This document shows positions 1 to 64,000 of a DNA stretch of 64,000 nt, piece by piece (the first letter of the stretch is position 1; each line of letters begins with the position of its first letter). Source of the DNA: Alphaproteobacteria bacterium (GTDB lineage: Bacteria; Pseudomonadota; Alphaproteobacteria; Micropepsales; Micropepsaceae); contig JAGWNK010000001.1 of assembly GCA_028871345.1 (NCBI GenBank), positions 186,001 to 250,000 on the forward strand, written 5' to 3'. Position numbers and translations under genes: made by a program. Below the pieces are notes generated by a model. That model saw nothing but the letters and a program-made list of their open reading frames with translations. It was not told the DNA's origin and searched no databases.

Positions 1-2197
1 CGATGAACCGGTTGAGGCGCTCGGCCTCCTCCTGGATCATGGCCAGCAGCTCATCCTGAGAGGCATCGTCAAGTGTCATTCGCTGAGAGCGCAAGCTCGT
101 GGCTGAGCCCAGAATGGAGGCCAGAGGGGTGCGCAAGTCGTGCGAAATCGAGGTCAAGAGGGCAGCCCGCAAGCGTTCCGTCTCGGCCGTCAGCTTGGCG
201 CGGTCGATATCGGCAACCAGGTTGATGCGCTCGATGGCGAGCGCCGCCTGATCGGATAGCGCATCAAAGAGGCGCTTCTGGTCGGGTGTCAGCAAGGGCC
301 CGGCGCGATCTGAATCGAGGCCGATGACACCCACAAGACCGCGGCCGGTGCGCATCGGCAGGAAAAACCGCTTGGCGCCGGGCAGTGTATCGGCGCCACG
401 GCCCGCGGGGCTGGCATGTTCCCATACCCATTTGGCGGCCGCCATGTCGGCCTGATCCAGTTCGTCTTCGGGCGGATAACCGGCGCGGACCGCCACGGTT
501 TCACCGTCGGGCAGAAGAATGACGACACGCACCTTCAGCATATGGGCAATCTGGTAAGCCGTGGCCCACAACAGGTCATCCAGGGAGAACACAACTGCCA
601 GCTTGCGGCTGAAGAGATAGAGGTTCTCCGTCATGGCCGCTCTGTCACGTGTCAGCACCGCATGCGCGCGCACGCGGGCGGCCATGTTGCTGGCCACGAT
701 GGCGACGAAACCGAAGAAGAACACGTTCACGACATTGGCCGGGTCGGCGATCGTGAAGGTGTAAAGCGGCGGCAGGAAGAAGAAATTGTAGGCCAAGGCG
801 CTGACCACCACTGCCAGCAGCGCGGGCCACAGACCATAAGTGATTGCGCTCATGAACACGGCGGTGAGGAACACCAGACCGATATTGGACGGCCCGATCC
901 GGAAATATTGCAGCGCAAGCCCCACCAGCAGAGCCACGCCAACCATCATCACACTGCCCAAATGGCTGGTGGGATTGAGTGCGGCTTCCAAAGCTGCCTC
1001 GAAGCGCTGTACGCTGAGGGATTTTGCGGTTTCACGACCCTTCATTGCCCGCGTCAGCTGATCGGGCACGACGTGCACCGCAATGCCGCCGGCCCGCCGG
1101 ATGATCTCGAAGGTCGTGGAGCGGCGCATCAAGGTCGACCACCACGAGCGGTGGGTGGTGGATGTGACGATGTGGGTGAAGTTGTGGGCGTGGGCGTAAT
1201 CCACAATGCCTTCGGCCACGTTCGAGCCCGGTACGGTGATGGCCTGACCGCCAAGTCGTGTCGCCACGCGCAGTGCATCGGCGATGCGGTCGCGCTCGGC
1301 ATCGGTGAAAGTTTGCGCGGTCGGCGTTTCCACATAGACGGCCGCCCAGGCCGCATGCAGCCGCTCCGCCAGACGGCGGCCATAACGCACAAGCGCGGCC
1401 CCGCCGGGACGTTCGTTGATGCGCACCAGCACGCGCTCGCCGGCTTCCCAGGGACCCTGGATGGCGTGCGAGCGCATGTAATTGACCATCTGCTCGTCCA
1501 CGCGTTGGGCGGTGCGGCGCAGCGCCAATTCACGCAATGCTGTGAGATTGCCCGGGACGAAGTAGTGTTGCGTCGCCCGCTGCGCCGCGTCGGGGAGATA
1601 GACCTTACCTTCCTTGAGACGCTGGATGAGGTCTTCCGGTGTCAGGTCCACCACTTCCACGTCGTTGGCGCGGTCGAGGATGGAATCGGGCACGGTTTCG
1701 TTGACACGCACCCGCGTGATCCGCGCCACCACGTCGTTCAGACTTTCCAGGTGCTGAACGTTGAGGGTGCTGTAGACGTCGATCCCGGCCGCGAGGATTT
1801 CCTCCACATCGAGATAGCGTTTGGGATGTCGGCTGCCTTCCACATTGGTGTGGGCCAGTTCGTCAACCAGTACGAGCCTGGGCTTGCGCAGCAGGATCGC
1901 GTCAAGATCCATTTCGGCCAGCACGTGCCCCCTGTAGGGCATGCGCTTCTTGGGGATATGCTCGATGCCCTTGGTCAGCATCTCGGTTTCGACACGACCA
2001 TGGGTCTCAACAACCCCGATGACAACATCCACACCTTCGAGCTTGCGCTGGCGCGCTTGGGTCAGCATCTCATAGGTTTTGCCGACTCCGGGCGCGGCCC
2101 CGAGAAAGATCTTCAGCCGGCCGTGACCTTCGCCGGCGGCCTGGTTCAACAGCGCTTCCGGCGATGGCCTGTCGTGATCGGGGACATTGTCACTCAT
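1..2197 (-). CDS. kdpD: KdpD osmosensitive K+ sensor histidine kinase (3' end outside window)
   Basis: Sensor kinase of the KdpDE system that switches on kdpFABC when K+ is scarce. About 732 codons are visible from an ATG at 2197; the reading frame stays open to base 1, so the end of the kinase core is missing. In order: KdpD N-terminal domain with Walker A (GAAPGVGKT, about residues 32-40) and the ELAHTN motif; a USP-like domain; a four-helix DUF4118 membrane region at roughly residues 400-500; a GAF-like segment; and the start of HisKA with the phosphoacceptor His in SHDLRTPL near residue 685. It lies 29 bases after kdpC, so it is probably co-transcribed with the pump genes. The partner KdpE would be expected beyond the left edge. 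Confidence 0.95.
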   Translation of the reverse strand, partial: MSDNVPDHDRPSPEALLNQAAGEGHGRLKIFLGAAPGVGKTYEMLTQARQRKLEGVDVVIGVVETHGRVETEMLTKGIEHIPKKRMPYRGHVLAEMDLDAILLRKPRLVLVDELAHTNVEGSRHPKRYLDVEEILAAGIDVYSTLNVQHLESLNDVVARITRVRVNETVPDSILDRANDVEVVDLTPEDLIQRLKEGKVYLPDAAQRATQHYFVPGNLTALRELALRRTAQRVDEQMVNYMRSHAIQGPWEAGERVLVRINERPGGAALVRYGRRLAERLHAAWAAVYVETPTAQTFTDAERDRIADALRVATRLGGQAITVPGSNVAEGIVDYAHAHNFTHIVTSTTHRSWWSTLMRRSTTFEIIRRAGGIAVHVVPDQLTRAMKGRETAKSLSVQRFEAALEAALNPTSHLGSVMMVGVALLVGLALQYFRIGPSNIGLVFLTAVFMSAITYGLWPALLAVVVSALAYNFFFLPPLYTFTIADPANVVNVFFFGFVAIVASNMAARVRAHAVLTRDRAAMTENLYLFSRKLAVVFSLDDLLWATAYQIAHMLKVRVVILLPDGETVAVRAGYPPEDELDQADMAAAKWVWEHASPAGRGADTLPGAKRFFLPMRTGRGLVGVIGLDSDRAGPLLTPDQKRLFDALSDQAALAIERINLVADIDRAKLTAETERLRAALLTSISHDLRTPLASILGSATSLRSQRMTLDDASQDELLAMIQEEAERLNRFI

Positions 2198-2226
2198 GGT
2201 GGCGCGAGATTCTCCCGGCCTGGAAT

Positions 2227-2832
2227 CTACGCTTTTCCCGGCTTATGCGCAGCGCTTTGTGCGGAACGGGCCAAAGCGTCAAGGTCAAGGTTCAGCTGCA
2301 AAACATTGACATGCGGCTCGCCGATGAGCCCGACAACACGCTGCGCGATGTGGGCCTTGACCAGCGCCCGGACCTTGTCTTCGGAGAGACCCCGGGCTTT
2401 GGCGATACGCGGTACCTGGAACAGGGCGGCCGCGGGCGTGATATCGGGGTCGAGACCACTTGCCGAGGTTGTGATGAGGTCGACCGGCACCGGCGCGCCC
2501 GGGTTCTCCTTGTGCAGCTTGGCCGTATCGGCCTTGATGCGGTCCAGCAGCTTTTTGGAGGTTGGCCCCAGGTTGGAGCCGCCCGAATTGGCGGCGTCAT
2601 AGCCGTTGCCGGCGGCCGACGGGCGGCCGTGGAAATATTTGCCGGAGGCAAATTGCTGACCGATCAATTGCGAACCGATCACCTTGCCGTTCTTCTCGAT
2701 CAGGCTGCCGTTCGCCTGATGCGGGAAAAGAACCTGCGCGACCCCGGTCATGCCGAGGGGATAGAGGATTCCGGTGATCAGCGTCATGACCAGGATCATC
2801 GCAAAGGCGGGCCAGAGTTGTTTCAGGACCAT
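2227..2832 (-). CDS. kdpC: KdpC, potassium-transporting ATPase subunit C
   Basis: Small subunit that stabilises the KdpFABC potassium pump in the inner membrane. The 201-residue length is normal. One N-terminal membrane helix (about residues 8-30) is followed by the conserved periplasmic part with [16 protein letters not shown]-type and [13 protein letters not shown] motifs and the C-terminal [15 protein letters not shown] stretch. It sits 15 bases after kdpB and before kdpD, in the canonical gene order. Confidence 0.96.
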
Positions 2833-2847
2833 CTTTTCCTCGTGTTC

Positions 2848-4905
2848 TCAGGCCAAGCCGACAGCGGCGACGAAGATGTCGATCAACTTGATGCCGATGA
2901 ACGGCACGATGAGCCCGCCCAGGCCATAGACCAGCAGATTGCGTTTCAGGAGATTGGCCGCACCGACCGCCCGGTATTTCACACCCGTGAGGGCCAGCGG
3001 GATAAGCGCCATGATGATCAGCGCATTGAAGATGATGGCCGACAGGATGGCACTCTGCGGCGAGTGCAGCCCCATGATGTCGAGCGCCTGAAGCTGCGGA
3101 TAGAAGGCGACGAACATCGCCGGGATGATGGCGAAATATTTGGCGACGTCGTTGGCGATCGAGAAGGTGGTGAGCGCGCCGCGGGTCATCAGCAGCTGCT
3201 TGCCGATCTCCACGATCTCGATGAGCTTGGTGGGGTCGCTGTCGAGGTCGACCATGTTGCCGGCTTCACGCGCCGCCATGGTTCCGGTGTTCATCGCCAC
3301 ACCGACATCGGCTTGCGCCAGAGCGGGCGCATCATTCGTGCCGTCGCCGCACATGGCCACCAGCTTGCCCTTGGCCTGTTCGTCGCGGATCAGCTTGAGC
3401 TTGGTTTCGGGTGTGGCCTGGGCCAGGAAGTCGTCCACACCGGATTCGGCGGCGATGGCGGCTGCCGTGAGCGGGTTGTCGCCGGTGATCATCACCGTGC
3501 GGATGCCCATCCGGCGCAGCTCCACGAAGCGTTCGCGGATGCCGCCTTTGACGATGTCCTTCAGATGGATGACGCCGAGCAGCTTTCGATCCTTGGCGAC
3601 CGCAAGGGGCGTGCCGCCCGATTTGGCGATCCGCTCCGCGGCCGTGGTGAGCTCGGCGGCGCCGGCCGCGCCCTGCCCGGCCCAGGCCAGCACGGCATCC
3701 ACCGCACCCTTGCGAATGGACACGCCCTCGCTGTCGACGCCGCTGATGCGGGTCTGGGCCGAGAACGGAATGAAGTGGGCGTGCATCGGGCTCATGTCAC
3801 GGCCGCGGATGCCATACTTCTCCTTGGCGAGGACCACGATGGAACGTCCTTCCGGGGTTTCGTCAGAGAGGGAAGCCAATTGGGCTGCATCGGCCAGATC
3901 GCGCTGATCAACACCCGCCAGCGGAACGAATTCCGTCGCCTGGCGATTGCCGAGCGTGATCGTGCCGGTCTTGTCGAGCAGCAGCGTGTCGACATCGCCT
4001 GCCGCTTCCACGGCGCGGCCGGACATGGCGAGCACATTGAACCGCACCAGTCGGTCCATGCCGGCAATGCCGATGGCGGACAACAGCGCACCGATCGCCG
4101 TGGGGATCAAGGTGACGAACAAGGCCACCAGCACCAGAACCGTAATGTGCCCGCCCGCATAGGCGGCAAAGCTCGGGATCGTGGCCACGGCGAAGACGAA
4201 GATCAGCGTCATGCCCGCGAGCAGGATGTTGAGCGCGATCTCGTTGGGCGTCTTCTGGCGTTCGGCGCCTTCCACCAGCGCGATCATACGATCGAGGAAG
4301 GTGGAGCCTTGCGTGGCCGTGATCCGGACCACGATGAAATCCGACAGCACGCGCGTGCCGCCAGTCACCGCCGAGCGGTCGCCGCCGGATTCCCGGATAA
4401 CGGGCGCGCTTTCGCCAGTGATAGCGGACTCGTCGACCGAGGCAACACCTTCCACGACATCGCCATCGGAGGGAATCAACTCGCCGGCTTCCACCAGCAC
4501 AAGGTCGCCGCGCGTCAGTTCATGGGCGGGCACCTGGCGCCAGACCTTCAGCGCCTGGTCGGCGAGTTTCTTGGCGGTCAGTTCGGTTTTGGTCTTGCGC
4601 AGGCTGGCGGCCTGCGCCTTGCCGCGACCTTCGGCAACGGCTTCCGCAAAATTGGCGAACAGCACCGTGAACCAGAGCCAGAGATTGATCTGGAAGGAGA
4701 ACCAGAGGCTGGCGCCGCCCGTGAACAGGTCGCGGATGAACAAAACCGTGGTCAGGCTGGCGACAATCTCCACCACGAACATGACGGGGTTCTTCATCAT
4801 GTGCCGCGGGTTCAATTTCCTGAACGCGACGCCGATGGCCGGCACCAGGATTTCCGGATTGGTGATTGTCGAAGCCCGCGCGCGGGATTTTTCCTGATTG
4901 GGCAT
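2848..4905 (-). CDS. kdpB: KdpB, potassium-transporting P-type ATPase catalytic subunit
   Basis: P-type ATPase that hydrolyses ATP to energise K+ import through KdpA. The 685 residues match the family. The phosphorylated aspartate lies in [13 protein letters not shown], the actuator TGES motif in AITGESAPV, the nucleotide-binding domain in the middle and the hinge [10 protein letters not shown] further on; membrane helices flank these. The start at 4905 gives the typical N-terminus followed by [16 protein letters not shown]. It follows kdpA by 13 bases. Confidence 0.97.
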
Positions 4906-4918
4906 GGGACTGCGACCT

Positions 4919-6646
4919 TTAGTAGAGATTGCCGGCGTGCATGGCGAAGTGCTCGACGATCGGACCGACCGACAGCGCCGGGAAATAGGTGAGCCCGCCG
5001 ATGATCAGGATCAGGCCGACCGTCAGCCCGACGAAAAGCGGGCCAGTGGTCGGGAAGGTGCCCGCCGATTCCGGGATGATGCGCTTGGCCGCCAGAGAAC
5101 CGGCCACAGCTAATGCGGGCACGATCATCAGGAAGCGACCGATGAACATCGCGGCAGCCAGCGTCGTGTCGTAGAACCAGGTGCTTGCCGTGAGGCCTGC
5201 GAAGGCGCTGCCATTGTTGCCGGTGGCCGATGTGTAGGCATAGAGGATTTCGCTGAAGCCGTGCGGGCCGGAATTGTTGAGACCGACCAATCCTGCGGGC
5301 ACCACAGCGGCGATCGCCGTAAAGCCGAGGATGGATAGCGGCAGGATCAGAATGGCCAGCATCGCCATCTTCACCTCATAGGCTTCCAGCTTCTTGCCGA
5401 GATATTCCGGCGTGCGCCCGACCATCAGTCCCGCGACGAACATCGCCACGATGACGAACAACAGCATGCCGTAGAGACCCGATCCGACGCCGCCAAAGAT
5501 GATCTCGCCGAGCTGGATGTTGATCATGGGGATCATGCCGCCCAAAGGCGTGAAGCTGTCGTGCATGGCGTTGACGGCACCGCAGGAAGCGTCGGTCGTG
5601 ATGGTGGCGAAGAGCGCCGAATTGGCGATGCCGAAGCGGACCTCCTTGCCTTCCATATTGCCGCCGGCCTGCAGCGCGCTCGCTGTCTGGTCGATGTGCA
5701 GTGGCGCCAAGGCCGGATTGCCGGCCGCCTCGGCCCAATAGGTCGTGGCCGTGCCCGCGAGAAAGAGCACACCCATGACGGCAAAGATCGCCCAGCCCTG
5801 TCGCTCGCTACCGACCATGCGGCCGAACACATTGGTGAGGGCGGCGCCGATGGAGAAGATCAGGATGATCTGCACCAGATTGGTGATCGCCGACGGGTTC
5901 TCTAAGGGATGGGCCGAATTGGCGTTGAAGAAGCCGCCGCCATTGGTGCCGAACATCTTGATGGCTTCCTGGGACGCCACCGGTCCTTGGGCGATCAGTT
6001 GCTTGGCGCCTTCCAGGGTGGTCGCCGCCGTGTAGGGCAGCAGGTTCTGCGGCACGCCCTGCCAGACGAAGAACAGGCCGACGATGATCGAGATGGGCAA
6101 CAGCACGTAAAGTGTGCAGCGGGTGAGATCGACCCAGAAATTGCCGATGGTCTTGGCGGAGCGGCGCGCAAAGCCGCGGATCAACGCGATTGCCAGCGCG
6201 ATGCCTGTGGCCGCCGAGAGGAAGTTGTGCACCGTGAGCCCCGCCATCTGGGTCAGATAGCTCATGGTGGTTTCGGGCACATAGGACTGCCAGTTCGTGT
6301 TGGTGACGAAGCTGATTGCGGTGTTGAACGCCAGATGGTCGGGTACCGCCGGCATGCTCTGCGGGTTGAACGGCAAGACGGCCTGGAAACGCTGGATCAG
6401 ATAAAGTGTGATGAAGCCGGCGAAGCTGAAGACCAGCATGGCGACGCAGTAAATCGTCCAGTGCTGCTCCTCCTTCTCATTGATCCGGCAGATGGCGTAG
6501 ACCGCGCGTTCGATGGGGCGCAGAACCGGCCACAGCAACGTGCGCTCGCCGTTGAAAACCCGCGTCATGTAACCGCCAAAAGGCTTGGTGATAGCGATCA
6601 CGATGAGCGAAAAGAGGATGATTTGGACCCAGCCGTTCGATGTCAT
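4919..6646 (-). CDS. kdpA: KdpA, potassium-transporting ATPase K+-selective subunit
   Basis: K+-binding and translocating subunit, a relative of the SKT/Trk channels. The 575 residues carry about ten membrane helices and the repeated selectivity-filter-like loops, for example [30 protein letters not shown] and [22 protein letters not shown] Shine-Dalgarno stands 7 bases before the ATG at 6646. It follows kdpF by 9 bases. Confidence 0.97.
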
Positions 6647-6655
6647 GGTGGTGCC

Positions 6656-6745
6656 TCAGAACTTTTCCGGGCGGATCAGCGCGAAAACGAGATAGGCGAG
6701 AATGCCGAGCGTCACGATCGCGCCCAGCGCATAGTCCAGCGTCAT
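6656..6745 (-). CDS. kdpF: KdpF, 29-residue stabilising subunit
   Basis: Single-helix peptide of the Kdp complex. It reads MTLDYALGAIVTLGILAYLV and ends in FALIRPEKF; the hydrophobic helix and the C-terminal RPEKF match the KdpF signature (LxPERF). GAGG stands 5 bases upstream of the ATG, and kdpA follows 9 bases later. It is recognised by position and the end motif. Confidence 0.93.
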   Translation of the reverse strand: MTLDYALGAIVTLGILAYLVFALIRPEKF

Positions 6746-6752
6746 CAGAACC

Positions 6753-6836
6753 TCACAACCGGTTGCAGGCGATGGTGTAAAGGACCGAGATCGCGAACAA
6801 AGCGGCGCCCAAGGCGACAAGAATCACATCAAACAC
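6753..6836 (-). CDS. 27-residue membrane peptide at the head of the kdp operon
   Basis: A tiny ORF 7 bases upstream of kdpF, opening with GTG at 6836 behind a GGAG Shine-Dalgarno 8 bases away. It reads MFDVILVALGAALFAISVLY and then ends TIACNRL: one membrane helix followed by a short cysteine- and arginine-containing tail. Peptides with this MFD...C.RL layout occur before kdpF in other bacterial kdp operons, in my recollection mostly as unnamed hypotheticals. Either it is an accessory subunit or a leader peptide; the sequence does not decide. Confidence 0.7.
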   Translation of the reverse strand: MFDVILVALGAALFAISVLYTIACNRL

Positions 6837-7225
6837 GGACCAGTCTCCGCGGCTGCGGGCGGCTAAATACGACCGCACCGCATATAAATGCGAGACGGAT
6901 CAGGGGCGCGCGGATATATAAATTTCATATAGAGAGTGCAGCATTTGCGCGGAGTCGCATCACTCCAACCAAACCGGCATCACGCCAAATTCAACGTGTT
7001 TTCGGACACTGGCTTTGAAATCGTCCGGCTCGATATGCAAGTCGATCGACTCGGGTGACTGTGTTGCACCTAAAATGGCGCAGATGCGCTGTCGTCGAAT
7101 CCACGCGATTGGCGGTCTTCAAACCGAGAGAACATCATCCCAACGCCGGGCCCCCTGGCGCGTTGCGCATATTGGACAAATATTGGACACGCCACCGCAC
7201 TAAAAACCTAAATCTTTGATTTCAT
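6837..7225. other. Intergenic region between the kdp operon and tRNA-Glu
   Basis: 389 bases with no convincing gene. Near the kdp side lies an AT-rich block at 6914-6931 (ATATATAAATTTCATATA) and a second small ATATAAAT cluster near 6881-6888. These stand out in GC-rich surroundings and are where a KdpE-controlled promoter would be expected. The tRNA side contains the short direct repeat described separately. No clear sigma-70 hexamers or terminator are visible. Confidence 0.5.
7169..7189. repeat. Tandem 10-mer ATATTGGACA, period 11
   Basis: ATATTGGACA occurs at 7169-7178 and again at 7180-7189, separated by one base. It lies 37 bases beyond the 3' end of tRNA-Glu. It could be a binding site or an integration scar next to the tRNA, but no integrase gene or matching second end is visible. 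Confidence 0.4.
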
Positions 7226-7300
7226 TGGCGCTCCCAACCGGAATCGAACCGGTGTTTCAGCCTTGAGAGGGCCGCGTCCTGACCGCTAGACGATGGGAGC
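7226..7300 (-). tRNA. tRNA-Glu (anticodon CTC), CCA encoded
   Basis: Reading the minus strand, the acceptor GCTCCCA pairs with TGGGAGC, followed by discriminator G and an encoded CCA. The D-arm starts TCGTCTAG as in E. coli tRNA-Glu. The anticodon loop is CTCTCAA with CTC at 7267-7265. The T-arm is ACCGG-TTCGATT-CCGGT. All four stems form, with one G-T pair in the anticodon stem. Confidence 0.96.
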
Positions 7301-7338
7301 CAGCGGAAGGGCGCTTATACGGGCGCCCGCCCGCCAGT

Positions 7339-7773
7339 TCAAGCGACGGCGCCGCCCGGCCGAGGATCGGCCACCAGCGCCAAGGCCTCGAAGGCAGCAC
7401 CATGGAATGCGCCGATCGTCGCCGCGGAATCGGCACCGAATGCCGCGATCACCCAGACGAAGCCTTCCTCGCCCCCACCCGCGCGGTCGCGCGCCGAGGG
7501 CAGCGGACGGCCATTCGGGTGCGAGTGATAGCAACCGACAACCTCACGGCCCGTGCCCCGGAGGCAGCGCAAGAGCCGCAAATGGAGAACGGGATCGAGC
7601 TCGAAGCCGGTGGCGGGATCGGGTGCGAGATTGGCGGAGGGATGCATAGCTAGGGCGCGGATCGTGCCGCCGTCCCGCATGCCTTCCAGCAGCCCGCAAC
7701 ATTCGTTCGGATAAGCAGTGCGGGCTTCGGCTTCGATCCGCGTACGGAGGTCTTGCGCAAGAATCAGGATCAC
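7339..7773 (-). CDS. JAMM/MPN+ (M67 family) metallopeptidase
   Basis: Predicted zinc-dependent JAB/MPN isopeptidase-like protein of 144 residues. The JAMM set is complete: Glu24 in NECCGLLEG, then HSHPNGRPLPSARD giving the two His, the Ser and the Asp ligand. Bacterial relatives act on ubiquitin-like or sulfur-carrier proteins or are uncharacterised; no ThiS/MoaD-like partner is adjacent here. GTG at 7773 is preferred because the frame upstream of it is low-complexity and lacks family similarity. The reading frame itself extends to 7938. Confidence 0.8.
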   Translation of the reverse strand: MILILAQDLRTRIEAEARTAYPNECCGLLEGMRDGGTIRALAMHPSANLAPDPATGFELDPVLHLRLLRCLRGTGREVVGCYHSHPNGRPLPSARDRAGGGEEGFVWVIAAFGADSAATIGAFHGAAFEALALVADPRPGGAVA

Positions 7774-7811
7774 GGCGTACGTCCCAGACGCGACCACGCG
7801 CGCCTTCGCCC

Positions 7812-7834
7812 CCTCCCCCCGCAGACCGGGGAGG
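7812..7834. repeat. GC-rich inverted repeat in short intergenic gap
   Basis: CCTCCCC (7812-7818) pairs with GGGGAGG (7828-7834) across a 9-base loop, between the JAMM gene and the membrane-anchored gene to its right. There is no T-run, so it is not a standard intrinsic terminator. It resembles the palindromic intergenic repeats seen elsewhere in alphaproteobacteria. Confidence 0.45.
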
Positions 7835-7846
7835 AAACCCAACCGC

Positions 7847-8293
7847 TCACCGCGGGGCTTCGGCGTGGATCTGGGCCACCACATGGCCGTCGTTGAGGTC
7901 GATGATGTCGATCTCGTCCTGCGTGCCCGAGCGGACATGCAGGATCAGCCGGCCCGGTTGCGTGTCGTTCGACAGGATATGGAAACCCGGCGCCAGCGAC
8001 ATCGACAGCGGCTTGGCGGGCGCGGCCGGCGCGCCTTCAGCCGGGGCCGCGGCGTGTCCCCAGCCCTTGGCGAAGCCCACAACCAACAGACCGATGGCGA
8101 CGACGATCAACACCGCCAGGGTGATGACGGCGCCCAGCGCAAGGCGGTAGCCTAGGGCCGATTTGGGATCGACCGGCGTTTCCGTGGCCACATTCGACAC
8201 GACATCCTCCGTTTCCGTGCGCCGCGTGAGCGCTTCCGCCACCGCTTCCGGCGAGCGGCTGGATCGTTTCTTGGCAGGGGCCTGCTCGGACAT
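7847..8293 (-). CDS. Single-pass membrane protein, unknown function (possibly DUF6476-like)
   Basis: 148 residues from the ATG at 8293. A basic cytoplasmic N-terminus (MSEQAPAKKRSSR) is followed by one strong membrane helix (about residues 70-92, LGAVITLAVLIVVAIGLLVV) and an external C-terminal domain with LILHVRSGTQDEIDIIDL. I do not recognise a function; the layout resembles small alphaproteobacterial inner-membrane proteins. Its 5' end overlaps, head to head, the start of the pseudouridine synthase gene on the other strand, so its true start could lie further inside. Confidence 0.65.
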   Translation of the reverse strand: MSEQAPAKKRSSRSPEAVAEALTRRTETEDVVSNVATETPVDPKSALGYRLALGAVITLAVLIVVAIGLLVVGFAKGWGHAAAPAEGAPAAPAKPLSMSLAPGFHILSNDTQPGRLILHVRSGTQDEIDIIDLNDGHVVAQIHAEAPR

Positions 8294-9200
8294 GAGCCGT
8301 TCTCGCTTGCGGCAGCTGATCGATGAAGGCCGCGTTCGCCGCGGCGGCGCGACGATAAGAGACCCCAACCACAGGGTCAAACCGGGAGAGGATTACGAGA
8401 TCGACATCCCCCAGCCCAAGGCCGCCGAACCGCTGGGCGAAAACATTCCGTTGACCGTGGTCTACGAGGATCAGGACCTGATCGTCATCGACAAGCCTGC
8501 CGGGCTCGTGGTGCATCCGGCCGCCGGCAATCCAGACGGCACGCTGGTCAACGCGCTGATCGCCCATTGCGGCGATTCGCTTTCGGGCGTCGGCGGCGTG
8601 GCGCGGCCGGGCATCGTCCACCGCCTCGACAAGGACACCAGCGGGCTGCTGGTGGCCGCCAAGAACGAACGCGCCATGACGAGCCTGGCCAGGCAGTTCG
8701 CCAACCACACGATCGAGCGGGCTTATAAGGCGGTGGTCTGGGGCAGCCCGCGGCTCGGGGAAGGAAGGATCGAGACCCAGATCGGGCGCAATCCCTTCGA
8801 CCGCAAGCGGATGGGCGTGCTGCGCCAGGGCGGCAAGGAGGCGCGCACGCGCTACCGCGTGCTGGAGCGCTTCGGCGATCCCGACCGGCCGCTCGCATCC
8901 CTGATCGAGTGCCGCCTGGAGACCGGGCGCACGCATCAAATCCGCGTGCATCTGACCCATCTGGGCCATCCGCTGATCGGAGACCCCAGCTACGGACGCT
9001 CCCGCCAAGCGCCGCGGCCGAAGACGGCCGAACAGGCGGCGGCTTACGAAACTGTCACGAATTTCCCGCGCCAGGCGCTGCATGCCGGCATTCTGGGCTT
9101 CCAGCACCCCAGCCTGCACCGGACCCTGCGCTTCGAACGCCCCTGGCCCGCGGATTTCGCGGCTCTTATCGCCGCACTGAGGTCCTTGAAACCCGGCTGA
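8217..9200 (+). CDS. rluD: RluA/RluD-family 23S rRNA pseudouridine synthase
   Basis: Converts uridines of 23S rRNA to pseudouridine. An S4 RNA-binding domain begins at about base 8250 (GERLDRFLAG, then SRSRLRQLIDEGRV). The catalytic domain follows with HRLDKDTSGLLVAAKN, whose Asp is the catalytic residue, and later RTHQIRVHLTHLGHPLIGDP. The start is uncertain: TTG 8163, GTG 8217 and GTG 8226 are all possible and none has a clear Shine-Dalgarno. Any of them overlaps the 5' part of the divergent gene ending at 8293. The assignment to RluD rather than another RluA-type enzyme is by general resemblance. Confidence 0.88.
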   Translation: MRRVSASATASGERLDRFLAGACSDMSRSRLRQLIDEGRVRRGGATIRDPNHRVKPGEDYEIDIPQPKAAEPLGENIPLTVVYEDQDLIVIDKPAGLVVHPAAGNPDGTLVNALIAHCGDSLSGVGGVARPGIVHRLDKDTSGLLVAAKNERAMTSLARQFANHTIERAYKAVVWGSPRLGEGRIETQIGRNPFDRKRMGVLRQGGKEARTRYRVLERFGDPDRPLASLIECRLETGRTHQIRVHLTHLGHPLIGDPSYGRSRQAPRPKTAEQAAAYETVTNFPRQALHAGILGFQHPSLHRTLRFERPWPADFAALIAALRSLKPG

Positions 9201-9317
9201 TCCGCCCTAAATCATGGGCGACGATTCCGGCTCGGGTGCGTTACCTTTATAAAGCGGGCCTCCGGGCGTACATCATTGGGGCGGGCGCGCTTGGGCGCCT
9301 GCAAGAGGGACACGAGC

Positions 9318-10223
9318 ATGTCGAGCCGCGCGCTTCCGGCCCTGGCGGGCGAAGGCGGACTATCGCGCTACCTTTCGGAGATCCGGAAGTTCCCGCTTCT
9401 GGCGCCGGAAGAGGAATACATGCTGGCCAAGCGGTGGAAAGAGCACGAAGACCCCGAAGCGGCCCGCCGGCTCGTCACCTCGCATCTGCGGCTGGTCGCC
9501 AAGATCGCCATGGGCTACCGCGGCTACGGTCTTCCGACCTCGGAAATCATCGCCGAAGGCAATGTCGGCCTGATGCAGGCGGTCAAGCGCTTCGATCCGG
9601 AACGCGGCTTCCGCCTCGCCACCTACGCCATGTGGTGGATCCGCGCCTCGATCCAGGAATTCATCCTGCGCTCATGGAGCCTGGTGAAGATCGGCACCAC
9701 GTCGGACCAGAAGAAGCTGTTCTTCAACCTGCGCAAGGCAAAGAACAAAATCAACGCCATCGAGGAAGGCGACCTGACGCCCGAACACGTCGCGACGCTC
9801 GCCGACCAGCTCGGCGTCTCCGAGACCGAAGTCGTCAACATGAACCGGCGCCTGTCGGCCCCGGACTCTTCGCTCAACGCGCCGCTGCGAGGCGACGGGG
9901 AGTCGGAATGGCAGGACTGGCTGCAGGACGACGCGCTCGACCAGGAGACCCGCATGGCGGAGTCCCAGGAGGTCAACGAGCGCCGGGAACTGCTTAACGC
10001 CGCCCTGGGGGAGCTGCCTGAGCGCGAGCGTGAGATCATCCGCGCCCGGCGGCTGATGGACGAACCGGCCACGCTGGAAGAGCTGTCGCACCGCTTCGGC
10101 ATTTCGCGCGAGCGCGTGCGCCAGATCGAGGTGCGGGCGTTCGACCGGCTTCAGCGCAGCATCAAGGCCGCGCTGCGCGACAAGCGCGCGGCATTGGGCG
10201 AAGCGGCCGCGACGGAACCCTGA
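9318..10223 (+). CDS. rpoH: RNA polymerase heat-shock sigma factor RpoH (sigma-32)
   Basis: Directs RNA polymerase to heat-shock promoters. 301 residues from the ATG at 9318, which has GAGGGA upstream. Region 2 is intact (EGNVGLMQAVKRFDPERGFR, ATYAMWWIRASIQEFILRSW). The RpoH box QKKLFFNLRK separates sigma-32 from other sigma-70 proteins. Region 4 ends with the helix-turn-helix GISRERVRQIEVRAFDRL. It lies 117 bases after rluD. Confidence 0.96.
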   Translation: MSSRALPALAGEGGLSRYLSEIRKFPLLAPEEEYMLAKRWKEHEDPEAARRLVTSHLRLVAKIAMGYRGYGLPTSEIIAEGNVGLMQAVKRFDPERGFRLATYAMWWIRASIQEFILRSWSLVKIGTTSDQKKLFFNLRKAKNKINAIEEGDLTPEHVATLADQLGVSETEVVNMNRRLSAPDSSLNAPLRGDGESEWQDWLQDDALDQETRMAESQEVNERRELLNAALGELPEREREIIRARRLMDEPATLEELSHRFGISRERVRQIEVRAFDRLQRSIKAALRDKRAALGEAAATEP

Positions 10224-10303
10224 GCGCGCCGTAGGTCTCCGGCGCTGGTTTGGCGTTCCAGAACATATTACTGTCAAACGACAGCAGTGCGTTGGGGAAT
10301 CCT

Positions 10304-10834
10304 ATGACATTCGCAACCTGGGCCAGGCGCGTCGGCGCTGCTGCCGCCATCCTGGTCGTGGTCGGCGTCGGCGCAAGCGCCGACGATAATTGGGTGCCGG
10401 TCACCGGCGGCAACGGCGACTTTCATTTCCTGGCGCCTACGGAGCCCAAGGTCGAAACCTCGAACGATACCGATAACGGCGTGCCCTATGCGCAGACGCT
10501 GTACACCTCGGTCGCAACCGGTTTTGCCGAAATCGGCACGTTCTCCGACTACGGGACAGCGAATGTCCAACCGGAGATCGACCTGGTGGTCACCGGATTC
10601 CTCAAAGGAATGGGCGCCACGCTGATCTCGAACGAACCGATGCCGTACGTGCGCGGCCCCAAGGATACGCTGACGGGCGCCCTCGTTTCCGCAAGGAGCG
10701 ACAAGGCCACCTGTCACGTGCGCCTCGTCATCGACCACGCACGGATTTACGGCCTGGCAGCGTGCGGGCTCACCGGCTACGATGCGACGGCCGAGATGGA
10801 CCGCGCCATCGCCTCGTTTACGATCACGAAATAG
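10304..10834 (+). CDS. Exported hypothetical protein
   Basis: 176 residues from the ATG at 10304, preceded by GGGG. An N-terminal signal peptide (VGAAAAILVVVGVGASA) is followed by a mature part of about 145 residues with two cysteines (one in ATCHVRL, one in AACGLTG) that could pair in the periplasm. No catalytic motif is visible and I do not recognise a family. The larger upstream-extended frame is not favoured because the signal peptide would be buried. It converges on the DUF488 gene with a 6-base gap. Confidence 0.75.
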   Translation: MTFATWARRVGAAAAILVVVGVGASADDNWVPVTGGNGDFHFLAPTEPKVETSNDTDNGVPYAQTLYTSVATGFAEIGTFSDYGTANVQPEIDLVVTGFLKGMGATLISNEPMPYVRGPKDTLTGALVSARSDKATCHVRLVIDHARIYGLAACGLTGYDATAEMDRAIASFTITK

Positions 10835-10840
10835 CGCCGC

Positions 10841-11206
10841 TCAGCGTTTCTTCAGCAAGAACTGCTTCAGCGCCACCGCGTTGTTGTGCTCCTCGTCGCG
10901 AGCCGCGAAGAGGAGCGTGACGGGGCGTTCCATCAACTGCCCGCGCAACTCCTTCAAGGCCTCGCGCGCCTCCGGCTCGTTCAGTTCCTTGGCATACGCC
11001 TTGCGGAAATCGGGCCACAGTTCCGGATCGTGGTGGAAGCGCTTGCGCAGCTCGTTCGATGGAGCGAGGGCCTTCAGCCAGAGGTCGACCTTCGCCTTCT
11101 GCTTGGTGATGCCGCGCGGCCAGAGGCGGTCCACCAGGACGCGCAGCCCGTCGGCCCTGCTCGAAGGCTCGTAAACACGCTTCACGTGCACGGAACGGGC
11201 GGCCAT
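10841..11206 (-). CDS. DUF488 domain protein
   Basis: 121-residue protein of the DUF488 (YeaO-like) family, recognised from KRVYEPSSRADGLRVLVDRL, WPRG, the W-KALAPSNELRKRFHHDPE segment and the C-terminal TLLFAARDEEHNNAVALK. The biochemical role of the family is not established. The gene stands alone and converges with the exported-protein gene. Confidence 0.88.
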   Translation of the reverse strand: MAARSVHVKRVYEPSSRADGLRVLVDRLWPRGITKQKAKVDLWLKALAPSNELRKRFHHDPELWPDFRKAYAKELNEPEAREALKELRGQLMERPVTLLFAARDEEHNNAVALKQFLLKKR

Positions 11207-11326
11207 TCGTCACTCCCTGCCAAACACAAGATCATAACGCGACATCGGCGCACGCGGAACGGGTTGCCTGTGACGTCCATGACGGCAAAATGGTATTGAT
11301 GCCTGCCGCCGCGACGCGAGGGCGCC

Positions 11327-11884
11327 ATGAAACGCCATGCAAAAAAGGATTATCCCCTCCACCTGATCCGCCGGCATCTGGAACCGGGGCCGGTCGTGCT
11401 TGTCAGCTCGGCCTGGAAGGGCAAAACCAACATCATGACCATGGGGTGGCACATGATGATGGAGTTCACGCCGGCGCTGTTCGGCTGCATCATCTCCAAC
11501 CAGAACCACAGCTTCACGCTGATCCGCAACGCCGGGGAGTGCGTGGTCAACGTGCCGACCGTGGAACTGGCCGACACAGTGGCCCAGATCGGCAACTCGA
11601 CCGGAGGCGAACTCGACAAGTTCGCGGCGTTCGGCTTGACGCCCGCCAGGGCCGCGATCGTCGAAGCCCCTCTGATCGCCGAATGCTACGCCAGCTTCGA
11701 ATGCCGGCTCTATGACGGCAGTCAGATCGAGAAGTACAACTTCTTCATCTGGGAGGTGGTAAAGGCGCATGTGGCGCCCACGCCAAAATACCCCAGGACC
11801 ATCCATTACAAGGGCGAGGGCGAGTTCCGCGTCGCCGGGGACACCGTCAGTTTGCGCAAGCGATTTCGGGCGGACTACCTGTAG
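11327..11884 (+). CDS. Flavin reductase-like (DIM6/NTAB) FMN-binding protein
   Basis: 185 residues with the split-barrel flavin reductase fold signature: PGPVVLVSSAWKGKTNIMTM near the start, then NQNHSFTLIRNAGECVVNVP and a C-terminal IWEVVKAHVAP. Members bind FMN and reduce free flavin or serve a partner oxygenase. No oxygenase gene lies beside it, so the partner is unknown. Confidence 0.82.
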   Translation: MKRHAKKDYPLHLIRRHLEPGPVVLVSSAWKGKTNIMTMGWHMMMEFTPALFGCIISNQNHSFTLIRNAGECVVNVPTVELADTVAQIGNSTGGELDKFAAFGLTPARAAIVEAPLIAECYASFECRLYDGSQIEKYNFFIWEVVKAHVAPTPKYPRTIHYKGEGEFRVAGDTVSLRKRFRADYL

Positions 11885-11947
11885 GCCACATTTGACGGTG
11901 GGTATCGCCGGCCATAAAAGGGCGACCCGCGTCGAAGAGACCCAAGA

Positions 11948-12322
11948 ATGCCCGAAGCCTCCACCACGATCGGCCGCTGCTACCGCTTCGAATCCGCGCA
12001 TTTTCTGCCGAAGGTCCCCGAAGGCCATCGCTGCCGCAATCTGCACGGCCACAACTACCGCGTGGAGGTCGTGGTGCGCGGCCCCATCGACACGCGCGGC
12101 TTCGTCCGCGACTTCGCGGAGGTGGATGCCGACATGGCGCCGCTGCTGGCCCTGGTCGATCACAAGCTGCTGAACGACGTGGACGGACTATCAAACCCTA
12201 CGGCCGAACGCATCGCGCACTGGTTCCTCGACCGCATGCCCGACTGCGAGCGCGTCAGGGTGTGGGAGAACGCCGACTGCTGGGCGGAAGTCGTTCGTAC
12301 TGCAAACGATACGACCTCTTAG
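11948..12322 (+). CDS. queD: 6-carboxy-5,6,7,8-tetrahydropterin synthase (QueD)
   Basis: Acts in the queuosine/deazapurine pathway, turning dihydroneopterin triphosphate into carboxytetrahydropterin. The 124-residue length is normal. Zinc ligands are His18 in FESAHFLP and His33/His35 in NLHGHNY, and Cys29 is the catalytic thiol. VDHKLLND, NPTAERIAHW and the final VWENADCWAEV complete the family signature. No other queuosine genes are in the window. Confidence 0.93.
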   Translation: MPEASTTIGRCYRFESAHFLPKVPEGHRCRNLHGHNYRVEVVVRGPIDTRGFVRDFAEVDADMAPLLALVDHKLLNDVDGLSNPTAERIAHWFLDRMPDCERVRVWENADCWAEVVRTANDTTS

Positions 12323-12421
12323 TCGCAAGCTGCTGCACAAACCTTTCAGGCGCGACGCCAATCGGGCGTAGCGTCCGCGCACGTTGCCGATCATCGATTG
12401 GCCGCCAATCAGGAGGGATCC

Positions 12422-12941
12422 ATGAATCACGCCTTGACGCTTGCGGTCGTGGTGCTGTTTTGCGGCGCCACAATGGGCGCGAGCAGCGCGACTTCGGTCA
12501 GGGGGCTTCCGAACATCGAACGGTTCCGCGCGGCGAAATCCGCGCCCCTCAAAGCGCCACGCCTCTATAGCGCCAACGAGCGTGCGGCAGCCGTCGCCGC
12601 CATCATGAAGAGCAGCGCTCCGCCGCTTCTCGGACCGACCATGCGACGATCTGGACGATCCGGTGCTGGAACTCGCGCTCAAGGTCCAGCAAGGCAGACA
12701 TTGCGCCATCGATTGCCGCATGGCGGGACAGGTCATCGCGTACCAGATCGCCCTCGAACCTCATGACCGCGCCACGGACATGAAGGGTCAGATGAACCCC
12801 GACCGCAACCAGCATGTGGTCATTGCCACGCCAGCGATGCCCACCAGCGGCCTGCTGAGCGTCTACCTGTGGTGGGGCGGCGCGTCTGGACAGAACGCGC
12901 CGCCTGTGACGTATTGGGGCTGTGACGTCTCGCCGTTCTGA
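12422..12941 (+). pseudogene. Exported protein gene broken by a frameshift
   Basis: A strong Shine-Dalgarno (AGGAGG, 12411-12416) and ATG at 12422 open a reading frame with a clean signal peptide (LTLAVVVLFCGATMGASSA) that is coherent to about 12640. From about 12642 the coding character moves to the next frame (DDLDDPVLELALKVQQGRH), which ends with TGA at 12939-12941. That second half has high-GC third positions and a sensible end (PVTYWGCDVSPF). Joining the frames needs one base removed, or two added, near 12640-12655. It could be a sequencing error rather than a true lesion. The family is not recognised; the mature part would hold several cysteines. Confidence 0.6.
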
Positions 12942-13044
12942 TCGCCGGCGGCCATGAGCGAACTTGGAAGCCGCCATGCGCGGCCGCGGCTTCGCTTGTG
13001 CGCGGCCGGACGCTAGCCTCCGATTTTCCAATGAGGAAAGGCCG

Positions 13045-13851
13045 ATGAAGCTCAAGCTCTGGCAGGTCGATGCGTTCGCGCGCCATGCCCTGGAAGGCAA
13101 TCCGGCGGCGGTAGTGCCGCTTGAAGCGTGGATCGACGCCGCGCTGATGCAGAAGATCGCGGACGAGAACAATCTGGCGGAGACGGCATTCTTCGTGCGC
13201 ACCGGCCCGGGACGCTACGATCTGCGCTGGTTCACGCCCGAGGCCGAGGTCGATCTTTGCGGCCACGCCACTCTGGGCAGCGCCTGGACCATCTTCGAAT
13301 ACCTTGATCCGGGGCTGGCATCGGTGTCCTTCCTGACGCGCTCTGGCGAACTGACCGTGACGCGCACCGCGAACGGGCTGTCGATGTCCCTGCCCTCCGA
13401 CATGCCGGCCACCTATGACGCGCCCGCCGGGCTGGCCAAAGCGATCGGCGAGGCCTTGGACGTGCCGATGCCGAAGGAGCTGCATAAGGCGCGCTACCTC
13501 CTGGCGCTGTGGGACGAAGCAAAGGTGATCCGTGGCATCAAGCGCATCGACGTGGGCCGGGTGCTGCGCGACGCGGGCTTCTGGGGCCTGGTCGTCACGG
13601 CCAAGGGCGACGAAGGCTACGATTTCGTGTCGCGCTTCTTCGCCCCCGACAAGGGCGTGCCCGAGGATCCGGTGACGGGCTCGGCGCACTGCATCCTGAC
13701 GCCGTTCTGGGCCAGGCGACTCGGCAAGAAGACGTTGAAAGCGCGCCAGGTATCCCCGCGCGGCGGCGATCTCGTCTGCACCGACGACGGCGCGCGCACC
13801 ACGCTCGAAGGCACCTGCGCGCCGTACATGACAGGCGAGATCAGCGTCTAG
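13045..13851 (+). CDS. PhzF-family isomerase-like protein
   Basis: 268 residues, the usual size for PhzF/diaminopimelate-epimerase-fold proteins. The opening KLWQVDAFARHALEGNPAAV, the catalytic Glu in NNLAETAFFV and the DLCGHATLGSAW motif are all present, followed by the second half with PEDPVTGSAHC. The real substrate of most non-phenazine members is unknown and no phenazine genes are near. ATG 13045 is chosen because it begins the family's conserved N-terminus. Confidence 0.88.
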   Translation: MKLKLWQVDAFARHALEGNPAAVVPLEAWIDAALMQKIADENNLAETAFFVRTGPGRYDLRWFTPEAEVDLCGHATLGSAWTIFEYLDPGLASVSFLTRSGELTVTRTANGLSMSLPSDMPATYDAPAGLAKAIGEALDVPMPKELHKARYLLALWDEAKVIRGIKRIDVGRVLRDAGFWGLVVTAKGDEGYDFVSRFFAPDKGVPEDPVTGSAHCILTPFWARRLGKKTLKARQVSPRGGDLVCTDDGARTTLEGTCAPYMTGEISV

Positions 13852-13866
13852 GCGGCGTCATTCCCC

Positions 13867-14283
13867 CTAGCCCGGCTCCTCGTCATCGACGATGCCGATG
13901 CCGAATTCCTCGAGCCCCTCCTCGAGATAGTCGGCGAGCAGCGGCAACTCGAGAAGGTAGTCCGCCGTGCGGTTCAGGTGCTCGGCGCGCGCCGTAGCCA
14001 GTGCCGCATTCCATTCGGTGATGTCGTAGGTGCCGCGGCCGAGCCAGGCCAACGCCACGAGTTCGAGGCGCTCGTCCTCGTTGAGAGCGCGAACGGCGTC
14101 CGCCAATTCCTGGCGCGTGCCGTCAAACGGCGAATCCTCGAGAATATCCACGCCGTTGTCGTCCGCGGGATTGGATCCCGGGTCCGGATCGGTAAGCGCC
14201 TCTTTGGCGTCCACCTCGCGGGCGCGTTCGATGATGAACGCCACCTTGTCGGTCGAGATATCGAGGCTCGGCGTATCGGACAT
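13867..14283 (-). CDS. DUF3775 family protein
   Basis: 138 residues, acidic. The start at 14283 is chosen because LDISTDKVAFIIERAREVDAKE is the DUF3775 N-terminus; upstream ATGs at 14307 and 14331 are possible. RQELADAVRALNEDERLELV and ALAWLGRGTYDITEW follow. The function of the family is unknown. It ends 15 bases from the PhzF gene, convergently. Confidence 0.78.
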   Translation of the reverse strand: MSDTPSLDISTDKVAFIIERAREVDAKEALTDPDPGSNPADDNGVDILEDSPFDGTRQELADAVRALNEDERLELVALAWLGRGTYDITEWNAALATARAEHLNRTADYLLELPLLADYLEEGLEEFGIGIVDDEEPG

Positions 14284-14416
14284 GTCACGGAGAGAAAAGA
14301 TCGGCATGGCGGCATCCCGGAGGTTCCCCAAGGAAACGGCTGGGCCGCGAGCCTGTTCCGCCCATGACCGGGTGGCGCATCCGAGCTATGGTATTGTCCA
14401 ATCCTTGGGGGGAACC

Positions 14417-14893
14417 ATGATGCGAATGAACGTGCTTTGGGCAGCGGTTGCAGCTGTCGTGTTGTGCACTTCGGCGCAGGCCGCGCCGAAGATCGACGAC
14501 CCGGTCATATTCGTGCGTTGGGTCTATGCCGAAATGGCGACCGACAAGAATTTCGCCTACCCCGAGGACGCCTTGAGTCCGCGCCTCAAGGCCTTGGAGG
14601 ATCTCGACAAGCGGGAAGCCGGCGGCGAAGTCGGACGGCTCGACTTCGACTTCTTCGCCAACGCGCAGGACTGGTCGATCTCCGACCTCAGCGTGACCGG
14701 TGCGCCGGTGGAGAACGCAAAGGATCGCGAGGTCGTCACCGCCCAGTTCAAGAACGGCAAACGAAAGAACGAAATCCATTTCTATTTCGAAAAGACCGCC
14801 GCCGGATGGAAGCTCGATGACGCACGTTCCGTCATCGGCGGAAGCTGGACCTTGTCGCTGATCCTCAAATACGGCTGGGATACGCCCGAATAG
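14417..14893 (+). CDS. Periplasmic protein, DUF3828-like
   Basis: 158 residues from ATG 14417 behind a GGGGGGAA Shine-Dalgarno. A signal peptide (VLWAAVAAVVLCTSAQAA) precedes a small domain with FVRWVYAEMATD, LDFDFFANAQDWSISDLSV and the end HFYFEKTAAGWKLDDARS. That is the shape of DUF3828/NTF2-like periplasmic proteins, but the family call is tentative. It ends about 55 bases upstream of the putative serC promoter. Confidence 0.7.
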   Translation: MMRMNVLWAAVAAVVLCTSAQAAPKIDDPVIFVRWVYAEMATDKNFAYPEDALSPRLKALEDLDKREAGGEVGRLDFDFFANAQDWSISDLSVTGAPVENAKDREVVTAQFKNGKRKNEIHFYFEKTAAGWKLDDARSVIGGSWTLSLILKYGWDTPE

Positions 14894-14947
14894 ACGGCGA
14901 ACGAAAATTTCTCCTTATGTAAGAAGCCGGACGAACGGCATTTCCGT

Positions 14948-14976
14948 TTGACTGCGCGCCGGCGAATCTGTAAGCA
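14948..14976 (+). promoter_or_regulatory. Candidate serC promoter
   Basis: TTGACT at 14948-14953 and TAAGCA at 14971-14976 with 17 bases between them. The first hexamer is good, the second weak. A transcript starting near 14983 would begin just before the first leader hairpin, which fits. Not proven. Confidence 0.35.
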
Positions 14977-14989
14977 CGTTTCCGGGCCA

Positions 14990-15027
14990 CGCCTCCCCAA
15001 CGAGGCGCAACATTCTGGAAGGAATGT
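14990..15027 (+). promoter_or_regulatory. serC leader RNA: two hairpins, the second masking the Shine-Dalgarno
   Basis: Hairpin 1: CGCCTC (14990-14995) with GAGGCG (15002-15007), loop CCCAAC. Hairpin 2: ACATTC (15010-15015) with GAATGT (15022-15027), loop TGGAAG; the serC Shine-Dalgarno GGAAGGA lies in its loop and 3' arm, 6-10 bases before the ATG at 15031. A conserved serC RNA motif is known upstream of serC in alphaproteobacteria, and this arrangement is probably an instance. The ligand, if any, is unknown. Confidence 0.75.
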
Positions 15028-15030
15028 GAG

Positions 15031-16188
15031 ATGACCGGTACAGCACCGGCCGTGCGCCCTGCACGGCCTTTTTTTTCGTCCGGACCCTGCGCCAAGCGCC
15101 CCGGATGGACTCCTGAAGCTCTCAACGCCGCCCTTCTGGGCCGCTCGCACCGCTCCAAGCCGGGCAAGGCCCGGCTGAAGGATGCAATCGACCGCACCAA
15201 GGCGATCCTCGGCATCCCCGTGGATTACCGCGTGGGCATCGTACCGGCTTCGGACACAGGCGCCGTCGAGATGGCGCTATGGTCGCTGCTCGGCCCCAAG
15301 ACGGTCGACCTCTTCGCCTGGGAGAGCTTCGGCGAGGACTGGGTCACCGACACGCTCAAGCAGCTCAAGCTGAAGGACAGCCGCATCTTCAAGGCGGCTT
15401 ACGGCGAACTCCCGAATCTCAAGGAAGCCGACCCCAACAACGACATCGTGTTCCTGTGGAACGGCACGACGTCGGGCGTGCGCGTGCCGAATGGCGACTG
15501 GATCTCCGACAACCGCGAGGGACTGACGATCTGCGATGCGACCTCGGCCGCCTTCGCCATGGACCTCCCGTGGAAGAAGCTCGATGTCGCGACGTTCTCC
15601 TGGCAGAAGGTTCTGGGCGGAGAAGCCGCGCACGGCATGCTGGTCCTCTCCCCGCGTGCCGTTGCGCGGCTCGAGGCCCATACCCCGCCCTGGCCGATGC
15701 CGAAGATCTTCCGCATGACCAAGGGCGGCAAGCTCGTCGAGGGAATATTCGAGGGCGAGACCATCAACACGCCGTCGATGCTGGCCCTGGAAGATTACCT
15801 GGATGCGCTGAAATGGGCCGAATCGATCGGCGGCCTGAAGGGCCTTATCGCCCGCTCCAACGCCAATGTCGGCGCCCTGGCGCGCTGGGTGAAGGAAAGC
15901 GGCTGGGCCGATTTCCTCGCCAAGGACGAGGCCATCCGCTCCAATACCTCGGTCTGCCTCAAGATCGTCGATCCCTGGTTCGCAGCCCTTGGGGCCGATG
16001 CGCAGGCGGATGCGGCGAAGAAGATCGCCTCGACGCTCGAAAAGGAAGGCGTGGCGCTCGACATCGCCGCGTATCGCGCTGCGCCGCCGGGTTTGCGCAT
16101 CTGGTGCGGCGCGACGATCGACCACACCGACGTCGAAGCGCTGACGCCCTGGCTTGACTGGGCCTGGGGCACGGTCAAGGCCGGCTGA
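15031..16188 (+). CDS. serC: Phosphoserine aminotransferase SerC
   Basis: PLP enzyme making 3-phosphoserine from 3-phosphohydroxypyruvate and glutamate. 385 residues, alphaproteobacterial form. [13 protein letters not shown] begins the conserved part, and the PLP lysine is in [17 protein letters not shown]. The family also shows [14 protein letters not shown] and [20 protein letters not shown]. The ATG at 15031 has GGAAGGA upstream and is the only sensible start, so the terminator hairpin lies in coding sequence. It leads a serC-sseB-serA operon. Confidence 0.96.
15048..15077 (+). terminator. Intrinsic terminator inside the first codons of serC (attenuator)
   Basis: GGCCGTGC (15048-15055), loop GCCCT, GCACGGCC (15061-15068), then nine T (15069-15077): a perfect 8-bp GC-rich stem and U-run, lying entirely within serC codons 6-16. 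CCGGT (15035-15039) can pair with ACCGG (15045-15049), a smaller hairpin that takes the first two bases of the terminator stem. This suggests mutually exclusive structures. Confidence 0.8.
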
Positions 16189-16208
16189 GCATCCATCCGG
16201 AGGAGCCG

Positions 16209-16910
16209 ATGAGCTTCGAGCCCGAAAATGCTCTGGAGAAAGCCATGGCGCTGGCAGCAGCGCAGGAGAGCGCGCGCCCGGCATTCTTCCGCTCCATGAT
16301 GGAGGCCGAGTTGTTCCTGCTGGGCGAGGCCGACATCGAAAACTCCGGTCGGCTGAGCATCGACACGATCACACGCGGTGCCGAGACATATCATCCGGTT
16401 TTCACGTCCGAGCGGCGGTTGCGCGAATTCGTGCGCGGGCCTGCCCAGGGGTTCACGATGGGAGGGCGCGTCTTGTTCCTCGCCACGCGCGGCGCGGCCT
16501 TCGTCATCAATCCGGGCTCTGAACTCAACAAAATCCTGCTGCCGCAGGAGATCGCCTACTGGCTCGACCAAGCCGCACCGTCACCCTCGATCACGGTGAT
16601 ACCGCCGCCCAAGCATCCCAAGAAGCTGATCCAGGCGCTGTCCGTGCTGTTCACCAGCCGCTCCCGCGTGACGTCGGCCCGGTTGATCTACGCCGCACAG
16701 GAGGGGCTGAAGCCCTATCCGTTGATCGGCATCGAAGCGGAAGGTGACGCGCGCCTCTTGTCCAAGGAGATCTTCGAAGCGGCCGCCGCCGCCATGCCCA
16801 GAACGCGCATCGACGTCATCCACCTCAATGCTCCCGGGCTCAAGCATCCTCTCCAGGAGCACCTTCTCGCCATCGCGCCCTTCTACGAGCGCAAGACTCC
16901 GATCAACTGA
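16209..16910 (+). CDS. sseB: SseB-family protein (enhanced serine sensitivity)
   Basis: 233 residues. The N-terminal SseB domain (ENALEKAMALAAAQESARPA, FFRSMMEAELFLLG, TSERRLREFV) is followed by an SseB C-terminal domain (PHPKKLIQALSVLF-like, then HPLQEHLLAIAPFYERKTP). E. coli sseB was named for a serine-sensitivity phenotype; its biochemistry is unclear. It sits between serC (20-base gap) and serA (14-base gap), which makes a serine-related role likely here. Confidence 0.85.
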   Translation: MSFEPENALEKAMALAAAQESARPAFFRSMMEAELFLLGEADIENSGRLSIDTITRGAETYHPVFTSERRLREFVRGPAQGFTMGGRVLFLATRGAAFVINPGSELNKILLPQEIAYWLDQAAPSPSITVIPPPKHPKKLIQALSVLFTSRSRVTSARLIYAAQEGLKPYPLIGIEAEGDARLLSKEIFEAAAAAMPRTRIDVIHLNAPGLKHPLQEHLLAIAPFYERKTPIN

Positions 16911-16924
16911 CAGGAACCGTAGCC

Positions 16925-18502
16925 ATGCCCAAGGTCCTCATCGCCGACAAGCTTTCCCCCGCCGCCGTCGCCATCTTCAAGATGCGCGGCGTCGAAGCCG
17001 ACGTGAAAACCGGGCTTTCCAAGGAAGAGCTGCTGAAGATCGTCGACCAGTATGACGGCATCGCGATCCGCTCCGCCACCAAGGTTACGGCCGAGGTCAT
17101 CAAGGCGGCGAAGAAGCTGAAGGTCGTCGGCCGCGCCGGCATCGGGGTCGACAACGTCGACATTCCCGCCGCGACAGCCGCCGGCGTCATCGTCATGAAC
17201 ACGCCGTTCGGCAACTCGATCACCACCGCCGAACACGCCATCGCGCTGATGATGGCGCTGGCTCGCGAGCTGCCAGCGGCCAATTCCTCGACCCACGCCG
17301 GCAAGTGGGAGAAGAACCGCTTCATGGGCGTCGAACTCTACGGCAAGACGCTGGGCCTGATCGGCGCGGGCAACATCGGCGGCATCGTCGCCGACCGCGC
17401 CAAGGGCCTGAAGATGCATGTCGTCGCCTACGATCCCTATCTGTCGCCTGAGCGGGCGCAGGAACTTGGCGTGGAGAAGGTCGAGCTCGACGAACTGCTG
17501 GGCCGCGCCGATTTCATCACGCTGCACACTCCGCTCACCAGCGAGACGCGCAACATCATCTCGGCCGACGCCATCAACAAGATGAGGAAGGGCGTGCGCA
17601 TCATCAACTGCGCCCGCGGCGGGCTGGTTGACGAAGGGGCGCTCAAGGCCGCGCTCGACTCCGGGCAGGTGGCGGGCGCCGCCCTCGACGTCTTCTCGGA
17701 GGAACCTGCGAAGACGAACATCCTGTTCGGTCACGACAAAGTGGTCGCGACGCCGCATTTGGGCGCCTCGACCGAGGAAGCGCAGGAGAACGTGGCCCTC
17801 CAGGTGGCCGAACAGATCTCGGACTACCTTCTCACGGGCGCCATCATCAACGCACTCAACATGCCCTCGATCAGCGCCCAGGAAGCGCAGCTGGTGAGGC
17901 CGTGGATCGCCTTGGCCGCCAAGCTTGGCGCCTTCGCGGGGCAGCTCACGGAGACCAGCATCGAATCGGTGGAGATCCTCTACGAAGGGACCGCCGCGAC
18001 GATGAACCAGCGGGCGCTGACACAGGCGGCCTTGGCAGGCCTGCTCAAACCGCATCTACCGGAAGTCAACATGGTCAATGCCCCGATCGTGGCCAAGGAG
18101 CGCGCCATCAAGGTGAGCGAGACGCGCCGCGACCGGCAGGGCATATACGAGGGTTACATCAAGATCACAGTCAAGACGGCGAAGATGGAGCGCGGCGTTG
18201 CCGGCACGGTATTCTCCGACGGCCGGCCGCGGCTGATCCAGGTCAAGGGCATCAATCTGGATGCCGAATTCGCGCCGCACATGCTCTACGTCACCAACGA
18301 AGACAAGCCCGGTTTCATCGGCAGGCTGGGCACGCTCTTGGGCGAAGCGCACGTGAACATTGCGAATTTCACGCTCGGCCGTGCCGCGCCGGGGTCCGAT
18401 GCCATCGCGCTGGTGGAGGTCGACGGTGAAGTCAGCGAAACCGTCGTAGCGGAAATCCGCAGGCTTCCCCATGTCCGGCGGGCCAAGGCCCTTGCATTCT
18501 AG
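16925..18502 (+). CDS. serA: D-3-phosphoglycerate dehydrogenase SerA
   Basis: First step of serine synthesis: NAD-dependent oxidation of 3-phosphoglycerate. 525 residues, the long form. NAD-binding domain with GLIGAGNIGGIVADRAKGL; catalytic residues in NCARGGLVDEGAL and TPHLGASTEEAQENVALQVA; then an ASB-like domain and a C-terminal ACT domain (VTNEDKPGFIGRLGTLLGEA) that usually mediates serine feedback. Last gene of the serine operon. Confidence 0.96.
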   Translation: MPKVLIADKLSPAAVAIFKMRGVEADVKTGLSKEELLKIVDQYDGIAIRSATKVTAEVIKAAKKLKVVGRAGIGVDNVDIPAATAAGVIVMNTPFGNSITTAEHAIALMMALARELPAANSSTHAGKWEKNRFMGVELYGKTLGLIGAGNIGGIVADRAKGLKMHVVAYDPYLSPERAQELGVEKVELDELLGRADFITLHTPLTSETRNIISADAINKMRKGVRIINCARGGLVDEGALKAALDSGQVAGAALDVFSEEPAKTNILFGHDKVVATPHLGASTEEAQENVALQVAEQISDYLLTGAIINALNMPSISAQEAQLVRPWIALAAKLGAFAGQLTETSIESVEILYEGTAATMNQRALTQAALAGLLKPHLPEVNMVNAPIVAKERAIKVSETRRDRQGIYEGYIKITVKTAKMERGVAGTVFSDGRPRLIQVKGINLDAEFAPHMLYVTNEDKPGFIGRLGTLLGEAHVNIANFTLGRAAPGSDAIALVEVDGEVSETVVAEIRRLPHVRRAKALAF

Positions 18503-18559
18503 GGGGCTTGCATATTAAGAGCCGCCCTCCCACGTATAGATGACGGTGGGGGGGCGGAC

Positions 18560-19159
18560 ATGGCGCCGGTCGTCGCGGTCTATATTCTCTGGTTCATTTG
18601 GGTGCTGACCTGGATTGCAGCTACGCAATGGCTCCATCCGAAGGGCAAGCACGCCCATATCGGATTGGAGGTCGTCTACCGCGTGCTCGCGGTCGGCGGT
18701 TTCCTGCTGCTGATGGGCGTGCAGCCGGTGCCCCGCTACGACCTGGACGACTGGTTCTGGCGCCCGCTCGACGGAACCGCAGGCTGGTGGTTGTTCCTGG
18801 TGACCCTGGCCGGCTTCGTCCTGGCCTGGTGGGCGCGCATTCAGCTGGGTCGCGTCTGGTCCGACACCTTGAACAAGAGCCACGACCATCACGTCATCCA
18901 GACGGGGCCCTACGCGGTGGTGCGCCAGCCCGTCTACACGGGCATCATCATCTCGTCCTTCGCGACTGCTGCGATATTCGGACTGCCCTGGAGGCTGTTC
19001 GGCGCCGTCGTCATGTCGGCCGGCTTCGTCATCAAGGCGCTCCTCGAGGAACAGTTCCTGCGCGAGGAGCTTGCGGAAGCCTATGACGACTATGCCAAGC
19101 GCGTGCCCCTTCTCGTGCCGTTCTGGCCGCAGAAGATCTGGCCTTCGCAACACGCCTGA
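18560..19159 (+). CDS. Isoprenylcysteine carboxyl methyltransferase-like membrane protein (copy 1)
   Basis: 199 residues with about four membrane helices and the C-terminal ICMT/PEMT SAM-binding signature QTGPYAVVRQPVYTG, then EEQFLREELAEAYDDYAKRV. Bacterial members methylate poorly known substrates. A near-identical architecture follows 5 bases downstream, so the pair is a tandem duplication. Confidence 0.85.
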   Translation: MAPVVAVYILWFIWVLTWIAATQWLHPKGKHAHIGLEVVYRVLAVGGFLLLMGVQPVPRYDLDDWFWRPLDGTAGWWLFLVTLAGFVLAWWARIQLGRVWSDTLNKSHDHHVIQTGPYAVVRQPVYTGIIISSFATAAIFGLPWRLFGAVVMSAGFVIKALLEEQFLREELAEAYDDYAKRVPLLVPFWPQKIWPSQHA

Positions 19160-19164
19160 CGCCG

Positions 19165-19761
19165 ATGGAAAATTTGGACCTGTCTCCGCCGACCGTGATC
19201 CTGGGCATCTGGCTCGCCTGGGTGATCTCCTGGCTCGCTGCCGCAGCGTGGAGCAAGCCCGCGGCGAGGAAGGCCGGCTTGGCCCGCGAATTCCTCTACC
19301 GGGCCGCGATCTTTGGCGGCGCCCTGGTGCTGGCCGTGCTGCGCCGTTTTCCGCACGGCCTCGATACCCGACTGTGGCCGCCGTCACCGGACCTGCAATG
19401 GGGTCTGGTCGCCGCAGTGGCAGCGGGCTGTCTATTCACCTGGTGGGCGCGCCTCCACTTGGGAAGCCTGTGGTCGAGCAACGTCACGCGAAAGGACGAT
19501 CACCGGGTGATCGACACCGGTCCCTATCGGATCGTGCGCCATCCCATCTATACGGGCATGATATTGGCGCTTCTGGCGACCGCGCTGGAATACGCGACGC
19601 CGCTCGTCTTTGCCGGCATCGCGCTGATGATCATCGGCATCGTCATGAAGGCCCGTCTGGAGGAGGGATTCCTGCGTTCCGAGCTGGGCAAGGGAGCCTA
19701 TGACACCTATGCCAGGCGCGTGCCGATGCTGGTGCCGTTCTGGCCGCGGCGAACAGACTAG
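19165..19761 (+). CDS. Isoprenylcysteine carboxyl methyltransferase-like membrane protein (copy 2)
   Basis: 198 residues, the paralogue of the preceding gene. The motif is [20 protein letters not shown], with [20 protein letters not shown] and the end [12 protein letters not shown], which matches copy 1 almost residue for residue. The histidine of RHP is present here but is glutamine (RQP) in copy 1. The two are almost certainly co-transcribed. Confidence 0.85.
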
Positions 19762-20810
19762 GCCGCCTTCAACGACGCCATGTCGATGACAAAGCGATAG
19801 CGGACGTCGCTTTTCACGACACGATCGAAGGCTTCGTTGACCTTCTGGATCGGGATGACCTCGATGTCGGAGGTGATGCCGTGATGGCCGCAGAAGTCCA
19901 GCATCTCCTGGGTTTCCCGGATGCCGCCGATCATCGATCCGGCCAGTTGACGCCGCATGCCGATGAGCGCTCCGGCACCCACCGGCACCTGCGATTCCGG
20001 AACCCCCACCACCACCATCGTCGCATCGCGCTTGAGCAGCCCGAGATACTGATTCCAGTCGATGCCCGTTCCCACGGTGCAGATGATGAGGTCGAACGAG
20101 TTTTTGAGCGCCTCGAACGTCGCAGGCTCGGCCGTGGCGTAGAAATGATCGGCGCCCAGACGCTTGGCGTCGTCCTTCTTATGCAAGGAATGGCTGAGGA
20201 CCGTGACCTCGGCGCCCAGCGCGTGCGCAATCTTCACCCCCATATGGCCGAGACCGCCCAAGCCTAGAATTGCGACCTTCTTGCCAAGGCCCGCCTTCCA
20301 GTGCTTCAGCGGTGAATAGAGCGTGATGCCGGCGCACAGAAGCGGCGCCGCGCCGTCCAGCGGCAGGTTGTCGGGAATGCGCAGAACGAAGTCCTCGTCG
20401 ACCACGATCTTGTCGGAATAGCCGCCGTGAGTGCGCGTTTCGTGGTCCTGCTCGGTGCTGTTGTAGGTGAAGCTGATGCCACTCGTGCAGTAGTTCTCCA
20501 TGTGGCCGCGGCAGTTGTCGCAGACGCGGCAGGAATCGACCATGCAGCCGACGCCGACGTGGCCGCCGGGCTTGTATTTCTTCACATGAGGGCCGACGGC
20601 CGTCACCACTCCGGTGATCTCGTGACCGGGTACCATGGGAAACACGGAACCGCCCCACTCGTCGCGCACCTGGTGGATGTCGGTATGGCAGATGCCGCAG
20701 TAGCGGATGTCGATGACGACGTCGTGATCCCTGGGATCGCGGCGTTCCAGGGAGAACGGCGCCAGCCGCGCCTTCGCCGCGGGTGCGGCATATGCCTTGG
20801 TCTTGAGCAT
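19758..20810 (-). CDS. Zinc-dependent NAD(P) alcohol dehydrogenase (YahK/cinnamyl type)
   Basis: 350 residues from ATG 20810. Catalytic zinc ligands in CGICHTDIH and PGHEITG; structural zinc cysteines in [18 protein letters not shown]; nucleotide-binding [20 protein letters not shown]. This is the aldehyde/cinnamyl alcohol reductase group with broad aldehyde substrates. The start is set at the methionine before LKTKAYAAP; the upstream extension has no family match. It overlaps the end of the second ICMT gene by 4 bases, convergently. Confidence 0.93.
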
Positions 20811-20907
20811 TTTCTTGTTCCTTCGTAGCGACACCCAGTGCCTAGCTATGCCTAAAGCACACGAAATCAAGCGATGCCCGAGGGCGTGCCCTCATACCGC
20901 AGATGCA

Positions 20908-21705
20908 TCAGTGCCCGTGAAACACGGGAGCCCGTTTTTCGAAGAATGCCGCAAGAGCTTCGGCATGGTCTCCGCTCACATGGGCACGGCCCTGCGCCAC
21001 GGCGGAGCGATCCATGATCGTGGCGAAATCCGCATCAAGCGCTTCGCGCATCAGCTTCTTCGTCATGCGAAGGACGCCGGGCGGCTGGCGCGCGATGCGC
21101 TCCGCCAATCCGCGCACCTCGTTCATCAGCCATTCGAGCGGCACTAGGCGGGAGACGAGGCCCCAGGAAAGCGCGGTCTGGGCATCGATGGTGTCGGCCC
21201 CGAAGAACAACTCTGCCGCGCGGGCATGACCGATGATAAGCGGCAGAAGCCACGCCCCGCCGTCCCCCGGAACCAGGCCGACCTTCAAGAACGTCGCACC
21301 GAATGTCGCCGTGTCCGCTGAGATGCGGATGTCGGCGAGGCAGGCGACGTCGTTGCCCAGCCCGATGGCCGCGCCGTTGATCGCCGCGATCACCGGCACC
21401 TCGATGTTCCAGAGACTTCTCACGACTTTGTGGATGTCCGTCTTGTAGGCGTCCCGGATCTCCTCCGCGGTTCCGGCGAATGGCGGGATGCGATCGCGCA
21501 TCGCCTTCACATTGCCACCCGCAGAGAACACCGGCCCCGCCCCGGTCAGGATCACGCAGCGCAGATTGCGGTCGCCGTTGATGCGGGCGCAGGTTTCCTC
21601 GAACAACGCACCGTCGCCGGGCTCGCCCAGGATGTTGCGCGATTCGGGGCGGTTGAGCGTCAGAGTTGCGACGAAACCATCCTTCTCGAACAAAAGCGCC
21701 GACAT
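20908..21705 (-). CDS. Enoyl-CoA hydratase/isomerase (crotonase) family
   Basis: 265 residues. Oxyanion-hole segments FSAGGNVKAMRD and AINGAAIGLGNDVACLADIR define the crotonase fold. In GATFLKVGLVPGDGG the usual second catalytic Glu position reads Gly-Asp, so the exact reaction (hydratase or isomerase) is open. It lies downstream of two acyl-CoA dehydrogenases on the same strand, as in a beta-oxidation-like set. Confidence 0.88.
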   Translation of the reverse strand: MSALLFEKDGFVATLTLNRPESRNILGEPGDGALFEETCARINGDRNLRCVILTGAGPVFSAGGNVKAMRDRIPPFAGTAEEIRDAYKTDIHKVVRSLWNIEVPVIAAINGAAIGLGNDVACLADIRISADTATFGATFLKVGLVPGDGGAWLLPLIIGHARAAELFFGADTIDAQTALSWGLVSRLVPLEWLMNEVRGLAERIARQPPGVLRMTKKLMREALDADFATIMDRSAVAQGRAHVSGDHAEALAAFFEKRAPVFHGH

Positions 21706-21758
21706 GATCCTCTCCGCTTTCAGGACGCCGCCAGTCTAGCGCGATTCACCAGCGAGCG

Positions 21759-22883
21759 TTACGAGGTTGCGAAGCGGGCCAGGTGATGGTCGACATCGCC
21801 GTAGAGCGTCTCGAGCATGGTCAGGCGCTTGAAGTAATGGCCCGCGGCGAGTTCGTCGGTCATCCCCATGCCGCCGTGGATCTGGATCGCCTGCTGCCCC
21901 ACAAAACGCGCCGCCTTGCTGACCTGCACTTTCGCCGCCGACGCGGATTTCGCGCGTTCGGCGTGGTCTGCCAGCTTGAGGGTCGCCATCAAGGTAATCG
22001 ATGTCGCCTGCTCCACTTGGATGAACATGTCCACCATTCGGTGCTGCAGCACCTGAAACGATCCGATCGGCTTGCCGAACTGCTTGCGCTGCTTGGAATA
22101 GGCCACGGTGGTGTCGAGCAGAGCGCCCATGGCGCCGACCGCCTCGGCGCAATGCGCGACGATTGCCTCGTCCGTCGCCTGTTCGATGAGCGCCAGGCCG
22201 CCATCGAGCGGACCGATCAGCGCCTCGACCGGGAGCGCGACGTTCTCGAAGGTGATTTCGCAGGCGCGACCACCCTCGACCGTGGGATAGTCTCGCGTCG
22301 AAATACCGGTCGCGGACTTGTCCACCAGGAATAGAGAAACGCCGGCGGCGTCACGTTCGCTTCCGGCGGTGCGAGCCGTCACCAGGAGTGCGTCCGCCCA
22401 TGGCGCACCGATCACGACGGCCTTATAGCCGTTGAGAAGATAACCGTTGCCCTGCTTCTTGGCCGTCGTCGCCAGATGCGCAAGGTTGTAGCGTCCCTTC
22501 GGCTCGGCAAAGGCGAAAGCAATGATGGACCGGCCGGCGGCAATCTTCGGCAGCCATGCTTCCTGCTGCGCCCGTGTTCCCGCCCGTGCCAAAAGTCCGC
22601 CCGCCACGATCACCGTCGGAACATAGGGCTCGATCACCAGAGCGCGTCCGAACTCCTTCATGACGATCATCGTTTCGATCGGGCCGCCGCCCAGACCACC
22701 GCAGGAGTCCGGCAGAGGTGCTGCCGCCAGGCCCAGTTCGGCGAAAACCTTCCAATGGTCGGGATCGCGCCCTTCGTCCGTGCGCGTGAATTTGCGCCAG
22801 GTTTCGAAGGTGTAGTTGTCGGCCAGATAACGGGCGACCGAGTTCTGCAGCAACGTCTGTTCTTCGCTGAACGAAAAATCCAT
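21759..22883 (-). CDS. Acyl-CoA dehydrogenase (first of two)
   Basis: 374 residues of the FAD acyl-CoA dehydrogenase fold: N-terminal helical domain, beta domain with FAFAEPKGRYNLAHLAT, and C-terminal part with YSKQRKQFGKPIGSFQVLQH and QIHGGMGMTDELAAGHYFKR. The usual catalytic glutamate is not obvious from motif alone. Paired with the dehydrogenase to its right, as often in operons encoding a heteromeric enzyme. Confidence 0.9.
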   Translation of the reverse strand: MDFSFSEEQTLLQNSVARYLADNYTFETWRKFTRTDEGRDPDHWKVFAELGLAAAPLPDSCGGLGGGPIETMIVMKEFGRALVIEPYVPTVIVAGGLLARAGTRAQQEAWLPKIAAGRSIIAFAFAEPKGRYNLAHLATTAKKQGNGYLLNGYKAVVIGAPWADALLVTARTAGSERDAAGVSLFLVDKSATGISTRDYPTVEGGRACEITFENVALPVEALIGPLDGGLALIEQATDEAIVAHCAEAVGAMGALLDTTVAYSKQRKQFGKPIGSFQVLQHRMVDMFIQVEQATSITLMATLKLADHAERAKSASAAKVQVSKAARFVGQQAIQIHGGMGMTDELAAGHYFKRLTMLETLYGDVDHHLARFATS

Positions 22884-22906
22884 TAGGAACCTGCGCTCAT
22901 TGTTTG

Positions 22907-22953
22907 CCCCGTTTGCGGGGAGGTGGTCGCGACGCTACCCGGGCAAACGGGGC
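22907..22953. repeat. 11-bp inverted repeat between the two acyl-CoA dehydrogenase genes
   Basis: GCCCCGTTTGC (22907-22917) and GCAAACGGGGC (22943-22953) are perfect inverted copies around a 25-base spacer. A local hairpin CCCCG-TTTG-CGGGG lies within the left arm. No U-run follows. It fills most of the 88-base gap. Confidence 0.6.
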
Positions 22954-22971
22954 CAGAAATGTACGGTCCGC

Positions 22972-24159
22972 TCATAATCCCAGAACGGCCTTAGCGATGA
23001 TGTTGCGCTGAATCTCGTTCGATCCGCCGTAGATCGACGCCTTGCGCATGTTGAAGTAGCGACCCGCCACGCCCTGTGCGAAGTCCGGACCGACCTTCTC
23101 GTTGGGCCCGAGCGCGCGATCGTGGGGAAAGGCGTAATAGCCGACAGACTCCTCGGCGAGTTCGGTGATGCGCTGCTGGACCTCCGTGCCACGGATCTTG
23201 AGAATGGAACTTTCGGGGCCCGCCATTTCGCCTTTCGCCTCCGCTGCCAGGGCGCGCAGTTCCGTGTATTCAAGCGCCATCAGCTCGATCTCGACTTCGG
23301 CGATCTTGCGCCGGAACGCGTCGCTCTCGAGGAGTGGCCCGTCGTCCGCCATTTCCGTACGGGCGAAATCCTTCAGCCGCCTCAGCGCCGTCTTCTGGCG
23401 CGCCACCCCGGCGATGCCGGCGCGCTCGTTTACCAGCAGAAATTTGGCGTAGGTCCAACCCTTGTTCTGCTCGCCGACCAGATTCTCGGCGGGAACGTGC
23501 ACGTTGTCGAAGAAGACTTCGTTCACCTCGCGGGCACCGTCGAGCACGATGATCGGCCTTACCTTGATACCCGGCGATTTCATGTCGATGAGCAGAAAGC
23601 TGATGCCTTCCTGCGGCTTGACGTCGGGATCGGTGCGCACAAGGCAGAAGATCCAGTCGGCGTACTGTGCCAGCGTGGTCCAGGTCTTCTGGCCGCTGAC
23701 GACGAAGCCGGTGCCGTCAGGCGCAGCGCGCGTGCGCAGGCTGGCGAGGTCGGACCCGGCGCCCGGCTCGGAATACCCCTGGCACCACCAGTCTTCGCCG
23801 GAAAGAATGCGCGGCAGGAAGCGCTGCTTTTGCGCCTCGCTGCCGAAGGCGATGAGCACGGGCCCCAGCATTTGCAGGCCGAAGGGCAAGAGTGCCGGCA
23901 TCTCGGCCGCGGCGCATTCCTCGTTGAAGATGTAACGCTGCGTGACGCTCCAGCCGGTGCCGCCGTGCTGCTTGGGCCAATGCGGCGCGATCCAGCCTTT
24001 GTGGTAGAGGATCTTGTGCCAGGCGAGATAGTCCTCGCGCGAGCTGGTGTCGGCTTCGAGGCGGCCGACGTCGTCGGGCAGCTTGGTCTTGGCCTCGGCA
24101 AGGAAAGCGCGCACTTCGGTGCGGAACGCTTCTTCTTCGGGTGAGAACGACAGATCCAC
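22972..24159 (-). CDS. Acyl-CoA dehydrogenase (second of two)
   Basis: 395 residues. N-terminal MDLSFSPEEEAFRTEVRAFL, the mid-domain with WCQGYSEPGAGSDLASLRT and QKTWTTLAQYADWIFCLVRT, and the C-terminal KASIYGGSNEIQRNIIAKAV: a complete acyl-CoA dehydrogenase. Together with the neighbouring paralogue and the crotonase it suggests catabolism of a branched, cyclic or isoprenoid acyl-CoA; which one cannot be told from the sequence. Confidence 0.93.
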   Translation of the reverse strand: MDLSFSPEEEAFRTEVRAFLAEAKTKLPDDVGRLEADTSSREDYLAWHKILYHKGWIAPHWPKQHGGTGWSVTQRYIFNEECAAAEMPALLPFGLQMLGPVLIAFGSEAQKQRFLPRILSGEDWWCQGYSEPGAGSDLASLRTRAAPDGTGFVVSGQKTWTTLAQYADWIFCLVRTDPDVKPQEGISFLLIDMKSPGIKVRPIIVLDGAREVNEVFFDNVHVPAENLVGEQNKGWTYAKFLLVNERAGIAGVARQKTALRRLKDFARTEMADDGPLLESDAFRRKIAEVEIELMALEYTELRALAAEAKGEMAGPESSILKIRGTEVQQRITELAEESVGYYAFPHDRALGPNEKVGPDFAQGVAGRYFNMRKASIYGGSNEIQRNIIAKAVLGL

Positions 24160-24287
24160 GGCGATCTCCCAAACGCGCTGGGCATCTGCCCGCGCCGCAA
24201 AGCATGCGACAAGACCGGCTCGCGCGCCAAGCGTGCCGCGGCGTCATCCTTCGTGGAAACAGGGCCGCTGCGGCCGATAGCGGCAGC

Positions 24288-24575
24288 CTAGCTGCGTTCC
24301 CGGCGGATCGCCTCGTGGTGGCGGATCACTTCCTTGACGATGAAGTTGAGGAATTTCTCGGCGAAGTCGGGGTCCAGCTTGGCTTCGTGGGCCAGCGCCC
24401 GCAGGCGGGCGATCTGCTGCGCCTCCCGCTTGGGATCGGCCGGCGGCAGGCCGTGCTCCGCCTTGTAGCGGCCCACGATCTGCGTGCACTTGAAGCGCTC
24501 CGCCAGCATATGAATCAGCGCAGCGTCGATGTTGTCGATCGAGTCGCGCAGGCGCTGAAGTTCGGTTTCCACCAT
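24288..24575 (-). CDS. Chorismate mutase (AroQ class)
   Basis: 95 residues, all helical. LQRLRDSIDNIDAALIHMLA, then ERFKCTQIVGRYKAEHGLPP, DPKREAQQIARL and FIVKEVIRHHEAIRRE match the AroQ chorismate mutase that turns chorismate into prephenate. It is a monofunctional form; the rest of aromatic amino-acid synthesis is elsewhere. Confidence 0.9.
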   Translation of the reverse strand: MVETELQRLRDSIDNIDAALIHMLAERFKCTQIVGRYKAEHGLPPADPKREAQQIARLRALAHEAKLDPDFAEKFLNFIVKEVIRHHEAIRRERS

Positions 24576-24630
24576 GTGCGGGGCCCTCCTCCCGCAGTCT
24601 TAGGCGAGGGCTACCGCCGAGGCAACCGGC

Positions 24631-24735
24631 CTACTTCTTCTTGCGCGAGATGTCGTCGAGTTCGAGCCACATGGCATTCAGGACCGCCAGAGTGCAGGCG
24701 AAGCCCAGACCGAGAACCCAGGAGAAATACCACAT
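24631..24735 (-). CDS. cydX: CydX, small subunit of cytochrome bd oxidase
   Basis: 34 residues: MWYFSWVLGLGFACTLAVLN followed by AMWLELDDISRKKK. Opening with MWYFSW.LG and a Trp-Leu-Glu end of the helix are the CydX hallmarks. GAGG stands 6 bases before the ATG at 24735, and cydB ends 8 bases upstream of the start. CydX stabilises the haems of the oxidase. Confidence 0.94.
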   Translation of the reverse strand: MWYFSWVLGLGFACTLAVLNAMWLELDDISRKKK

Positions 24736-24743
24736 GGCGGACC

Positions 24744-25871
24744 TCAATAATTTCCGTGGCTGTCGGAGGTGATGCTCTCGGCCTGCACCGGGCCCCGGAG
24801 TATCCGGTACGCCCAGCCCGTGTAGGCCATGATGATCGGCAGAAAGATCACCACGCAGCCCAGCATGATCTCGAGCGTCAACTTCGACGAAGATGCATCC
24901 CACACCATCAGGCTCTGATCCGGATAGCTGGTAGACGGCAGGAAGAACGGAAACAGCGACAGACCTGCCGTGGCGATCGTACCGGCCGGCACCAGGGCCG
25001 AGCAAACCCAGGCCAGCGTCGGAACACGCCGCGTCAAGACGGCCAGGACGGCGCCCAGATAGGCGACCAAGGGCGCCAGCCAGAACAGCGGATGCAGCGT
25101 GTAATTCGACCACCACCCGCCGGGAACCCGCGCCACGGTCTTCAGAAGCGGGTTGGATGGCCCATCGGCGGCGATGGCGCTGGTGACCCGCCAGCCGTCC
25201 ATCTGGAGCACCCAATAGCCGGCAAGGGTGAACAGGACAATGAATGCCGCCGCCGCGTACGGAACGGCGGCGCGCGCCCTGCGGCCGGGTTCGCCCGACG
25301 CCTTGAGCGAAAGCCAGGTGGCGCCGTGCAGCACCAACATGGCAACCGAGACCAGGCCCGCCAGGACGGCGAAGGGGTTCAGGAGCGAAAACAGCGTGAT
25401 CTCTTCATGCATGCGCAGATCGCTGTCGAAGCCGTAGGGAACACCCACAAACAGGTTGCCGAACGCCACGCCGAACACCAGTGCCGGCACGAAGCCGCCC
25501 AGGAACAGCGCATAGTCCCACATGGACCTCAGCTTCGGGTTCGTGAACTTCGAGCGGAACTTGAAGCCGACCGGCCGCAGGATGAGGGCGGCCAGCACCA
25601 GAAACATCGCCAGATAGAAACCCGAGAAGGCCGTGGCGTAGAGCGGCGGCCAGGCCGCGAAGATCGCCCCACCGCCGAGGATCAACCACACCTGGTTGCC
25701 TTCCCAGACGGGTCCCACCGTGTTGATGACGACGCGACGCTCCAGGTCGTTCTTGCCGACGAACGGCAGCAGGATGCCGGTCCCCAGGTCAAAGCCGTCC
25801 ATCACGGCGAACCCAATCAGGAGGATTCCGAGGAGCGCCCACCAGATGATCCTGAGAAGTTCATAATCCAT
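24744..25871 (-). CDS. cydB: Cytochrome bd ubiquinol oxidase subunit II
   Basis: 375 residues from the ATG at 25871 (MDYELLRIIWW). Eight to nine membrane helices; family segments are GILLIGFAVMDGFDLGTGIL, INTVGPVWEGNQVWLILGGG and the later SSKLTLEIMLGCV. It is CydA's partner in the high-affinity terminal oxidase. Confidence 0.97.
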   Translation of the reverse strand: MDYELLRIIWWALLGILLIGFAVMDGFDLGTGILLPFVGKNDLERRVVINTVGPVWEGNQVWLILGGGAIFAAWPPLYATAFSGFYLAMFLVLAALILRPVGFKFRSKFTNPKLRSMWDYALFLGGFVPALVFGVAFGNLFVGVPYGFDSDLRMHEEITLFSLLNPFAVLAGLVSVAMLVLHGATWLSLKASGEPGRRARAAVPYAAAAFIVLFTLAGYWVLQMDGWRVTSAIAADGPSNPLLKTVARVPGGWWSNYTLHPLFWLAPLVAYLGAVLAVLTRRVPTLAWVCSALVPAGTIATAGLSLFPFFLPSTSYPDQSLMVWDASSSKLTLEIMLGCVVIFLPIIMAYTGWAYRILRGPVQAESITSDSHGNY

Positions 25872-25876
25872 GACGG

Positions 25877-27427
25877 TCACTCCACGGCAACGAGCTGGGC
25901 TTCGACGCTGTGTCCGAGCGTCTCGTCAGGCCCAAGCCTGATGTATTTCACAAGCAGATAGATGTCCGCGATCAGCAGCGTGCTGTAGAACACGACGAAG
26001 CCGCACAAGCTGAACAGCACATTGCCCGCCACTGTCGATGAAACGCCGAGCGCCGTGGGCAGCACGCCTTCGATGACCCAAGGCTGGCGACCGTACTCGG
26101 CGACGATCCAGCCGAGTTCGGCGGCGATCCAGGGCAGCGGCAAGGTCCACAACGCCAGGTACAGGAAGCTCCTGTGGCGGCCGAGACGCCGCTTGGCTGC
26201 GAGCCAGAAAGCCAGGGCGAACAGGGCGATGAAGCAGAAGCCCAGCGCCACCATCAGGCGGAAGGACCAGAACAGCACCGGCACGTCCGGGACTGTCGAG
26301 GCCGCCGCCAGGTCGATCTCCTGGGGAGTTGCGTTCTCCACGTCGGCACGGAAGCGCTTGAGCAGCAGCGCATAGCCCAGATCGCTCACATGCGCCTCGA
26401 GGGTCTTGCGCAACTCGGCATTGCCGCGATCCGTCTTCAGCTTTTGCAGGGCGTCATAGGCGACGATGCCGTTCTTGATCCGCTGCTTGGCGAGCTGCGT
26501 GAGGTTGTTGATGCCAGGCACCGGCGTATCCGCCGACCTTGTGGCGATCAGGCCCAGGACCCAGGGCACCTTCACCTCGTACCGGGTGGTGTGAGAGGCG
26601 AGATCGGGAACGCCGAATACCGTGAACGACGCCGGAGCCGGCTCGGTGTTCCACATCGCTTCGATGGCCGCGACCTTCATCTTCTGGTTCAGGCTGGCGG
26701 TGTAGCCGCTTTCGTCGCCCAGCACGACCACACTCAGCGCCGACGCCAGGCCGAAGCTGGCGGCCACGGTCATGGACCGCTTGGCGAGCTCGATGTTGCG
26801 GCCGCGCAGCATGTAGTAGGCGCTGATGGCAAGGACAAATACCGCCCCTACGACATAGCCCGCACTGACGGTGTGCACGAACTTCGCCTGGGCGACGGGA
26901 TTGAACAGGACATCCATGAAGTTCGAGACTTCCATGCGCATTGTGTCGGGGTCGAAATGCGCGCCGACTGGAAACTGCATCCAGCCATTGGCGATGAGAA
27001 TCCACAGTGCCGACAGATTGGTGCCGATCGCCACACACCAAGTGACGACAAGGTGCGTCACCTTCGACATGCGGTTCCAGCCGAAGAAGAACAGGCCGAC
27101 GAACGTCGCTTCCAGGAAGAAGGCCATCAATCCTTCGATGGCGAGCGGAGCCCCGAACACGTCCCCCACGTAGTGAGAGTAATAGGCCCAGTTGGTGCCG
27201 AACTGGAATTCCATCGTGATGCCGGTAGCGACGCCCATGGCGAAGTTGATGCCGAACAGCGTGCCCCAGAACTTTGTCATGTCGCGCCAGATCTGGCGTC
27301 CGGTCATGACGTAGACGGTCTCCATGATGCCCAGGAGGATGGAGAGTCCGAGGGTCAGCGGCACGAAGAGAAAGTGGTACAGCGCCGTAATGGCGAACTG
27401 CAGCCGGGATAATTCGACGATATCCAT
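25877..27427 (-). CDS. cydA: Cytochrome bd ubiquinol oxidase subunit I
   Basis: 516 residues, haem-bearing subunit that oxidises ubiquinol and reduces oxygen. LSRLQFAITALYHFLFVPLT opens it (haem His), with GITMEFQFGTNWAYYSHYVG and the C-terminal GRQPWVIEGVLPTALGVS. The size suits the long Q-loop form. It lies 5 bases before cydB. The set serves respiration at low oxygen. Confidence 0.97.
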   Translation of the reverse strand: MDIVELSRLQFAITALYHFLFVPLTLGLSILLGIMETVYVMTGRQIWRDMTKFWGTLFGINFAMGVATGITMEFQFGTNWAYYSHYVGDVFGAPLAIEGLMAFFLEATFVGLFFFGWNRMSKVTHLVVTWCVAIGTNLSALWILIANGWMQFPVGAHFDPDTMRMEVSNFMDVLFNPVAQAKFVHTVSAGYVVGAVFVLAISAYYMLRGRNIELAKRSMTVAASFGLASALSVVVLGDESGYTASLNQKMKVAAIEAMWNTEPAPASFTVFGVPDLASHTTRYEVKVPWVLGLIATRSADTPVPGINNLTQLAKQRIKNGIVAYDALQKLKTDRGNAELRKTLEAHVSDLGYALLLKRFRADVENATPQEIDLAAASTVPDVPVLFWSFRLMVALGFCFIALFALAFWLAAKRRLGRHRSFLYLALWTLPLPWIAAELGWIVAEYGRQPWVIEGVLPTALGVSSTVAGNVLFSLCGFVVFYSTLLIADIYLLVKYIRLGPDETLGHSVEAQLVAVE

Positions 27428-27436
27428 GGTGATGCC

Positions 27437-27598
27437 CTAATGTGCGGGGCCGACGAGGCGTGCATAGACGGCGCCCGTGTCGGCATTGGGACGATGGGAA
27501 GGACTGAAGAAAGCGATGTAGAGGCCGGTCAGGAGGATCAGCTTCGCCGTCAGCACCACGGCGATTTCCCGCCAGAGATGGCGCATATGGGGTTTCAT
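27437..27598 (-). CDS. cydP: CydP-like putative small subunit of cytochrome bd oxidase
   Basis: 53 residues from the ATG at 27598: a short basic start (MKPHMRHLWREIAVVLTAKL), one membrane helix (ILLTGLYIAFF) and a polar tail. The RE-A-VL--KL--L---FF pattern directly upstream of cydA matches the proposed CydP small subunit. cydA begins 9 bases downstream. The ORF could be extended to 27631, but the ATG at 27598 fits the family. Confidence 0.75.
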   Translation of the reverse strand: MKPHMRHLWREIAVVLTAKLILLTGLYIAFFSPSHRPNADTGAVYARLVGPAH

Positions 27599-27990
27599 CG
27601 CCCGTTCTTTCGCGCCCAGACTCATTCGCACCAGCTTACGGCGGGGGCGACAGTGCTGGTCAAGGATGAGGCGGCCGGTCCAAGAAGCGTCATGTGCCCT
27701 CCGATTTCGCTGGGATTGGCTTCTGTCACGGAGGCGACCTTGCCTTATTTGACGGAAGTCAAAATAATGCGCAAGCCTCGCATTGTTCTAAGAAAAATCC
27801 TGGAAACGGCCCCTGACGGGACAATGTGACGCTGGGCCAAATGCAGACCTCCCCGGGGCGGTTGGCCCGACCGCCTGAGGTGGCTAGCATCCTCGAGACG
27901 GGGTCGTTCTCGGTCCGCTAATCAGCCGCAATCTCAGGGCAACATGTTGGCGCGCCTTGCAGTGTTTGATAAAGTTGCAGAGAGACCAAT
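27599..27990. other. Regulatory region between cydPABX and fixLJ
   Basis: 392 bases separating two divergent transcription units. It holds the FixK/FNR-type box at 27749-27762. Near fixL, TTTGATAAAGTTGC around 27965 carries only a half-site. No ORF with coding character is visible. Confidence 0.6.
27749..27762. promoter_or_regulatory. FixK/FNR-type box, TTGACGGAAGTCAA
   Basis: A perfect palindrome of the form TTGAC-N4-GTCAA, the site bound by FNR/FixK regulators. It lies about 150 bases upstream of the cydP start and 229 bases upstream of fixL. Position suggests activation of the cyd operon at low oxygen. No fixK or fnr gene is in the window. Confidence 0.75.
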
Positions 27991-29523
27991 TTGCAAAATG
28001 ATATGCCCCGCCCCCCCAATGCTGAGACCGACGTCATGCCGGGGGACGATTCCCTGTTCACGACACTGATCGCCACCGCGGTCGATGGAATCACGGTCAT
28101 CGACGAGCGCGGCATCATCCGAGTCTTCAGCCAAGCTTGCGAACGCCTGTTCCAGTACGCGGCGAGCGACGTCGTGGGCCAGAACGTCAATATGCTTATG
28201 CCCGAGCCCTATCGGGAGGCTCACGACAGCTACATCAATCGCTACAAGACGACCGGCGAGGCCCGCATCATCGGCATCGGCCGCGAGGTGCACGGCCAGA
28301 GAAAGGACGGGTCTGTCTTTCCCATGTACCTGTCGGTGGGTGAGGGCCGCCTCAACGGCAACCGCATCTTCGTTGGTATCATCCACGATCTGACCGAGCT
28401 TTACAGCGTCCGCGAGGCCCGGGACGCCGAAAAGGCGTTTCTGGCCTCCATCGTCGAGTCGTCGAACGACGCCATCGTCGCAAAGACTTTGGACGGCGTC
28501 ATCACGAGCTGGAATGACGCTGCGGAACGCATGTTCGGCTACAAGGCATCCGAAATCGTTGGCAAGCCCATCACGCTGCTCTTCCCGCCCGATAGGCTGG
28601 TGGAGGAAAGCGAGATCCTGGCGAAGCTCAGGGCCGGCGAAGGCGTTCACCATTACGAAACGATCAGGAAGCGCAAGGATGGCGGGCTTATCGACGTCTC
28701 GGTCACGATCTCTCCGATGCGCGACGCCTCTGGGAGGATCGTCGCGGCATCGAAGACAATCCGTGACATCACTGATCGGAAGGCGGCCGAAGCCCGCCTG
28801 CAGTCGCTGCAGAACGAGCTCAGTCACGTGGCGCGGCTCACCGAAATGAGTCAAGTATCAGCCGCCATCGCCCATGAGCTGAACCAACCACTGACCGCAA
28901 TCCTCAACTATACGAACGTGGCCAAGCGGCTGATTGCCTCGGTCAATCCGGCCTCGACCCCGAAGGCCTACGAAGCCGTTTCCAAGGCCGGCGACCAGGC
29001 CGTTCGGGCGGGCCAGATCATCCGGCGGCTGCGCGATTTCGTGGAAAAGCGCGAATCGAATCGAACCGTGGAGGACATCAACCTCATCGCTGACGACGCC
29101 ATCGCGCTGGGCCTCATCGGTGCCAAGTCGGCAAACATCCGGACCTGCATCAAATTCGCCGACCGGCCCCCGCCGATCTACGTGGATCGCGTACAAATTC
29201 AACAAGTGATGGTAAATCTGCTGCGTAATGCCGTGGAGGCTATGTCGACCTGCCAGCGACGGGAATTGACCATCTCGACGGTGGCCATGGACGGGGCTGG
29301 AGTGGAAGTCGTGGTGGCGGACACTGGTCCGGGAATCGCCCCCGAGATCGGCGACCGGCTCTTCAAGCCATTCGTCACCACCAAGGCGGGCGGGATGGGA
29401 ATCGGGCTGGCCATCAGCCAGACGATCATCGAATCACACGGTGGAAGGCTGTGGATGAATCCGAACTCGCCCGGCGGTACGGTCTTCCACTTCACGATTC
29501 CTGCGGCCACCGGCCTGGAGTAA
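27991..29523 (+). CDS. fixL: FixL-type haem PAS oxygen-sensing histidine kinase
   Basis: 510 residues. PAS 1 (about 20-140) matches the FixL haem domain: aligning HDSYINRY and ARIIGIGR with Bradyrhizobium FixL gives His78 as the proximal haem ligand, Arg84 as a propionate contact and Arg98 as the oxygen-contacting residue. PAS 2 spans about 150-265. HisKA follows with His295 in AIAHELNQPLTAILNY, then an HATPase domain (NLLRNAVEAM, DTGPGIA, GMGIGLAIS). It has no membrane helices, so it is soluble. TTG 27991 has GAGAG upstream; ATG 28003 is the alternative. fixJ starts 4 bases after its stop. Confidence 0.92.
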   Translation: MQNDMPRPPNAETDVMPGDDSLFTTLIATAVDGITVIDERGIIRVFSQACERLFQYAASDVVGQNVNMLMPEPYREAHDSYINRYKTTGEARIIGIGREVHGQRKDGSVFPMYLSVGEGRLNGNRIFVGIIHDLTELYSVREARDAEKAFLASIVESSNDAIVAKTLDGVITSWNDAAERMFGYKASEIVGKPITLLFPPDRLVEESEILAKLRAGEGVHHYETIRKRKDGGLIDVSVTISPMRDASGRIVAASKTIRDITDRKAAEARLQSLQNELSHVARLTEMSQVSAAIAHELNQPLTAILNYTNVAKRLIASVNPASTPKAYEAVSKAGDQAVRAGQIIRRLRDFVEKRESNRTVEDINLIADDAIALGLIGAKSANIRTCIKFADRPPPIYVDRVQIQQVMVNLLRNAVEAMSTCQRRELTISTVAMDGAGVEVVVADTGPGIAPEIGDRLFKPFVTTKAGGMGIGLAISQTIIESHGGRLWMNPNSPGGTVFHFTIPAATGLE

Positions 29524-29527
29524 GCGA

Positions 29528-30136
29528 ATGGCGGAAGGCGCCCCCGTTTTCGTTGTCGACGACGATCCCGATATCCGGGATTCGTTGAAAATGCTGCTGG
29601 AGGCGGCCGAGTACCCTACACAGGTTTTCGAATCGGCAGCGGCCTTTCTGGCGAGCGCCGCGCCCTCCACGGCTGGGTGCCTGATCGTGGACGTCCAGAT
29701 GCCCGGCATGAACGGGATCGAACTGCAGAGGGAGCTGAATGCGCGGCATTCGCCGCTGCAGGTGATCGTGATGACCGGCCACGGCGACATCCCGATTGCC
29801 GTAGAGGCCATGAAGACGGGCGCTGTCGACTTCCTGGAGAAGCCCTTCGAGGACACCGTGTTGCTCAAGAGCGTCGAGGGAGCCATTGCGCGGGCGTCCT
29901 CGGCCATGAGCCACACCAAACAGGCCGAAGAGGCCGGAAGCCGCTTAAGTTCCCTGACGGAACGTGAGCGACAGGTGTTGGATATGATCGTAGCCGGCAA
30001 GGCCAACAAGGTCATCGCCTACGAGCTTGCGATCTCTCCGCGCACCGTGGAGATCCATCGCGCTCGGGTCATGGAGAAGATGGGTGCAGTCAATCTGGCC
30101 GACCTGGTGCGACGTGTTCTGTCCATAAAATCCTAG
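29528..30136 (+). CDS. fixJ: FixJ-type response regulator
   Basis: 202 residues. The receiver has acidic residues Asp11-13, phosphorylated Asp55 in LIVDVQMPG, Thr83 and Lys105. The C-terminal LuxR-type helix-turn-helix runs from about 140 (LTERERQVLDMIVAGKANKV, SPRTVEIHRARVMEKM). It is the expected partner of the preceding kinase. In rhizobia FixJ activates fixK, whose product binds sites like the one upstream of cydP. Confidence 0.94.
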   Translation: MAEGAPVFVVDDDPDIRDSLKMLLEAAEYPTQVFESAAAFLASAAPSTAGCLIVDVQMPGMNGIELQRELNARHSPLQVIVMTGHGDIPIAVEAMKTGAVDFLEKPFEDTVLLKSVEGAIARASSAMSHTKQAEEAGSRLSSLTERERQVLDMIVAGKANKVIAYELAISPRTVEIHRARVMEKMGAVNLADLVRRVLSIKS

Positions 30137-30223
30137 GGAAGTTACGTATTTTCTTCGAAAGGCCGTCTGGTATTTTCAAAAACCACGGTATTTCTGTGGA
30201 TATGGTTATTGCGGAGTCCCCCC

Positions 30224-30574
30224 TTGAGCCTGACTCTCGACATCGTCGACGATGACGAGGCGGTGCGCGATTCCACGCGCGCCTTGCTGGAGTCCTACGG
30301 CTACACCGTCCGCGCCTTCGCGTCGGCCGAGGACTACCTCAACAGCGGTGGCAACGCCGCCGACTGTCTGCTGGTGGACCAGCACATGCCCGGAATGACC
30401 GGTCTCGATCTTCTCGAGCGCCTCCATGCCCAGGGCAGCCATGTCCGCGCCATCATGATGACGGGCCGCAGTGATCCGACGCTGGAACCGCGCGCCCACC
30501 GGATCGGCGTCAAGCTCCTGCACAAGCCGGTGGAAGAAGCGCAACTCGTTCGCTGGATCGAGAACGCGGCCTGA
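30224..30574 (+). CDS. Stand-alone receiver-domain protein
   Basis: 116 residues, REC only. Phosphoacceptor Asp52 in LLVDQHMPGMTG, Thr80 and Lys101 are intact. TTG at 30224 is chosen because GGAG stands 7 bases upstream; a TTG at 30209 would add five residues. With no output domain and lying 87 bases after fixJ, it may act as a phosphate sink or antagonist of FixL, like FixT in function but not in sequence. That is inference. Confidence 0.8.
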   Translation: MSLTLDIVDDDEAVRDSTRALLESYGYTVRAFASAEDYLNSGGNAADCLLVDQHMPGMTGLDLLERLHAQGSHVRAIMMTGRSDPTLEPRAHRIGVKLLHKPVEEAQLVRWIENAA

Positions 30575-30689
30575 TCCCGCCGGGACGGCCGTCCCGCGGA
30601 TGCGGGAAACACCTACAGGAAAACCACAACTAACAATCCGCACCGCAGGCAGGCACCCTGCGACATGAAGTCCATGACGGCGGAAATCC

Positions 30690-30923
30690 ATGAGCGGCGA
30701 GACGATTCAAGATACCAGGCAAGAAGCCCGGAACATTGCCCTCCTCTTCGAGCAGGCCATTCTGCGCCATCGCACGAGCGAAACATCCGCCGAGATCCGC
30801 AAGCGGTTGATTGCCGCCGCCAAGGAACTTCGGCAACTGGCTCTGGATCCGGGCAGCTGCGAACGCCTGTCGAGACTGGCCTCTGAATTCGACGCACACG
30901 CGGCGATGGGAGACGATCAGTGA
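30690..30923 (+). CDS. Small hypothetical helical protein
   Basis: 77 residues, predicted helical and charged (RQEARNIALLFEQAILRHRT, IRKRLIAAAKELRQLALDP). No recognised family. It follows the receiver gene on the same strand by 115 bases and is coupled to the next ORF by a GTGA overlap. Confidence 0.6.
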   Translation: MSGETIQDTRQEARNIALLFEQAILRHRTSETSAEIRKRLIAAAKELRQLALDPGSCERLSRLASEFDAHAAMGDDQ

Positions 30924-31099
30924 TCGAAGCCCGCGACACCGCATGTCCGTTGCCCACCGGAGAGAACATGCTGGCTGAAGCTTCACCCTCCAAAGCTGGC
31001 TTCTCCGGTGCGGCAATGGTCGCCAACGAAACCCTTCTTGAACCTATTCAGCGCTTCCAAGACGAACTGCTTTTGGCCGCACATCCTCGTCCGCATTGA
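30920..31099 (+). CDS. Small ORF translationally coupled to the preceding gene
   Basis: 59 codons from GTG 30920, whose GTGA overlaps the stop of the previous gene. It reads MIEARDTACPLPTGENMLAE and ends LLLAAHPRPH. It was found by reading past the stop. Coupling geometry is the main support; function unknown. The 207 bases that follow, up to the copper chaperone gene, hold nothing recognisable. Confidence 0.4.
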   Translation: MIEARDTACPLPTGENMLAEASPSKAGFSGAAMVANETLLEPIQRFQDELLLAAHPRPH

Positions 31100-31306
31100 A
31101 CCCCCGTCCGACGAGGATTGGCCTCCGGCGCCTGACCCGGCCAGCCTGACAAGGCCGGCGGGCGCCCCCTTCTCCCCGAAATAATACTGCGACACGCTAT
31201 CACTTGACCCTGACGGGCGGTCGATCGACCTTCCTACCATAGGCCGTGTCCTCGCGCCCGCCAGCGTTTTCGGCGCCGCGGCCGCACCCCATCGAGGGAT
31301 CAACTC

Positions 31307-31765
31307 ATGTCGCTCCGCCACCTAAACACTTACACGCTGCATGCAGGCGCGATGGTGGCGCTGGCCATCATCGTCCTCTCGACCGACGCGATTGCCGGCG
31401 GGGCCGCCGTTGGCGATGCCTGGTTCCGGTCCCTCCCTGCCGGCTTACCGGCCGGCGGCTACTTCACGCTGCACAACGTCGGTCATTCGACCCTGACGCT
31501 CACCGGAGCGACCTCATCCGCGTGCGGCATGATCATGCTCCACAAGTCGTCGGACAAAGAAGGCATGTCGAGCATGGAGGAGGTCTCGCAAGTGAACGTC
31601 GCGCCGGGCGCAACCCTCAAGTTCGCGCCAGGCGGTTATCACCTGATGTGCATGGACCCGAAGCCGTCGCTGAAACCCGGCAAAAGCGTGGACGTGTCGC
31701 TCCTGTTCGCGGATGGCACCAAGTTGGAGGTTGCCTTCACCGTGCGCAACGCGGCAGGGAAATAG
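31307..31765 (+). CDS. Periplasmic copper chaperone PCu(A)C family
   Basis: 152 residues: signal peptide (AMVALAIIVLSTDAIA), then the PCuAC domain. The Cu(I) site motif H-(x)n-M ... H-x-M is visible as MLHKSSDKEGMSSM and GYHLMCM. Such proteins deliver copper to cytochrome oxidases. It lies beside the respiration and oxygen-sensing genes but is not in their operons. Confidence 0.88.
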   Translation: MSLRHLNTYTLHAGAMVALAIIVLSTDAIAGGAAVGDAWFRSLPAGLPAGGYFTLHNVGHSTLTLTGATSSACGMIMLHKSSDKEGMSSMEEVSQVNVAPGATLKFAPGGYHLMCMDPKPSLKPGKSVDVSLLFADGTKLEVAFTVRNAAGK

Positions 31766-31901
31766 TCGGCGCCCCCGTTCCGCCGACATGTGGATGCATC
31801 CCGATGCCCAAGCCGAACGAGACGCAGTCGCGCGTTGGCTGATGGACAGGCTTCAGTCCGTATTCTAACCCTTTGACGCCATCGCTGAGCAAAGCGGAAT
31901 C

Positions 31902-32561
31902 ATGCGCTCAATTGCCAGCCGCCTAGCCATCTTCGGACTCGTCGCGGCGTCGTGGTGGTGGACCGCCCGCGTCAAGCTGTCAGTTGCGGGCGACCTCGTG
32001 TGCATCCTCGGCGGCCCGCTGGCCGTCTATCCCACAGTGCTGCTCGGCTGCAAGCTCTTGGCAACACGGCCGACGAAAGAGTTCGCCGAAAAAACCACGA
32101 TCGTCGTACATGCCGCCATCGGCGTCTTCTATGGCGTCGCCGTCATCAAGGCGATCAGCCTTTTCGGCGTCTATCGCGGCGAAATAATCGATTGGCCGAA
32201 ATCCATCGTCCACGTGCTCTTCCTGTTCGCCAGCGTGATCGCGACGCTGACCGTCGCCAACCTGGCGTTGAAGGCTTGGGGCGCGCCGTTCGCCTTGATC
32301 CTGAGCCGGAACCTGGCGACAAGCTGGCTCTATCGTTGGACGCGCAATCCGATGGTGATCGCGTCATTTCTGTGGCTTGTGACGATCGGACTGGAGCTCC
32401 AATCTTCGGCATTCATCGCCTGGGTGGTACTCGTCTTGTCGCCGGCGGAACTGATCTTCCTCAAGCTCTACGAAGAGCGGGAATTGGAAATCCGTTTCGG
32501 AGGGGCCTATCGCGCCTATAAGGCCACGACGCCGTTCCTGCTGCCGTTGCCTTGGGGTTAG
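31902..32561 (+). CDS. Third ICMT/PEMT-like membrane methyltransferase
   Basis: 219 residues with about five membrane helices. The C-terminal part has WLYRWTRNPMVIASFLWLVT and YEERELEIRFGGAYRAYKAT, the isoprenylcysteine/phospholipid methyltransferase pattern, though RNPM replaces the common RHPxY. It is more distant from the tandem pair at 18.6-19.8 kb than those are from each other. Convergent with ubiV, whose stop overlaps its end by 4 bases. Confidence 0.75.
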   Translation: MRSIASRLAIFGLVAASWWWTARVKLSVAGDLVCILGGPLAVYPTVLLGCKLLATRPTKEFAEKTTIVVHAAIGVFYGVAVIKAISLFGVYRGEIIDWPKSIVHVLFLFASVIATLTVANLALKAWGAPFALILSRNLATSWLYRWTRNPMVIASFLWLVTIGLELQSSAFIAWVVLVLSPAELIFLKLYEERELEIRFGGAYRAYKATTPFLLPLPWG

Positions 32562-33466
32562 TCGACTTCGTCAAAATGGCGCACACCGGGAACGCCCCGC
32601 AGAAAGCCGTCCGACATTGGACCGGGCAATTCCAGGACGCCCAGGGCCTCCGTAGCTTCCTGCTCGGTCATGTGCCCGTCGGCCACGTCGCGGAAGATGC
32701 GGATCACGCGGACCATGTCGCAGCTCTGCGGGGACAGACGCAGCGACACGACGCCCGCGTCGCGCAGCGCCGCGATCTGGTGCGTGGCGGCAGTCACGAC
32801 ATAGCCCATGGTCTGGATGCCGTTGACCGCGAGGAAGGGTCGACCGTCGATGGTCGTGACGTCCATGCCGTCGGCGTCGCGATCGCAGACGAACTGGCAG
32901 GCATCTTTGGGAACGCCATGGGCCCGCGCATGATAGCAGCGTGCCGACAGCGCCAACGGCGCCCTGCCGAAGGCGAATACCTCAACGACCTCGTTGCCCT
33001 TCGCAATCAGCCGGATCGACTCCAGCGGCAATTCCGGGGGCAGGCAGATGCGCGTGGCGCCCAGCTCGCGATGCAGCGCCAACGTCTCCTCGTTGTAGAT
33101 GTTGAGGAACGGGCCGATCACATGCGGCCGCCCGCCGAGTAGATGCACGGTGGCGATGTCGTTGGCCTCGATCAGATAACCCGCCTCGACCATGTCGCGG
33201 ATGTCGCGAATTTCACGCTTGGTGGTGGGCAGCGCCAGCGTCGAGTAGACGACCTCCTTGCCGCCGCGCTCGAGGCGATCCACCGTCGACAGAATGACCT
33301 CATCACGGAACGGCTTGCGCTTGGAGCACACGACCTCGCCGATGCAGACCCGGTCGACGGGCGCCTCGTCGGCAATGCGGTTGTAGAAGTCGGTCCACCG
33401 CTCCCCGGACCAGTTGAACAGGACAGGACCGAGCGTCAGGGACAGGCGGGGCTGGGAGTTGCTCAT
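32558..33466 (-). CDS. ubiV: UbiV, O2-independent ubiquinone hydroxylation protein
   Basis: 302 residues of the U32 peptidase-like family. The candidate 4Fe-4S cysteines are in VCIGEVVCSKR and in SARCYHARAHGVPKDACQF with the VCDRD Cys just after. With UbiU it hydroxylates the ubiquinone ring without oxygen. The start ATG at 33466 overlaps the stop of ubiU (ATGA). The longer reading frame to 33937 is only the ubiU region read out of frame. Confidence 0.92.
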   Translation of the reverse strand: MSNSQPRLSLTLGPVLFNWSGERWTDFYNRIADEAPVDRVCIGEVVCSKRKPFRDEVILSTVDRLERGGKEVVYSTLALPTTKREIRDIRDMVEAGYLIEANDIATVHLLGGRPHVIGPFLNIYNEETLALHRELGATRICLPPELPLESIRLIAKGNEVVEVFAFGRAPLALSARCYHARAHGVPKDACQFVCDRDADGMDVTTIDGRPFLAVNGIQTMGYVVTAATHQIAALRDAGVVSLRLSPQSCDMVRVIRIFRDVADGHMTEQEATEALGVLELPGPMSDGFLRGVPGVRHFDEVD

Positions 33467-34467
33467 CGCCAAGCCTTCTTGTAGGCGCCCGTGGTGTCGC
33501 GCTGTCCTTCGGTCAGCGCCCGCAGCTCGTTGAAATCGACCTTGGCGCCGGAGGCGATGGCGTCGAGGGCACGCCGGAAGGCCTGCACGACGGTCGCCAC
33601 GTAGGCGCGGCCCCGCTGGCGTCCCTCGATCTTGAAGGCCGTGACGCCGATCTCTGCCAGGCGCGGCAGCAGTTCGACAGCGTTGAGGCTGACCGGATCC
33701 TCGAACAGATGCGAAGCCGTACCGCGGGCGCGGAAGCTGCCCTTGCAGAGCGTGGGATACCCCGCCGGCTCGCCGCGCGCGAAGCGTTCCACCGTGAAGC
33801 CACCGACGGACGCGACCAGTTCCTCGTTCTCTTCCCGGTAGTCGACATGGCTGGGAGGAGAGCACACGCCTGTCATGTTGGGTGACTTGCCCGTGGCATA
33901 GGACGACAACATGCAGCGCCCCTCCGCCATCACGCACAGGCCGCCGAACACGAATACTTCGGTTTCGCAGGGCGCGGCCTGTGCCGTCAGGCGGGCGATC
34001 TCCTCAACCGTCAGCACGCGCGGCAGGACCACGCGGGCGACGCCGAAATGGTCCCTATAGAACGCGATGGCTTCGGGCGTCGCCGCGGCGGCCTGGACCG
34101 AAAGGTGCAGCCGCTGCTTGGGATGATTGCGCCGCGCATAGGCTACCAGCGCGGCGTCGGCGAGGATGAGAGCATCGGCACCCGCCGCCACCGCGTCGTC
34201 GACACCCTTCTTCCACAGATCGGTCGTGCTGGCGCGCATGAATGTATTGAGCGCGATGAGCACCTTGACGCGGCGGTCGTGAGCGTAAGCGACGCCTTCG
34301 CGCATCTCGGCGCGATCGAAATTGAGACCGGGGAAGTTGCGGGCATTGGTCTCGTCGCGGAAGCCGCAATAGACGGAATGAGCCCCGGCGTCCACGGCCG
34401 TTCGCAATCCCGCCGGCGTGCCGGCCGGACATACAAGTTCGAGCGGAGAAGGTCGGGTGCCGTTCAT
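33463..34467 (-). CDS. ubiU: UbiU, O2-independent ubiquinone hydroxylation protein
   Basis: 334 residues, U32 peptidase-like. LELVCPAGTPAGLRTAVDAG opens the family pattern. Cluster cysteines: GGLCVMAEGRCMLSSYATGK, GVCSPPSHVDYREE and TLCKGSF. It forms a heterodimer with UbiV. Its start overlaps the end of ubiT by 4 bases, giving a tight ubiT-ubiU-ubiV operon. Confidence 0.93.
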   Translation of the reverse strand: MNGTRPSPLELVCPAGTPAGLRTAVDAGAHSVYCGFRDETNARNFPGLNFDRAEMREGVAYAHDRRVKVLIALNTFMRASTTDLWKKGVDDAVAAGADALILADAALVAYARRNHPKQRLHLSVQAAAATPEAIAFYRDHFGVARVVLPRVLTVEEIARLTAQAAPCETEVFVFGGLCVMAEGRCMLSSYATGKSPNMTGVCSPPSHVDYREENEELVASVGGFTVERFARGEPAGYPTLCKGSFRARGTASHLFEDPVSLNAVELLPRLAEIGVTAFKIEGRQRGRAYVATVVQAFRRALDAIASGAKVDFNELRALTEGQRDTTGAYKKAWR

Positions 34468-35024
34468 GACAGCCTGTCTTCCCGGCGCGGACCGCTCTCT
34501 TCGGGCGCATGAAGAGCATGGCGAAGCTTGTCCAGCGCCATGCGCGTTGCGCGGTTGAACGGGCCGCGCAGGTTTCGCGGCAGGCCGAGCACGGTCGAAG
34601 GATCGAGTTCTGCGTTCTCTATGGCGTTGCGCAGGGCGAGCACCGCCCCGGTGTCGCCTTCGATCACCAGGTCGCGGGAGAAGAACAGTGCGTCGCCGTC
34701 ATAGGTCCCATCGATCATGCCGATCAGCACGAGAAGAGGCGCCGCGATACGCGCATCGTAGCCCGACGCCAGCTTGCGGCGCACGAGACGAACCGAGGGC
34801 TGCTCCTGGCCCGGCGTCATCAGAAAGACGAACGGGCAGTCCACGGGATCGATGGCGAAGGTCCGCCCCGCGTGTTCGCCCAGTCGAGAGGCGAATGACG
34901 GGCGCGCGGCCAGGGCGTTGGCCAGCAGGTGTCGCCCCGCTATCTCCAGCGGAAACAGCGGAAGAATCCCTGCCGCATGGGAAACAACGGGAGGCAGAGC
35001 CCCGCGCATGTTGGAATGATCCAT
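34464..35024 (-). CDS. ubiT: UbiT, SCP2-domain accessory factor of anaerobic ubiquinone synthesis
   Basis: 186 residues with an SCP2 sterol-carrier-like domain (GRTFAIDPVDCPFVFLM, LASGYDARIAAPLLVLIGMI, LFFSRDLVIEGDTGAVLALR) thought to present hydrophobic ubiquinone precursors. First gene of ubiTUV. The gap to its right (35025-35146) has no FNR/FixK box that I can see. Confidence 0.9.
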   Translation of the reverse strand: MDHSNMRGALPPVVSHAAGILPLFPLEIAGRHLLANALAARPSFASRLGEHAGRTFAIDPVDCPFVFLMTPGQEQPSVRLVRRKLASGYDARIAAPLLVLIGMIDGTYDGDALFFSRDLVIEGDTGAVLALRNAIENAELDPSTVLGLPRNLRGPFNRATRMALDKLRHALHAPEESGPRREDRLS

Positions 35025-35146
35025 CGTTCCGCTCGAATTTTAGGCCGGCGCGCCAACCCCTCCTAAGGGACGCGCTGGCGCATGACGGATTTGTCGCGGG
35101 AAAATCGAGAAGCCGGAACGCGACGGATTGACACGCAGTAGCAACA

Positions 35147-35386
35147 TTATGTGCGGACAAGCGAGGGAGCGATGCCGAATACGAGCATGATCGTTCCGCC
35201 CACCCCGAAAAGCGTGGCTTATGACCACAAAATTCTTGAGGTCATGATACCCAGTACGGCAACCATCGCGTCGCCGCGGGAACGGTCCATGACGATCTGG
35301 CCCACCATCAGGAAGGTCAGCCCGGGAACCAATGCCGTCGGCACGCCGACCATGGCCGGCGAAACCAGGGACACCATCGACGTCAC
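35147..35386 (-). pseudogene. Small two-helix membrane protein interrupted by an in-frame TAA
   Basis: GTG at 35386 overlaps the stop of the NIPSNAP gene (GTGA), with GAGG upstream. The frame encodes one long hydrophobic part (VSLVSPAMVGVPTALVPGLT, FLMVGQIV), then DRSRGDAMVAVLGIM and a TAA at 35219-35221. The same frame continues in coding style (ATLFGVGGTIMLVFGIAPSL) to a second TAA at 35147. Without the first TAA it would be a 79-residue protein with two to three hydrophobic helices. The family is not recognised. The short 55-residue product may still be made. Confidence 0.55.
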
Positions 35387-36057
35387 CGCGACACCCTCAG
35401 CTTCGAGCGTGGCGTCGGCGACAGCCTCAGGGTCAGCGGATATTCGAGCAGGCTGGAGAGGAATTCCGCCGGCAACGGCGGCGCAGCCGCCATCCGGCGC
35501 GCAAACCAAACCACGACGTTCTCCGCTTCGCGAACCGGCAGACGGGGAAAATTGTTGGACGCGTATTCCGTGGCAAACCACGCCAGCACGGCATCCCCCG
35601 AGTCTTCCAGCTTCGGGAGAATATTACGCTCGACCTCGGCAATCGTCGGCTCCTCAATCTTCTGCTTGAACCGGCAGATCGTCGCCGTGAGGACGCCCTG
35701 CGCGGCCTGCCCCAGGGGCGGGCGCTGCGCGTTAAGGTCAAAGCCCGCATAGGGACGAGCCGGACGCAGCAGGAGCACATTGTCCGAATCCAGCATAGTC
35801 GCGTTCGCCGCCTCTCGGTGGGCCTTCCACACGGGACCGTCATAGAAGGCCGCCAGCGCCTGTCCCCGTGTCGTCATGTCGGCGAAGCCTCGCAGCCAGA
35901 CGAAGCGGTCGGCGACGTCGAGATCGCGGAACTGACCGATGACGTCGCAGCCGCATGCCTCTTGACTCTCCAGGAACTCCCGGTCGAACAGCGAGATCAA
36001 CGACTCCCGCATTCCGGGTTTCAAGGTGTACTGACGCAATTCCACGACGTTGTTCAT
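35383..36057 (-). CDS. NIPSNAP-family protein
   Basis: 224 residues from ATG 36057. The ferredoxin-like NIPSNAP repeat is clear at the start (VVELRQYTLKPGMRESLISL, FDREFLESQEACGCDVIGQF) and includes VWLRGFADMTTRGQALAAFY. Function of bacterial members is unknown. Its start overlaps the stop of the upstream gene by 4 bases (ATGA) and its stop overlaps the small membrane ORF, so the three are one operon. Confidence 0.87.
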   Translation of the reverse strand: MNNVVELRQYTLKPGMRESLISLFDREFLESQEACGCDVIGQFRDLDVADRFVWLRGFADMTTRGQALAAFYDGPVWKAHREAANATMLDSDNVLLLRPARPYAGFDLNAQRPPLGQAAQGVLTATICRFKQKIEEPTIAEVERNILPKLEDSGDAVLAWFATEYASNNFPRLPVREAENVVVWFARRMAAAPPLPAEFLSSLLEYPLTLRLSPTPRSKLRVSR

Positions 36058-36617
36058 TGCCTGAAATCCATGACCCAGTTGGTCTCCCAGCTCTTGCCGC
36101 CGTCGACGGAGAAGGCCTGCTCCCAGCGCGGCGTCGGCGTGTCGATGCGCGTCCACAGGAAGCGAACCTTGATCGGCCGGCCGTTGAAGGTGTCGTCGCC
36201 GTAGAAGGTCCCGACGCGGTCCTTGAAACTGCCGGCCATGGGGGGATCGGATTTCGTCGGCGTGCGGCCGTCGAACCACCACACAAACCATTGCCTGCTC
36301 TTGGGATCGTAGGTGCGCAGCGTCGCCGCGCGATAGGTCCCGGACGGCAGCTCGATGACGTTGTCATCGATCGTGCCGTCGCCGCCCAGGATGTAGTGCA
36401 GCGTGCTGGTGCCCTCGAAGTCTTCCCATTCGTGGCTGCCGGCAAGGCGTGCCTTCAGACGATGATGATGGACCTTCCAGTTACCGACAATGAAATCGAA
36501 GTCGTGCTTGTGCATGGCATCCTCCGTTGACGTGCTGACGGTCGCGCTGCCGGCGGCGTACGCCGGCAGGCATAGCGCTGCAGCAACGGCAATCCCGGCC
36601 AGGGCCGTTCTGAACAT
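36054..36617 (-). CDS. Exported DUF1579-like protein
   Basis: 187 residues with a signal peptide (ALAGIAVAAALCLPAYA). The mature part begins HKHDFDFIVGNWKVHHHRLK, then EWEDFEGTSTLHYILGGDGT, the W...G.W and LGG pattern of DUF1579/lipocalin-like beta-barrel proteins, and many tryptophans near WFVWWFDGR. The substrate is unknown. It heads the operon with the NIPSNAP gene and is divergent from a YafY-type regulator that may control it. Confidence 0.7.
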   Translation of the reverse strand: MFRTALAGIAVAAALCLPAYAAGSATVSTSTEDAMHKHDFDFIVGNWKVHHHRLKARLAGSHEWEDFEGTSTLHYILGGDGTIDDNVIELPSGTYRAATLRTYDPKSRQWFVWWFDGRTPTKSDPPMAGSFKDRVGTFYGDDTFNGRPIKVRFLWTRIDTPTPRWEQAFSVDGGKSWETNWVMDFRQ

Positions 36618-36663
36618 GGGCGTCTCCTCCGCAATGGCGGTTTGAGTTCTAATGGGATAAACA

Positions 36664-36678
36664 TGTCAACGAATGTCA
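36664..36678. promoter_or_regulatory. Direct repeat TGTCA-N5-TGTCA between divergent genes
   Basis: TGTCA at 36664-36668 and 36674-36678, one helical turn apart, 47 bases upstream of the exported-protein gene and 24 bases before the preferred start of the WYL regulator. A plausible operator for that regulator; if the regulator began at ATG 36663 the repeat would be coding. Confidence 0.35.
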
Positions 36679-36701
36679 TGTATTTCCCGTGGATTGAAAA
36701 A

Positions 36702-37712
36702 ATGTTGGCAAGCCGGCTTCTATCCATCCTGATGCTGCTGCAGACCCGCGGCCGGATGTCCGCGCCGGAACTTGCAGATGAGTTCGAAGTTTCCGTCCGC
36801 ACGATCCATCGCGACATCGACCAACTGAGCGCGGCCGGCATCCCCGTCTACGCCGACCGCGGGAGGTTCGGCGGGTTCCAACTGCTCGGCGGCTACCGAA
36901 CCAGATTGACGGGCCTGACGGCGCCGGAAGCGGAGACGCTGCTCATGGCTGGCCTGCCCGGACCGGCAGCCGAGATGGGTATCGCCGATCTCCTGTCGGC
37001 TGCGCGGCTGAAACTGATGGCGGCGATGCCGGCGGGCGCGCAGGCGGAGCGTATCGCGGCACGGTTCCATCTCGACCCGGCCGGCTGGTTCCGCGCCTCG
37101 GAAAGCGTACCTCTGCTGCCCGTCGTGGCCCGTGCGGTGTGGAGCGAACGCCGGATGCGCATGGCCTACCGCTCAGGCGGCGCATTGCAGCCGCGGGAGG
37201 TCGCCCCTCTCGGTATGGTGCTGAAAGGAGGCCTCTGGTATCTTGTTGCGTTGCGCGGCGGCACGATTCGCACCTATCGCGTCGCCAGCATTGCCGAAGC
37301 GGACATCCTCGAAAAATCCTTCAATCGGCCCAAGGGTTTCGATCTCGCGGCTCATTGGACCGCCTCATCGCGGGCATTCGAGCGGGAGTCCTATCGCGAG
37401 AAAGCGGTCGTGCGCCTGTCGCCGGAGGGGCGACGGTGGATCGGACTTCTCGGCTCCCATGTGGCGCAGTCCGTCAACGACACAGCACGACCGGCCAAAA
37501 AAGGTTGGATCGAATGCGAAGTGCCGCTGGAATCACTGTCCATCGGCATCCGCGAACTGATGCGACTTGGTCCTCATGTTGAGGTCCTGGCGCCCGAGAC
37601 GCTTCGCGTCCAGATGGCACAGACCCTGCAGCAGATGCAGGCGCTTTACGCAGACGATTTGTCCGACCGAAAGCGCTCGCCCCGAAAGCGCCCTGCGCGC
37701 GACAGAGATTGA
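36702..37712 (+). CDS. YafY-type WYL-domain transcriptional regulator
   Basis: 336 residues from ATG 36702. N-terminal HTH_11 (LASRLLSILMLLQTRGRMSA, FEVSVRTIHRDIDQLSAAGI), then the WYL effector domain (GMVLKGGLWYLVALRGGTIR, TYRVASI) and a C-terminal extension. It is divergent from the DUF1579/NIPSNAP operon, the typical arrangement for a regulator of its neighbour. A start at 36663 is also possible. Confidence 0.88.
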   Translation: MLASRLLSILMLLQTRGRMSAPELADEFEVSVRTIHRDIDQLSAAGIPVYADRGRFGGFQLLGGYRTRLTGLTAPEAETLLMAGLPGPAAEMGIADLLSAARLKLMAAMPAGAQAERIAARFHLDPAGWFRASESVPLLPVVARAVWSERRMRMAYRSGGALQPREVAPLGMVLKGGLWYLVALRGGTIRTYRVASIAEADILEKSFNRPKGFDLAAHWTASSRAFERESYREKAVVRLSPEGRRWIGLLGSHVAQSVNDTARPAKKGWIECEVPLESLSIGIRELMRLGPHVEVLAPETLRVQMAQTLQQMQALYADDLSDRKRSPRKRPARDRD

Positions 37713-37754
37713 TGCCCTGCAGCGGCTGCCGCCCCTAGAAAGAGACGCGCACCG

Positions 37755-37910
37755 TCAGCAAAGACCAGATGCAAGCTCTTCCCAAACGTAGTCGGCGATC
37801 GCGGCGGCATCGTTGAGCGGCAAACAGCGACGGGTGACCGTCAACGCGGGGTCGTCCGTCGCTACCGCCAGTGGGACATGCATGAGTCCCGCGTTCGAGG
37901 CGCTCCTCAC
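37755..37910 (-). CDS. Possible 51-codon ORF coupled to the GH2 gene
   Basis: GTG at 37910 overlaps the TGA of the GH2 gene (GTGA). It reads ...MHVPLAVATDDPALTVTRRC and ends DYVWEELASGLC, with TGA at 37755. No family recognised and no independent Shine-Dalgarno; the coupling geometry is the only support. Confidence 0.25.
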   Translation of the reverse strand: MRSASNAGLMHVPLAVATDDPALTVTRRCLPLNDAAAIADYVWEELASGLC

Positions 37911-40429
37911 AGCACGGATGGCCTGGACCGAGCGGACCTCGTCCGGATGGTGAGTGTCGTTGACCTGAGCAAGGAAGAGGAGCCTCCGCCCGGCGTGGCC
38001 TCGATGCGGATGACGCCGTTTCGTTTCGTCGACTGCACGATAACCTGCGCCAAGCCGTTGAAGAGCGAGCGCTTTGGCCCCTTATCGCTCTCCTGGCAAT
38101 TGGGGTCACCGTTGCCGACGCCGATCAGCTTTCCCGGCCCTGAGACATGGAACGCGACCTTGTCATTCGCCGTGGGCACCGGCCGTCCGCCGCGGTCCAG
38201 CGCTTCCACCTTGAGAATCGCGATGTCTTCGCCGTCCGCAGCGATCTCGTAGCGGTCCGCAGTCAGGCGCAACATCTCGGCGGACCCGACTGTTTCGCGC
38301 TTCTGCGTCAGGACGAGTTCGCCTTTCTTGAAGGCTCGGGCTTCGATTTCACCAGGCTCGTAGGTCACCTTCCACTGGACGTGACCGAAACGCGGCACAG
38401 CCTGCCGGCCCACGCTCCGGCCGTTGACCAAGAGTTCCACTTCCTCGAGGTTGGAATAGGCCCATATCGCGACCTCCTGGCCCTCCCTCCAATTCCAGTG
38501 GGGGAAGACGTGCAACGACGGCTCCGGCCGCCACCAGGCCCTGTAATAATGGAAGTAGTCCTTCGGGAAGCCGCACATGTCGACGATGCCGAACTGCGAG
38601 TTGATGGAGGGCCAGCCATAGGGCGTGGGCTCGCCGCGATAATCAAAGCCCGTCCAGGCGAAGCCACCCGCCTCCCAGTCGCGCGTGCCGTAGAACGTCC
38701 ACCACGCTTCGGGGGTCTCGCCCCAATCGACGACGCCGTCATAGCAGTTCACGGTGTTGCGTTTCGGATCGGTGGTGTACTCGCCACGCGTCGAGACAGC
38801 GCTGGATGTCTCCGATCCGAAGATGGGGCGCGTGGGATGCTCCTTGTGATAGGCATCGGGGAATTCCAGGTGGTAGTTGAAGCCGATGACGTCGAGCGCC
38901 TCGGAGACGCCCTTCTCGTTATCGCCATTGACCGCCGCCGATACGACGCGCGTCGGATCCAGCTCATGGCAGCGGCGGACCATATCGGCAGCGATCATTG
39001 CACCTTGCTCCGCCATCTTGTCCCGCAACAGCCACTCTTCGTTGCCAATTGACCAGATTATGACCGACGGCGAATTGCGGTAGCGCTTAACCATCGTTTC
39101 GAGTTGCGCCATCCCTTCCGGATTGGAGCTCATCAGGCGCGTTTCGCACATCATCATCACGCCCATGCGATCGCAGGCCTCGACCCATTCCGGCGTCGGC
39201 ATATTGTGTGACGTGCGCACGGCGTTGCACCCCATGTCTCGCAGCACGGAAAGGCGGAACGCTTGCAGGCGATCAGGCAGGGCGGCCCCCACGCCGGCGT
39301 GGTCTTGGTGATTGCAGGTGCCTTGGATCTTCAGCGGCTTGCCGTTGAGGAAGAAACCCTTGTCGGCATCGAATACGGCAGTCCGCACGCCGAACGCGAT
39401 TTTCTCGCCGTCTCGTATCTTCCCGCCCGTCTCAACGCTGACCAGCGCGGTGTAGAGGTTCGGCGCGTCGACGGACCACAAGCGCGGATCGGCGAGCGTC
39501 GTCGACGCGGCAAAATCGGCCGCTCCATATGCCGCAACCGCCTGTACGGGCGATTGCGCGGTGGCGACAGTGGCGCCCGCGGAATCCTGGATCGCCCACA
39601 CGACCCGGGCGCTGACCGGCTCCGGTCCTTCGTTCTGCACGACTGTGGCCAGGGCAAGGCTCGCGGCGGCACCATTCAGCGTCGACCGCACGGTGCTCTC
39701 CCACCGTCCGAGATGCACCGGGTCCAACTTGGTGAGCCAGACGTGGCGATAAATGCCCGCGCCTTCGTAAAACCAGCCATCGCCGAAGCTCGCATCCGCG
39801 CGCACCACGACATAGTTCTTGGCGCCGTAGGCCAGGAAGTCAGTGATATCGAAACGGAATGGAGCGTAACCGTTGTCGTTGCGGCCGACGAAGCAACCAT
39901 TGACGAACACGATCACATCGCGAAAGGCGCCATCAAACTCGATCCAGATGCGGCGTCCGCGGTCACTCTCGGGGATGTCGAATGCCCGCCGATACCAGCC
40001 GATGCTGGTCTCTGGATAGCGGCGCCCGAGCGGCTTGTAGCCATGCGAACGCAGTTCACTGTCGCCGCCTTTGGTATCGCCGTCCACGAAGGGCAATTCC
40101 ACCGCCCAATCATGCGGCAGATCGAGCGGGCGCCAGGCCGAATCATCGAAGCCGGCCTTGGCAAATTTGAAATCCCCGGTCTTGGAGAAGTCGCCTTGAC
40201 CGAGTCCAAAGCCCAAGTCCCTCGACGGGTCGCTTCCGTTGCCGAACGTGAACTTCCAATCGAAGTCGAACAGAAGCTGCTCGCGCGGTAGAAGGGCGGC
40301 GCTGGCCTGGTCGCGGCCGGAGCGTGGTTCGCTGGATGGAGAGCTGGCCCAGGCGGAATTCCCCAGAAGAGCGGGCGCGGACACGGAAAGCCCGGAGGCA
40401 ACGAAGATTCGGCGCGTGATGTCGGACAT
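37907..40429 (-). CDS. GH2 family beta-galactosidase-type glycosidase, exported
   Basis: 840 residues. Tat-type leader (DITRRIFVASGLSVSAPALL). Then the GH2 sugar-binding domain (LPHDWAVELPF, SIGWYRRAFDIPESDRGRRI), an immunoglobulin-like domain and the TIM barrel. The acid/base Glu is in WSIGNEEWLL (about residue 462) and the nucleophile Glu in FGSETSSAV (about 539). C-terminal DUF4982-type domains follow. The likely activity is beta-galactosidase; beta-glucuronidase or another GH2 activity is possible. It follows the GH127 gene on the same strand after 173 bases. Confidence 0.9.
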   Translation of the reverse strand: MSDITRRIFVASGLSVSAPALLGNSAWASSPSSEPRSGRDQASAALLPREQLLFDFDWKFTFGNGSDPSRDLGFGLGQGDFSKTGDFKFAKAGFDDSAWRPLDLPHDWAVELPFVDGDTKGGDSELRSHGYKPLGRRYPETSIGWYRRAFDIPESDRGRRIWIEFDGAFRDVIVFVNGCFVGRNDNGYAPFRFDITDFLAYGAKNYVVVRADASFGDGWFYEGAGIYRHVWLTKLDPVHLGRWESTVRSTLNGAAASLALATVVQNEGPEPVSARVVWAIQDSAGATVATAQSPVQAVAAYGAADFAASTTLADPRLWSVDAPNLYTALVSVETGGKIRDGEKIAFGVRTAVFDADKGFFLNGKPLKIQGTCNHQDHAGVGAALPDRLQAFRLSVLRDMGCNAVRTSHNMPTPEWVEACDRMGVMMMCETRLMSSNPEGMAQLETMVKRYRNSPSVIIWSIGNEEWLLRDKMAEQGAMIAADMVRRCHELDPTRVVSAAVNGDNEKGVSEALDVIGFNYHLEFPDAYHKEHPTRPIFGSETSSAVSTRGEYTTDPKRNTVNCYDGVVDWGETPEAWWTFYGTRDWEAGGFAWTGFDYRGEPTPYGWPSINSQFGIVDMCGFPKDYFHYYRAWWRPEPSLHVFPHWNWREGQEVAIWAYSNLEEVELLVNGRSVGRQAVPRFGHVQWKVTYEPGEIEARAFKKGELVLTQKRETVGSAEMLRLTADRYEIAADGEDIAILKVEALDRGGRPVPTANDKVAFHVSGPGKLIGVGNGDPNCQESDKGPKRSLFNGLAQVIVQSTKRNGVIRIEATPGGGSSSLLRSTTLTIRTRSARSRPSVL

Positions 40430-40480
40430 GAACGACCCCTTGGAGACTTTGCGGGCCTTCGCCCGCCCAACCGTAGTGAT

Positions 40481-40491
40481 TTGTATGACAA
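40481..40491. promoter_or_regulatory. Short palindrome TTGTATGACAA upstream of the GH2 gene
   Basis: TTGT-ATG-ACAA, 52 bases upstream of the GH2 start. The TTGT...ACAA form is typical of FadR-type GntR operators but differs from the four TATAC-GTATA sites in this region, so it may bind another factor or be chance. Confidence 0.25.
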
Positions 40492-40602
40492 CTTCAGCGC
40501 TCCGGCCAGATGTCGCATGACCCCACTCGACAAGAGGCTTGTCGTCTGTAGAGCAAGACCCGGCCGTACCGGCTACAACCTTAGAGGATGGTCCCGAGCG
40601 CG

Positions 40603-42987
40603 CTAAGATGCCGAGGAGAGGGTATAGAGGCGGACGCCGAATACCGGCCCTGCCGTCTTTCCGTTCTTTGGATCGAAGCGCACCGTTATCTTCTGCTTGC
40701 TCTTGGCGAGGACTTCGGGGATCGGATACTCGACGTCGATCCAAGTGCCGGGCCTGCTGCCCGTGAGCGTCACCGTAGCGATCACCGTGCCGTCAACGGA
40801 AATGGTGAAATCGCGGTTCACCTCTGACCCCCAATAGGTCACACCGAGTGCAAGGGGCCCGGCAGATCCTCCGTCCCGCGTTGCCTTCATGTCGAACGCC
40901 AAGTAGCCGCCCCACCGCGCGTCGCGACCGTTGCGCCCCCGATAGACAACAGGATACGAGAGGGTGGATTGCAGATTGTGGTCGCGCTCGGCCGGCACAT
41001 CGCCCAAATGCATGACGTCCAGCGAGCGCGCCGCAAGATCATTCAGTCGCGCCTGCTCAGCCATGTACGCCGCCTGAGCCGCCTTCCAGCCGCTTTCGCT
41101 GTAGCGGTTGAAATAGATGGCGCAACGCCGATCGTACTGTGCATAGAACGGCTTGAAGATGAGATCGGCCGGTCGCGCGATGCCGGTGCTGCGGTATATT
41201 CCATCCGCCACTGATACCGGCGCGAACCCGGCCAGCAGATCCTCGCCGACGAGTGCGGGCGCGACGCCATCGAATGGCTTGTCGGCCGGAGCCAGGTCGG
41301 CGGCCATCACCATCGAGCCGCGCAAAACCGCGACGACCTTGTCGTCGCCCGACGGCGATTCCAGGCGAAGCCGGAGCGGCAGATCAAGAGTCACGAGGTC
41401 GCCTGCCCGCCATTTCCTATGGATGAGCACGTAGCCGCGCTGAGGCCCGGCGGTCACCGGCTCACCGTTGACCGCAACGCTCGCCCCCTGCGCCCAGGCT
41501 GGGATGCGCAGCGCGACACCAAATCGCTTGGGCCGGACAAGGCGCGCGAGTCTCAGCCCAACATGACCTTCATAAGGATAGCGCGTATCGATCTCCAAGG
41601 TCGCGCCATGATGCCACGCCACCGTCGATGGGATGTAAAGGTTGACAAACAACGTGTCGCGCGATTGCCAGAAGATTGAATCGCCATGCTTGGAATGGCT
41701 TTCCATGCCCGTCAGCACGCAGCACCAGAAATCGTCATTCGGCGTTGAGTACTCGCGTTTGGCGCCCGACATCATCGGCGTCATGTAAGTGAACACGCCA
41801 GTCGCGGGATTGTGCGCCGCCAAGATGTGATTCAAGTGTGTGCGCTCGTAGTAATCGAACAGAGCGCCATCGGGGCTCCGGCCAAACAGATGGCGCGTCA
41901 GCTTCAGCATGTTGTAGCTGGCGCAATGCTCGCAAGTCTGCTCGCTGATGTGCTGGGCGACGGTGTCCGGTTCGAAAAAATATTCGCGGTCGCCGTTACC
42001 GCCGATCACGAAGCTGTGGTGATGCGCGACCCTTTCCCAGAAGAAACGGGAACCCGCCGCATATGGCCGCGCGCGCCCGCCGACTTCGGAGAGGCGCGCC
42101 ATCCCGACGATCTTTGGAATCTGGGTGTTGGCGTGGGTGTTGGCGAGCACGTCCTCGCCGTTGATGACCGGATCGAGACTGCGGTTGTCGTAGATGCGCT
42201 CCGAAAGGCGCAGCCAACGACGGCTGCCGGTGCGGGCGTAGAGTTCGGCAAAGCTCTCGTTGAGCCCCCCGTACTCGCAGGCCAGAACCTGCTGCACTTG
42301 ATCGTCATTCAAGGCGGCGAAGACTTTGTCTATGAAACCAGCGAACCCGACGGCGATGGCCAGCGCTTCGTCGCTGTCCGCCAGCGCGTTGGCGTCGAGC
42401 AGCCCCGCGAAGATCTTATGGACGTTGTAGAGCGGCGACCAGGCTCCATTGAGGTCGAAACTGCCCGACGCAATGTCGCCTGCCGTGATTTCGGCGAATA
42501 TTTCCTTGCCGTCGACGATCGTGCCGTCCTTCCGCTTGCGCATGAAGCCGGCGCAATAGCCGTCGCCCCGCGCCTTCTGCACGCGCGTCAAGACGGAAAC
42601 GATATAGTCGATCCGCCGCTTGCATTCCGTGTCGCCGGTTTGCGCATGCATCAGGGACAAGGCGCTCAAGTAGTGTCCGGCCCCCTCACCTGCGATAGTC
42701 TCGGATTCCCAGCCCCCGTAGGACGCGCCATTCACCGGCAAGCCGGCGAATTTGCAGTAGTTGTGCAGGAAGCGATCGGCGGACAGCGACAAGAGGTACT
42801 TCAGGTTCGATTCGACCGCTGCCAGATAAGGCGACGGACGCAAGCGCACGTTCTTCAGCGGCACGGGCTCTGCGGATATCGGCAGGTTGGCGGCGAGAAC
42901 CGGCGATCCCACAAAGGCCAAGGCTGCGCCGATGGCGGCACTTTCCAGAAGCGCGCGCCGGTTGGGTTCAAGGATGCGCGAACGCAT
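40603..42987 (-). CDS. GH127-type beta-L-arabinofuranosidase, exported
   Basis: 794 residues with an N-terminal export signal (RRALLESAAIGAALAFVGSP). The (alpha/alpha)6 barrel of the former DUF1680 family is clear: WESETIAGEGAGHYLSALSL, VHKIFAGLLDANALA, then the zinc/nucleophile centre with Glu and Cys in TCEHCASYNMLKLTRHLF and two Cys in DDFWCCVLTGMESHSKHGDS. A C-terminal beta-sandwich extension of about 150 residues follows. Characterised GH127 enzymes release L-arabinofuranose beta-linked in hydroxyproline arabinosides of plant extensin. A GntR operator copy sits 37 bases upstream. Confidence 0.92.
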   Translation of the reverse strand: MRSRILEPNRRALLESAAIGAALAFVGSPVLAANLPISAEPVPLKNVRLRPSPYLAAVESNLKYLLSLSADRFLHNYCKFAGLPVNGASYGGWESETIAGEGAGHYLSALSLMHAQTGDTECKRRIDYIVSVLTRVQKARGDGYCAGFMRKRKDGTIVDGKEIFAEITAGDIASGSFDLNGAWSPLYNVHKIFAGLLDANALADSDEALAIAVGFAGFIDKVFAALNDDQVQQVLACEYGGLNESFAELYARTGSRRWLRLSERIYDNRSLDPVINGEDVLANTHANTQIPKIVGMARLSEVGGRARPYAAGSRFFWERVAHHHSFVIGGNGDREYFFEPDTVAQHISEQTCEHCASYNMLKLTRHLFGRSPDGALFDYYERTHLNHILAAHNPATGVFTYMTPMMSGAKREYSTPNDDFWCCVLTGMESHSKHGDSIFWQSRDTLFVNLYIPSTVAWHHGATLEIDTRYPYEGHVGLRLARLVRPKRFGVALRIPAWAQGASVAVNGEPVTAGPQRGYVLIHRKWRAGDLVTLDLPLRLRLESPSGDDKVVAVLRGSMVMAADLAPADKPFDGVAPALVGEDLLAGFAPVSVADGIYRSTGIARPADLIFKPFYAQYDRRCAIYFNRYSESGWKAAQAAYMAEQARLNDLAARSLDVMHLGDVPAERDHNLQSTLSYPVVYRGRNGRDARWGGYLAFDMKATRDGGSAGPLALGVTYWGSEVNRDFTISVDGTVIATVTLTGSRPGTWIDVEYPIPEVLAKSKQKITVRFDPKNGKTAGPVFGVRLYTLSSAS

Positions 42988-43023
42988 GAAGCAAGGCCTC
43001 CGCCCAACTTGCGGTGCAGTTGA

Positions 43024-43034
43024 TATACTGTATA
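43024..43034. promoter_or_regulatory. GntR operator copy A, upstream of the GH127 gene
   Basis: TATAC-T-GTATA, a perfect 5+1+5 palindrome inside GATATACTGTATACGAT. It is 37 bases upstream of the GH127 start. Same core as copies B, C and D. Confidence 0.75.
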
Positions 43035-43230
43035 CGATTAGAGACCAAAGCAAGACTTTGCGTGTTCACGGGACCCGATCGGACTGCCGAAGGGAGAGGC
43101 ATGAGCTGCGCGAGCTGTCGCTCTCTGGTCGAATCACCGATCGTCATGGAGGTCCCGAAGAAAATAGATCAGCCGCACGATTTGTCGCCCTGCCCTCAAA
43201 CCTTCCTGTGCAACGTGGCCTGGCTCTCTG

Positions 43231-43241
43231 TATAATGTATA
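43231..43241. promoter_or_regulatory. GntR operator copy B, upstream of gntR
   Basis: TATAA-T-GTATA (one mismatch to the palindrome) 28 bases before the gntR ATG, suggesting autoregulation. Confidence 0.65.
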
Positions 43242-43268
43242 TCATGCAGAAGTAGCGCAGGCAGCATA

Positions 43269-43931
43269 ATGGCGATCGTCGTAAAGACGCTTTCGGAACA
43301 GATCTACGCCGTCGTAAGGGACAGGCTGATCTCAGGCGAGTTGCCTGCCGACACTGCGATCAAGCAGGACGCGCTGGCTAGGGAACTCGGTGTCAGCAAA
43401 ATTCCCCTGCGCGAGGCCTTCACCCGCCTCGAGCGCGATGGACTGCTCCTCTCGGTGACAAATCGCGGCTTCTTCGTTCCGCCGATGTCCGTGGAAGAGG
43501 TAGAAGAAGTCTATGCCTTGCGCCTGAAGCTCGAACCGGAAGCCGCGGGACGCGCTGCCAAGATGGCGACGGCGCGTGACAAACTGGCGGCGCGCGACGC
43601 GTTGCGCTCCCTGGAGGAATCTAAGACCAGCGACAAGACGACGTCCGGACGTCTGCATCGTGACTACCACATGTCGCTGGTGTTGCCGAGCCAACACAAG
43701 ATCACGGTTCAGTTCATCGAAAGGCTGCATATGGTAGCCGAGCGTTACGTCACCAAGCATCTCGAGCCAACGGGCCGCGAAGGGCGTGCCAAGCGCGAGC
43801 ACAAGGCGATCTTCGAGGCTTGGATGGCCGGACAATCCAAGGCCGTCCGGACGATGATGCGCGACCACATCAGCTCGACGCTCGGGGACCTCCGCAAGGA
43901 ATTCGCAATCGACAAGGTGCCGGCCGCCTAG
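43269..43931 (+). CDS. GntR-family regulator (FCD subfamily) of the hydroxyproline cluster
   Basis: 220 residues. The winged helix at the N-terminus (LSEQIYAVVRDRLISGELPA, LARELGVSKIPLREAFTRLE) is followed by an all-helical FCD domain (VYALRLKLEPEAAGRAAKMA, HRDYHMSLVLPS, then H in EHKAIFEAWMAG), which usually binds a small carboxylic acid through a metal. It precedes, convergently, the dehydrogenase operon. Palindromes matching FCD-regulator sites lie upstream of itself and of all hydroxyproline units and the GH127 gene. The effector is likely hydroxyproline or a pathway intermediate, by inference. Confidence 0.9.
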   Translation: MAIVVKTLSEQIYAVVRDRLISGELPADTAIKQDALARELGVSKIPLREAFTRLERDGLLLSVTNRGFFVPPMSVEEVEEVYALRLKLEPEAAGRAAKMATARDKLAARDALRSLEESKTSDKTTSGRLHRDYHMSLVLPSQHKITVQFIERLHMVAERYVTKHLEPTGREGRAKREHKAIFEAWMAGQSKAVRTMMRDHISSTLGDLRKEFAIDKVPAA

Positions 43932-44020
43932 AAGGCCCGCTCCTGCGCAGGGCATCGGCGACAAGAAAAGGCACGACAACCAAACTTCATCGCCGTGGTC
44001 GTTGCGCCAAAGGCCCAACG

Positions 44021-45460
44021 TCAACCCGGGCAGATGTAGCTCGTCTTCATGACCGTATAGAAGGCTCGCGCTGCGCGACCCTGCTCGCGCGGGCCGTAGC
44101 TCGATCCGCCCACGCCACCGAACGGCGCGTGGTAATCGATGCCCGCGGTAGGCACGTTGACCATGGTGAGGCCGGCGCTGGCGCGGCGCCTGAAGGCCGT
44201 CGCGTGACTCAGCGAAGTGGTGCACAGTCCGGCAGACAGCCGGTAGCGCGGCGCGTTGAGAACAGCGATGGCCTCGTCAAAATTGCGCACGCGATAGATG
44301 CCGGCGACAGGACCAAAAATCTCGTCCATCCCGAAGGCATGTTCGACCGGAACCGCGTCGAACAGCGTGGGGGCGAAGAAGGCGTGTTTCATCGTTGTGG
44401 CGGTGCCGCCTACCACCGGCCTGAGGCCAGACTCTTCGACGGAGGCCACCTGGCGCGTGATCAGTTCCTTCTGTCGCATCGACACGAGCGGCCCCACCTG
44501 CGTCGAAGCCTCGCGCGGGTCACCTATTGCAAGCGAAGCCATGCGCTCTTTCAGCGCCGCGACGAACCGGTCGGCGATCGCCTCCTCGACAATGATGCGA
44601 GATGTGGCCGTGCAGCGCTGGCCCGCGGCAAAGAACGCGCCGTTGAGGGCGCAGGCCACCGAGTTGCCGAGATCGGCATCGGCCAGCACGATCATGCCGT
44701 TAACGCCACCCATCTCGAGTTGCAGGCGCAGTGACCGCTCGGCCCCGGCCATGCGGACTTTGGCGCCGGTGGCCACCGATCCCGTGAACGAGACGGCGTC
44801 GATACCCGGCGCCTCGCAGAGCGCCTGGCCGGCAGCGCCTGCGCCCAGCACCAGGTTCACGGCGCCGGCAGGCAGTCCTGCCGCGGCGATGATCTCCATC
44901 AGCGCGGCAGCGGTTGCAGAGGAATATTCCGACGGTTTCCACACGACGGCGTTGCCGAACGCCAGTGCGGGCGCGATCTTCCAGGCCGGAATGGCGACGG
45001 GGAAATTCCACGGCGTGATTGCGGCCACGACGCCGATCGGCTCGTTCGTAACCTCAACGGCGGTACCGCGCCGGACGGAATCGAACACCTCGCCGACATT
45101 GCGCAGCGTTTCAGCCGCAAAGAAGTCGAACAGTCGGCCGGCGCGCAGAACCTCGCCCCGGGCATCGTTGAGCGTCTTGCCGGTCTCGCGCGCAATCAGA
45201 AGCGCCAATTGCGGAGCGTCGGCTTTCAGGCGGTGCCCGACGGCAGCCAGTGAGTCGGAGCGCGCCTCGATTCCTTGTCGGTCGAGTGCCTCTACGGCCG
45301 CACGCGCGGCCGCCACAGCGTCACCCATCACGGCAGCATCGGCCTCGGGTCCGGTGACCCGCAGATCTGTTGGATCCGCAGGATTCACCTGCTCAAACCG
45401 CGCCTGGCCCGGGATGACACGGCCGTTCACACGGTGGGCAAGGACAATCGTATCGATCAT
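44021..45460 (-). CDS. Aldehyde dehydrogenase, probable 2,5-dioxovalerate (alpha-ketoglutarate semialdehyde) dehydrogenase
   Basis: 479 residues from ATG 45460. ALDH landmarks: AITPWNFPVAIPAWKIAPAL, FTGSVATGAKV, the general-base Glu in LQLEMGGVNGM and the catalytic Cys (about residue 283) in GQRCTATS. By context it makes the last step of hydroxyproline breakdown, oxidising 2-oxoglutarate semialdehyde to 2-oxoglutarate. ALDH substrates are hard to read from sequence, so the assignment rests on the four adjacent pathway genes. It is 7 bases after the epimerase gene. Confidence 0.87.
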   Translation of the reverse strand: MIDTIVLAHRVNGRVIPGQARFEQVNPADPTDLRVTGPEADAAVMGDAVAAARAAVEALDRQGIEARSDSLAAVGHRLKADAPQLALLIARETGKTLNDARGEVLRAGRLFDFFAAETLRNVGEVFDSVRRGTAVEVTNEPIGVVAAITPWNFPVAIPAWKIAPALAFGNAVVWKPSEYSSATAAALMEIIAAAGLPAGAVNLVLGAGAAGQALCEAPGIDAVSFTGSVATGAKVRMAGAERSLRLQLEMGGVNGMIVLADADLGNSVACALNGAFFAAGQRCTATSRIIVEEAIADRFVAALKERMASLAIGDPREASTQVGPLVSMRQKELITRQVASVEESGLRPVVGGTATTMKHAFFAPTLFDAVPVEHAFGMDEIFGPVAGIYRVRNFDEAIAVLNAPRYRLSAGLCTTSLSHATAFRRRASAGLTMVNVPTAGIDYHAPFGGVGGSSYGPREQGRAARAFYTVMKTSYICPG

Positions 45461-45467
45461 GTCGCCC

Positions 45468-46466
45468 TCAGGTGACCGAGAAACCGTCGGCAAACACGTC
45501 GGCCGGGTCGATCCAAATCGTGTTGAAGCCCGTCGCTATGGCAGAGCCTTGAATTGATGGGATGATTGCTGGAGTGCCGCTGAGCTCGGTTAGCCCCTCG
45601 ACGCGCGCCACAAAGCGGCTGCCGATATAGCTTTCATGAACGAACGGATCACCTTCCCTGAGGCGACCCTGCCAGACCAGGTGGGCCAAGCGCGCCGAGG
45701 TTCCCGTGCCGCACGGACTGCGGTCGATAGCCGCTTCGCCGTAAAACACCGCATTGCGACCATCGGCTCCTTCAGAGCGCGGACTGTCGGCCCATAGAAC
45801 GTGGCTGACGCCGTGGATCCGCGCATCGAGCGGATGTACCGGATCGCAGATCTCGCGCAGCTGGGCACGTACCGCGCGACTCAATTCCTTGAGGCGTGAA
45901 GCGCCGAGATCGTCGAGACCCTTGTAGGGACCCTGCGGCTCGATGATCGCGTAGTAGTTCCCGCCATAGGCTATGTCGACGACCAGCGGGCCGAAGTCTG
46001 CCACATCCACGCGCACGCCTGACGCCGCCACGTAGGATGCCACGTTGCGGATCCGTACCCATGCGATCTTGCTTGCGTCCCTTGCATACTCCACGTCGAT
46101 GACGCCCGCCGGCACCTCGATCTTGAGGGCACCTTCCCTGCGCGGAACGATCAAGCCGTGCTCCAGACCGAAGGTGACGATACCGATGGTGCCGTGGCCG
46201 CACATCGGCAGGCAACCGCTCGTCTCCATAAAAAGGATCCCGATATCGGTGTCGTCGCGTGTCGGCGGATAGAGAAAGCCACCCGACATCATGTCGTGTC
46301 CACGCGGTTCGAAGCACAGACCCCTGCGAATCCAGTCAAACCGGGCCAGAAAATCGAGACGCCGCGCGGCCATGTCGGCGCCACGCAGCAGTGGCCCGCC
46401 TCCAGCCACCAGCCGGACGGGATTACCCGCCGTATGGCCGTCAATACAGAAGAACGTGCTCTTCAT
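45468..46466 (-). CDS. 4-hydroxyproline 2-epimerase (proline racemase family)
   Basis: 332 residues. Both catalytic cysteines of an epimerase are present: MCGHGTIG (about Cys89) and SPCGTGTSA (about Cys252). That separates it from hydroxyproline dehydratases, which have Thr at the second position. GFLYPPTRDDTDIGILFMET is also typical. It converts trans-4-hydroxy-L-proline to cis-4-hydroxy-D-proline, the entry step. Confidence 0.9.
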   Translation of the reverse strand: MKSTFFCIDGHTAGNPVRLVAGGGPLLRGADMAARRLDFLARFDWIRRGLCFEPRGHDMMSGGFLYPPTRDDTDIGILFMETSGCLPMCGHGTIGIVTFGLEHGLIVPRREGALKIEVPAGVIDVEYARDASKIAWVRIRNVASYVAASGVRVDVADFGPLVVDIAYGGNYYAIIEPQGPYKGLDDLGASRLKELSRAVRAQLREICDPVHPLDARIHGVSHVLWADSPRSEGADGRNAVFYGEAAIDRSPCGTGTSARLAHLVWQGRLREGDPFVHESYIGSRFVARVEGLTELSGTPAIIPSIQGSAIATGFNTIWIDPADVFADGFSVT

Positions 46467-46484
46467 CGCACCATCATCACCGGT

Positions 46485-47405
46485 TCAGGCGGCGTCGGAC
46501 AATACCTTGCTGGGCCTCGTCTTGGCCGCCGTTTCGACCAGCGCCATCACCTGCGCACGACGCGCGCCGCGCAAAGTCATTCGCGGCATGCGCACCCGTT
46601 CGCTGCCGCGGCCCATCATCTGCTCTGCCAGCTTTATCGATTGCACGAGATCGTGTTCGGCGTCCAGGTGCAGAAGTGGCATGAACCAACGGTAAATGCG
46701 CCGCGCCTGCGCCAGGTCTCCAGCATCCAGCGCCTTCATCAATGCCACAGATTCCTTGGGGAAGGCACTCGTCAGACCGGACACCCAACCTTTGGCGCCC
46801 AGGATCAACCCTTCCAGCGACACGTCGTCGAGACCGGCCATCAGGACGTAGCGGTCGCCAAACGCATTGATGACGTCGGTAAAGCGCCGCGAATCGGGAG
46901 AGCTTTCCTTGATTGCCACGATGTTCGGAATGGATGTCAGCCTTTCGAGCAGGGACAGTGTGATCTGCACACGATAGGCCGGCGGGTTGTTATAGAGCAT
47001 GATCGGAAGCGAGGTCGCCTCGGCCACCTGGCGAAAATGCTCGAACAGCTCGTCCTCGGTCGGCACATATACCATGGCCGGCAGGACCATCAGGGCGGCG
47101 AGGCCGCTCGCTTCCGCTTTGCGTGCGAACGCGACGGCCCGCGCGGTTGTGAATTCCGAAACGCCAGAGACCACGGGAACGTGGCCCTTGCCCGCCCCGT
47201 GGGCCACCTCGAGTACGGAGAGCTTCTCCGGAGCTTCGAGCGAATTGTTCTCGCCGCAGGTGCCCAGAACGATGAGCCCATCCACGCCGTCTGCAATCAG
47301 GGCTTCGAATCCCTTCCGCGTCGCATCCAGATCGACACTCATGTCTTCCGCAAATTGGGTGGTCGCGGCGGGATAGACCCCCGTCCACAGGCGCTTCAAA
47401 CTCAT
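46485..47405 (-). CDS. DHDPS-family enzyme, probable 1-pyrroline-4-hydroxy-2-carboxylate deaminase
   Basis: 306 residues, TIM barrel of the dihydrodipicolinate synthase superfamily. Schiff-base Lys (about 165) in IVAIKESSPDSRRF, the catalytic Tyr in IMLYNNPPAYR, and GTCGENNSL near the sugar/keto-acid pocket. In hydroxyproline clusters this family deaminates pyrroline-4-hydroxy-2-carboxylate to 2-oxoglutarate semialdehyde. The start is set at ATG 47405, 30 bases downstream of operator copy C. First gene of the deaminase-epimerase-dehydrogenase operon. Confidence 0.88.
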   Translation of the reverse strand: MSLKRLWTGVYPAATTQFAEDMSVDLDATRKGFEALIADGVDGLIVLGTCGENNSLEAPEKLSVLEVAHGAGKGHVPVVSGVSEFTTARAVAFARKAEASGLAALMVLPAMVYVPTEDELFEHFRQVAEATSLPIMLYNNPPAYRVQITLSLLERLTSIPNIVAIKESSPDSRRFTDVINAFGDRYVLMAGLDDVSLEGLILGAKGWVSGLTSAFPKESVALMKALDAGDLAQARRIYRWFMPLLHLDAEHDLVQSIKLAEQMMGRGSERVRMPRMTLRGARRAQVMALVETAAKTRPSKVLSDAA

Positions 47406-47434
47406 TCCATGTGCCTCAGTTGCCGACAGTATGG

Positions 47435-47445
47435 TATACTGTATA
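47435..47445. promoter_or_regulatory. GntR operator copy C, between the two divergent hydroxyproline operons
   Basis: TATAC-T-GTATA, a perfect palindrome, in the 73-base gap between the deaminase start (47405) and the oxidoreductase start (47479). It could control both promoters. Confidence 0.75.
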
Positions 47446-47478
47446 ATATCACCCAATTCAATTTGGATTGCCAAGCAG

Positions 47479-48708
47479 ATGATACAGGCGATCGTGATCG
47501 GCGGGGGCGCCGTCGGCCTGGCAATTGCCAACGCCCTCCTCAATCGCGGCGTACAGGTCCGGCTGGTTAATGCACCAAGGGGAGAAACCTGTGCGTCGTG
47601 GGGCAACGCAGGCCATATCGCCATCGAGCAAGTGGTCCCTCTGGCGTCGGCGTCGACCATCCTCAGCACGCCGCGCCGCCTTCTCTCTCCCCGAGGTGGA
47701 CTTTCGTTGCCGATCGCAAGCATCGGAGCCTGGGCGCCCTTTTCCTGGAAGCTAATGCAAGCAGCCATGCCGGAGCGCTATGCCGCCGGCAAGAAAGCTT
47801 TGACCGCCCTTCTTTCGGAAGCAGGGCCTGCCTGGGAACGCCTGGCGCAGTCGCTCGGCAAGCCCCAGCTGCTGCGTCGCGAGGGTCACTTCATTACTTG
47901 GAGTACGGCGAAGGCTGCCGCGGCCGGTCGGGCTCACTGGCTGTCGACCGAAGTCGGAACCGCCAGCATTCGCGATGCGGCGGCAGACGAATTAAGCCGG
48001 CTTCGCTCTCTCGCGCCACAGATCGCCGGTGCTGTGCGCTGTGTCGGCAGCGGCCAGATCAGCGATCCCGACGAATTGCGCAAAGCAATGGAAATGCGCC
48101 TCTTGGCCGATGGACGCCTGATATCGGCTGGGGCCGTCGCGGTGGAAAGCGAGCCCGGCGGGGTCCGGCTCGACAACGGACAGGTGATCCAATCGGATAT
48201 CATCATCGTGGCGGCCGGCATCGGCTCGCGTGCCTTGCTGGAAGGTCTCGGCCTTTGCGTCCCAATGATCGCCGAGCGCGGATACCATATCCAATATGAA
48301 CCGGAAGGCTGGCCGGCCGGCACCCCGCCCGTCGTCTTCGAGGATTACGCGATGATCGCCACGCGTTTCGACTCGCTCGTGCGCGTGGCCGGCTTCGTCG
48401 AGTTCAGTCGCGCCGATCTTCCGGCCGACCCTAAAAAGTGGCAGCGCCTGACCCGCAACGTCAAAGACCTCGGATTGCCGCTGACAAGACGCATCAGCGC
48501 CTGGATGGGATCACGTCCCACGCTCCCTGACTACCTGCCAGCGATCGGCAGGAGCCGGCGGGCATCCAATCTGTTCTATGCCTTCGGCCATCAGCATCTC
48601 GGACTGACGTTGGCGCCGCTGACCGGAGAATTGATGGCCGCTGTCGTCATGGGCGAAACGCCGGCAATCCACCTGGAGCCATTCGATCTAGAACGCTTCG
48701 AACGCTGA
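47479..48708 (+). CDS. FAD-dependent D-amino-acid (cis-4-hydroxy-D-proline) oxidoreductase
   Basis: 409 residues from ATG 47479. Rossmann motif GGGAVGLAIANALLNRGVQV at the start, the DAO fold with TCASWGNAGHIA and, near the end, FYAFGHQHLGLTLAPLTGEL. DadA-like relatives oxidise cis-4-hydroxy-D-proline to pyrroline-4-hydroxy-2-carboxylate. It is divergent from the deaminase operon and ends exactly where the permease gene ends, convergently. Confidence 0.9.
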   Translation: MIQAIVIGGGAVGLAIANALLNRGVQVRLVNAPRGETCASWGNAGHIAIEQVVPLASASTILSTPRRLLSPRGGLSLPIASIGAWAPFSWKLMQAAMPERYAAGKKALTALLSEAGPAWERLAQSLGKPQLLRREGHFITWSTAKAAAAGRAHWLSTEVGTASIRDAAADELSRLRSLAPQIAGAVRCVGSGQISDPDELRKAMEMRLLADGRLISAGAVAVESEPGGVRLDNGQVIQSDIIIVAAGIGSRALLEGLGLCVPMIAERGYHIQYEPEGWPAGTPPVVFEDYAMIATRFDSLVRVAGFVEFSRADLPADPKKWQRLTRNVKDLGLPLTRRISAWMGSRPTLPDYLPAIGRSRRASNLFYAFGHQHLGLTLAPLTGELMAAVVMGETPAIHLEPFDLERFER

Positions 48709-50142
48709 TCACGTCTTCTCCGTCGGGGCGGGGCTTGCCAGCAAGGAGTTGCGCACACCGTAGGCGAGATAGGCGAGCAGACCGATGCCGTTCCACAGGA
48801 CGAACCAGATCTGGGTTACCCGCGGCAGGCCGTTGAGGAACAAGTAGCCGCAACCGACGATGCAAAGCGGTGCGGTCAGCCATGCCATGGGGACTTGGAA
48901 GAGCCCCCGCGCTGGAAAAGGTCGCATCCGCAATACAAGGACGCAGGTCGCGACCGCGATGAACGCGCACAGCGTGCCGGCGTTGGCAAGCAGCGCAATC
49001 TCGTCGAGTTTCAGCGTCGAAGCCAGGAGCGCCACGACCGTGCCCGTGAGGACGGTCACCAAGGCAGGTGTTCCCCGCACCGGATCGACGAGGGAAAGCG
49101 CCCGCGGCAACAATCCATCACGCGCCATCACGAAGAAGATGCGGCTCTGGCCATACATCAATACGAGGATCACGCTGGGCAACGCCACAATCGCGGCGGC
49201 CGACACGAGCTGGGCGGCAATCGGCTGATGCAGTGCTTGCAGCACGAAGGCCAGGGGCGCGCCTGACTTCGAAAAGGCGCTGTAGTAGGACGCTCCCAGG
49301 GCCGTCACCGCCACGAGCATGTAGATCGTCGTGGATAGCGCCATCGAACCGATAATGCCGATCTTGAGGTCGTGTTGGGGATCCTTGGTCTCTTCGGCAG
49401 CCGTTGACACTGCGTCGAAACCGTAGAAGGCGAAGAAGATCAGCGCCGCCGCGGCCAATACGCCCCGCTTGACGCCGTCGGCATCGACATGGGCGCCAAC
49501 CCCGTAAGGCAGGAAAGGATGGAAGTTCTCCGCGTGAAACTCGCGCAGCGCCAGAGTCACGAACAACGACAGCGCCAGGAGCTTGATGGCGACCAGGACC
49601 ATGGTGACGCGTGCGCTCTCCCGCGTGCCGGCGAGAAGAAGCCCCATGATCGCTGCCGTGATCAGGACCGCCGGCAGGTCGATCACGCCGCCGCCCATGG
49701 CACCGTGCACTAATGCCTCGGGGAACGGCCAACCGGCCGCATGGATGAAACCGGAGACGTAGCCCGACCAACCGACAGCGACGGCGGCGGCCGCCACCGT
49801 ATACTCGAGGATCAGGCTCCAACCCACGATCCAAGCCAGGAGTTCGCCCAGCACGGCATACGTATAAGTGTAGGCGCTGCCTGCCGTGGGAATGGTCGTC
49901 GCCATTTCGGCGTAGCAGAACGCTGCACAGGTGCAAACCACTCCGCACCATATGAACGACAGGATGACGCCTGGTCCGGCGAGCCCTGCACCAATGCCGG
50001 TGAGCGTGTAGATGCCCGTCCCGACAATCGCACCCACTCCCATGGCAACGAGATGCCACCAGCGCAGGCTTGGCACGAGATGACGGCTCGCATCCCTGTT
50101 GTCCTGCGGACCGTGCGTTTTGCATCTGCTCCAAAAAGCCAT
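48709..50142 (-). CDS. APC-family amino-acid permease, probable hydroxyproline uptake
   Basis: 477 residues with 12-14 membrane helices. Helix 1 carries GVGAIVGTGIYTLTGIGAGL, the substrate-site unwound segment of APC carriers, then AMATTIPTAGSAYTYTY-type sequence and FFAFYGFDAVSTAAEETKDP in helix 6. The cationic amino-acid/general branch is likeliest by motif. Hydroxyproline as substrate is inferred from operator copy D and the neighbours. Confidence 0.88.
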   Translation of the reverse strand: MAFWSRCKTHGPQDNRDASRHLVPSLRWWHLVAMGVGAIVGTGIYTLTGIGAGLAGPGVILSFIWCGVVCTCAAFCYAEMATTIPTAGSAYTYTYAVLGELLAWIVGWSLILEYTVAAAAVAVGWSGYVSGFIHAAGWPFPEALVHGAMGGGVIDLPAVLITAAIMGLLLAGTRESARVTMVLVAIKLLALSLFVTLALREFHAENFHPFLPYGVGAHVDADGVKRGVLAAAALIFFAFYGFDAVSTAAEETKDPQHDLKIGIIGSMALSTTIYMLVAVTALGASYYSAFSKSGAPLAFVLQALHQPIAAQLVSAAAIVALPSVILVLMYGQSRIFFVMARDGLLPRALSLVDPVRGTPALVTVLTGTVVALLASTLKLDEIALLANAGTLCAFIAVATCVLVLRMRPFPARGLFQVPMAWLTAPLCIVGCGYLFLNGLPRVTQIWFVLWNGIGLLAYLAYGVRNSLLASPAPTEKT

Positions 50143-50201
50143 TGCCTACCTCTCTGTACGCCGGTCATTCGGAAGACCAAGACGCACGCTCTACAATATC
50201 G

Positions 50202-50212
50202 TATACAGTAGA
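50202..50212. promoter_or_regulatory. GntR operator copy D, upstream of the permease gene
   Basis: TATAC-A-GTAGA; read on the minus strand it is TCTAC-T-GTATA inside GTCTACTGTATACGAT, matching copy A over 13 bases. It is 60 bases upstream of the permease start. Confidence 0.7.
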
Positions 50213-50257
50213 CGAACAAGGTACCGCTAGCGAGCGACTTGTCGGTTCGGCGCATGA

Positions 50258-50500
50258 AGTCTCCGAACCGGGCATCCAGCTGGGGTTCGACGATGGAGTA
50301 CGCAGCCACTCTACTCTCCGGAAGCTCCCGGCGGCCGCTACTGCAAGGGCGACATCTTCTTCGACGTCGTCGAGAGCGAGGACCGGCGTTCCATCCTGCG
50401 GAGTTGGTCCGAGGTTCCCGCAGACTTGGACAACGAGCAGCATTTCGTGCGCGCACGATCGAATTTCGTTGAAGAATCGGCTGATATGGAATTTATGTAG
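50258..50500 (+). pseudogene. Orphan coding stretch without a start (gene remnant)
   Basis: 80 codons between a TGA at 50255 and a TAG at 50498, with no ATG/GTG/TTG near the front. From 50294 the codons have the strong GC third position of real genes: WSTQPLYSPEAPGGRY, CKGDIFFDVVESEDRRSI and LDNEQHFVRARSNFVEE. Upstream, from 50213, a different frame reads GSAHEVSEPGIQLGFDDG, also plausible. This suggests a frameshifted or truncated gene. The family is not recognised. The stretch occupies most of the 362-base gap between the permease and the GH15-like gene. Confidence 0.4.
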
Positions 50501-50504
50501 TCGC

Positions 50505-52499
50505 ATGAACGGGTTAACTCATCAGTTCGATACAGCGCAATCGAGACGACCGGGCCGTCGGGAAAGCCCTGCCGGCCGCCCCTTCAAGTCTATTCTGGTC
50601 AGCTGGATCCTTGTGGTGGCTGGCCTTTGTCTGCTGTCGCAGGAGGCTGATGCCGCGGCGTTCGTGACCGGCAATGGGTTCGGCTTCGCGGTCGTCACAC
50701 CGTCCGACGGGGCGCTGACGAAGTTTTATGCCCACCCCTACAGCTTCGTGCGACCAGACCCTCAAAAGCCGCTCAGCGAGGGCGTCGCGACCGTCAATTT
50801 CATCAAAAGTCTTCGTTGGACGACGCTGGTGGCGCCGCAATCGCTCGCCTATATGGCGGAGAGCCACGTCATCCAAGTCCGAAGCGCGTCCGGTGAAGGC
50901 CTGTACTTCATGCCCTTCGGCTGGAATCGAAACGCACTCATCGTGGCTTGGCGACCAGCGCCGGCGATGCACCACGGCGCCTGGAAGGTCGCGTGGGCTT
51001 TCCCGATCACTTCCCATATTTACCTGCGCGGCGCCAATTCCGGTACGCGCCTTGTCAAATTCGAAGGCATCGAGGAGAAGCTTCTGCTTATCCCCTTGGA
51101 TCGCACCGGCCGGACGTCTACCAAGGGACTTCTGACAGGCGCGCGCGCCTGGGCGTTGGTTCCGCTCGAACCCGGCGACGATCCCCGACGCGTTGCGCAG
51201 GACTTCCGGCACTGGCGAAAGGGCCTGTCCGCACGCGCGCTGGCCGACCGGGAGTTGGCCGAATTCGAGCGCTGGCGGGTGGCGCCAACCGTGCACTTCT
51301 TGAGCGAGGAAGAACGTCGTCTGTGGCGGCAGAGTGAATCCATCCTGCGAATGTCCCAGAACCGGGAACCCAACCGAGCTGGGCGATATGGCAACGGCTT
51401 CATCGTCGCCAGCTTGCCGGACAGTTTGTGGTTCACGCCCTGGGTGCGCGACATGGCCTACGCAACGGCGGCGCTGACGCACATGGGGCACACGCCCGAA
51501 GCCAGAGCTGCGCTGCTTGCCTACTTCAACGCGCGTCCCACGGGCGTCATGAGGAACGACGTCGGGGGAATGGATTACCAAGTCTCGGTCGCGCGATATT
51601 TCGGGGACGGCGCTGAAGAACCGTACTTCACGATGGAGGGAAGCACCAATATCGAGTTCGATGATTGGGGCCTCGTATTATGGGTGCTGGGAGAATATCT
51701 GCGGCAGGTCGATGATACGGCGCTCTTGCGCGAACAAACCTATCGCGGCTCACTGTATGAGGCCGCAAGAGATTACGTCGCAAAGCCGCTTATCGCCAAT
51801 CTGGAGCCGCACAGCGGCGGACTGATCGTAGCTGCGGACACTTCGATCTGGGAGGAACGGCAGAAGGACAAGAAGCACTTCGCCTTCACCACCGCAGCTG
51901 CGATTGCCGGTCTTCGGGCATTCGCCGATATCGCACACCGAGCAGGCGACGAGACCACGAGGGCCGAGATTCTCGAAAAATTGCGGCTGCTCGAAATTGG
52001 CTTCTCATCGGCCTTCGTGCGGGGCAGCACGCTGCATGGAACGCTGGAGAACGGACCCAAGAACGATATCGATGGAGCACTGCTGGCAGCGATCGACCTC
52101 GGTGTCGTGGACGATCCGGCGCTGCTGCGCTCCACCGTCGAGCGAATGGCTCTTCTGAAGGTGGCTTCCGGCGGCTACCGGCGCGTGCGCAGCACTCTGA
52201 CGGACCCGCAGATCTTCGAGTACTGGTACGAGCGCCAGGAATTTGTCTTCGTCGATCTTCACTTGGCCGAGGTCTACAGGCGCCTCGGCCGCCATGAAGA
52301 AGCAGACGCACTGCTTGGCCGCATTGTCACGAAAGCCGCAGCCGATCACTACGTCGTGCCGGAGATGTACGTTGCCGAGGATTGCCCGCTGTTTCACGGC
52401 GCCTTAGGCGATCCCACCGGGGCCATCCCGATGGTTGGCTATGGCGCGGGCGCCTACATCGACCACGTCCTGCAGCGTGCGCGTTTGAGCCCGCCCTGA
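50505..52499 (+). CDS. GH15-like (alpha/alpha)6 glycosidase, exported
   Basis: 664 residues from ATG 50505. A signal region (ILVVAGLCLLSQEADAA) follows a basic stretch. The C-terminal barrel resembles glucoamylase/GH15 and trehalase-type enzymes: SLWFTPWVRDMAYATAALTH, DTSIWEERQKDKKHFAFTTA and YVVPEMYVAEDCPLFHGALG. The acidic residues in IWEERQ and PEMY are candidate catalytic positions. The exact family and substrate are uncertain. It is 42 bases upstream of a symporter, so the pair probably makes and imports a sugar. Confidence 0.72.
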   Translation: MNGLTHQFDTAQSRRPGRRESPAGRPFKSILVSWILVVAGLCLLSQEADAAAFVTGNGFGFAVVTPSDGALTKFYAHPYSFVRPDPQKPLSEGVATVNFIKSLRWTTLVAPQSLAYMAESHVIQVRSASGEGLYFMPFGWNRNALIVAWRPAPAMHHGAWKVAWAFPITSHIYLRGANSGTRLVKFEGIEEKLLLIPLDRTGRTSTKGLLTGARAWALVPLEPGDDPRRVAQDFRHWRKGLSARALADRELAEFERWRVAPTVHFLSEEERRLWRQSESILRMSQNREPNRAGRYGNGFIVASLPDSLWFTPWVRDMAYATAALTHMGHTPEARAALLAYFNARPTGVMRNDVGGMDYQVSVARYFGDGAEEPYFTMEGSTNIEFDDWGLVLWVLGEYLRQVDDTALLREQTYRGSLYEAARDYVAKPLIANLEPHSGGLIVAADTSIWEERQKDKKHFAFTTAAAIAGLRAFADIAHRAGDETTRAEILEKLRLLEIGFSSAFVRGSTLHGTLENGPKNDIDGALLAAIDLGVVDDPALLRSTVERMALLKVASGGYRRVRSTLTDPQIFEYWYERQEFVFVDLHLAEVYRRLGRHEEADALLGRIVTKAAADHYVVPEMYVAEDCPLFHGALGDPTGAIPMVGYGAGAYIDHVLQRARLSPP

Positions 52500-52541
52500 A
52501 TCACGATAAAACCTCGGGTCTGCAATCCCCGGAGTGTTCGA

Positions 52542-54095
52542 GTGCTGCGCAATCTGGACAGCGGCGTTCTAGCCGGATACCTCGCTGCGCTGCTAGCCCT
52601 CGGCTTCGTCTTGTCGCGCCGCAAAGCCTCGGTGAGCGAATACTTTCTGGCATCGCGCCATGCGTCATGGCCGGCGGTCGGCCTTGCACTGGTCGGCTCG
52701 AACATTTCCCCCGGTGTCCTGATCGGCATCACGGGAGCGGCGTACGCCTTCGGAATTTCCGTCTATGACTACGATTGGACGGCGACAGTCATCCTCGTCG
52801 TCTTTGCACTGTTCTTCCTGCCAGCCGTCCTCGCCGCTCGCGTGTACACAATGCCGGAGTTTCTCGAGCGTCGCTACGACCGGCGTGTCAGGATCTGGTT
52901 CTCGTCATTGACGCTGTTCCTCTACGTGTTCCTCGACGCCGCGGGATCGCTCTATTGCGGAACGCTGGTGCTCAAATTCATCGTTCCTGGATTGAGCTTC
53001 GGAGCTGCCGTGGCTGTGCTCGCCGTGCTGTCGGTTCTGTACTCGGTCACGGGAGGCCTGCGTTCGGTCCTTTATACGCAAGCCGTGCAGGCGGTTGTCG
53101 TTCTAGTATCAGCGTTGCTGCTGGCCGGGTTTGCGTTTGTGGCGGCGGGAGGATGGCAGCCCGTAATGCACGCTGCGCCTGTCGAGTACATGAGCCTCAT
53201 TCGGCCGGCGAGCGACCCCTACATGCCGTGGACCGGGCTTGCGTTCGGACTACCTATCCTCGGTTTCTATTACTGGTGCACCAATCAGGTCATCGTCCAG
53301 CGCATGCTGGCGGCGCGCTCGATCGAGGACAGGCAGAAAGGCGCGCTTCTTGCCGGCCTCCTGAAGCTTCTGACCCTGTTCGTCATCGTCCTGCCGGGTG
53401 TTGCGGGTCACGTGCTTTATCCCAGGCTCCTTCACGGCGACGAAATATACTTGCGGCTCGCATTTGGTCTGATGCCGCCGGGTCTGCTCGGACTTCTACT
53501 TGCCGCCTTCCTTGGCGCGCTCATGGCGCAGCTTTCTGCGAGCTACAACAGCGCGGCAACCCTTGTCGTAATCGATTTCGTGCGCCGACTGCGACCCGAT
53601 GCAAGCGACCAGGCAGTTGTCCGCTGGGGTCGCGTCGCGACTATCCTCTGCATGGTGGTATCCGCGGCTTGGGCGCCGCAGATCGTGCGCTTTCCGTCGC
53701 TCTGGCAATATTTCCAGGCGGTGCTGGCCTACACGACACCGCCCGTAGTCGTTCTCTTTCTGGCTGGTCTCCTGTGGCCAAGGGCAAACGCCCTCGGCGC
53801 CATTCTCGCCGTCGCGATTGGAACAGGTTTGGGCCTGAGCCTATTTACCCTCTCCGTCCTGGGCCTGCTCAATCTGCAGTTCCTGAACGCGGCGGTTGTT
53901 GTGTTCTGTGCCTCGTTCATTGCGTTGATGATCGGGAGCCTGTGGGGTCCACACGTCGCGCCGCCCGCATCGCACGAATACGAATACTCGCTTGGGACCG
54001 CGCTCCGGCAGTCCCGCAGCGGAGGACCAAGCGTCAGGATTTGGGCCGCTGCACTGGTCGCCCTGACGGCAGGAATCGTCATCTGGTTTCGCTGA
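52542..54095 (+). CDS. Sodium/solute (sugar) symporter, SSS family
   Basis: 517 residues from GTG 52542 with 13-14 membrane helices. SLC5/SSS features: SVSEYFLASRHASWPAVGLA, GSNISPGVLIGITGAAYAFG and LLAAFLGALMAQLSASYNSA, the last carrying the sodium-site serines. The SglT-like sequence suggests a monosaccharide substrate. It follows the GH15-like gene and precedes the LacI regulator. Confidence 0.9.
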   Translation: MLRNLDSGVLAGYLAALLALGFVLSRRKASVSEYFLASRHASWPAVGLALVGSNISPGVLIGITGAAYAFGISVYDYDWTATVILVVFALFFLPAVLAARVYTMPEFLERRYDRRVRIWFSSLTLFLYVFLDAAGSLYCGTLVLKFIVPGLSFGAAVAVLAVLSVLYSVTGGLRSVLYTQAVQAVVVLVSALLLAGFAFVAAGGWQPVMHAAPVEYMSLIRPASDPYMPWTGLAFGLPILGFYYWCTNQVIVQRMLAARSIEDRQKGALLAGLLKLLTLFVIVLPGVAGHVLYPRLLHGDEIYLRLAFGLMPPGLLGLLLAAFLGALMAQLSASYNSAATLVVIDFVRRLRPDASDQAVVRWGRVATILCMVVSAAWAPQIVRFPSLWQYFQAVLAYTTPPVVVLFLAGLLWPRANALGAILAVAIGTGLGLSLFTLSVLGLLNLQFLNAAVVVFCASFIALMIGSLWGPHVAPPASHEYEYSLGTALRQSRSGGPSVRIWAAALVALTAGIVIWFR

Positions 54096-54181
54096 GAGCC
54101 TGCGTCGTCAAGCCAATTTCACCTCCCCGGAAATGATGCATAATCCGCGCGGGCGGTGCCCGATGCGGCGACGGTGGTGGG

Positions 54182-55228
54182 ATGGCGACGATCAAGGACG
54201 TAGCGAAGCTGGCAGGCGTCGGCGTGGGAACCGCCTCGCGCGCAATTGCCGGCAGCGGGCCGGTGTCGGCCGAGGCCGCTAGCCGCGTTCGCAAGGCGGT
54301 CGAAGAACTGAATTTCCGCCCGTCGCACGCCGCCAGAGTTCTGCAAAAAGGTCAGTCACAGACCATCGGCGTGTTTGTGCCGTTGATCCAGGGCTCGTTC
54401 TACACACCCATTCTGCACGCCATCTACTCCGCGCTGCGGGCGGCAGGTCGCCATATGGTGGTGGATTTCGGCCAGACGCTGGAAAGCGAGCGGCAGGACG
54501 CGCTCGATGGCGCGGAATTCCTTGTCGATCGAGGCTGTGATGGGCTCATCATCGTGGGAACGCGGCTGCGTACAAAAGACGTGGAAACACTGATGGCGCT
54601 GCAACCCAAGACCGTGCTGCTCAACAGAAGCGTGCCGGCCTACGCCGACCAGTGCTTTAATCCCGATCACAAGGCTGCCGGTGCTGTCGCCGCGCGCACA
54701 TTGTGGGAAGCAGGGCACCGTCAATTGGCGGTCATCGAGGGACCCGAGTTTTCGACCGACAACCTGCTTCGCATGCGCGGCTTCTACGGCGAGCTGGCAG
54801 CGAACGGTGTCGATGTAGAGGCCATTCCACGCGTCAGTGGTGATTTCTCGCCCGGAAGCGGCGCAGCCGGCATCAAGGTTCTGCTGGAGGGCGGCAGGAA
54901 GTTCACCGCCCTCTTCTGCGCGAACGACGAGTCCGCGCTGGGCGCCTTGGCTTACCTGCAGCAGGTCGGCGTATCAGTGCCGGGTGATCTGTCGGTGATG
55001 GGATATGACGGCATCGACCTGGCCGCGTTCACCGTGCCGCCGCTAACGACCGTGATGATCCCGTGGAAGAACATCGTCACCAACGCGCTCCATCACCTTT
55101 TGAACCTTTGCTACAACACGGATTATCCGGTGGCGCGCAAACTAGCCCCCGAAGTTCTGTGGCGTGGATCGGTGATCCGACTCAACGATAAGGCTGAACG
55201 GGCTCGCTCACCTCGACGCTCGTCTTGA
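54182..55228 (+). CDS. LacI-family transcriptional regulator
   Basis: 348 residues. Helix-turn-helix and hinge: TIKDVAKLAGVGVGTASRAI, FRPSHAARVLQKGQSQTIGV. Periplasmic-binding-like sensor domain: LFCANDESALGALAYLQQVG, SVMGYDGIDLAAFTVPPLTT. A matching palindrome, TGGAAACGTTTCCA, lies at 61751 upstream of the TonB receptor. Its 3' end overlaps the GH3 gene by 47 bases convergently. Confidence 0.92.
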   Translation: MATIKDVAKLAGVGVGTASRAIAGSGPVSAEAASRVRKAVEELNFRPSHAARVLQKGQSQTIGVFVPLIQGSFYTPILHAIYSALRAAGRHMVVDFGQTLESERQDALDGAEFLVDRGCDGLIIVGTRLRTKDVETLMALQPKTVLLNRSVPAYADQCFNPDHKAAGAVAARTLWEAGHRQLAVIEGPEFSTDNLLRMRGFYGELAANGVDVEAIPRVSGDFSPGSGAAGIKVLLEGGRKFTALFCANDESALGALAYLQQVGVSVPGDLSVMGYDGIDLAAFTVPPLTTVMIPWKNIVTNALHHLLNLCYNTDYPVARKLAPEVLWRGSVIRLNDKAERARSPRRSS

Positions 55229-57386
55229 TCTCTGCCGATGAGGAGCCCAGCGACACGACGAACGGGCCATCCGTCACCACCCAACGCCGCCCGGCACTGT
55301 CGTAGGTAGACAGCAGGCGCGGGTCAACGGTCATGGACACCGACGTGGAAGCACCCGGCTGCAAGTCCACCTTCGACCAGCCGGCAAGCCGCCGCGGCGC
55401 TTCCCACCCGCCGTCGCGCGGCCCCACATAGATCTGCGCCACGTCCTTGCCGGCTCTCTCGCCCGTGTTCGTGACCGTGAACCGCACCGTCAGCCGGCCA
55501 TCAACCACACTGGCCTGAAGGTCGCTGTAGCCAAAGCGCGTGTAGGAAAGGCCATAGCCGAATGGAAAGAGGGGTTTCAGGCCGTTCTTGTCGAACCATT
55601 TGTAGCCCACTGCCGCGCCTTCATCGTAGTTCACCGTGAACGCTGTCCCGGTAGGCAGGTCCACACCGTCGAGCTTGGGGCGCGGCAACTCATCAAGGCT
55701 TGCCGGGAATGTCGCCGGCAGGCGTCCGGAGGCATCCACCTCGCCAAACAGCACGCGTGCGATGGCTTCGCCGCCGCGGCTGCCTGGATTCCAGGCCTCC
55801 AGGACACCGGCAACCTGGGGGAGCCAGGGCATGAAGACGGGGCCGCCGGTTTCGAGCACCACGATGGTGTTGGGATTGGCCGCCGCAATCGTCCGAATGA
55901 GGTCGTCCTGGCCGTCGGCCAACGTGAGCGGAACGTCCGTGTCTTCAGATGCCCATTGCGTTGCGAACACAATCACCACATCCGAACGCGCGGCCTCGCT
56001 GGCCGCGGCGGCCGGATCGCTGCCATCCATGTAGCGGACCGGCGTCTGCGGCACGCGGGCCATGATGGCACCCATCGGCGCGGAAGGCAGATACACGACC
56101 GGCCCGGGGAAACCCTTCGGGCCCAGGCCGGGCACGACGTCGCCACCCACTGGGAACACTGTCGACGAGCCGCCACCGGAGATCACGCCTCGGTCGGCAT
56201 GCCCGCCCACGATGAGGATGCGCTCGGCGGTGTGTGCCAGAGGAAGAACGCCGCGGTCGTTCTTCAACAGAACGATCGCTTCCTCCTCCGCCGCTTGTGC
56301 GACTTTGGCATCCGCCGCGAAATCGATCGTGGCGTCCGCGATGGGATGATCGACCAGACCGACAGCAAACTCGGAGCGCAGGATGCGGTGGACCATGTCG
56401 TCCAGGCGCGCCTGGGGCACGCGACCGCTCTTGACAGCCGCTTTCAAGGGCGCACCGAACCAGGGTTGCGTGTCGAAAACACCAGCAGATTGCTGGTCGA
56501 GGCCGGCCAGCGCCGCGCGTTGGGTCGAGTAGACCGCGCCCCAATCGCTCATCACATAGCCGGGGTAGGCCCAGTCGCCCTTGAGCACCTGATTGAGCAG
56601 GTAGTCGTTCTCGCAGGCGTAGACCGATTTCACCCTATTATAGGAGCACATCACCGAACCTGGTCGGCCCTTTTCTATGGCCAATTCGAAGGCGAGAAAA
56701 TCCGACATGCGCGCTTGGTCGTCAGCGATTTCCGCCGAATAGACATGCCTGCCGGTTTCCTGGTCGTTGAGAGCCCAATGCTTCACGGTCGAGATGACAT
56801 GTTCGGACTGGATGCCCGCCACGGCGGCACCCACCATCGTCCCGGCCAGCAACGGGTCTTCGCCCGCGTACTCGAAATTGCGGCCATTGCGCGGATCACG
56901 CTGCAAGTCGACACCGCCAGCCAACAAGACATTGAAGCCCGAAGCATGTGCCTCGGAACCGATCATGGCGCCGCCGCGACGAGCCAAGTCCGGATTCCAC
57001 GTGGCGGCGATGGCAATTCCCGAAGGCAAGGCAGTGCGCTCTCGGTAGGCGTCGGCGGATTCCCGTTGCGTTGCGACACCCATGCCCGCATCCGTAATCC
57101 ACTGCGGTGGAATGCCGAGGCGTGGGATACCCGGCACGTAGCCTGCCGAGCCCATCCGCGCCTCCGGCGGCGGTGTATAGCCGCTGTCGGGCTTCATCGA
57201 GCCGAAATAACCGAATACCAACCTCAACTTCTCGTCCTGTGTCATGGCTTTGAGAACGAGATCAGCGCGCGCGTCAGGACTCAGCGCCGCATTGTCCCAC
57301 GGATGCGATGCGGCTGGGCGGGCCGCGGCGGCATGGGCCAACATGGCGACACAGCATACGAACGCAACAACTCGCGTCTTGAGCAT
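55182..57386 (-). CDS. GH3 family glycoside hydrolase, exported
   Basis: 734 residues from ATG 57386, which has GGA 8 bases upstream. Signal peptide (VVAFVCCVAMLAHAAAA). GH3 N-terminal TIM barrel: KHWALNDQETGRHVYSAEIA, nucleophile Asp in GYVMSDWGAVYST. C-terminal domains: VLLKNDRGVLPLAHTAERIL and the fibronectin III-like end with YGLSYTRFGYSDL. Beta-glucosidase is the usual activity, though beta-xylosidase or arabinofuranosidase is possible. Operon TonB receptor-GH30-GH3. Confidence 0.92.
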   Translation of the reverse strand: MLKTRVVAFVCCVAMLAHAAAARPAASHPWDNAALSPDARADLVLKAMTQDEKLRLVFGYFGSMKPDSGYTPPPEARMGSAGYVPGIPRLGIPPQWITDAGMGVATQRESADAYRERTALPSGIAIAATWNPDLARRGGAMIGSEAHASGFNVLLAGGVDLQRDPRNGRNFEYAGEDPLLAGTMVGAAVAGIQSEHVISTVKHWALNDQETGRHVYSAEIADDQARMSDFLAFELAIEKGRPGSVMCSYNRVKSVYACENDYLLNQVLKGDWAYPGYVMSDWGAVYSTQRAALAGLDQQSAGVFDTQPWFGAPLKAAVKSGRVPQARLDDMVHRILRSEFAVGLVDHPIADATIDFAADAKVAQAAEEEAIVLLKNDRGVLPLAHTAERILIVGGHADRGVISGGGSSTVFPVGGDVVPGLGPKGFPGPVVYLPSAPMGAIMARVPQTPVRYMDGSDPAAAASEAARSDVVIVFATQWASEDTDVPLTLADGQDDLIRTIAAANPNTIVVLETGGPVFMPWLPQVAGVLEAWNPGSRGGEAIARVLFGEVDASGRLPATFPASLDELPRPKLDGVDLPTGTAFTVNYDEGAAVGYKWFDKNGLKPLFPFGYGLSYTRFGYSDLQASVVDGRLTVRFTVTNTGERAGKDVAQIYVGPRDGGWEAPRRLAGWSKVDLQPGASTSVSMTVDPRLLSTYDSAGRRWVVTDGPFVVSLGSSSAEIKTSVEVSEPVQPYR

Positions 57387-57418
57387 ACGATTTCCAATTC
57401 TGATCGAACTCTTCACGT

Positions 57419-58828
57419 TTAGCGCCATACGAAGGTGGCGACGCTTCCCGGCGCCAGAACGTATTCGAAGCTCTGGTTCTTCTGCCGCACGCCAAATGCG
57501 CGCGGCTCCGATTGCCGGTTGACCGCGATAAGGACGATCGAGCCGTCCGGATTGCGGAACGCAACATCGTCAATACCGGTGATCTCGGCGCCGCTGTCGA
57601 CGCGCACGGCGCCCGGCACGACGAAACGGCTGGCGTGGCCGAGTATGTAATATTCGAGATTGCGCGTGACGTCGCCAGTTCTGGAATCGATGGTAACGAC
57701 GCCACGGCAGTCGGTGCATCCGCCTGTATGGGGCCCGTGGTTTTCATCCAGCGCCAAGTTCCAGAACAAGACACCTTTTGACCATTGCCGTGTGGTTCGG
57801 ACGAGCGTGCCCGCCATCCAGGGCAATGCGTCCTTCCATTGTGACCATTCTCCGCCAGAGCATTCGGTGAGCCAGGTTTCCTTGTCGGGATGGGCATCGT
57901 GAACCGGCCCCTGGGCCGAAGGCTCGCCCGCATAGCAGTGCCAGGCCACGCCGGCGACATAGCGCGAGGCGTTCGGATCGGCGAGGACGGTCAACGGCGA
58001 TTGCGGTTCGTCCCAATTGTGGTCCCAGTCCCAGATGCGGACTTCGGGATGGGTTCTGCTCAGCAGGGGGCCGAGATAGGAACCAATGAACGCCGCGCGC
58101 ATCGGCGGCGTGACGCGCATGCCCGGATAGTCGGCGGGCTCGAAATGGGGTTCGTTCTGGATCGTGATCGCATAGATCGCCACGCCCTCGGCAGCGTAGG
58201 CGTCGATATAGCGCCGGAAGTATTCGGCATACGCAGGGAAGGCCTCGGGCAGAAGCGAACCCTGGATCAGGCTGTCGCTGGATTTCATCCAGCCGGGCGC
58301 GCTCCACGGTGAGGCCATGATCTTGAGCTGGGGATTGATGGCAAGTGCCCGTTTGACCAAAGGCAACACGTCGGCTCGATTGGGCTCGATGGAGAAATGT
58401 CTGAGATCGGGATCGCGCGCTCCCTTGGGCTGATCGTCGAAGCTGTAATCGCGCAGAGAGAAATCCGACGCGCCGATCGTCAGGCGGGTGAAGCTGAGGC
58501 CGAGGCCGCCGTCGCGCCCGAACAACTCCTTCAGCAGGGCCGCCCGCTGGCTTTCGGACATCTTGTTCTGGATCAACCAAGCTGAAGCGTCGGTGAGAGC
58601 CGCGCCGAACCCCACGATTTCCTGATAACGGGTATCGGCGTCGATGGTGATGATGGCGGCCGGTAGTCCGCCGTCGAAGGCAATGCCGGGCTCACGCGAG
58701 AGCCGCTTGATGGCATCGGGCGTCGTAAGCCAAACCTGAACGTCACCCGCGAAGGCTTCGGTTTGTGCCAGGGCTAGAGCGGCTGTGACCGCGAATAGGG
58801 CCAGACGTGTCGTTCTCATGAAATTCAC
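57419..58828 (-). CDS. GH30 family glycoside hydrolase, exported
   Basis: 469 residues with a signal peptide (LALFAVTAALALAQTEAFA). The barrel has FGAALTDASAWLIQNKMSES, acid/base Glu in ITIQNEPHFE and nucleophile Glu in ETWLTECSGGEW, followed by the C-terminal beta domain ending PGSVATFVWR. Family members include beta-glucosidases, beta-1,6-glucanases and beta-1,6-galactanases; subfamily is not determined. GTG 58828 or ATG 58819 may be the start. Confidence 0.9.
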   Translation of the reverse strand: MNFMRTTRLALFAVTAALALAQTEAFAGDVQVWLTTPDAIKRLSREPGIAFDGGLPAAIITIDADTRYQEIVGFGAALTDASAWLIQNKMSESQRAALLKELFGRDGGLGLSFTRLTIGASDFSLRDYSFDDQPKGARDPDLRHFSIEPNRADVLPLVKRALAINPQLKIMASPWSAPGWMKSSDSLIQGSLLPEAFPAYAEYFRRYIDAYAAEGVAIYAITIQNEPHFEPADYPGMRVTPPMRAAFIGSYLGPLLSRTHPEVRIWDWDHNWDEPQSPLTVLADPNASRYVAGVAWHCYAGEPSAQGPVHDAHPDKETWLTECSGGEWSQWKDALPWMAGTLVRTTRQWSKGVLFWNLALDENHGPHTGGCTDCRGVVTIDSRTGDVTRNLEYYILGHASRFVVPGAVRVDSGAEITGIDDVAFRNPDGSIVLIAVNRQSEPRAFGVRQKNQSFEYVLAPGSVATFVWR

Positions 58829-58903
58829 AGCCCCGCAGCGAAAGGATCGAGCGCGACCCGCGCCCTCCCGGGACGAATTGGGAGGGCGCGTGCCGCCGGG
58901 GCG

Positions 58904-61723
58904 TTATAGCTTGTAATTCAGCCCCAGGAGGAACTGCCGGCCGTAGCGGTCGTATTCCAGAGGCTGACGGCTGCCGCCTGCAAACAGGCTGTCCTGCACC
59001 GTGCGATATGGCGTGTCGGACAGATTGTTGACCTGCAAGAGGATCGACATCCCGTTCAGCGTCCCAGCCTGGAAGTCGTAGCTCATCTGGAAATCGGTCT
59101 GCATTTCACCCAGGATTCGGGTGAACGATCGATTGCCGAACAGTGAAGCAATCTCGCCGCGGAAGTCGGAGCGGTACTTCTCCGCAACGCGGACCGAGAA
59201 ACCGTTGCTCTCGTAGTAGACCGACAAGTCGGCAACCGCCTTCGACAGTCCGGGCAGAGTGGCAGTCAGCGCCGTGCCAGGCCCATCCGGCTTGATCGAG
59301 GTATCGGTCCACGAGAACGAGCCGAGGGCACCGAAGCCATCGAGCATGTCGGAAAGAAGCTTGCCATCAACTTGGCCGGATACCTCCATGCCGCGAACAT
59401 AGCCACCGGTACCGTTGGCCCAGGTATAGAACGAGCCAAAATTGCTGATCGGGTGGGCACCGACCGGCACAGTGTATCCGGAGAAGTCGAAGTTATCGAT
59501 GGTCTGCTGATAGACGTAGGACCTCAGGTTCTTGTAGAAGCCCGCAATCTGGAAGTAGCTCGACTCGTTGATGTAGTGCTCGAACGAAACGTCGATGCAG
59601 TCCGCGCGCCAAGGCAATAGTCTCGGATTGCCGCCGCTGCCGCTCCATACGTTGGGCGGAATGTCGGAAGACGTGCTGACCGTTGCACTGGCCGCGGCAC
59701 GGAGCTCGTCCACGCGCGGACGGGCCATGGCTTTTGCCACCACGATCCGCAGGAGAGACCCCTCGCCGAAATCGGCGATGGCGCTGACTGACGGCAGGAA
59801 GTCGTTGTAGCTGCGGGCGCCTGTGGCATTGAGACTCGGAGCGGTCGAAGAACTGGCGTTGTCGACGTTGAAGGCGTGCGAGAACTGGTCGGTATGGATG
59901 AACTGCCCGCCGACTGTACCCTTCACGTCAATTCCGAAGAAATGGGTCTTGTAGTCCGCCTTGACGTAGGTCGTGAGAACCTTTTCCTTGACAGTGAAGT
60001 CCTTCGACCAGTCGTCCTGGGACATGTCCACGGCGAAAGTGTAGTACTTGCTCGCCACTGCCGGCACATCGAAGGCCATGATGCTCGGGATACCGACGAA
60101 CGACAGTGAAATCGGCTTGTAAAGCAGGTCCGGGGAAACCTGTGCCACCGTTCTGCCGTCAGGGGCTGTCAGGCCGGGATTCAGCGTGGCGAAGTAGACC
60201 TCGAAGGAGCGGTTCTTGACGCGGGTCTGGAAGTTCGCGCCGAGCTGGATGTTGTCGATCACGCCGCCGATATCATACCTGACGTCGAGCCGCGCCGCCT
60301 GAATCGTGTCCTTCTGCCAGACGTACTGCACGCGTCCGTCGTGGCCGTATTCCTGCGCATCGTACAACAAGACCTGGGTCGGATCCGCATAGTCGAGCGA
60401 CGGCGTGTAGGTCGGGTACATCGGCGTCGTGGGGAGCGAGAAGCCGAAATTGTGGTCCACGGACGTGCGGCCGGCGTAGTACTCGGAGTTCGTTTCGTGC
60501 CGCTTGGCGTCGGAATAGTTGACATCCGCGCTAAGCGTCCAGCGGTCGGTCGTGTATTCATTCCTCCATCCGACCGAATGCAAAACGTCTACACGCGTGT
60601 TGTAACGACTCATCACGAGCGGCCGCACGCCGTTCCAGGCGCCCGAAGTTACGAGCTCGGCACCGCCAACGGTCGTCGTCTTGGGGTTGATCACCTGGAT
60701 CAAGCCGCCGACGCCCGTCGAACCATCGGGATTCGTGAAGGCAATCTGCGCCAGGTCCGGATAATCCTTGGTCCACGGATCGGTCGTGAACTGCAGGACG
60801 TGGTCGTGCTCTTTCTGGTTGAAGTTGGACCAGTAGAGGTCGAGCGTCGAATGGAAATGTTCGTTGGGTTGGGCTTCCAGGGTCATGATCGCGCCATCGC
60901 GGACCTGGCTCTGCGTGATCACCCCGGCCTCGGTGCCCCACATGCCCCAGGCGTTGGGCGGATAGCCCGCCTCGTTCGGGTGCGCCCACCAGCTTTCCAG
61001 TGTCGGGTCATCCTGCCACCACCAGTCCTTTTCGTATTTGTTCTCGAATGGCGAGTCGAGATGGGCAAATCCGAACGCGATGCCGAATTTGCGGTCCGCA
61101 AATTGGTCGATGTAGGTCAGGTTGTAGCGCTGGCCGAAGGGGCTCACCTCCGGCGAAATCTTGCCAAGAGTGTTGTATTCGCCGCGGGCGCCGAAGGCGA
61201 GCTCGCGTCCCTCGTAGTCGAGCGGGCGGGCGCTCTTGAGGTCGATGGTTCCCGACAGGCCGGCCCCGATGATGGTGGGGTCTGCAGTCTTGTAGACGGT
61301 CGCGCCTGTGAGGATTTCGGCGGGGAATTGGTCGAATTCGACGCCGCGGTTGTCGCCGGTCGACACCTGATCGCGGCCGTTGAAGGTGGTGCCGGCGAAG
61401 TCGGGCGACAAACCGCGAATATCGATCACTTGGTCGCGGCCGTTGACGCGCTGCGCGGCAAGACCTGGCAGGCGGGACAGCGACTCAGCGATCGAAACGT
61501 CCGGCAGTTTGCCGATGTCTTCGGCTGAGACGGCTTCGACGATGTTCAACGAGTTCTTCTTGATGGCTTCCGACGTGATCACGCTTTGGCGAAAACCAGT
61601 GACTGTCACCGTCTCGACTTGCTGGTCCTGAGCGCAGGACGGCGCTGCAGCGGCAAACGCGGTAGCGAGAGCGAAGAGAGAAGCGGATGCATGAAGCCTT
61701 CCAGCTTTCGTGTTGCGGACCAT
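58904..61723 (-). CDS. TonB-dependent receptor, large carbohydrate type
   Basis: 939 residues. Signal peptide, then a plug: VTVTGFRQSVITSEAIKKNS, LPDVSIAESLSRLPGLAAQR, IDIRGLSPDFAGTTFNGRDQ, typical of the large Caulobacter/Xanthomonas TonB receptor group often tied to oligosaccharide uptake. The barrel ends in the aromatic LGLNYKL. AGGGGG precedes the ATG by 5 bases. It heads the TonB-GH30-GH3 operon. Confidence 0.95.
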   Translation of the reverse strand: MVRNTKAGRLHASASLFALATAFAAAAPSCAQDQQVETVTVTGFRQSVITSEAIKKNSLNIVEAVSAEDIGKLPDVSIAESLSRLPGLAAQRVNGRDQVIDIRGLSPDFAGTTFNGRDQVSTGDNRGVEFDQFPAEILTGATVYKTADPTIIGAGLSGTIDLKSARPLDYEGRELAFGARGEYNTLGKISPEVSPFGQRYNLTYIDQFADRKFGIAFGFAHLDSPFENKYEKDWWWQDDPTLESWWAHPNEAGYPPNAWGMWGTEAGVITQSQVRDGAIMTLEAQPNEHFHSTLDLYWSNFNQKEHDHVLQFTTDPWTKDYPDLAQIAFTNPDGSTGVGGLIQVINPKTTTVGGAELVTSGAWNGVRPLVMSRYNTRVDVLHSVGWRNEYTTDRWTLSADVNYSDAKRHETNSEYYAGRTSVDHNFGFSLPTTPMYPTYTPSLDYADPTQVLLYDAQEYGHDGRVQYVWQKDTIQAARLDVRYDIGGVIDNIQLGANFQTRVKNRSFEVYFATLNPGLTAPDGRTVAQVSPDLLYKPISLSFVGIPSIMAFDVPAVASKYYTFAVDMSQDDWSKDFTVKEKVLTTYVKADYKTHFFGIDVKGTVGGQFIHTDQFSHAFNVDNASSSTAPSLNATGARSYNDFLPSVSAIADFGEGSLLRIVVAKAMARPRVDELRAAASATVSTSSDIPPNVWSGSGGNPRLLPWRADCIDVSFEHYINESSYFQIAGFYKNLRSYVYQQTIDNFDFSGYTVPVGAHPISNFGSFYTWANGTGGYVRGMEVSGQVDGKLLSDMLDGFGALGSFSWTDTSIKPDGPGTALTATLPGLSKAVADLSVYYESNGFSVRVAEKYRSDFRGEIASLFGNRSFTRILGEMQTDFQMSYDFQAGTLNGMSILLQVNNLSDTPYRTVQDSLFAGGSRQPLEYDRYGRQFLLGLNYKL

Positions 61724-61750
61724 GGTGCCCCCTGTTTATGATTCATATGA

Positions 61751-61764
61751 TGGAAACGTTTCCA
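61751..61764. promoter_or_regulatory. LacI-type operator TGGAAACGTTTCCA
   Basis: Perfect 14-base palindrome with the central CG typical of LacI/GalR operators. It is 28 bases from the TonB receptor start and 204 bases from the divergent GH3 start. The candidate binder is the LacI-family protein encoded at 54182. Confidence 0.8.
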
Positions 61765-61967
61765 GTGCTCAGTATCTCAAGCCGCTCCAATTGTGTCAAT
61801 CGTGGGGACGACAAAACAGAAGCAGTGATGCACACGGATCACGCACCGGGGCGCCCACGACAGGAGAAGGCCGACGGAAGGCGCAGGACCGTGCGCGCCG
61901 AAGCGCGTTTCCGCATGGCGCGGCCTGAATTGGGAGCGTTACCAGCCGTAACGCTGGGGAAGAAGCA

Positions 61968-64000
61968 ATGACCACATCGCGCCAGACAATCGGGTTGACC
62001 GCCCTCGCCCTGGTTCTCCTCTCGGGATGGGCTGCGGCCGGATCTTCCGCCGATCCGAGCGAAGCGATGATCGGGGCCTACCTCTCACAGATGAGCCTCG
62101 AAGAAAAAATGGCGCTGATCCGCGGCGAGGTCGAACCGCCGGCGACCAATCAGGGCCAGGCCGGTTATCTCACGGGCGTGCCGAGGCTGCGAATTCCGCC
62201 GCTGCGGTTTGCCGATGGTCCACCCGGTGTACTGACCCACATGCAATCCCCCGCGCTGACGGCAACCATGGGGCTGGCGGCGACTTTCAGCCGGGCCGAC
62301 GCGCGCGACAACGGCGTGGTGATCGGAGACGAAGCAGACCGGCTCGGCATCGACGTGACGCTGCAACCCTTCATCAACATCGATCGCGACCTCACGTTCG
62401 AGCGCGGCTACAACACTTATGGCGAAGATCCCGTGCTCACAGGCGCGATTGGCGCGGAACTTATCAAGGGCATCCAGTCGCGCGGAGTGATGGCGCAAGC
62501 CAAACATTATGTCGGCTATGACAGCGAGGCAGAAAACGTCTCCATTGACGACCAGGCCTTGCACGAAGTGTATCTGGCTCCTTTCGACGATGCCGTGAAG
62601 GCGGGCGTGGCGTCGATCATGTGCGCCTACAACAGAATAGACGGCCCATATGCGTGCGGTAACCGGCATCTGTTGATCGACGTGCTGCGCGACCACATGG
62701 GATTCAAGGGATTCGTCACGTCCGATTGGGGCGCGGTCCATGATTACGATTTCATTGGACAGGGCGTCGACATGGAGATGCCGGGGCGGCCCGCCAAAGG
62801 CGATCCCTATGCCTTCTATACGCGCTCCTTCTTCGATACCGAGCCGCCACGAGTTCTGACACCGCCCGACCTCAGCAAGCTGCCGCCCGTCAACATCTTC
62901 ACAGGGACGGTGCCGGAAGAGCCCGCACCAAGCGCGCCCTTCGAGTTGACGATTCCGTCGGGAGCCTACAAGAACCTCTGGACTGCGCTGCAGGAGGGCG
63001 TGGTCACGCCGGCGGTAATCGATCGTGCGGCGGGCGATGTCCTGCGCCAGTTGATCCGCTTCGGTTATCTCAACGGCACACGGGCGCAACTCCTCAGGAC
63101 ACCTTCCGGCGTTGACTCCAGCACCGTGATTCAGCGCACCAGCGAAGATGCCGCGGTCTTGTTGAAGAACGAGGGAATCCTGCCGCTTGCAGCACAAAAG
63201 TCCGGCACGATCGCGATGATCGGTCCGGGCGCAGCGCAGGTTGTGGCCATCGGCATATCGGGCGAGCGTTCCGTCGGCATTGCCGAACGCCAGGTCGGAC
63301 CGTATGAGGCCCTGCGGAAGACCGTGCCCGACGCGGACATCCGTCTGGAGGTCGCCAACGACATGACGGGCCGTGCCGTGCCGCCATCCGCTCTGTCGCA
63401 CGGCAACGCGCCGGGCCTTCTGCACGCGGCAGCAGGCATCGCCGCTGGGGTGGACCCGCAAATCGCCTTCACTCACGCCGCCGCGTTACCGGCGGGAACG
63501 AGCCACGTCTGGACAGGTACGCTGACAATACCGGCTGCCGGCCGATATATCGTGGCGCTGCAATCGCTGGGCGCGCGCGGCCTGCTGCAGATCGACGGCA
63601 AGATCATCGCGATGACGAGCGGTTCCCAGGGCTCCATGCACGGCGATGTGCTCTATCCCGGGCAGGACGACCTTATGCCGACACGCGATGGGTTGAATAA
63701 TGCGCGTGGGGCCGCCGAGCTCGGCGCAGGTCCACATCTTCTGCGGATCGAAGCGAATCCCGATGGTTCGAACGCGCCTGTGCAGATCCGCTTTGCCTGG
63801 GTGACGCCCGAGGAGCAGCTTGCCAACTTCCAGGCGGCGGTGGCGGCGGCAAAGTCGGCCCAAACCGCTGTTGTGTTTGTCTGGAGCCGAGGTCAACCGA
63901 TATTCACCCTCCCCGGAGATCAGAACAGGCTGGTTGAAGCCGTCGCCGCAGTGAACCCGAATACCATCGTGGTCCTCAACGTGAGCCAGCCGGTTGCCAT
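61968..64000 (+). CDS. GH3 family glycoside hydrolase with PA14-like insert (3' end outside window)
   Basis: About 677 codons visible from ATG 61968 (GGGGAAGAAG upstream). Signal peptide (LTALALVLLSGWAAAGSSA). Barrel: AQAKHYVGYDSEAENVSIDD and the nucleophile Asp in GFVTSDWGAVHDY. Then the second domain (DAAVLLKNEGILPLAAQKSG) carries an inserted PA14-like beta domain (about residues 505-625; for example TGTLTIPAAGRYIVALQSLG) before returning to VFVWSRGQPIFTLPGDQNRL. The PA14 insert marks a beta-glucosidase/xylosidase group with oligosaccharide binding. The frame is open at base 64000. Confidence 0.92.
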   Translation, partial: MTTSRQTIGLTALALVLLSGWAAAGSSADPSEAMIGAYLSQMSLEEKMALIRGEVEPPATNQGQAGYLTGVPRLRIPPLRFADGPPGVLTHMQSPALTATMGLAATFSRADARDNGVVIGDEADRLGIDVTLQPFINIDRDLTFERGYNTYGEDPVLTGAIGAELIKGIQSRGVMAQAKHYVGYDSEAENVSIDDQALHEVYLAPFDDAVKAGVASIMCAYNRIDGPYACGNRHLLIDVLRDHMGFKGFVTSDWGAVHDYDFIGQGVDMEMPGRPAKGDPYAFYTRSFFDTEPPRVLTPPDLSKLPPVNIFTGTVPEEPAPSAPFELTIPSGAYKNLWTALQEGVVTPAVIDRAAGDVLRQLIRFGYLNGTRAQLLRTPSGVDSSTVIQRTSEDAAVLLKNEGILPLAAQKSGTIAMIGPGAAQVVAIGISGERSVGIAERQVGPYEALRKTVPDADIRLEVANDMTGRAVPPSALSHGNAPGLLHAAAGIAAGVDPQIAFTHAAALPAGTSHVWTGTLTIPAAGRYIVALQSLGARGLLQIDGKIIAMTSGSQGSMHGDVLYPGQDDLMPTRDGLNNARGAAELGAGPHLLRIEANPDGSNAPVQIRFAWVTPEEQLANFQAAVAAAKSAQTAVVFVWSRGQPIFTLPGDQNRLVEAVAAVNPNTIVVLNVSQPVA

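Follow-up and report, generated by a model that had tools for sequence, protein, structure and literature searches.

The first codons of serC in the window, a 64,000-nucleotide stretch of alphaproteobacterial DNA, hold an element of the intrinsic-terminator type, a GC-rich hairpin (P3) that runs directly into a U-tract, behind the orphan serC leader RNA (Rfam RF00517). The evidence for this element as coding-embedded and selectively constrained is strong at the level of sequence and moderate for the mechanism, which would be a new variant of translation-coupled attenuation. Our fullest reading, to which we give a little less than an even chance, is that in the window's family, and seemingly by separate events in a few more, the orphan serC element gained a ribosome-gated intrinsic terminator within codons, with synonymous codons and Phe14 chosen for it; the ribosome would serve as antiterminator, and a single control of initiation would set translation as well as transcription of the operon.

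Starting from the 5′ end, a probable promoter, read off the sequence, would probably start the transcript near 14982–14984. A scan with the sigma-70 consensus gives no match in this region; TTGAC with a loose TATA-like element 15–20 nt away is present in 30 of the 35 leader-bearing relatives in the window's family, and a somewhat stricter pattern at 49 of 147 leader loci. The three genes downstream are separated by gaps of 20 nt (serC to the sseB-like gene) and 14 nt (the sseB-like gene to serA), and probably form one operon. The serC protein has no Pfam match at an E value of 0.001, and the sseB-like protein scores below the NCBIfam SseB cut-off (82 versus 295 bits).

Table 1 Features of the serC locus, in window coordinates.
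Feature	Position	Strand	Evidence or detail
Probable promoter: TTGACT 14948–14953, 17-nt spacer, weak TAAGCA 14971–14976	14948–14976	+	Read off the sequence
serC leader RNA (Rfam RF00517), full-length model match	14980–15031	+	53.8 bits; gathering score 35
Hairpin P1, with CCCCAACG loop region	14990–15007	+	Fold and pair changes
Hairpin P2, Shine–Dalgarno AAGGA (15019–15023) in loop and 3′ arm	15010–15027	+	Predicted fold
serC, phosphoserine transaminase, 385 aa	15031–16188	+	NF002841 676 bits; TIGR01365 655 bits
Small hairpin CCGGT/ACCGG (15035–15039/15045–15049)	15035–15049	+	CCGG..CCGG pattern
Terminator hairpin P3, 8 bp, 5-nt loop, serC codons 6–13	15048–15068	+	Scan, fold, score, conservation
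U-tract of eight T	15069–15076	+	Third base of Pro13, Phe14, Phe15, first base of Ser16
sseB-like gene, operon position 2	16209–16910	+	PF07179 and PF14581 above cut-offs
serA, phosphoglycerate dehydrogenase, operon position 3	16925–18502	+	TIGR01327 698 bits

Comparison with the covariance model identifies the leader as a member of the serC RNA family, and the hairpin that the sequence-only reading had described as burying the Shine–Dalgarno sequence is P2 of that family. The Rfam model has 52 positions, the last being the first base of the ATG, and the leader here, as in the family, precedes serC and serA, with the sseB-like gene between them; the start of serC lies downstream of the leader at 147 of 150 leader loci. 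Across a covariation set of 38 sequences (the window's family and four sequences from other families with the same stem), two-sided changes occur in three of six pairs in P1 and in three of the six Rfam pairs in P2, with 100% and 99.1% of cells paired, respectively. The P1 loop reads CCCA[AC]CG at 146 of 147 loci, and GGGNCA[CT] is found by pattern at 132 of 147. The GGG at the 5′ end of the leader (14984–14986) and the CCC of the P1 loop (14996–14998) are nearly invariant and could pair as a small pseudoknot. The only ATG within the leader (14980–15030) sits at 15024 and is immediately followed by TGA; an upstream open reading frame with regulatory codons, as in trp-type attenuators, is absent from this segment.

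P3 is formed by GGCCGTGC (15048–15055) and GCACGGCC (15061–15068) around the loop GCCCT (15056–15060), with G-C in seven of its eight pairs; the scan tool adds a ninth, G-T pair inside the loop. Together with the adjoining U-tract, it has the sequence form of an intrinsic terminator and spans the third base of codon 6 to the first base of codon 16, counted from the ATG at 15031. The sequence-only reading had an 8-bp GC-rich stem and nine T in these codons: the stem and its position stand, whereas the T-run is eight long. That reading had also offered the small hairpin upstream of P3 as a competing switch. The small hairpin exists and overlaps the terminator stem by two bases only, but a comparable pair is found by pattern in just 17 of 35 relatives, which leaves a general switch unsupported. 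The minimum free energy fold of 14980–15080 holds P1, P2 and P3 at once (−39.1 kcal/mol, z −2.3), and 3 of 200 shuffled sequences fold as well.

The terminator score, of the d'Aubenton-Carafa type and applied to perfect stems only, is 59.6 for P3 and its U-tract, the sole positive element on the plus strand of the window; the minus strand has one, at 1.8. Forty dinucleotide shuffles give a mean of 0.33 positive elements on the strand and a maximum of 19.3. The exact element sequence occurs once in the genome. A looser scan of 13000–18000 returns 2 terminator-like sites against 3.5 in shuffles, so that the count of loose matches is not significant by itself; significance rests on the strength of P3 and its conservation. 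Rfam matches to SorY (17.8 bits, gathering score 111) and SorX (14.7 bits, gathering score 46.6) were set aside as generic terminator shape.

RF00517 scores above its cut-off in 42 of 61 genomes in a search of relatives and in 115 of 386 in a search of the class, the window's own genome counted. Within the window's family the leader is present in 36 of 40 searched genomes; one of these leaders stops at a contig edge, leaving 35 readable serC genes. All 35 have the P3 stem with exactly eight T adjoining it, with scores from 48 to 62, against 0.44 positive scores expected under synonymous recoding that keeps the protein and draws on the codon usage of the gene and of serC genes of similar GC3; these genes are related and do not represent 35 independent events. 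The codons CCG, GTG, CGG, CCT, TTT and TTT are invariant in all 25 full-length family genes, and the other four hairpin codons vary solely at loop or G-U-tolerant positions. One relative in which Val replaces Ala retains the pairing as G-U.

Mean pairwise synonymous diversity is 0.42 over the remainder of serC in the 25 full genes, and the lowest 10-codon windows are those of the element (0.189–0.205). Around alignment column 220, however, diversity falls nearly as far (0.206); low synonymous diversity alone is therefore no proof. P3 is paired in 99.7% of cells across the 38 sequences, with one-sided G-U changes only and zero two-sided changes; its pairing therefore rests on synonymous constraint rather than on covariation. 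Four of five whole-structure measures beat all 500 shuffles, the exception being pair types. All 35 family members have Phe before the FSSGP motif, at position 14, as against 2 of 112 leader genes elsewhere, which suggests that the amino acid itself also serves the U-tract. P3 begins 17 nt after the last preceding ATGA in 23 of the 35 genes, 20 nt in 8, 26 nt in 2 and 32 nt in 1, the remaining value of 10 nt reflecting an internal ATGA rather than the real start; since this distance varies, a fixed ribosome footprint is not required.

The element goes with the leader in the family. Two leaderless members of the window's genus retain the RPxRPxF protein motif and lack the terminator: one has TTC TTC and no scoring stem, the other encodes His-Phe as CAC TTC and scores −73, and both fold weakly (−4.9 and −6.2 kcal/mol). 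Two further family genomes without an RF00517 match have a serC fragment or no serC. This association with a Shine–Dalgarno-sequestering leader, together with the constraint on synonymous sites, upholds the earlier suggestion of an intrinsic-terminator-type element inside coding sequence.

For the wider comparison, the 150 leader loci were reduced to 146 by removing one whose contig ends in the leader (L040), two in which the start was not found (L043, L209) and one lacking an FSSGP-type match (L228); L241, with a leader recognised by eye, brought the total to 147. The counts retain two exact duplicates (L006, L048) and two below-cut-off matches (L229, L230), and L247 and L248 were left out of the controls. 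L241 (genome G047) has a serC-leader-like sequence that does not exceed the Rfam cut-off, and L219, with the same family label (f12), is detected; as L241 shows, the serC leader family is under-detected.

Outside the window's family, 6 of 112 leader genes, in four families, have a positive terminator score, against 0.07 expected. These score 18.9 (L041 and L163), 24.7 (L152) and 1.4–2.0 (L174, L182 and L185), in other codon registers. Because the canonical terminator is absent from the remaining 106 loci, it is not part of the core serC motif. When the loci are sorted into 47 groups (46 family labels plus L241), 12 beat the synonymous null in folding at p 0.05 (about 2.4 expected; 1 of 15 leaderless controls), and 18 do so in terminator score (about 2.4 expected; 0 of 15 controls). 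With six non-family terminators, three of them barely positive, and 12 of 47 groups folding, the data do not support P3 as a third helix common to all RF00517 members.

Leaderless orthologs have no terminator score above zero, either in the searched genomes (0 of 15) or in the named genomes (0 of 10). Eighty named-genome loci, which overlap the searched genomes and hence are not independent, and whose leaders were called by pattern, divide into 49 with leader and terminator, 21 with leader only, none with a terminator without leader and 10 with neither; these ten leaderless loci do not match RF00517 at the gathering score or at E values up to 0.5. One leaderless serC (L129, 1502–1552) has the same stem followed by ATTTTTCTC and nearly passes with a score of −0.6, indicating that the terminator can outlive the leader or exist without it. 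At the FSS codon, 28 of 46 families use TTT (13.3 expected), as do 13 of 25 leaderless genes (9.6 expected), including 6 of the ten named ones (2.9 expected); a weaker pressure for U at this codon may therefore be wider than the strong terminator and not wholly dependent on the leader. Three loci from AT-rich genomes (L054, L059 and L158) have a serC leader and first serC codons without a GC-rich hairpin.

These features are best accommodated by a translation-gated intrinsic attenuator, in which blocked serC initiation lets P3 stop transcription of serC-sseB-serA; we put this somewhat above even. A transcript started near 14982 would form P1 and P2 first, and P2, by holding the Shine–Dalgarno sequence, would keep ribosomes off serC. 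With initiation blocked, P3 would fold once transcribed and RNA polymerase would halt at the U-tract near 15076, releasing an RNA of about 95 nt. Some signal, a ligand or a protein, would open P2 and let a ribosome initiate at the serC ATG; its footprint and first steps would cover the 5′ arm of P3 (17 nt past the ATG here, 17–32 nt in relatives), P3 would be prevented from forming and transcription would continue through the operon. A single event, serC initiation, would thus set both translation and transcription. Since the predicted fold accommodates P2 and P3 together, a block on initiation would work the same way as termination. RNA polymerase takes about a second over the 46 nt between the ATG and the last base of the U-tract, and unless it pauses, ribosomes may in many cases come too late; a pause or partial read-through is likely. 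Ribosome stalling at the serine codons 16–17 was dropped on reasoning, as these codons lie at or behind the end of the U-tract.

The strongest rival, itself unlikely, is a classical RNA switch, in which a part of the leader such as the 5′ GGGNCAC pairs the 5′ arm of P3 as an antiterminator and a ligand decides without any ribosome. Folds suggest it: when the nascent RNA ends before the 3′ arm, every one of the 35 minimum free energy structures has between 5 and 7 of the eight 5′-arm bases of P3 paired, the partner of GGGCCAC is GUG-C-GCCC or GUG-C-GUCC in four of the seven folds displayed, and 97.7% of cells pair in the helix between GGGNCAC and the codons across the 38 sequences. Against this, pairing of GGGNCAC with the codons exceeds that of synonymous versions at p 0.05 at 0 of 136 loci and in 0 of 43 families (loci without a clear GGGNC omitted); two-sided changes are absent from the helix, shuffles reach an equal value and the invariance of the sequence precludes a covariation test. 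This antiterminator, the sole candidate tried, is thus unsupported by the synonymous null and the pair counts. As P2 and P3 are compatible and the one RNA-only antiterminator tried does not exceed its null, the ribosome is the obvious agent to cover the P3 codons in a translation-gated attenuator.

Slightly less probable is a non-terminating hairpin downstream of the start that tunes ribosomes or mRNA decay, the T-run merely reflecting Phe-Phe-Ser codons. In its favour, some families have a hairpin in these codons with no strong T-run next to it (L157 and L183, for example), and 12 of 47 groups fold better than their null. The U-tract speaks against it: eight T adjoin the stem in every family gene, and TTT TTT is fixed in all 25 full family genes even though TTT makes up only 30% of other Phe codons (57 full leader-bearing genes). 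Less probable again is a small RNA, in which promoter, leader and P3 with its U-tail yield a stable RNA of about 95 nt that acts in trans, read-through into serC being secondary. The unit of promoter, structure and terminator is complete, and regulatory RNAs arising from 5′ UTRs by early termination are described for E. coli in the available text of PMC7815308; on the other side, the serC start behind nearly all leaders and the Shine–Dalgarno sequence in P2 point to cis action. Chance or protein constraint, by which RPxRP-rich codons of a GC-rich genome yield palindromes, is very improbable, for although the RPxxPxFSSGP motif is common among leaderless orthologs too and such codons fold unaided (null mean −7.8 kcal/mol in the family), this explanation is rejected by the window shuffles, the protein-preserving synonymous nulls, the invariant codons and the single occurrence of the element in window and genome.

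As opposed to the trp-type leader-peptide attenuators of amino-acid operons, where ribosome position governs an intrinsic terminator, the terminator here lies in the structural gene, without a leader peptide or a run of regulatory codons. The serC motif was described, in the available text of Corbino et al. 2005 (PMC1273637), as two stems with Shine–Dalgarno sequestration and translational control; serine, threonine and five B6-related compounds had no effect on the A. tumefaciens leader, and terminators are mentioned for other motifs and for riboswitches generally. The window's leader shares with that motif P1, the sequestering P2, its place before serC-serA and its occurrence in alphaproteobacteria. 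It differs in being followed, past the first base of the ATG where the known model stops, by a terminator within codons. A 2020 review (PMC7266159) states, in the part available, that a revision by Greenlee et al. 2018 added conserved sequence and structures to the serC motif, and the added structure may or may not correspond to P3. In the literature searched, whose coverage leaves out this 2018 revision, no description of a terminator inside serC codons was seen.

Two known systems come close, as far as the available text of each goes. The E. coli btuB riboswitch represses initiation, with Rho termination then occurring in a C-rich early part of the open reading frame (PMC11162775); it resembles the serC arrangement in that blocked initiation leads to a transcription stop within early coding sequence, but Rho stops transcription there, whereas here a hairpin and U-tract built into the first codons are predicted to do so. 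A translation-dependent attenuator at a DUF1127 gene of Sinorhizobium meliloti (PMC12218461), also an alphaproteobacterium, likewise lets ribosome occupancy of early codons decide termination; it uses an upstream open reading frame whose translation promotes termination, whereas translation of serC should prevent it. The 143-nt S. meliloti RNA SmelC653, an mRNA leader that overlaps RF00517 by 34% in the available account (PMC2873474), and the RNA ReC69 upstream of serCA in Rhizobium etli tiling data (PMC2881028, available in part) fit short leader RNAs and prove no termination.

An orphan since 2005, the serC leader has so far been probed as an RNA of two hairpins. A working terminator would extend the element beyond the start codon, the limit of the Rfam model, and provide a transcriptional output open to in vitro assay; it would also offer a clear example of RNA function shaping codons and perhaps a residue. 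The attenuator, if true, would couple translational repression to an early transcription stop without Rho.

Elsewhere in the window, the gene upstream of the serC promoter (14420–14893) scores 25.7 bits for DUF3828, just below the Pfam cut-off of 26, and the sole other Rfam match at gathering score is a tRNA gene on the minus strand (7229–7300).
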